From a virus, in the IMG/VR virus record IMGVR_UViG_3300034279_000601, positions 1-22,018 of that record: a DNA stretch of 22,018 nucleotides; one strand, written 5' to 3'. Both the position numbers and the translations under genes were made by a program. The stretch's first letter is position 1, and every line of letters begins with the position of its first letter. Positions 1-22,018 of the stretch are shown in pieces. A model generated the notes under the pieces. It had not been told where the DNA came from, ran no database searches, and saw only the letters and a program-made list of their open reading frames with translations.

Positions 1-181
1 GGAACTCGACGGCTTCCTCGTAGGTCATGCCGTAGGATTCCAGTTGAGCGATAACGCGGTCGTAGTCGTAGATCACGAATGCTTCCGATCCGAATCGGCT
101 GGCGACGCCTAGGATGCAGTCGTCGAAGCCGTCCATGAGCAGGAGGTCTGGGTTTATGTCTGCGATTTGATCACGTGTCAT
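1..181 (-). CDS. Conserved phage protein of unknown function, C-terminus cut by the window edge
   Basis: Reading leftward from the ATG at 181-179 gives an open frame with no stop up to base 1, about 60 residues. It begins MTRDQIADINPDLLLMDGFD and continues with DDCILGVASRFG and VIYDYDRVIAQLESYGMTYE. From memory, this resembles a small protein family found in many phages, in which an acidic MDGFD...GV segment is followed by a YDYD...GM(T/S)EEEA segment and then an FN...GAWVGE-like end; that end would lie outside this window. The function of that family is not known to me. The gene is the last readable member of the leftward replication operon and is separated from its upstream neighbour by the repeat-bearing gap at 197-290. 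No clear ribosome binding site precedes the ATG. Confidence 0.8.
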   Translation of the reverse strand, partial: MTRDQIADINPDLLLMDGFDDCILGVASRFGSEAFVIYDYDRVIAQLESYGMTYEEAVEF

Positions 182-196
182 AGGAGATGGTCGCGG

Positions 197-290
197 AAAA
201 AGAGGGGACACTTTGGACGAAAAGAGGGGACACTTTGTACTGCACGGAAATGGTGGGATTAAGTTGCAGTTGAAAAAGAGGGGACACTTT
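197..290. repeat. Three direct copies of a 17-18 bp repeat (AAAAGAGGGGACACTTT)
   Basis: The sequence AAAAGAGGGGACACTTT occurs at 197-214 (with one extra A), 220-236 and 273-290 (with one extra A), all in the same orientation and with no differences in the core. Copy starts are 23 and 53 bases apart. The core has short inverted ends (AAAG...CTTT). The array fills most of the gap between the stop of the 70-residue gene at 290 and the start of the next leftward gene at 181, and the last base of copy 3 is the last base of that stop codon. Possible readings are a protein-binding (iteron or operator) array or REP-like repeats. I recall similar GGGGACACTTT-type repeats near RAYT transposases, but no such gene is present here. 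Confidence 0.9.
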
Positions 291-502
291 CACGGTTCGC
301 TGTCGCTGTTCAGGTCGTATTCCGTCGCCTCCAGGAGCGCGATGCGGAGTTGGCTCTCGGTCGCCTGCGCGGTGCCGCAGAGCATTCCGAGGCGTTCGTA
401 GAAACGGTACTTACCTTCCGGCGAGAGGTGCTCGGGTGCCGCCTGACCATGTAGGGCCTGCGTGATAGCAGCTGCGCGGATTTCTGGTGGTTGATGGCTC
501 AT
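290..502 (-). CDS. Small protein of unknown function in the replication operon
   Basis: This is a 70-residue protein, MSHQPPEIRAAAITQAL..., ending in an acidic DLNSDSEP tail. The gene is supported mainly by context. Its ATG overlaps the stop codon of the upstream nuclease gene in an ATGA junction (499-502), the same coupling used between the helicase and the nuclease, and it lies in the same operon. The protein looks helical, with a Glu/Arg/Leu pattern over residues 30-60, and has no membrane segment, cysteine motif or recognisable domain. Its TGA stop starts inside the last copy of the 197-290 repeat. It could be a small accessory factor of the helicase/nuclease pair, but that is only inferred from position. 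Confidence 0.75.
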   Translation of the reverse strand: MSHQPPEIRAAAITQALHGQAAPEHLSPEGKYRFYERLGMLCGTAQATESQLRIALLEATEYDLNSDSEP

Positions 503-870
503 AGGTTATCGGTGTCTGAAACGGATCGCGCCACGATGGCGTGCCCGCCGGCTGTGGTGATTTGGTCGAGCCAGTTCTGTTGGTCAGGACGGACCCGGCC
601 GGTTTTGGTTTTTACTTCGATGGAGAGAAATTGGGCGATCGGCTTGCCGACCATGTCGGGTGTCACCGTAAGCGTGCGCCAGCCGATGAGGTCACCGGAC
701 CCGGGGAACAGGCCCATGCGGACGTGACGTGCGTCGCGCAGGAAGACGCCTTCGGGATCGCGTAGCGCCTGACCGACGTAACCCTCGCCGACCTGATTAC
801 GGAAGACGCGGACGTGCGGTTTAGATCCAGCGGCGCGGAGGATCAGGGCTTGGAGTTCGGATTCAGTCAT
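499..870 (-). CDS. VRR-NUC domain nuclease (PD-(D/E)XK superfamily)
   Basis: This 123-residue protein matches a stand-alone VRR-NUC domain over its whole length. Visible landmarks are RVFRNQVG (residues 21-28), GSGDLIGW with the putative metal ligand Asp60, the IEVKTKTG strand with Glu85 and Lys87, and RPDQQNWLDQI with Gln97/Gln98, ending in a GGHAIVARS strand. These are the expected D...ExK...Q residues of a PD-(D/E)XK active site, so it should be catalytically competent. Known phage VRR-NUC proteins are structure-specific DNA endonucleases, including Holliday-junction resolvase-like enzymes. Here it probably cuts branched intermediates during replication or recombination. It is coupled to the helicase upstream by an ATGA overlap (867-870) and to the small gene downstream by another (499-502), so a shared transcript is likely. 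Confidence 0.9.
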   Translation of the reverse strand: MTESELQALILRAAGSKPHVRVFRNQVGEGYVGQALRDPEGVFLRDARHVRMGLFPGSGDLIGWRTLTVTPDMVGKPIAQFLSIEVKTKTGRVRPDQQNWLDQITTAGGHAIVARSVSDTDNL

Positions 871-2231
871 AGAGATTTACGTTGACGTGCTTGCCAGCGG
901 AAGAAGGCCCAGCCTAGCTTATATCCCCGCTGCTTGGCGAGTGCTCGGAAGTCGTCGAGCGTTTTGCATTTGCCTTCTTCACGGCGATCTTCGCGTTTCT
1001 TGGAGATGTCTTCGATCGACAGGCGTTGAAGCTCACCATCGACTTCTTCGATTTCGCGAGCGGCTATCTCACGCTGCGATCCACACTGAGGGCAAACGGT
1101 TCCTGCAAAAATCGCGAAGCACTTGGAGCACTGCTTGGTTTCGACGAGGGATGATTTCTTCAATCGCTTCTCGCGCCCGCTAAGGTCCCAGTCGCGCTCC
1201 TGCTCAGCGAGTCCATGGCGGAGACAGTTCCCGACGTGGTCGAGGATGATCGCGTTAGCCTTGCCCGGGTACGGCCGTAGCGCCCGGCCCACCTGCTGAA
1301 GGTGCATGGAAAGAGACTGAGTCGGCCGAAGCAGGATGGCTGCGTTCACAGCCGGCAGATCGAATCCCTCGGAGATGAGTTCGCAGGAGGTAAGGACCAG
1401 GATTTTTCCAGCGGTTAGATCATCCACGCGCTGCTTTCGGACTTCGGGATCTAGGGTTCCGTCGATGCTAGCAGATGGGATTCCGCAGGAGTTGAACGTA
1501 TCGGCGACGTGCTGAGCGTGAGCGACCGATATACAGAACGCGACGGCCCGCTGTCGATTACAGAATCTCACGTAATGAGTCACGGCATCGCCTGTGATGC
1601 GTGGCGTATCGACAATCTCCTCGGTCTCGGAGCGATCGAAGTCGCCGGCAATCGTGTGGACCTGAGATAGATCGACCACCTCGCGAGGTGCGTAGTACAC
1701 GGGCTGAGCCAGGAATCCGTTGTCGATAAGCCACTGGACGGACGGACCCATGACCATGCGGTCGAACATGACCCCAAGGCCCTTGCCATCGAGGCGCTCT
1801 GGGGTCGCCGTCACGCCGATAAACTTGGCGGTCGGCCACGCTGCAAACATCTGGACGTAGGACTTGGAGACCGAGTGGTGCGCTTCGTCGATGATAACCA
1901 GGTCCGGAGCGGGTATAGTATCCAGGCGCCGCGCTAAGGTCTGGATCGAAGCGACCATGGCAGGCTGAGTGGACGTGGATTTACCCGCCTGAATGAAACC
2001 ATGCGGAACGCCGACGCACTTCAGAGTGGCGCTGATTTGATCGAGGATTTCGCGGCGATGCGCGACGATGATCACGCGAGATCCCCGTTTAAGGACCTGG
2101 GACGTGATGTAGGAGAAGAGGACTGTTTTACCGGAGCCGGTCGGGCTCACCGCCAGCGGGCGGTTTGCTCCAGATCCGAACGCTCCTCTGATATCGTTTG
2201 CCAGCTGGTTTTGGTAAGGCCGGAGTTCCAT
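867..2231 (-). CDS. RadD-like superfamily 2 DEAH helicase with C-terminal zinc ribbon
   Basis: This 454-residue SF2 helicase begins MELRPYQNQL, a Q-motif-like start common in RadD/SSL2-type enzymes. Motif I is SPTGSGKT (residues 29-36), followed by VIIVAHRREIL (Ia), DEAH (115-118) and the VGVTATPERLDG motif III region. In the second RecA domain the motifs SEGFDLPAVNAAILLRPTQS and QQVGRALRP (motif VI arginine finger) are intact. Near the C-terminus CSKC...CPQC forms a CX2CX8CX2C zinc ribbon, a feature shared with RadD (YejH). A longer frame upstream needs a GTG start at 2303 and would read through the divergent control region and the start of the regulator gene, so I chose the ATG at 2231. It is the first gene of the leftward operon and is coupled to the nuclease by ATGA. 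It probably unwinds or remodels forked DNA for that nuclease. Confidence 0.92.
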   Translation of the reverse strand: MELRPYQNQLANDIRGAFGSGANRPLAVSPTGSGKTVLFSYITSQVLKRGSRVIIVAHRREILDQISATLKCVGVPHGFIQAGKSTSTQPAMVASIQTLARRLDTIPAPDLVIIDEAHHSVSKSYVQMFAAWPTAKFIGVTATPERLDGKGLGVMFDRMVMGPSVQWLIDNGFLAQPVYYAPREVVDLSQVHTIAGDFDRSETEEIVDTPRITGDAVTHYVRFCNRQRAVAFCISVAHAQHVADTFNSCGIPSASIDGTLDPEVRKQRVDDLTAGKILVLTSCELISEGFDLPAVNAAILLRPTQSLSMHLQQVGRALRPYPGKANAIILDHVGNCLRHGLAEQERDWDLSGREKRLKKSSLVETKQCSKCFAIFAGTVCPQCGSQREIAAREIEEVDGELQRLSIEDISKKREDRREEGKCKTLDDFRALAKQRGYKLGWAFFRWQARQRKSL

Positions 2232-2257
2232 CGTGAGCCGTAGGCTGCGTTCTGAGG

Positions 2258-2271
2258 CTTGACGTGTCAAG
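2258..2271. promoter_or_regulatory. 14-bp palindrome (CTTGACGTGTCAAG) in the divergent control region
   Basis: CTTGAC and GTCAAG are perfect inverted arms around a central GT, in the 61-bp gap between the divergent helicase (start 2231) and ribbon-helix-helix gene (start 2293). Read on the minus strand it contains a perfect -35 hexamer, TTGACA (2270-2265), facing the helicase operon. A matching -10 is weak. Ribbon-helix-helix proteins usually bind short palindromes next to their own gene, so this is a good operator candidate. The assignment is inferred; the symmetry is seen directly. Confidence 0.6.
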
Positions 2272-2292
2272 CATAAGCTGCACACTGCCGGC

Positions 2293-2484
2293 ATGAAAAA
2301 CACGGTTCGAGTGAGCTACAGGTTGCCGATCGAAGTGGCGAAGATGCTTGAGGATGAAGCGGTGCGTGCCCGGCGTACGAAGACGGCGGTGCTGATTATT
2401 GCGATCGAGGACCACGTTTTGCGGTGTGATGATGAACGGTCGGATTGGGTCGAAAAACCCGTTGACACTAAGAAGAAGCGGTAG
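2293..2484 (+). CDS. Ribbon-helix-helix (CopG/Arc-type) DNA-binding regulator
   Basis: This is a 63-residue basic protein. Residues 4-11 (TVRVSYRL) fit the N-terminal beta strand that enters the DNA major groove. IEVAKMLEDEAVRARR and TKTAVLIIAIEDHVLR fit the two helices with the intervening turn typical of the family. The C-terminal tail is charged and ends in KKKR. It stands alone on the plus strand, divergent from the helicase operon, with a 14-bp palindrome 21 bases ahead of its ATG, so it probably represses one or both divergent promoters. A TTGACAC element inside its own 3' end (2462-2468) repeats part of that palindrome and may extend its control to the capsid gene. No Shine-Dalgarno sequence is visible before the ATG. 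Confidence 0.8.
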   Translation: MKNTVRVSYRLPIEVAKMLEDEAVRARRTKTAVLIIAIEDHVLRCDDERSDWVEKPVDTKKKR

Positions 2485-2490
2485 AACGAT
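2462..2490 (+). promoter_or_regulatory. Possible sigma70-type promoter ahead of the capsid gene
   Basis: A perfect TTGACA hexamer at 2462-2467 is followed, after 17 bases, by AACGAT at 2485-2490, which matches only three positions of the -10 consensus. It overlaps the end of the regulator gene and would drive the structured leader and the capsid gene. TTGACAC is also present on the minus strand in the palindrome at 2258-2271, so the same repressor might read both. The -10 is weak and the call is tentative. Confidence 0.3.
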
Positions 2491-2507
2491 ACCTGCACGA
2501 CGCATAG

Positions 2508-2630
2508 CTTGGTTTCGTCAACCAGGCGCGAACTGGGCGCGTAATTCCAGTTGGCAAAGAGTGCTGAAGAGCACTCGCCGGTTCCACGGCTCGGGCTCGC
2601 CACCGAGGTTGGATTGATGGTCTTAGGACC
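2508..2630 (+). other. Hairpin-rich intergenic segment, possible structured leader RNA
   Basis: The 207 bases between the regulator stop (2484) and the capsid start (2692) hold no credible gene. Inverted repeats lie almost end to end: 2508-2526 (CTTGGTT/AACCAGG with one wobble pair), 2531-2552 (AACTGG/CCAGTT), 2559-2576 (GAGTGCT/AGCACTC around GAAG), 2577-2590 (GCCG/CGGC), 2590-2607 (CTCGG/CCGAG, sharing one base with the previous one) and 2619-2630 (GGTC/GACC). A further stem at 2654-2674 (GGGGT/ACCCC) sits just before the ribosome binding site AGGAG at 2680-2684. None is followed by a T-run, so a plain intrinsic terminator is unlikely. It may be the capsid mRNA leader or a small RNA. Individual short stems can arise by chance; the serial arrangement is the main evidence. 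Confidence 0.45.
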
Positions 2631-2691
2631 TGCAATCTGCCTCGTTTCTCGGAGGGGTAGGTGAAGTAAACCCCGGGATAGGAGAGCCAAC

Positions 2692-4287
2692 ATGGCCAGT
2701 GGAAATGTAATCAGCTGTAAGCAGTTTCAGTCTTTTCTTGTCTCGCAGGAACCTGTGTATGACAAGGAGATCCTCAAGGACATCCGCCCGTTTGACGGGT
2801 TGATCGGATACTACAACACCGGATCGTTCGACGCGTATTCCGGCACCACTCACACGTTTGACCGCTTCAACAGCGTTTTCCCGAATGTGACTGGCGCTTG
2901 GGAGAATCCTACGGGCGCCGCCTGTACTGGAACGCCTTGCGACACGGAAGAAAACAAGATCGGTTGGGGTTTCACCCGCAACACCTACTCGCTTGAAAAG
3001 CAGGCGTGGGGTTCGGATCTGCTGTGCTTCGACCAGATTATGACGAAGACGAAGGCCAAGGAGCACTTCCGTCAGATCATCGACGACGTTCTTCGCCCTG
3101 CGACGAACTGGATCACCACCTACTACCTCCAGCGTAAGGCGATGGAGTTGTCTGGTTACGACGCCATCTCGAACACTCAACCTGGAGCTTTCGCTTGCAA
3201 AGCCGGTCTTCCGGCGATTGCTTTCTCTTGGGTTGGCACGGGTTACTCGGTACTGCGTGTAACCGACACTGCTGCCGCTGCAATCACCGCTGCGTCTCTT
3301 GGTCTGTTGACTCCGGACATCCTCCGTAGCCGCGTGACCCGTCAATACTTCCTGGGCGCTGTTCAGGCCGGTAAAGACGGTTACGACAGCCTCCAGCTGC
3401 ACACCGACAAGGAAACCTTCCGTTACCTGTCCAAGGATAATCCGTTGCTTGTTAGCTCCTGGCGTTTCGGTGAGTTCGCTCCCGCTGCCAAGGAGTTCTA
3501 CAAGTACGGCTTCATGGGATACGTCGGCGACTTCATGGTGAAGGTGCTGCAATTCCCGCTGCGATTCGTTTCGACTGCCACCGCTGGTAATTACCGATTG
3601 GTTCTTCCCTATCGGAACGTTACAGCGACCCAGGGTATCCGGTCCGAGTTCAACCCTGACTACAACAACGCTCAGTACCAGATCAGCTACATCAACAACC
3701 CGCGTGCGTTGCGCGTGTTGCCGTTCCGCCCCGAGGCCGTCAACCCGAATATGCCGTTCCTGGTTCGGGATTACGGTGGTCGCTGGAAGTTCGCGACCAA
3801 CGACTTGGGCGCCGATTGCGCTGGCAAGCCGATCGACAACAGCCGTGGAAACAAGGGTAAGTTCATCGCCGACTTCCAGTTGGCCGTGAAGCCTGAGCAT
3901 CCGGAATGGCTTGAGGCGATCTTCCACAAGGTCCAAGGTGCGTGCCCTGTGATTGTCACTGGTTGCGCTGCGGATCCTGGCGATTCCGCTCAGGATTACA
4001 ACTCTGCGGACCCTGTCTGCCCGAGTGTGATTCAGTTCACTGCCGTCATCAACGATGCCGACCCGGCTCGTTATGTCATCGGAACCACCGGCATCTTGTG
4101 CGATGGAAACATCGTCGCTAACGCTGGTATCAGCGCAGCTAGCGTGGCTGCCTTGATTATCGCGTTGCAAGCTGCTTGGGACGCCGAGTTCGGCGCTGGC
4201 CAGGGAACCTGGAGCGTTGTCTCTGGCACCCTCATCCAACTGGCCGGCAGTAGCTGCACCAACGTCACGTTGGAGTTCGCGATTTAA
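2692..4287 (+). CDS. Probable major capsid protein
   Basis: This 531-residue protein begins MASGNVISCKQFQSFLVSQE. It has no signal peptide or membrane span. Its mixed alpha/beta sequence resembles large capsid proteins of environmental podoviruses (N-terminal arm, IGYYNTGSFDAYSG loop, long central helix KTKAKEHFRQIIDDVLRP at about residues 120-140). The assignment also rests on expression signals: a strong AGGAG ribosome binding site 7 bases ahead of the ATG, its own leader, and a strong terminator directly downstream, as expected for an abundant protein. The last roughly 110 residues, from GACPVIVTGC onward, look like an added beta-rich domain, and the protein has about a dozen cysteines. 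An unusual point is that the portal and scaffold genes are on the opposite strand. A different virion protein is the main alternative. Confidence 0.7.
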   Translation: MASGNVISCKQFQSFLVSQEPVYDKEILKDIRPFDGLIGYYNTGSFDAYSGTTHTFDRFNSVFPNVTGAWENPTGAACTGTPCDTEENKIGWGFTRNTYSLEKQAWGSDLLCFDQIMTKTKAKEHFRQIIDDVLRPATNWITTYYLQRKAMELSGYDAISNTQPGAFACKAGLPAIAFSWVGTGYSVLRVTDTAAAAITAASLGLLTPDILRSRVTRQYFLGAVQAGKDGYDSLQLHTDKETFRYLSKDNPLLVSSWRFGEFAPAAKEFYKYGFMGYVGDFMVKVLQFPLRFVSTATAGNYRLVLPYRNVTATQGIRSEFNPDYNNAQYQISYINNPRALRVLPFRPEAVNPNMPFLVRDYGGRWKFATNDLGADCAGKPIDNSRGNKGKFIADFQLAVKPEHPEWLEAIFHKVQGACPVIVTGCAADPGDSAQDYNSADPVCPSVIQFTAVINDADPARYVIGTTGILCDGNIVANAGISAASVAALIIALQAAWDAEFGAGQGTWSVVSGTLIQLAGSSCTNVTLEFAI

Positions 4288-4303
4288 TCGGGTCGATAAC
4301 AAC

Positions 4304-4332
4304 GGGGCTCTCCTTCGGGGGAGCCCCCTTTT
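4304..4332 (+). terminator. Strong intrinsic terminator after the capsid gene
   Basis: A 10-bp stem GGGGCTCTCC (4304-4313) pairs with GGGGAGCCCC (4318-4327), with one wobble pair, around a TTCG tetraloop, and is followed by CTTTT. It begins 17 bases after the capsid stop codon. It should end or attenuate the capsid transcript so that capsid mRNA is made in excess over the downstream genes. Confidence 0.92.
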
Positions 4333-4377
4333 GAGGTGCTGGTAGCCGCCCGGAGCGTCCGGGACGCTAGCAGCCTC
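4333..4377 (+). other. Long imperfect hairpin just after the terminator
   Basis: Nested complementary segments can form one long stem: GAG (4333-4335) with CTC (4375-4377), GCTG (4338-4341) with CAGC (4371-4374), TAGC (4343-4346) with GCTA (4366-4369), and CCCGG (4349-4353) with CCGGG (4359-4363) around AGCGT. Small bulges separate the segments. An alternative 6-bp inner stem, AGCGTC/GACGCT (4354-4368), competes with it. It is the 5' part of any transcript that reads past the terminator into the next gene, and could be an RNA processing or stabilising element. Confidence 0.55.
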
Positions 4378-4399
4378 TCACCAAGACCTCTCACCAAGA
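4374..4399 (+). repeat. Two tandem copies of CCTCTCACCAAGA
   Basis: The 13-mer CCTCTCACCAAGA occurs at 4374-4386 and again, directly abutting, at 4387-4399. It lies between the hairpin and the ribosome binding site of the next gene. It may be a simple duplication or a binding site in the leader. Confidence 0.85.
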
Positions 4400-4421
4400 T
4401 TTCAAAGAAAAGGATTTTACG

Positions 4422-4688
4422 ATGTACGGACAAATGATGGGTAAACGAAAGATGGACGGCATGGGCCGTATGGAACCCGAAGTCGAAACCGTTGAGTTTA
4501 CTCCGCCCAAGGAACTGAGACTCGAAGGTGACTCCGGAACCGCAATGGTTGACTGGCGTACCACGGCGCGTGGCACCATCGAGATTATCGGATTTGACGG
4601 CATCACACTTGGTGAGTCCGGCCGGCAAGACGTAGAAGAGATGGAAGGCGCTGAGATGGAGATGGATGAGATGGAGGAGGAAGCCTAA
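4422..4688 (+). CDS. Small protein with acidic, methionine-rich tail, function unknown
   Basis: This 88-residue protein has three parts: a Met/Gly/Lys-rich N-terminus (MYGQMMGKRKMDGMGRM), a middle that could be a small beta fold (VEFTPPKELRLEGDSG through TIEIIGFDGITLG), and a strongly acidic tail of Glu, Asp and Met (EEMEGAEMEMDEMEEEA). Translation is supported by an AAAGGA ribosome binding site 8 bases ahead of the ATG. The first gene after the capsid gene and terminator, it lies directly ahead of a small virion-type gene, so it may be a head-associated or assembly protein. The DNA for the acidic tail also carries the AGGAGG ribosome binding site of the next gene. I do not recognise a family. 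Confidence 0.8.
   Translation: MYGQMMGKRKMDGMGRMEPEVETVEFTPPKELRLEGDSGTAMVDWRTTARGTIEIIGFDGITLGESGRQDVEEMEGAEMEMDEMEEEA
4675..4680 (+). promoter_or_regulatory. Ribosome binding site AGGAGG that sets the start at 4690
   Basis: AGGAGG lies 9 bases before the ATG at 4690, inside the 3' end of the upstream gene. An in-frame ATG at 4666 exists but lies ahead of this site and would add eight residues unlike the family. The site therefore favours 4690. Confidence 0.8.
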
Positions 4689-4689
4689 T

Positions 4690-5097
4690 ATGCCAGTCTT
4701 AACCCCCCAAGAACTCGCCGATACGGGCGGCTGTTTCGACTGCCTGGAACCTGGATTGCAGCAGACGATGCTGCTGTCGCTGCTTCAGCAGATTCAGGTT
4801 GCTTCAACTGACGCTGCCCGCATCACAACGAGCCCAAGTGGACTCCTGACTGCGACTGCAACGGCCGCTGCCAATCCTGGTCGCCGTCGGTTTGTAATCC
4901 AGAATCAGAAGACTACCGAGCATCTCCACCTAAAATTTGGAACTGGATGCACAACGACTGACTACCACTACACTTTGCTGAGCGCCGCAACCGCTGGCGC
5001 CCACGCATCATCCCTGACTTTTGAAGGCTACACTGGCGCGATCAGCGTCGCTACTGCCACCGGAACCCCGTCCTACACCTTTGCTGAATTTGTCTGA
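4690..5097 (+). CDS. Small beta-rich phage protein, probably virion-associated
   Basis: This 135-residue protein starts MPVLTPQELADTGGCFDCLE, followed by a helix (PGLQQTMLLSLLQQIQ) and a beta-rich C-terminal half. That half contains RRRFVIQNQKTTEHLHLKFG, then TTDYHYTLLSAATAG and YTGAISVATATGTPSYTFAEF. This FVIQN...KFG...TTDYH...YTG..S.A pattern resembles, from memory, a small sandwich domain seen alone or fused to fibers in many phages, where it is thought to be a virion decoration or fiber component. It starts one base after the upstream stop with a strong AGGAGG site, and the fiber-like gene starts three bases after its own stop. Its CX2C near residue 15-18 is not a known metal site. The exact role is unknown. 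Confidence 0.8.
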   Translation: MPVLTPQELADTGGCFDCLEPGLQQTMLLSLLQQIQVASTDAARITTSPSGLLTATATAAANPGRRRFVIQNQKTTEHLHLKFGTGCTTTDYHYTLLSAATAGAHASSLTFEGYTGAISVATATGTPSYTFAEFV

Positions 5098-5100
5098 CCT

Positions 5101-5991
5101 ATGTCCACTCCTTCGATCCAAACCCTTATTACGCAGGCTCAACAGGTTCTAAACCTGAAGTCTACCAATGAGATCCGCGCCACGCTTGCCGCCGTACTTG
5201 CTAACGCAAACGTAGGCACCCCGCTCAATCCGAACCTGACCACGCAACAGCTGTGGGACGAGTTCTACGAGATCGTTCGCCAGCCAAGCGACGACATCAT
5301 GTCGATCGTCGTCGATCAGATGATGCGGATGGTGTTCTCCCCGCCGGCTCCCGGTGGCGCTGGTGCGGATAAGCAGGTGATTTTTAATGATGGTGGGGTG
5401 TTGGCGGGGGATGCTGGGTTGACTTATAATAAGACTACGGACACTTTTGAGGTTGTCGGAAATGGAGCTAATGGAGTGCGTGTTAGTCGCACTGGTCTAC
5501 CGACTCAGTTCGCAACGCTGTCTGCCGGTGCTACTGGACCAACGCTCAACGCTTCATCCGCACTCGGATCATTGACGTTCGGTATTGCTGGCACTGCTGC
5601 CACCGCCATGACCCTCGACTCTAAGGGGTTGGGTGTGGGTGGAGTTGCAACGGGAGATGCACCGATCATTTTGGTCGAAGGAACCGCTGGCTTGTATGCT
5701 AAATTCAACTCCAAGGTAGGAGCAAAAACATGGTCCGCTGGATACCGCTCTGGAACGTTTCAGTTTGAGATTCAGGAGGATGGAACAACTCGTTTTGTTA
5801 TACAAAATGGTGGAAATGTTGGGGTTGGAAACATTTCTGCATTCGGTACATCTGCGGTTGGTGTTATTGGTATCGCAAATGGAACCGCTCCAAGCACCTC
5901 CCCTGCTGGTATGGGTCAACTTTACGTCGAGTCCGGTGCGCTGAAGTTCCGTGGAAGCTCTGGCACAATCACCACAATCGCAGCAGCCTAA
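5101..5991 (+). CDS. Tail fiber/appendage-like protein
   Basis: This is a 296-residue protein. Residues 1-80 are helical ([20 protein letters not shown], then [18 protein letters not shown]), probably an attachment or trimerisation part. From about residue 85 there is a typical fiber head, [16 protein letters not shown], followed by [13 protein letters not shown], a repeat type common in phage fiber and appendage proteins. The rest is Gly/Ala/Thr-rich beta structure, ending [17 protein letters not shown] and [14 protein letters not shown], a common fiber C-terminus. There is no chaperone autoprotease signature. It has no Shine-Dalgarno sequence and starts three bases after its neighbour's stop, suggesting translational coupling. 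The DNA around 5690-5880 is AT-richer than its surroundings. It lies with the capsid genes, not the tail operon, so a head fiber is also possible. Confidence 0.8.
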
Positions 5992-6002
5992 TTTAAACGA
6001 CT

Positions 6003-6359
6003 ATGCCCACCATCCTCTGGATCATCGAACGCCTTCTCGTCAAACCCACCGAAGGCTCCCTTACCGATGTCGTAATCACCGCCGATTGGCGTTGCAACGG
6101 CACTCAGGATCAATACAGCGGCACCTGCTACGGCTCCTGCTCGTTCGCTCCGCCGTCTGGTGAGTTCACGCCATACGAGGATCTGACGCAGGAACAGGTG
6201 CTTGGTTGGTGCTATAGCAATGGAGTCGATCAAGCGGCTATCGAAGCCAACGTCTCGTTGCAGATCGAGAATCAGATCAATCCGCCCGTGGTGACGCTGC
6301 CGTTGCCGTGGAATCCAGTTGCGGAGATCGTTCCTGTCGCTGAAGTTCCCGTCACCTAA
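6003..6359 (+). CDS. Conserved phage protein (DUF7936-like), function unknown
   Basis: This is a 118-residue protein. It contains ITADWRCNGTQDQYSGTCYG, then FTPYEDLTQEQVLGWCYSNG, VDQAAIEANVSLQIENQINP and PPVVTLPLPW. The core, a short beta part followed by F.PY..LT...VL.W....GVD....E..L..QIE...NPP....PLPW, is one I recognise from memory as a small protein widespread in marine and freshwater phages, close to the DUF7936 type. Its role is not established; it often lies near structural genes. The C-terminus after PLPW is hydrophobic and Val/Pro-rich. It begins 11 bases after the fiber-like gene and heads a chain of eight small, mostly overlapping genes. Confidence 0.85.
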   Translation: MPTILWIIERLLVKPTEGSLTDVVITADWRCNGTQDQYSGTCYGSCSFAPPSGEFTPYEDLTQEQVLGWCYSNGVDQAAIEANVSLQIENQINPPVVTLPLPWNPVAEIVPVAEVPVT

Positions 6360-6360
6360 T

Positions 6361-6513
6361 ATGGAAATCACCGTAAAACTCACTCAAGAACAAGCCAACG
6401 GTTTGCTGCAACTCATCGACATTGCAGTCAAAGCTGGAGGCATTCAAAACGCCAAAGTTGCTTTGCCGCTTGTTGATCTAATCGTCAACGCCGCACAACC
6501 TAAATCCGAGTAA
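6361..6513 (+). CDS. 50-residue small protein, function unknown
   Basis: MEITVKLTQEQANGLLQLID then IAVKAGGIQNAKVALPLVDL is a beta strand followed by two helices. The ATG lies one base after the preceding stop codon, and the gene's own TAA shares an A with the next ATG (TAATG), so it fits a coupled gene chain. A longer frame starting at 6319 would overlap the upstream gene and is less likely. The pattern of a short strand plus LIDxAVKAGGxxxA recurs in small phage proteins I recall. The next gene looks like a relative with a similar strand-then-helix plan, so the pair may be an old duplication. Confidence 0.75.
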   Translation: MEITVKLTQEQANGLLQLIDIAVKAGGIQNAKVALPLVDLIVNAAQPKSE

Positions 6514-6686
6514 TGCAAATACTGACGCTGAACCTCGACCCCGTATCCGCCAAGGCTCTGATTGCGAACCTTCAAGTCGCGATCAGAGTCAATGGCTGGG
6601 ACGTTGCTCGTACTGCGGCGCCGATCATCGACGAACTCCTGCGACAAGAAGCGGAGTTCAAAGCCTCTCAAGCCAAACCTGAGTAA
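6513..6686 (+). CDS. 57-residue small protein, possible relative of its upstream neighbour
   Basis: The ATG at 6513 overlaps the upstream stop in TAATG, and the reading frame runs 58 codons to a TAA at 6684-6686 that again overlaps the next ATG. The protein begins MQILTLNLDPVSAKALIANL, then QVAIRVNGWDVARTAAPIID, and ends KASQAKPE. The previous protein ends AAQPKSE and also starts with a short amphipathic strand, a helix and a later helix, so the two may be diverged copies. No function is recognisable. Confidence rests on the double start/stop overlap and the coherent composition. Confidence 0.7.
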   Translation: MQILTLNLDPVSAKALIANLQVAIRVNGWDVARTAAPIIDELLRQEAEFKASQAKPE

Positions 6687-6859
6687 TGGAACCAACGAAC
6701 AACGGTAGTGCCAGCCCAGGGTTAAGCCTAGCAGCAGCAGCAGGTGCTACCGCTGCATCATTCCTGCCAATCCTCACCGACTGGGTTAGACTTATAACCG
6801 CAGTGGTTGGCTTAGTTTGCGCCTGTTACGCCGCATATCGCTTATTTCGATCCAAATGA
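6686..6859 (+). CDS. Small membrane protein, holin-like candidate
   Basis: This frame of 57 residues starts at an ATG overlapping the upstream stop (TAATG) and ends in an ATGA overlap with the next gene. The N-terminus is polar (MEPTNNGSASPG). It is followed by an Ala-rich segment (LSLAAAAGATAASFLPIL) and a clear transmembrane segment (WVRLITAVVGLVCACYAAYR), then a short basic tail ending in RSK. One or two membrane spans plus a basic tail is the usual layout of small phage holins or antiholins. Its placement beside another small membrane protein and a lipoprotein supports a role in lysis, but no holin family was recognised. Confidence 0.7.
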   Translation: MEPTNNGSASPGLSLAAAAGATAASFLPILTDWVRLITAVVGLVCACYAAYRLFRSK

Positions 6860-7050
6860 AAAACACAAAAACAACTCTCGCTGGCATTGGTGCAATCCTT
6901 ATCGCTGTTGGAGGCGCCCTACGGGCCACCTTCGACGCCGATCCCAGCACCAACATCGACATCGCTTCGACCATTGCAGCGGTGACCGCCGGCATCGGTC
7001 TTATAATGGCCAAGGACGCCGAGAAGACTCCTGTCGTTCCTCCGGTTTGA
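6856..7050 (+). CDS. Small two-span membrane protein, holin or lysis-region candidate
   Basis: This 64-residue protein, MKNTKTTLAGIGAILIAVGG..., has two hydrophobic segments (about residues 8-22 and 37-51) separated by a short polar loop containing DADPSTNID, and a polar tail MAKDAEKTPVVPPV. Small proteins with a KTT.AG.GA.L..... start and a GIGLI.AKDA end are common in phage genomes beside lysis genes; I recall this pattern but no proven function. The ATG at 6856 overlaps the upstream stop (ATGA), which favours it over an in-frame start at 6817. It is followed by a gene starting at an overlapping TTG. With the upstream membrane protein it could form a holin/antiholin-type pair. Confidence 0.8.
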   Translation: MKNTKTTLAGIGAILIAVGGALRATFDADPSTNIDIASTIAAVTAGIGLIMAKDAEKTPVVPPV

Positions 7051-7214
7051 ACTGGATCTACCAACTCGTGAAGGCTCTCTTGGATTTTCTCCGAGAGACG
7101 CCTGCACCAAAAGTGGAAGATGGAAATGCACCAAAGCCTCTCAAGAACGATTTGGCTGCTCGTGTTGCCGATCTGCCTGGGTTGCCAGCAGACGAAGGTA
7201 ATCCTCGTTCCTAG
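7047..7214 (+). CDS. 55-residue protein with TTG start, function unknown
   Basis: A frame of 56 codons starts at a TTG that overlaps the upstream stop (TTGA, 7047-7050) and ends at the TAG at 7212-7214. It begins MNWIYQLVKALLDFLRETPA, an amphipathic or weakly hydrophobic helix, followed by a polar part with KVEDGNAPKPLKNDLAARV. Its last 95 bases overlap the start of the lipoprotein gene in another reading frame. It lacks a convincing membrane span, so it does not look like a standard inner-membrane spanin despite the overlap. The rare start codon makes it less certain than its neighbours, but without it there would be a 69-base gap in an otherwise continuous chain. Confidence 0.6.
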   Translation: MNWIYQLVKALLDFLRETPAPKVEDGNAPKPLKNDLAARVADLPGLPADEGNPRS

Positions 7215-7344
7215 CGGTGATCCCGTGATGCTAGCAGAGCCCGTCCGCGCTCGCGTCTACGCGTTTGACAAGGACGGTAAACTCTCTGGGCCGAGTCGGG
7301 TTACCCTTCCAGCTGGGTGGTACGTACTACCGAAAGCCAAATGA
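7120..7344 (+). CDS. Small lipoprotein, possible outer-membrane lysis component
   Basis: This is a 74-residue protein with a signal peptide: a charged N-terminus (MEMHQSLSR), a hydrophobic core (TIWLLVLPICL) and a cleavage region LGCQQ, with Cys22 as the likely lipidated residue. Position -3 is Cys, so the lipobox is not ideal. The mature part is short and beta-like (VILVPSGDPVMLAEPVRARV, then GWYVLPK). I recall similar GDPV.LAEPV.A.V...GWY.LP proteins in phage lysis regions. The gene overlaps the previous one for 95 bases out of frame and ends in an ATGA overlap with the next. Size, lipidation and overlap resemble Rz1-type outer spanins, but it lacks their Pro-rich body, so that role is only a hypothesis. 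Confidence 0.75.
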   Translation: MEMHQSLSRTIWLLVLPICLGCQQTKVILVPSGDPVMLAEPVRARVYAFDKDGKLSGPSRVTLPAGWYVLPKAK

Positions 7345-7586
7345 TTACCTACCGAGGCCAGAAATTTGCCGGGTACAACAAGCCGAAGTCTACGCCAGGC
7401 GCCTCCAAGAAGTCCGCTGTCTTGGCTAAGGAGGGCGGGCAAGTAAAGCTCGTGCGCTTTGGTGATCCGAACATGACCATCAAGAAGCACATCCCGAAGA
7501 ACCGTAAAAGCTTTCGTGCCCGGCATGGTTGTGACACACCGGGCACGAAGCTCTCTGCGAAGCACTGGAGTTGCGCCGCCTGGTAG
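7341..7586 (+). CDS. Conserved small basic phage protein (KSFRARH family), function unknown
   Basis: This is an 81-residue basic protein. It contains MITYRGQKFAGYNKPKSTPG, then SAVLAKEGGQVKLVRFGDPN, then RKSFRARHGCD, and ends LSAKHWSCAAW. The layout YRG..F.GYNKP..TP....K.AVLAK.G..VKL.RFG....RKSFRARH......SA.YW matches, from memory, a small protein present in many podoviruses whose function is unknown. The ATG at 7341 overlaps the upstream stop (ATGA); an in-frame start at 7317 would lie inside the lipoprotein gene. It is the last gene of the rightward block, and its stop is one base from the stop of the convergent scaffold gene. A large inverted repeat (7509-7552) lies inside its 3' end. Confidence 0.88.
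   Translation: MITYRGQKFAGYNKPKSTPGASKKSAVLAKEGGQVKLVRFGDPNMTIKKHIPKNRKSFRARHGCDTPGTKLSAKHWSCAAW
7509..7552. repeat. Large inverted repeat within the last rightward gene
   Basis: AGCTTTCGTGCCCGG (7509-7523) and CCGGGCACGAAGCT (7538-7552 region, arm 7539-7552) are inverted copies apart from one bulged T, giving 14 pairs around a 15-base loop (7524-7538). It is 34 bases before the stop codon of the rightward block and 36 bases from that of the leftward scaffold gene. No T-run follows on either strand. Either transcript would carry the hairpin near its 3' end, so it may stop or protect converging transcripts. Confidence 0.85.
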
Positions 7587-7587
7587 C

Positions 7588-8835
7588 TCAGTACGCCGAC
7601 GGCAGCTCGTCGATCGCGTCTTCAGCACTCTTAGGAGCTATGCGCGTCGCAGTCGAAGTCCCCTCACCCTGACCGGGTTCCGAGGATCGGACCTTTCCAA
7701 CCTTCTTCTCCAACTCCGCTACCTTTTGCTGAAGACGGATCACTCGCAGGCGCTCACGGCCGTAGGCCCGAGCACGTAGGGCAACCTGTGCCTGAGCCTT
7801 CGTAATGAGGTCAACCTTGTCCTCGTAGCCCATGTCAGCATCGACGCCCTCGCCTTTCAGCGCGATTCGGATCAGCCGATCGCTCTCGTCCAGGAGCTTG
7901 TTGCCATCATCGTCACCATCTTCCCTACCGAACAGCTGCGGGTGGCTCTTTTCGTAATCCGAGAACTGCGATTCAAACAGCTCACGCGAACGAGATTGAC
8001 GTCCTTCCACCTGCTTCGATCGCTCAACCTCACGCTGCGCTCCCTTTTCCTTCCATTCAGCGATGGACTTATCGCGAGACTGAGTAAGTTCGAGTAACCG
8101 ACGGCGGTGGGCCATGATCTCGGGCGCAGCTGGCCCGAACGTCTCCTGAGCGATGATCGCGGCCTTGGCGACCGGCACGTTCAAAATCGCCATGATATCA
8201 TGGTGACTGGCGTCGCGCTCAGTGCCATCGGCATCAGTGACGCGGATTCCGTCAATATCGCCTAGGGCGGTCTGCCACGCTTCGCGCAGAGGGGTCTCGT
8301 ACTTCTGCTTGTACTCACCAGAACGCGTGTAGTTTAGATACCGCACCTCGGTGTCCAGCTCCTCGGCGTTCTTCCGGATGGAATCCATCTCGGCCTTCAG
8401 CGACTTAGTAGCCTCTTCGACTTCCTTCCGAGTGCCTTCGGACCTAGCACGCTCAAGCTCAGAGACCTTAGCCGCGAAATCATCGCGCTCTTTCTTGGTC
8501 AAGTCGTACTGCTCGCGGAACTGCTTGATGGACGTGGGCTCAGGCTTGGCGGGCTCAGCCTTAGCGGTCGGCGCTGCTTCATCCTTCTTGGGGGTGAACT
8601 TATCGAGGTTGAAAAAATCCTCGTTCTTGGGCTTGGCAAGGTCAGCAGGTGCAGGGGCCGTAACTTCTGGCGCGGATACCGCAGGCGCAGGAGCTATTTC
8701 TTGAGGAGCCTGCTGGGACGGTGACCCCATCGGGTTGTCCAGCCCACTGCCTTCAATGGCGTCAATGCCAGCAAACGCGTCAGCGTAATCCGCCCCGCGA
8801 TCAGTTGGGGCATCAGGTGATAATAGGATTCTCAT
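7588..8835 (-). CDS. Probable capsid scaffolding protein
   Basis: This is a 415-residue, highly charged, mostly helical protein. The first roughly 100 residues are Pro/Ala-rich and disordered (APAPAVSAPEVTAPAPADLA and a Lys/Pro/Glu linker). Residues about 105-165 form a coiled coil with many Lys/Glu/Asp/Arg repeats. A second helical region covers about 240-300, and a final coiled coil, RLQQKVAELEKKVGKV, precedes a polar tail. This composition and the position downstream of the portal gene fit a phage scaffolding protein, which would template capsid assembly and leave the finished head. It starts at an ATG overlapping the upstream stop (ATGA, 8832-8835). A tail or ejection protein is a less likely alternative. 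Its capsid partner at 2692-4287 is on the opposite strand. Confidence 0.7.
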   Translation of the reverse strand: MRILLSPDAPTDRGADYADAFAGIDAIEGSGLDNPMGSPSQQAPQEIAPAPAVSAPEVTAPAPADLAKPKNEDFFNLDKFTPKKDEAAPTAKAEPAKPEPTSIKQFREQYDLTKKERDDFAAKVSELERARSEGTRKEVEEATKSLKAEMDSIRKNAEELDTEVRYLNYTRSGEYKQKYETPLREAWQTALGDIDGIRVTDADGTERDASHHDIMAILNVPVAKAAIIAQETFGPAAPEIMAHRRRLLELTQSRDKSIAEWKEKGAQREVERSKQVEGRQSRSRELFESQFSDYEKSHPQLFGREDGDDDGNKLLDESDRLIRIALKGEGVDADMGYEDKVDLITKAQAQVALRARAYGRERLRVIRLQQKVAELEKKVGKVRSSEPGQGEGTSTATRIAPKSAEDAIDELPSAY

Positions 8836-9089
8836 TCGAGGTTTTGAGTGGTGGTCGGTTTTTCTTTCCGCATCTCTGCCAGCCCGTTGAGTTCATCAAT
8901 CAAGGCTTTAGCCCCCTGTCTGCGACAGTTGGCATTCCATCCATGTTGAGGATTCTCTGAGGCTGGCAGGTTCCAGCAGAAATTATTGAACGCAACGAGT
9001 AGGGCAGCTTGTAAGTCCTGATTATCCAGGAGGCGCTTAAGCTCGTTGAGGCGCTGTTGGTTTTTTTGAAACTCTTGTTTTGGGGTCAT
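8832..9089 (-). CDS. Small protein between portal and scaffold, function unknown
   Basis: This is an 85-residue protein starting MTPKQEFQKNQQRLNELKRL, a strongly helical, possibly coiled-coil N-terminus. A middle segment reads VAFNNFCWNLPASENPQHGW with two tryptophans, and a second helix ends GLAEMRKEKPTTTQNLE. It overlaps both neighbours by ATGA junctions (9086-9089 with the portal gene, 8832-8835 with the scaffold candidate), so it is clearly part of the same translation chain. No membrane segment or metal motif is evident. Position suggests a head-assembly accessory protein, which is inference only. Confidence 0.8.
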   Translation of the reverse strand: MTPKQEFQKNQQRLNELKRLLDNQDLQAALLVAFNNFCWNLPASENPQHGWNANCRRQGAKALIDELNGLAEMRKEKPTTTQNLE

Positions 9090-11359
9090 TGGTTGAGAAT
9101 ATTGGCCTGAGTCTTGAGATCCATGGCGGCAATGTCTGCGCGGGTAAGAGCGCCTTTACGCTGAGCTTCAGCGATCGTGCTAGCATTCTTGCGCTGCTGA
9201 TCTTGATCGAAGGCGACCTGCTTCTGAGTCCGCTTCTGTTCGGAGTTTGCCGCAGCAATTTGTGACTTGGACTGCGCGGTGATAAGCATCGCCTGGATCT
9301 TTGCAGCCGTCTCGGGGTCCATTCCGTTGCCAGCTGCGCCGGCTTCGGCCTGAGCCTGAGCCTGCTCTTGAAGGCGCTGCACGTAGCCCTTGATGTAGTT
9401 TGAAGCCTGGCCGATGCCGTCGTTGTAGAGCTTGATGTTCTGCTCCTGGCCCGGGTCCTGAGAGATTAACTGAATCTGCTCCTGGATATGCTGGATTACG
9501 TTGGCCAATCCCAGCACGCGATCCATCGTGGTCATGCCGCCACCTTCCTTTTCAATACGACCAATGGCGCCACCAAGCATCTGAAGCAGCGTCTGGATGT
9601 ACTCGGGGCGATTGAGTGCGCTTGCGATAACGACAGGTTGACCGTCGATAAGCGTGCCCCACGCCAGGGTAGCGCGTTCGACAGCCGGGGAGACCGGCTT
9701 GTTGTCGATCGGAGCCAAGCGATTTGCCAGAAGGGGATCATCAGTGTTGGCCTCGACATACATGTGCACAACCTCGGCCTGAGAATCCGGAGCTAGCAGC
9801 GGTCGGATAGCCATCAGGCGGTCAGCCTGAGCGATCTCCAGCATCTTGTTGCCGGAACCCATGACGCGCTCGGGCATGATGTCCCATGCGTCGAGGTTGT
9901 TCCAGACGGAGGGATCGACTCCGTCCGCCTCGCACTTGCGACGGAACTGTTTGCAGTCGGGATGGTCGATCGTGCAGAACCGGCGAGCGATCTCACGGTA
10001 CTGGAAATTCTGCTGAGTGTAGGCGCGTGTTAGCATGGAGCCCATCAGCGCGTTGGCGTTGTTCACGCGAGCCATAACCTCGGTAGCGGTCAGCTCTTTC
10101 GATGATCCGTCATTCACGTCCTGCGTGTAGGCAGCACTCGACTCAGACATGATCTGGCGGTGCATCGCCATAGCGCCGGACAGCATCGGGTAATCGACAA
10201 CGTGACGCTCAGATTGCGGAACCCAGGAGAGGCCCTCGGGAATCACGCCCATGTTCACCAGGTCGATCTTCTCCATCCGTTCCATGTCACCATCAGCGAC
10301 ATTGCGGAAGAGCCAGAGCATCTGCTCGAAGACTGAGTCGGTGAATTTACAACGCAGGCGATTTTGGAGGTGGCACACCGCATAAAGCAGGTAGCCAAGG
10401 GAACGCACCGAGTGCCAGCGGAACGGCGGAACCACAGCGCCGTCAGCGAACTGGATGTGCATCAGCTCAAAGATATCCCGGCCGTAACAGCGATCGCCGG
10501 CATCGAAGAGCCATTGGCCAGCGGTCTGCATATTACCGATCCCGCTGTTGTACTGGTCAACGATGATGCGGCGGCGCCAAGAAGGATCGTCGCTGGTCGT
10601 GTCTAGGAAGTAAAAATCGTAGCACCGCAGCACCGGAGTCGCATCGGAACCCCAGTAACCAGAGTTCTCCTTGAAGTCTTCCTCAACCTTTTCAGGGAAG
10701 TATTGGCCGGACCAATCGTTCACCTGGAGACTCGATGCCTCGCGCTGGATCATCGCGGCCAGCAGCTCGTTCACCAGCTTTAGGTTCCAGCCGGGATCGA
10801 CGTTCTCACCGCGAGTCATGCGGATTAGGTCCGCAGCTGTGAAGGAGGTGTAGATCGCGAAGTGCGACATATTCTCCATCGTGGTCAGCGTGTTCGTAGG
10901 AACCAGAATGTCTTCAGTTCCACGGGCCGACGGGCACCATTCACGGTCACGCAACCAAGTCACCGGCCCAATGCCGTGAAGAACCGTCGCGGCAAACTGA
11001 GATTCCAAGACCGTGGAATACTTCGGAGACCGCTTCATCACGCGGTTCAACTGCTTGGTGATGATGTTGCCCCACTCGGTGCGCTTATCCCGGGGGCCGG
11101 TATCAAGGCCCACAGAAAAGTAATTCTGAGGCTTCAGGAACGCGTTCGTAAACTGCTGGCGTGCCGCATGAATGATGCGCGTACCTTCCAGGAAGTTGAC
11201 GTTTGTCTGGATCTTGTTGTCGCGAGCCTCCTCTTCGCTGTATGGAGGATTACCGTTAAAGGTAGCGTTAATGCGAGCGCGATTGCGAGAACGAGGCTGT
11301 TCAGCCTCTAGCATCGCACTAACAACATTCCAGACTCTACTTGGTTCTTTGAAACTCAT
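9086..11359 (-). CDS. Portal protein, podovirus type
   Basis: This is a 757-residue protein. After MSFKEPSRVWNVVSAMLEAE and an N-terminal helical region it shows portal-like features. A long mixed wing/stem region includes SSAAYTQDVNDGSSKELTAT, then EVMARVNNANALMGSMLTRA, close to the ELTATEV..R signature of short-tailed phage portals. The C-terminal 130 residues are Gln/Ala-rich helices (EQAQAQAEAG, then KSQIAAANSEQKRTQKQVAF), as in the barrel or crown helices of large portal proteins. It forms the ring through which DNA enters and leaves the head and would dock the terminase encoded upstream. I chose the ATG at 11359, seven bases after the upstream stop; the frame extends to a GTG at 11416, but that would overlap the previous gene. 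Confidence 0.88.
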   Translation of the reverse strand: MSFKEPSRVWNVVSAMLEAEQPRSRNRARINATFNGNPPYSEEEARDNKIQTNVNFLEGTRIIHAARQQFTNAFLKPQNYFSVGLDTGPRDKRTEWGNIITKQLNRVMKRSPKYSTVLESQFAATVLHGIGPVTWLRDREWCPSARGTEDILVPTNTLTTMENMSHFAIYTSFTAADLIRMTRGENVDPGWNLKLVNELLAAMIQREASSLQVNDWSGQYFPEKVEEDFKENSGYWGSDATPVLRCYDFYFLDTTSDDPSWRRRIIVDQYNSGIGNMQTAGQWLFDAGDRCYGRDIFELMHIQFADGAVVPPFRWHSVRSLGYLLYAVCHLQNRLRCKFTDSVFEQMLWLFRNVADGDMERMEKIDLVNMGVIPEGLSWVPQSERHVVDYPMLSGAMAMHRQIMSESSAAYTQDVNDGSSKELTATEVMARVNNANALMGSMLTRAYTQQNFQYREIARRFCTIDHPDCKQFRRKCEADGVDPSVWNNLDAWDIMPERVMGSGNKMLEIAQADRLMAIRPLLAPDSQAEVVHMYVEANTDDPLLANRLAPIDNKPVSPAVERATLAWGTLIDGQPVVIASALNRPEYIQTLLQMLGGAIGRIEKEGGGMTTMDRVLGLANVIQHIQEQIQLISQDPGQEQNIKLYNDGIGQASNYIKGYVQRLQEQAQAQAEAGAAGNGMDPETAAKIQAMLITAQSKSQIAAANSEQKRTQKQVAFDQDQQRKNASTIAEAQRKGALTRADIAAMDLKTQANILNQ

Positions 11360-11366
11360 ATTGATC

Positions 11367-11759
11367 TCAGATTGCTTTCCGTTCCTGCGAAATCCAGCAT
11401 TTATCAGGCATTTCACGATCGCCTAGGTAACTCAATGGCACCCAGACCTTGAGCTTCAGGTAGCAGCCGCAGACTTCGCAGGTGCCAGCATTAGACTCAC
11501 CTTGAAGGATCATAGCCATGTCGTGGCGCAGTTGCTCCTGCTCAATGATAACCTCAGCGACAGTCTTCTCGATTGCGTCTGGCTTGGTGGGTTTGTTGTG
11601 CAGGCAGTGCAGACACGTATCAAGACGATGCTGCGCTACTGAGCGATCAACGGGAATACCGCCATCGCCCAGCCATTCCGCAAGAATCCTTACCCCTTGC
11701 GCCGTATTTTTAACCCTTTCCACCGCACGAGCGACAGCCTGATACCCTTGGTTGAGCAT
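11367..11759 (-). CDS. Cysteine-rich, probably zinc-binding phage protein
   Basis: From the ATG at 11759 this is a 130-residue protein. Residues 1-30 are helical (NQGYQAVARAVERVKN, then GVRILAEWLGDGG), followed by CLHCLHNK (Cys49, Cys52), a helical spacer and a C-terminal cluster CEVCGC (Cys94, Cys97, Cys99), with DKCW (Cys121) close to the end. The two CX2C pairs plus a C-terminal cysteine suggest one or two zinc sites. From memory, the CxxCG..LK.KV..P....DKCW ending is a recurring family in phages, function unknown. The frame can be extended to a GTG at 11825, which would overlap the previous gene by 116 bases instead of 50; neither start has a ribosome binding site, so the start is uncertain. 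It is the gene just before the portal gene. Confidence 0.78.
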   Translation of the reverse strand: MLNQGYQAVARAVERVKNTAQGVRILAEWLGDGGIPVDRSVAQHRLDTCLHCLHNKPTKPDAIEKTVAEVIIEQEQLRHDMAMILQGESNAGTCEVCGCYLKLKVWVPLSYLGDREMPDKCWISQERKAI

Positions 11760-11988
11760 TGGTTTGAGTGGATTGAGTTGTTGTTTGCTGGGGAAAACGA
11801 GCTTTTGTGTAGGCTTCCAGATCACTCACCGCTTGTTCAAATGACGATGGAAGGTGGTTGGCAATCCTGTGCTGCTGGATCAATCGCGCCATCGAATGAA
11901 AATCGTAATTCATCGGGTTTGGCGCGGTCCACTTGGTTGCGGGTTCGTAGAACTGCCATCCACCGTTTGGAAACGTGTTGTAATTCAT
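11710..11988 (-). CDS. Small phage protein, possible packaging or head accessory factor
   Basis: This is a 92-residue protein, MNYNTFPNGGWQFYEPATKW then APNPMNYDF, followed by a helical segment (SMARLIQQHRIANHL and FEQAVSDLEAYTKARF) and a Gln/Thr-rich tail ending SGCRSCGGKG. The start GGWQF..P.T.W..P.P...F......I..HR.AN resembles, from memory, a family placed near terminase and portal genes in environmental phages. The C-terminal CX2C is too small for a full zinc site by itself. It sits in the head/packaging operon, 12 bases after the SSB stop, and overlaps the following gene. It is one of the few candidates here for a small terminase subunit, but I see no helix-turn-helix, so that is weak. 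Confidence 0.75.
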   Translation of the reverse strand: MNYNTFPNGGWQFYEPATKWTAPNPMNYDFHSMARLIQQHRIANHLPSSFEQAVSDLEAYTKARFPQQTTTQSTQTNAQPRVSGCRSCGGKG

Positions 11989-12000
11989 GCTGCCTGATTT

Positions 12001-12420
12001 TTAAAACGGCAGATCATCGGCGTCGAGATCAGGCTTCGGCGCAGTCGGCGCGGACTCCTGGCGCGGCGCGGACGTGGCACCTTCGCTACGTTCCTTAAGA
12101 AACTGGAAGGTTTCGATCATAATCCGCGTGGTGGATCGCTTGTCTCCGGTCTTCTTGTCGTCCCACTCTTCCCGGGTTAGGCGCCCTTCAATCATCAACG
12201 GATTACCTTTCCTGACGTATTGAGCGAGCGTTTCAGCCTGCTTCCCGAACGCCTTGCACTCAGCAAAGTACACGTCTTCCTTTTCCTCACCGGCCTCGTT
12301 CTTCCAGCGGCGATTGACGGCCAAGCTCAGGTTGCAAACAGCAGTCCCTTTTGGAAGGTGTTTGAGTTCTACGTCTCGGGTGAGGTTGCCGATCAGGATG
12401 ACTTTGTTGAATGATGCCAT
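12001..12420 (-). CDS. ssb: Single-stranded DNA-binding protein (SSB)
   Basis: This 139-residue protein is a textbook bacterial-type SSB. It begins MASFNKVILIGNLTRDVELK and keeps the OB-fold landmarks GTAVCNLSLAVNRRW, DVYFAECKAFGKQAE and YVRKGNPLMIEGRL, with TTRIMIETFQFL. A short Ser/Pro/Ala linker leads to the acidic tail DLDADDLPF, which in SSBs recruits replication and repair partners. It coats single-stranded DNA and should work with the helicase and nuclease encoded at 499-2231. Its location is unusual, four bases downstream of the terminase stop within the packaging operon and on the same transcript as the portal gene. The C-terminal LPF tip suggests it can dock host replication proteins. 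Confidence 0.97.
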   Translation of the reverse strand: MASFNKVILIGNLTRDVELKHLPKGTAVCNLSLAVNRRWKNEAGEEKEDVYFAECKAFGKQAETLAQYVRKGNPLMIEGRLTREEWDDKKTGDKRSTTRIMIETFQFLKERSEGATSAPRQESAPTAPKPDLDADDLPF

Positions 12421-12424
12421 AAGG

Positions 12425-14197
12425 TTAGGAATAGGTTAGCGAATGCTCAGTATCCATCGTGCGACGCTTATCTGACAGACGTGTCAGCCACTTTGGTGTC
12501 TGTCGCTTGACAATACCAACCCCCTGCCCGCCTGCAATCTCAAATCCCGTTCTGCGAGCCATTTCGAGTGCGACCACAAAGGAGTCCCATAAATCAGGGG
12601 ATCGGCCCATGCGTTCCTTGGTTTTGTGCTTGGGCTCCACGTCGATCAAACCAGTGCGGGAGATTCCCCATTCGCGCATCGATCCTTCCTCGGCGACTTC
12701 CCGAGGGAGTTTCCTCAGCTGCTTGGATTCAATCAGCAGGCGCGACGAGTACCAAAGGGCTGTGACCATCTTGCCGTAGGCTTCCCGCTCAGTCTTCGGA
12801 TCACCTTTCCGAACAGGGCGATCCGTTGGCCGACCACCAAACTCGATCGGCACCACCTCGGGCGACCACAGGCGGGCAAACGCAGACATCAGCGTGCCGC
12901 GTCCGGTGGAATCGAATCCCACTTGATTAGGTGGGATGTTGCGCTGCTTGCAGTAGAGAAGCACGTACTCGGCAATCTGCTCCTCTGCCTGCTGCGCTTT
13001 GACGGCCGTCACAGGGATTACGATCGGGGCCTCAGCGAATGCTAGCACGATGCGTCCAGTGCTGTCCGGGCCGTACTGAAGGTCGATCATAACGCATCGG
13101 TCACCACCGATGCCTGAGTACGCCGCGTCGATCCCGATGATTCGTGTGATCTTGTCGGCGCCCTGCCAAACAATTTCATCGAACGCCTGGTTCTGCTCGC
13201 ATAGCGACATGGTGACCACGCGCCGTGTACCGCCGTCTCGGGGCAGCAGCCCGAGGTTCATCATCGAGAACTGCAACGAGTCTCGGCCGTAGTAATCCAA
13301 GTCCGCCTGAATCTGCTCTGGCGTGATGATGCCTCGGTACGGATTGGTGCCTTTCGGGAACTTTGCGTTCGGCGTGTCGTATCCGCATAGCTGGACAGCA
13401 ACCCCTCCTGGCGCCCGCGTTCTCCAGGTGCGTGTTTGCTCAAGGTATTCAATGCCTTCCCAACCGCCCATCGTAGAGTGCGGCTCACAGACAACCCCGA
13501 GCGCGTCGTTGCGATCCTTGGGATTCCCCATCGCGATCAGCTTGAACTCAGGATTCTTGCGAAGGTTGGCGACTGAATCGAGGAACCCTCGGCTCATAAG
13601 AGACGCCTCGTCTGCAATCAGCATCACTCGATCGTTCTTGAGCCCGACGTAGTTCGAGAGACCAACGAACGTGCCGCCGACCTTGCACGCTACACCGATG
13701 ATTCCGTCTCGGAAGTCCTGCGCCTCGGCGTCTTGGTCAGAACTGGTCAGGATAAACCGGCTCTCGATAACGCGCCCAGGAAGCCATTCCCGGCGAGCCT
13801 TTGCCTTGTTGTGCAACTCCTTGATCGAGCCCCAGATTCGCAGCTGAAGACCCTCACGCGTAGTTGACGACATGATGATCGAGGTGCCGGTGGGGTAGAT
13901 GTAGAACGTGCAGAGCCCAAAAGCTGCGGAGGTGTAGGTCTTGCCAGATGATCCTGGGCCCATGATTCCAACCTCTTGATTTTCCGCGAAAGTCTTAATC
14001 AGCAGGTCAGACCAGATGTGCCAATCGAAGTGAGGCCAAAGCGCCGTCATGGCCGCTTTGAAGTGATGATATTTCCCGCATCCGTACTTGACGCCACCGG
14101 ACATTATGTAACCGCCGCGACGAACCATTTCGGCTTCGATGAGAAAACGGTCTTTTGTACGCCACGGTATAGACAGGTAATCTGGGCTTTCATTCAT
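12425..14197 (-). CDS. terL: Terminase large subunit (DNA-packaging motor)
   Basis: From the ATG at 14197 this is a 590-residue terminase. The ATPase domain has Walker A GPGSSGKT (residues 80-87) and Walker B LIADEAS (193-199, with Glu197 as the catalytic acid), and GNPKDR as coupling motif. The RNase H-like nuclease domain follows with IIGIDAAYSGIGGDR (first metal-binding Asp357), VGFDSTGRGTLMSA (second Asp), and RSPDLWDSF near the C-terminus (third Asp). It translocates DNA into the prohead through the portal and cuts the concatemer. Starts at 14323 and 14242 are possible but would overlap the divergent tail gene, and the 14242 ATG would share its CATG with that gene. No small terminase gene with a helix-turn-helix was recognised near it. 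TerL leads the leftward operon. Confidence 0.95.
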   Translation of the reverse strand: MNESPDYLSIPWRTKDRFLIEAEMVRRGGYIMSGGVKYGCGKYHHFKAAMTALWPHFDWHIWSDLLIKTFAENQEVGIMGPGSSGKTYTSAAFGLCTFYIYPTGTSIIMSSTTREGLQLRIWGSIKELHNKAKARREWLPGRVIESRFILTSSDQDAEAQDFRDGIIGVACKVGGTFVGLSNYVGLKNDRVMLIADEASLMSRGFLDSVANLRKNPEFKLIAMGNPKDRNDALGVVCEPHSTMGGWEGIEYLEQTRTWRTRAPGGVAVQLCGYDTPNAKFPKGTNPYRGIITPEQIQADLDYYGRDSLQFSMMNLGLLPRDGGTRRVVTMSLCEQNQAFDEIVWQGADKITRIIGIDAAYSGIGGDRCVMIDLQYGPDSTGRIVLAFAEAPIVIPVTAVKAQQAEEQIAEYVLLYCKQRNIPPNQVGFDSTGRGTLMSAFARLWSPEVVPIEFGGRPTDRPVRKGDPKTEREAYGKMVTALWYSSRLLIESKQLRKLPREVAEEGSMREWGISRTGLIDVEPKHKTKERMGRSPDLWDSFVVALEMARRTGFEIAGGQGVGIVKRQTPKWLTRLSDKRRTMDTEHSLTYS

Positions 14198-14240
14198 CTT
14201 GCGGGAATGCTGCTGCGGCCTTTCAATACGTTCAAGCGTC
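14198..14240. promoter_or_regulatory. 43-bp divergent intergenic gap between the packaging and tail operons
   Basis: This is the only spacer between TerL (minus) and the propeller-like tail gene (plus), so the late promoters for both must lie here or inside the neighbouring coding sequence. I see no good sigma70 -10/-35 pair and no Shine-Dalgarno sequence on either side. A run of seven A residues lies just inside the plus-strand gene. If TerL used the ATG at 14242, the two genes would overlap back to back. Confidence 0.35.
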
Positions 14241-16280
14241 ATGGTCGCAGAAAAAAATCGCATAGTAGATGGCCTCCTCACCGCTGAAGGTGGGGTGGAT
14301 AGCGGTTTTTCGCCCTCACTCATTCAACCGAACCAGCTAGCATGGGCGGTAAACACGACGGTGCGCGGAGGATTCCCGAAAGCGCGACCTGGGATTTGGA
14401 CCCAACTGCTGACTTTTGACGATCCAAGCGTTCTCTACAACGGAGGTTACTACAACGCTGCGGTGCAATCGGGATTTAAAGAAGGCCAGTTCCAGGGGTG
14501 CGGAACATACGTTTCTGATAACGGAGACCCTTACATTTTTGCGTCGATTAGCGGCAAGGTCTTCAAGATCGACATCGAAAATAAATTTAAGGTCACCGAT
14601 CTCTCCGCAATCGCTTCGCAGTTTGTCGTTTTTACCCGTGGTCGCGTTGCCAATGTTGCGACTTACGTGACTGGTGGAGCGCACGGGCTTTTCCCTGGCA
14701 TGGTAGTAAGGTTGCCGGAGGTTCCTGGGGCTACCTCGCCAGCTGGGTTCTTTGGGGACTTTATTGTCCAAAACATCCCGACTTTTGACAGCTTCACGAC
14801 ATACTCTCCAGGAGCTGATGTTGGGCCATTTCTAGGGCCAGCCTTTTTTGGCTACCTGCTTTCAACCAACAATCCCAGCGCAGCTCACGTTTACTTTCAG
14901 CAGGCGGAAAACTGGCTGATTATTCAAGATCAACAGAATGCTCCGTATCTCTACGATGGAACTTCGTTGAGACGAGCATTAAGTGATGAGGTTCCAGTTG
15001 GGGGTCCGATGGCTTACGGAAAAGGACGCCTTTGGGTAGCCAGTGGATCGGAATACTACGGTGGAGACTTAGTCTACGGAGATCCTGCTTACGGCCGGGA
15101 CAGCGTGATTCGATTCACCGAGAACACATTTATCAATGAAGGCGGTGCCTTTGCGGTCTCAAACGGCCCGATCACGGGGCTGGCATTCGCGGCCAACCTG
15201 GACACGTCCCTTGGCGACGGAGACCTACTGGTGTTTACCCCGACCGCCACTTACGCGTTTAACGCGCCTGTGGACCGGGATGTTTGGAAGGATCTCAGCT
15301 ATCCAATCCAGCGATTCGCGCTCCTGAACTTCGGATCGTTCAACCACGAATCCATCGTGCCGGTAAACGGCGACCTGTTTTTCCGTGCTCAGGACGGCAT
15401 CCGATCGTTGATCTACGCCAGACGCGACTTCACTGAGTTTGGAAATACACCGATTAGCCGGCAGGTTACTCGTGCGATAGCTTACGACACGGAGTTTTAC
15501 CTGACCGCAGCCAGCGCGGTAAATTTCGACAACCGGATGCTGATGACCATTCAGCCTCAGAAGGTCAACGGTAGAGGCACGGTACACCGAGGAGTCGTAG
15601 CCCTAGACTTCGATCTCGTCTCCGGAATGGGCCGGAAGCTGCCGCCGGCATGGGAGGGTGTATGGACTGGAGTCGATGTGTTCCAGATGCTGACGATCCG
15701 AATCCAGAAACAAGAACACTGCTTCATGTTTGGACTGAATCAAGGGGACATCGGTCTCTTTGAGGTCACCAAGAACGGCCAGTTTGACTTCGATGGATAC
15801 GATGATGCTCCGATCGAATGGACCATTGAGACCCGGTCGATCACGTTTGGTGAACCTACAAACAAGAAGCGCCTTGTCAGCGCCGAGCAGTGGTACGACC
15901 AGGTGATGGGCGACATTGAATCAAAGGTCTACTTCAAGGCTAACGAGGGTGAGTGCTGGCATCCGTGGGCCGAGATCAAGGACTGCGCGAAGTACCGCAA
16001 CTGCGAACCAGGCGAGATTTCCTGCCCTCCTGCGGTGATCAACTGCCAGGAGGTCAAATACTACCAGCCCCCTGCAAGATCGCGCATTGCCCTACCGCAG
16101 CCTCCGGACAAGTGCGACGTGCAGACCGGGGGATTTACCCGCGATGGCTATGAGTTCCAGCTTCGATACGTCAACACCGGCCGCTTCCGCCTCAAACGTG
16201 TGGCGATGGTTGCTCAACGCCTTCAAGAGGATATTTACGGCGATCTCAGCCGCGTCGCGTGTCCGCTACTCTCCGAATAG
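14241..16280 (+). CDS. Propeller-like phage tail/neck protein
   Basis: This is a 679-residue, beta-rich protein, starting MVAEKNRIVDGLLTAEGGVD. The conserved N-terminal part GGVDSGFSPSLI.PNQLAWAVNTTVRGG, then KARPGIW, is typical, from memory, of large tail proteins of environmental podoviruses that are proposed to fold as a beta-propeller nozzle or stopper, comparable in role to P22 gp10. A later stretch matches the same family (GRLWVASGS, AYGRDSVIRFTENTF, ITGLAFAANLDTSLGDG, HESIVPVNGDLFFRAQDGIRS). Residues 131-195 carry one FCCH-like module also found repeatedly in the next gene. The last 120 residues contain a cluster of seven cysteines. It begins 43 bases from the divergent TerL gene; a longer frame from 14199 lacks support. 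Confidence 0.75.
   Translation: MVAEKNRIVDGLLTAEGGVDSGFSPSLIQPNQLAWAVNTTVRGGFPKARPGIWTQLLTFDDPSVLYNGGYYNAAVQSGFKEGQFQGCGTYVSDNGDPYIFASISGKVFKIDIENKFKVTDLSAIASQFVVFTRGRVANVATYVTGGAHGLFPGMVVRLPEVPGATSPAGFFGDFIVQNIPTFDSFTTYSPGADVGPFLGPAFFGYLLSTNNPSAAHVYFQQAENWLIIQDQQNAPYLYDGTSLRRALSDEVPVGGPMAYGKGRLWVASGSEYYGGDLVYGDPAYGRDSVIRFTENTFINEGGAFAVSNGPITGLAFAANLDTSLGDGDLLVFTPTATYAFNAPVDRDVWKDLSYPIQRFALLNFGSFNHESIVPVNGDLFFRAQDGIRSLIYARRDFTEFGNTPISRQVTRAIAYDTEFYLTAASAVNFDNRMLMTIQPQKVNGRGTVHRGVVALDFDLVSGMGRKLPPAWEGVWTGVDVFQMLTIRIQKQEHCFMFGLNQGDIGLFEVTKNGQFDFDGYDDAPIEWTIETRSITFGEPTNKKRLVSAEQWYDQVMGDIESKVYFKANEGECWHPWAEIKDCAKYRNCEPGEISCPPAVINCQEVKYYQPPARSRIALPQPPDKCDVQTGGFTRDGYEFQLRYVNTGRFRLKRVAMVAQRLQEDIYGDLSRVACPLLSE
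14631..14825 (+). repeat. FCCH-like module inside the propeller protein gene
   Basis: Codons 131-195 encode R..ANVATYVTGGAHGLFPGM, a Gly/Pro linker, FGDFIVQNIPTFDSFTTYSP and GADVG. The order (VATY.T..HGL..G..V, then F.G.F.V...P....FT...PG..) matches the modules in the adjacent tail spike. It sits as an insertion in an otherwise propeller-like protein. The similarity is seen at protein level; the DNA is diverged. Confidence 0.65.
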
Positions 16281-16281
16281 T

Positions 16282-19200
16282 ATGCCATCATACAATCCAG
16301 TCGATTACGGCGCCGATCCCTGCGGACTAAGAAACAGCGCGTGGGCGATCAGTGAATGCTTGAATCTCACTGGCAAATGCCATTTTCCGGTTGGCACGTT
16401 TCTGCTTGGATCGAGCCCGGGAGCGAAGATTATCAACCGTGTCCGCACCGGAGGCGTTGCGACGTTCAACACCTCTACTGCCCACGGACTGGTTGTTGGA
16501 GAGAAAATTACGCTGTACGGTTTTACGGACCCTACGTTCAACGGACCTGACGGAAATCCCGCAACTTATTATGGCTTCCGCGTCGATGCAACCCCAAGCT
16601 CAACTACGTTTACAGCAACGGTTCCTGGACCAAACTCTGGATTGGTCACCGAAGATGGATGGATAAACCTTGTTGGCGGAGGATTTACATCCTCAATTCT
16701 ACTTGGATACGATGCGGCGATCAACAATATTGAGATCACTGGTCAAGGCGCAGGAAAAACTATCCTTAAGTTTGCAGATCATACATCGACAAAGATATTT
16801 GATTTGTATGGGTTAAGCGCCCAGATGATTAAGACTATCGGGACCGCCACTGGATCAGGAGTTGTTGGAGTTCCTTTAAGCGTAAAAGGAAACCCAGCAG
16901 ATGCTACAAATTGCAAAAATACTTTAATACAAGGTCTTACTATTGATGGAAATTACAGAAACAATTCCGTTGCTGATGTTAAAATAGTATCAGTTCAGAG
17001 AACTAACGGAATAAATACCTACAACTCTGCAATACCTATTGCATTTGTTCATCCGTATGGTTTAACAACTCAGTTTTCATCACAGGCACCTCCTGTATAC
17101 GTCCCTCCAATTCCTCCGTTGTATACAAACGTAGGAATATATCAGCAATATATCAGTAATGTTATAACCGCCGGAACTGGAGCTGATGTTACATTTGTGG
17201 GTTATGGTCAAGTTCAGAACATCACTCAATTTTCGTTTCAACGAGACGTTGGCGTTGTATTAATTCAAGCAAAAAGAAATTCTGTAAATCAAGCTATTTA
17301 CACTCGCCATCCTAATTGGTATTTCCCTTTTACTATTGGAAATTCGTTTACTGTAACTGGATTTTCAAACGCAACGCTAAATGGAACATTTGTAGTTGTA
17401 TCGTTTCCTTCAATCAACGAGGTGTTGTGTGTTAATGTTGGGCCTACGACGACTGTTCAGATTAATGGATTTGAAAGGTTAGCTGGAAATGCAATTTACG
17501 ATACTGCAACTCCGCACGGTTTCGTGGGCGGAGAAAACGTCCTGATTCAAGGTCTTTCCGATGCGTCGTTTAACGGGACGTTTGTCGTAAATGGATATCC
17601 AAGCCCGGTTCAGTTTACTTGCGCTAACCCTGGAACCAACATTGGACCAATTCCAGACTTAGGCACCGTTGACCTGCTCCAAAACGGCCGCGCATGGTCC
17701 GCTCCAGATGTCCTCCTAACACCGCAAGTAAACGCTGGCGCAAACTCGGTCTACACTATTGCTGGCATTAACCACACAGGAGAGAACGCACTGATTCAAG
17801 ATTGCGAGTTCTACGATTTTGGGAACGGGACGTTGAACCAAGAATCATTTGTGGTTAAAACATTCCTCCCAATGACGGTGGAGGATGGAACGCCAGGAGC
17901 CAAAGTTCTAAGAAATAAGTTCGGATACGAAGGCAGCAACTCGGTTCAAGGAACACTTTACGTTGGAAACGCAGAGGCTGTTACGGAGGTTGTGGTTGGC
18001 GGATATTCATCAATAGTAGATCCGATTAATATCATATCAAGATCGGCCGGAATTGCTACATACACCTGCGTGATGAAGCACACGTTGAGGGTGGGTGATG
18101 TAGTGGTGGTAAGCGGTTTTTCAGACGCGACATTCAACGGCACATACACCGTTCTTACCATACCAGATCAGTATAAATTTACAGCTGCAAACGCTAACCC
18201 AAACGTCCTCCCTGGCCTGTACCGAGATGGCACAGTAATGATGCTTCGCAGCCGGCGCATCTTTGCATCGGATTGTGTCGTAGAAGAAAACAAATTTATA
18301 TCTGGACCGAATAGACCGGATGCTCAAAGCCCGCTACACGCAGTGACGGTGAGGGAAACGGTTGATGCAGAGGTAAGGTACAACAATTTCAATGGTTATA
18401 TTGGAACTTGTTTCTACGTTGATTCGTTTTTTCATAAAGGAACCCACCTACACCACAATGAAGCGTTGAATGTTAGTTCTTTTATTGCGCTGCAAACTGT
18501 AGATTATTACGCACTAAATAACGCCCAGTTTTATTCCCCGTTTACAGCGGCGCATAAGAACATGGTAATTGAAAACAACGACGTTTTGTTGTCTGGGCCT
18601 GATTCATGGTATTACCAGCCAGCCTATCCTCCGATCAACGCTCCGTTTCTTATTAACAACCACGATGTAGATAAGTCTGCTTTTTACTATCCAACGGATT
18701 ATCAAATTCCTGTTACATCAGCGACGCGCCTTACTGGCGTAACGACGTTTACAACGGCTTCAGCGCACGAGCTTCAACCTGGTTTTAAGGTGACGATTCT
18801 GAAAACCGTCATCGGAAGCTTCATTGGAAAATTCACGGTTATAGCCACTCCGACTACCACGACTTTCACCGTCTTAAATCCAGGCGTAAACGAAAGCACC
18901 ACTGGAGGGCTTCTGGGAATTGATAGCCCGGTAGACTTTCCTTGGGAAATCCAACCCATCGGATTTCAGCGCACCGCAGGGGTGGCCACGTACACGACGA
19001 ACAAGGCGCACCAGATGGTCGTTGGATACCACGCAACCGTTGAGGGGCTCAGCGATGTTTCGTTCAACGACGAGGTGATCGTGACTGGGATTCCTACGCT
19101 GACGACGTTTACCTGCGCGAGTCCTGGCCCCAATGTCGCGTTCACATCATCAACCGGGAACTTCCTAAGGTACGTCGAGAACATCCAGATTGGATGCAAC

Positions 19201-19398
19201 ACGGTGCGCCGCTTGAGTGGAGACCCGCTGGTGATCAACAACGGTGGCAGGTTCGCGACCTTTTTCATTAGCGGAAGATCATCGGGATGCGTTGCGCCGC
19301 TGAACCAATTCTTCTATTTCGATTGTCCGGAGGCTTGTTTGGCGCTTGAATGCGACCCAGGCCCGTGTAAGCCAAACGACTACCTTTACCGCATCTAG
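16282..19398 (+). CDS. Tail spike/fiber with beta-helix and repeated FCCH-like modules
   Basis: This is a 1038-residue protein. Residues 1-45 (YNPVDYGADPCGLRNSAWAI, then CHFPVGTFLLGS) resemble the start of pectate-lyase-type spike domains (V.DYGA.G.G...D..AI......V.FP.GTY). Beta-helix-like text follows: IEITGQGAGKTILKF, LIQGLTIDGNYRNN, ALIQDCEFYDFGNG, VVEENKFISG and LHHNEALNVS. Six modules of about 59 residues (GVATYTT..AH.L..GD.V.V.GFSDATFNGT..V..IP....FT...PG.N) are inserted or appended. The C-terminus ends in five cysteines in about 35 residues (CVAPLNQFFYFDCPEACLAL, then ECDPGPC). The ATG at 16282 is one base after the previous stop; the frame extends upstream to 16087, but that overlaps the previous gene. 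It probably binds or cuts surface glycans. Confidence 0.82.
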   Translation: MPSYNPVDYGADPCGLRNSAWAISECLNLTGKCHFPVGTFLLGSSPGAKIINRVRTGGVATFNTSTAHGLVVGEKITLYGFTDPTFNGPDGNPATYYGFRVDATPSSTTFTATVPGPNSGLVTEDGWINLVGGGFTSSILLGYDAAINNIEITGQGAGKTILKFADHTSTKIFDLYGLSAQMIKTIGTATGSGVVGVPLSVKGNPADATNCKNTLIQGLTIDGNYRNNSVADVKIVSVQRTNGINTYNSAIPIAFVHPYGLTTQFSSQAPPVYVPPIPPLYTNVGIYQQYISNVITAGTGADVTFVGYGQVQNITQFSFQRDVGVVLIQAKRNSVNQAIYTRHPNWYFPFTIGNSFTVTGFSNATLNGTFVVVSFPSINEVLCVNVGPTTTVQINGFERLAGNAIYDTATPHGFVGGENVLIQGLSDASFNGTFVVNGYPSPVQFTCANPGTNIGPIPDLGTVDLLQNGRAWSAPDVLLTPQVNAGANSVYTIAGINHTGENALIQDCEFYDFGNGTLNQESFVVKTFLPMTVEDGTPGAKVLRNKFGYEGSNSVQGTLYVGNAEAVTEVVVGGYSSIVDPINIISRSAGIATYTCVMKHTLRVGDVVVVSGFSDATFNGTYTVLTIPDQYKFTAANANPNVLPGLYRDGTVMMLRSRRIFASDCVVEENKFISGPNRPDAQSPLHAVTVRETVDAEVRYNNFNGYIGTCFYVDSFFHKGTHLHHNEALNVSSFIALQTVDYYALNNAQFYSPFTAAHKNMVIENNDVLLSGPDSWYYQPAYPPINAPFLINNHDVDKSAFYYPTDYQIPVTSATRLTGVTTFTTASAHELQPGFKVTILKTVIGSFIGKFTVIATPTTTTFTVLNPGVNESTTGGLLGIDSPVDFPWEIQPIGFQRTAGVATYTTNKAHQMVVGYHATVEGLSDVSFNDEVIVTGIPTLTTFTCASPGPNVAFTSSTGNFLRYVENIQIGCNTVRRLSGDPLVINNGGRFATFFISGRSSGCVAPLNQFFYFDCPEACLALECDPGPCKPNDYLYRI
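16435..19137 (+). repeat. Six FCCH-like modules in the tail spike gene
   Basis: Modules lie at about 16435-16641, 17236-17445, 17467-17646, 18031-18207, 18721-18897 and 18961-19137; the last three are each 177 bases. Consensus: R.AG.ATY.T..AH.L..G..V.V.G.SDA.FNGT..V..IP....FT...PGPN. Modules 2-3 and 5-6 are nearly adjacent pairs; module 2 is the most diverged. From memory this is the FCCH-type beta module that recurs in phage fibers. At DNA level copies are quite diverged, so they are not recent duplications. Confidence 0.75.
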
Positions 19399-19400
19399 CC

Positions 19401-20384
19401 ATGCCAACCGTTGATATTTCAGCCGGCACACTGCCGCCACCAACCTGCTACGCCTCCGAACAGGATCGCCTCGACGCTTACGCCGCCGCGTTGATTGCCA
19501 ACATCAACACCGGGGCAGAGTGGTCCACGTCTCAGGTTGTGCCAGGCAACACTGGGCTGTACTGGCTTCGCACCGACATCAGCAATCGCCCAGTTGAGGT
19601 GATGAAGTTTTCGGCTGTTGCCGGAGATTCCGCGTTCATTCGACTGTCGAGCGAAGTTGTGTTTGCTGGCACCTCTACCGGCGCCGCTGGAGTTTACGCA
19701 GTCATAAACTCGCCGCCATATCCAAGCCCAGGGTCCGCTTATCGGACCGGACAGATTTACACCTTCCTCGCGAACCATACCAACACTGCCGGATGTACGT
19801 TGAACGTCGATGGCCAGGGTGCTAAGACGATTACGAAGGACGGCACGGTGGCACTGATAGCGAATGACATCTTGATTGGGCAGGTGGTTTCAGTGCTGTA
19901 CGACGGGGTGAATTTCCAGTTGCTTACGCAGAAGCGGGATTTTACACGGCTGAGTTTAAAGCAGTTTTTGACCTATGCGTCAGCACCAATACCAATCGTT
20001 CAGAATGGCGATTTAATGCCGTTCAACCACGGTTTTGGCGCGATGCCGTTCATGGTTAGAGCGGTTTTAATTCGCGCAACTGGATTGCCGGGAACATACA
20101 CTAGATTCACTGATAGTCTACCAACCCCTACGGTTTTTTTTGATTGGTACGAAGGACAAGAAGTGGATTGTTTACATTTCGTATGTAATAGATCAACGAA
20201 TCTTCCCGCGTTTAAATATCTTTGCGATCCAGGTCAAATTAATGTTCAAGCGGTGGCGTTCAATACATCACTTGGTGGCATTATTTTTCCTTACATGACT
20301 TCTCCGCTTGGAACCTCAAGTAACGCGTCAGATTACAGGATCAAAGTCTACGCCACAGCACTAAACCCGGCTTACGTCCCATGA
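19401..20384 (+). CDS. Second tail fiber protein
   Basis: This is a 327-residue protein. Residues 1-50 are probably an attachment region (MPTVDISAGTLPPPTCYASE, then DAYAAALIANINTGAEW). Next come VVPGNTGLYWLRTDISNRPV and GAAGVYAVIN, and then a fiber domain familiar from many phages: AYRTGQIYTFLANHTNTAGC, LNVDGQGAKTITKDG and VALIANDILIGQVVSVLYDG. The C-terminal 130 residues (from QNGDLMPFNHGFGAMPF) are compact and probably form the receptor-binding tip; the corresponding DNA (about 20080-20340) is AT-richer than its surroundings. It starts two bases after the spike stop and ends in an ATGA overlap with the next gene. It may form a trimer bound to the spike or the tail hub. Confidence 0.8.
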   Translation: MPTVDISAGTLPPPTCYASEQDRLDAYAAALIANINTGAEWSTSQVVPGNTGLYWLRTDISNRPVEVMKFSAVAGDSAFIRLSSEVVFAGTSTGAAGVYAVINSPPYPSPGSAYRTGQIYTFLANHTNTAGCTLNVDGQGAKTITKDGTVALIANDILIGQVVSVLYDGVNFQLLTQKRDFTRLSLKQFLTYASAPIPIVQNGDLMPFNHGFGAMPFMVRAVLIRATGLPGTYTRFTDSLPTPTVFFDWYEGQEVDCLHFVCNRSTNLPAFKYLCDPGQINVQAVAFNTSLGGIIFPYMTSPLGTSSNASDYRIKVYATALNPAYVP

Positions 20385-21469
20385 GAAAAACCCTCGCCCA
20401 AGCCAAGAACTCCACGATCCCGCAGGCAGTCGGTCTGGCCACCTGCGACGAGCGTTTCGTCCAGCTGCTCAACGAGGCTCAGGCTCGTTTGGCGGACATG
20501 GGTAAGTGGTGGGGTACGTACAAGAAGCTGCGTGTCTGCGTCACCGCCGGCTGCATCACCTGGCCTCGCGAGGTCAAGACGATTGAGGCGATGAACCTCT
20601 GCGGCTACAACATCCCCATCCAGAACCAGTGGTACGAGTTCCAGACGGACACCCGGGCACCGCGCACCGGATGCGGCCGGGAAGGATGCGAGCAAGACCA
20701 GCTGCTAGATCGCGGCATGGTGACGCAGTTTCGCGACTCGGTTGGCAACTGCTACCTCAGGGTGACACCACAGCTAGCAGCCGATGCCGGTAAGCGCGTT
20801 CTTTTGCAGGGGCTTGATTTCAATGGAATCCCAATCCGCACACTGGACTCGGTCACTGGAGAATACGTCTGGGGCGAGTACGTCACGCTTCCAAACCCTT
20901 CCATCTCGGCCTACGTCCAGACAAGCAAGCTATTCAAGCAGCCAGGTCTGACTGGCGCCCAAAAGCCGTTGACTCAAGGGAGCCTGACGATTCTGGCGTA
21001 CAACCCGACAACCCTTCTACAAACAGAGGTTGCAGTCTGGGGCCCAAGCGAGCAGAACCCTGAGTATCGTCGCACCTACCTTGTCGGTATGCCCGAGGTG
21101 TGCGGTGGCGCCAACTCGTGCAGCACCACCCAAGACAACTGCTGCATCGACAACGGAGACGGCTGCGTGCCAGCAGACGAGGCTTGCACCAACACGGTCG
21201 TGGAAGCGATCGTTCGTCTGGACTTCATTCCAGCGATCGTTGATTCAGACTGGCTGTTTATCGGGAACCTCCAGGCGATCAAGCACATGATGAAGGCGAT
21301 CCAGAAGGAAGACCGGAATCAGTACACCGAGGCTGAGCGCGAGATCCAGCTAGCACTGCGGTCGCTTCGGAATGAGCTTGAGGCGTACAGCCCCAACGAG
21401 CGCAGCGTAATCAACGTGCAGCCGTTCGGGTCCGCGAAGATTCAATTTCGGTTTGGTGGATTCATATGA
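20381..21469 (+). CDS. Cysteine-rich phage neck/tail structural protein
   Basis: This is a 362-residue protein. The N-terminus (MRKTLAQAKNSTIPQAVGLA, then LLNEAQARLADMGKWWGTYK and RVCVTAGCITWPREVKTIEA) matches, from memory, a conserved virion protein of environmental podoviruses located beside the propeller protein; by genome position it is often a head-tail adaptor or tail tubular component. The rest is beta-rich, and a helical C-terminus includes IGNLQAIKHMMKAIQKEDR and EREIQLALRSLRNELE. It has thirteen cysteines by my count, six of them in one 30-residue stretch (about residues 242-271, VCGGANSCSTTQDNCCIDNG onward), which suggests disulfides or metal binding. It overlaps both neighbours by ATGA. 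Role is inferred from context and family memory. Confidence 0.75.
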   Translation: MRKTLAQAKNSTIPQAVGLATCDERFVQLLNEAQARLADMGKWWGTYKKLRVCVTAGCITWPREVKTIEAMNLCGYNIPIQNQWYEFQTDTRAPRTGCGREGCEQDQLLDRGMVTQFRDSVGNCYLRVTPQLAADAGKRVLLQGLDFNGIPIRTLDSVTGEYVWGEYVTLPNPSISAYVQTSKLFKQPGLTGAQKPLTQGSLTILAYNPTTLLQTEVAVWGPSEQNPEYRRTYLVGMPEVCGGANSCSTTQDNCCIDNGDGCVPADEACTNTVVEAIVRLDFIPAIVDSDWLFIGNLQAIKHMMKAIQKEDRNQYTEAEREIQLALRSLRNELEAYSPNERSVINVQPFGSAKIQFRFGGFI

Positions 21470-21963
21470 TGACCCTGATTACCGAAGAGCTTCCAGTAGC
21501 GACGCAGCCGGTGACGTGGCTCGACATCCTGACGGATGAAACTATCACGTTCGACGATCGTCTGGACAGATGGGAAGCGTTTGTGGCGAATCTTCCTCAA
21601 CAGGAGTGTCCGCTAAAACACACGTTCCCAGAGGGGATGTACGTGCGTGAAATCTTCATGCCGGCTGGGTCAATCGTAACCAGTCGCATCCATAAGTTCG
21701 ACAACCCGTTCTTCATCACCAAAGGCAGGGTCACGGTCATTAGCGAGAACGAAGGTCTAGTCACCTACGTAGCGCCGTATTCTGGCATCACGAAGCCAGG
21801 AACCCGCCGTGTGCTGTTTATCCATGAAGATACCACTTGGACGACGGTCCACTTAAACCCCAGCAATAAGACGGATCACGAAGACATCCTGAACGACATT
21901 GCGTCCGTGAGGGAAAATCAATACTTACTATGTCAATATTCGCATCAGCAGTTGGGCCAGTAA
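21466..21963 (+). CDS. Cupin-fold phage protein
   Basis: This is a 165-residue protein. The N-terminal 45 residues include TWLDILTDETITFDDRLDRW and EAFVANLPQQECPLKH. The rest is a cupin barrel: FPEGMYVREIFMPAGSIVTS, then RIHKFDNPFFITKGRVTVIS, then YVAPYSGITKPGTRRVLFIH and EDTTWTTVHLNP. The PAGSIVTS.IHK......TKG.V.V motif is the first cupin half, and the H in FIHED..W.T.H the second. The classic HXH pair is not seen, so metal or sugar binding is uncertain. I recall similar cupins as a common gene in phage tail regions. It starts at an ATG that overlaps the neck gene's stop (ATGA), and the next gene begins inside its 3' end. Confidence 0.88.
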   Translation: MMTLITEELPVATQPVTWLDILTDETITFDDRLDRWEAFVANLPQQECPLKHTFPEGMYVREIFMPAGSIVTSRIHKFDNPFFITKGRVTVISENEGLVTYVAPYSGITKPGTRRVLFIHEDTTWTTVHLNPSNKTDHEDILNDIASVRENQYLLCQYSHQQLGQ

Positions 21964-22018
21964 TCGCAGGCGGAATTGTGTCGGCAGGGATTGGTGCCGG
22001 TATGTCGGCATCGTCTGC
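21930..22018 (+). CDS. N-terminus of a Gly/Ala-rich protein, possible ejection protein, truncated
   Basis: A frame opens at the ATG at 21930 and runs to the window end without a stop: MSIFASAVGPVIAGGIVSAG then IGAGMSASS. It overlaps the end of the cupin gene by 34 bases in another frame. The start is hydrophobic, glycine/alanine-rich and full of small-residue spacing (GxxxG-like), as seen in phage internal virion or ejection proteins that enter the host envelope. Only about 29 residues are visible, so the assignment rests on composition and its position after tail genes. Confidence 0.6.
   Translation, partial: MSIFASAVGPVIAGGIVSAGIGAGMSASS

Follow-up and report, generated by a model that had tools for sequence, protein, structure and literature searches.

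What are three identical 17-bp direct repeats doing between two leftward genes of a phage replication operon? The window analysed here takes in an entire IMG/VR record, 22,018 bases long and most likely a fragment. The repeat, hereafter R, reads AAAAGAGGGGACACTTT on its plus strand and AAAGTGTCCCCTCTTTT on the sense (leftward) strand, where it is pyrimidine-rich and asymmetric. The original prediction had noted three exact copies spanning 197-290, with starts 23 and 53 bases apart. The three copies are indeed there, at 198-214, 220-236 and 274-290; the predicted span ends correctly at 290 and should begin at 198, and the distances between starts measure 22 and 54 bases. These copies are the only matches to R with three or fewer mismatches on either strand of the 22,018 bases. 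Dinucleotide shuffles of the window gave a mean of 0.07 matches, and none of 100 reached three.

The features of the locus, from right to left, are as follows.

867-2231, minus strand: DNA helicase gene (phrog_16; ResIII/Helicase_C), start approximate
499-870, minus strand: VRR_NUC nuclease gene
290-502, minus strand: small ORF of 70 aa, upstream neighbour of the cassette, without a PHROGs family match; TGA stop
274-290, minus strand: R1, forming the cassette's left edge and sharing 1 base with the stop codon (292-290) of the ORF upstream
239-270, minus strand: inverted repeat ACTGCA (239-244) / TGCAGT (265-270), kept in most, not all, cassettes
220-236, minus strand: R2, an exact copy of the 17-bp repeat
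198-214, minus strand: R3, whose end lies 16 nt from the cassette gene's start codon; in several relatives the gap is 3-4 nt
2-181, minus strand: cassette gene (phrog_13182), start codon 181-179, truncated by the contig end; 82 aa in relatives

The leftward gene order in the window is thus helicase, VRR_NUC nuclease, 70-aa ORF, R copies and phrog_13182 gene, and in relatives a primase gene (Toprim/DUF5906) follows directly downstream. The predicted setting was right on both counts, in that the repeats lie between two leftward genes (the ORF ending at 290 and the gene with its ATG at 181-179) and in that their neighbours are replication genes.

A cassette gained and lost as one block

An exact-word scan of viral contigs returned R in 61 stretches, which by sequence context are 12 clusters at the same place, 34 single copies in a tail gene and 15 single copies elsewhere. 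The last 15 span five other contexts, and we estimate that about this number of contexts would arise by chance in a collection of this size. The cluster belongs to a cassette composed of one to three copies of R, often a conserved inverted repeat, and then the 82-aa phrog_13182 gene, situated between the small ORF that follows the VRR nuclease gene on one side and the primase gene on the other. R and the phrog_13182 gene are present or absent as a single block of about 270-365 bp. Among 36 loci retrieved via the nuclease gene, 30 were readable once two cut loci (L082, L117) and four distant ones with another context (L113-L116) had been dropped: 12 carry at least one perfect R, one (L112) carries decayed R and 17 are empty, the primase starting a few tens of bases past the 70-aa ORF.

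The closest pairs of occupied and empty loci delimit the block. L102 differs from L097 by a 293-nt insertion whose flanks are 98.9% (527 nt) and 99.7% (350 nt) identical; L109 carries 345 nt more than L105, between flanks of 97.5% and 98.6% identity; L083 carries 321 nt more than L085, between flanks of 91.1% and 96.9% identity; and the insertion in L106 relative to L097 is 345 nt. On a tree of RecT the cassette label requires three changes, two of them forced by well-supported branches. A separate observation concerns the 92.5-kb contig IMGVR_UViG_3300021962_000056 (L100/L336), in which the cassette site is empty and a distant phrog_13182 gene without R lies elsewhere.

In the closest pairs R1 marks where the insertion begins, and the gene block is either wholly there or wholly missing, as would be expected if R served a mobile cassette as its end or as a recombination site and played no part in regulation. 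We consider such an insertion footprint unlikely: the opposite end of the cassette is without R, and the same gene occurs in 67 other fetched phage loci that lack the repeat. Moreover, no copy of R is kept at empty sites, so the block was not lost through recombination between two flanking copies.

The repeat is likewise confined to one version of the gene. Relatives of phrog_13182 are encoded at 179 viral loci, 80 of which were fetched; the 12 best gene relatives among these are exactly the 12 R-bearing contigs, and none of the 67 other fetched phage loci has an R-like sequence upstream of the gene. Because R precedes the gene only in the 12 R-bearing contigs and the decayed one among the 80, it is tied to the gene version of this phage family, and by this survey it is not a property of phrog_13182 at large. 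Forty-three phage records match phrog_13182, and 41 of them are Bacillus phages. The predicted fold of the cassette protein (mean pLDDT 91.9) matches only uncharacterised phage proteins, with no PDB chain at E <= 0.001.

Constraint on the repeat within variable leaders

Read leftward, the commonest order is R1, inverted repeat, R2, five bases, R3 and gene. L089 has R, a one-mismatch R, the inverted repeat and R; L243 has two copies followed by the inverted repeat; L102 and L277 have two copies only. Three phages carry a single copy, two of them together with the inverted repeat (L083, L084) and one alone, 3 nt ahead of the ATG (L087). The last perfect R ends 3-4 nt from the ATG in L087, L095, L102, L103, L108, L109 and L277, 16 nt from it in the window, L088 and L089, and 50 nt from it in L083 and L084, where it is the only R. 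All copies in the decayed cassette of L112 have decayed, one part of R, CCCCTCTTTT, being retained. Two of these contigs, L243 and L277, are filed under Candidatus Aquidulcis and Nitrospiraceae genomes and belong to the family of the window phage; the leader of L243 holds an additional 13-bp tandem repeat, CGGAGCCGCTTTT.

Sixteen cassettes (of which L095 and L096 share an identical leader) contain 32 perfect and 2 one-mismatch copies. Among the columns of six three-copy cassettes, variation affects 1 of 51 in R and 11 of 47 ungapped ones elsewhere (p = 0.0014), the latter becoming 26 of 62 once gap columns are included (p = 2.4e-7). R is unchanged even in single-copy cassettes, and between lineages with perfect R, 19-36 of the 81 third codon positions in the cassette gene are different (about 30%). 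By this comparison R is under constraint, being near-identical while the surrounding DNA diverges, although copying from repeat to repeat could partly account for it. The instability of the copy number is what one would expect of a short local duplication that has no function and is kept by recency. We give this explanation a very small probability, as R stays identical between lineages that have diverged in their spacers and third codon positions.

A proposed control region for the cassette gene

The copies of R are best read as the control site of the cassette gene, since they lie near its start codon, are constrained and sit in a block gained and lost with one gene. In our judgement there is about an even chance that they act as the 5' control region of a small cassette with an accessory gene, set within this phage family's leftward replication operon. 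R would then be a sequence-specific site for a putative regulator, a protein acting on DNA or on mRNA, which would set expression of the cassette gene apart from that of the remaining operon; a single R would be sufficient, and further copies would have come from local duplication. Of the three options originally offered for the repeats (origin, operator or REP-like relic), an operator-like control site fits best, although a regulator of the HTH_3 type, sought in 14 records, was found in none of them. The accompanying suggestion that the spacing, close to two and five helical turns, suits cooperative protein binding fared less well. Both copy number and order vary, and the long spacing is 52, 54 or 55, so that helical phase is not kept.

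Several observations count against a control site. The distance from R to the start codon ranges from 3 to 50 nt, the start-adjacent copy in L106 carries a mismatch, L112 has decayed copies only, and the reading leaves unexplained why a tail gene contains the R word and a RecT-like gene a part of it (see below). Neither a sigma-70-type promoter nor a terminator-like site was found on the leftward strand near the cassette (1-2700); the helicase gives its best matches, of 45-47% identity, to Synechococcus phages, no more than a hint at the host. The R region has no Rfam match. An RNA hairpin in the leader was considered and rejected: although conserved, the inverted repeat lacks covariation, and the transcribed strand has an energy z-score of -1.72.

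Evidence bearing on an origin of replication

Direct repeats adjoining replication genes raise the possibility that an initiator binds R beside the helicase and primase genes, making it an iteron-type or accessory origin. Rep_3 plasmid iterons are, like R, direct repeats, and two bacterial doublets of the 11-mer GGGGACACTTT adjoin genes for Rep_3 plasmid initiators. One is on an Enterococcus-like plasmid contig (L280), which shares with R the 22-bp spacing as well as the 11-mer, and the other is on a Saprospiraceae contig (L235). The skew check that had been proposed gave a divided answer, in that the cumulative GC-skew minimum of five relatives lies at a distance of 0.3-5 kb from the cluster; in two of these it coincides with the contig end, and in the others it sits 2.5-5 kb off. 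R differs from the plasmid iterons in having no Rep_3 initiator gene (PF01051, 0 of 14 records), an unstable copy number, and in being dispensable. Absence from close relatives had been named in advance as an argument against an essential origin, and the R segment is missing in 17 of 30 readable relatives and even where flanks are ~99% identical, while three phages carry one copy only. Because empty and occupied phages can share such flanks, an essential origin is argued against, and we regard any iteron-type or accessory origin as decidedly unlikely.

Evidence bearing on mobile-element relics

The 11-mer GGGGACACTTT also forms doublets in other genomes, above all in Omnitrophota, and this is the point in favour of REP-like or IS-derived repeats. 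Of the 52 stretches with such doublets in bacterial genomes, the only relatives of the window phage are L243 and L277, contigs of its own family that carry MAG or single-cell names, and several of the remaining stretches resemble ordinary tandem repeats by eye. R is arranged in direct rather than palindromic-pair fashion, each phage genome has a single intergenic cluster, and scattered intergenic copies do not occur in the phages. The earlier remark that no transposase is visible held when a Y1 transposase (PF01797) was sought, with 0 of 14 records positive while the positive controls worked (5 of 14 control genomes); a RAYT encoded by the host is possible. A REP relic is accordingly the least probable explanation that we entertained.

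Candidatus Omnitrophota MAGs hold many GGGGACACTTT pairs, some oppositely oriented, in the manner of a REP family (L233, L237, L238, L240, L242, L244, L245, L247-L250, L253, L254, L266-L268, L270, L271, L274, L275, L279, L281-L284). Literature matches listed for two 11-mers included no phage titles.

Comparison with known phage repeats

None of the listed literature matches on iterons, direct repeats or morons describes R. Phage morons are extra genes that lie between operon genes in some relatives only and have their own promoter and terminator; the cassette resembles them in being an extra gene inserted between genes that are adjacent in relatives. The stoperators of cluster A mycobacteriophages are short asymmetric sites, some of them away from promoters; they are numerous and oriented with transcription, and their repressor is known. 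Two of the papers cited below name them (PMC3203893, PMC4351075). R is similar in being short, asymmetric and in part remote from promoters. It differs in that its sites are few and that the cassette copies have the opposite orientation to transcription from the copies in the tail and RecT genes.

The start-associated repeats of actinophages, SAS and ESAS, were described in cluster K mycobacteriophages and cluster EF Microbacterium phages, and the portions of those accounts that deal with them ascribe no known function to them (PMC3203893, PMC7302621). As presented there, SAS shares with R that it is short, asymmetric, unusually conserved, placed upstream of a start codon (for R at 3-4 nt in several relatives only) in one orientation, overlapping the upstream stop codon in some cases, restricted to one phage group and associated with non-structural genes. 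In contrast, SAS occurs at about 10-19 places before many genes and has a Shine-Dalgarno core (PMC3203893, PMC7302621), whereas R precedes a single gene in one to three copies, its sense strand AAAGTGTCCCCTCTTTT is without such a core, and its distance from the start varies from 3 to 50 nt. As two defining features fail (many genes and the Shine-Dalgarno core), we do not file R as SAS, although it may work like SAS. In the relative G010 (L065-L067), a crude pattern finds no Shine-Dalgarno core upstream of 16 of 20 genes, a sign that the host does not depend on one; with most phage genes lacking the core by this test, its absence from R is not special.

Cluster O mycobacteriophages carry 17-bp repeats, including one that flanks Corndog gene 14 (PMC4351075). 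Within what that report says of them, these repeats have in common with R their length and a link with the gain or loss of a small gene, but the common cluster O repeat has dyad symmetry and occurs over 30 times in each genome (PMC4351075), whereas R is asymmetric. The repeat at Corndog gene 14 flanks the gene and one copy is left in empty genomes (PMC4351075), whereas R is one-sided and absent from empty sites.

Judged from sequence, R is a real, constrained, start-proximal repeat of a phage gene that is gained and lost. If it is a regulatory site that travels with the accessory gene, a gene together with its own control would have been added inside a busy operon. The relatives, with three, two, one, decayed or no copies, form a natural series for testing such repeats, and a second, independent case with empty-site controls would be useful beside the actinophage start-associated repeats.

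Copies of the repeat word in tail and RecT genes

When 26 records were searched with up to three mismatches, nearly all extra matches fell in the cluster, the tail gene or a RecT-like gene, and two records from outside the family (G021, G023) had one weak match each. Within family records the non-cluster copies are confined to tail and RecT coding sequence, and every R copy in a family genome is on one strand. The tail or structural gene of ~1100 aa contains the exact 17-mer in many relatives (L118-L181; L065-L081), extended in some to the 20 bases ACGAAAAGAGGGGACACTTT, in the frame ...STKRGDTFG...; the tail gene of the window phage is without it. Since at most 0.15% of 17-mers recur exactly more than 200 bases away in four relatives, and since the codons used at the tail site vary unusually little (18th of 829 windows), the presence of the R word in the tail gene is not easily put down to chance. 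Of 64 loci, four (L142, L143, L148, L158) escaped the pattern used to find the tail site, although their contigs carry the exact 17-mer; these were excluded from the codon-choice ranks, which drew on 28 of 48 unique sequences of the tail gene and 31 of 42 of RecT.

The RecT-like copy is weaker. Only the first 13 bases of R match, in a different reading frame (...GKEGTDEW...), about 0.5% of 13-mers have a distant copy, and the site (L182-L232) is unconstrained, at 145th of 276 windows. An association with the cassette was considered, the site being present (12-13 of 13 bases) with 8 of 8 intact cassettes, 3 of 12 empty loci and 0 of 1 decayed cassettes (Fisher p = 0.0014, decayed cassette left out). 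It dissolves on the tree, where the site is inherited by one clade that includes empty members. Erasure of the motif from RecT in L184, L206 and L207, where five codons are recoded, was also rejected, comparably dense patches of change occurring elsewhere in the gene.

These words could be the targets of antisense RNA seeds, the leftward leader pairing with tail mRNA over 16-17 nt and with RecT mRNA over 12-13 nt. The single strand shared by all copies of a family genome, the extent of the matches (16-17 of 17 at tail sites, 12-13 of 13 at RecT sites) and the fixed codon choice in the tail gene are consistent with such pairing. The tail site, however, is missing from 6 of the 12 cassette phages whose tail gene was covered, including the window phage, and is present in many cassette-free phages, and the RecT site is unconstrained and clade-inherited. 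Antisense seeding is on this evidence highly unlikely. The fuller proposal has a probability slighter still: the cassette leader would be a trans-acting RNA device whose one to three 17-nt units, carried by the leftward transcript, pair perfectly with a site in tail-gene mRNA and nearly so with RecT mRNA. Gain of the cassette would in that case tune the late or recombination genes of the phage itself or of a competing, co-infecting relative. A common origin of the tail and RecT words by copying, or a binding protein shared with the cassette, is possible.

Two side observations were also made. At 16501-18500 of the window, inside the 1103-aa tail gene, GC content is 0.40-0.475 compared with 0.545 window-wide, and this stretch is perhaps a recently exchanged receptor-binding part. 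In the 47-kb relative G010 (L065-L067), a single ORF of 3584 aa occupies 33007-43761.
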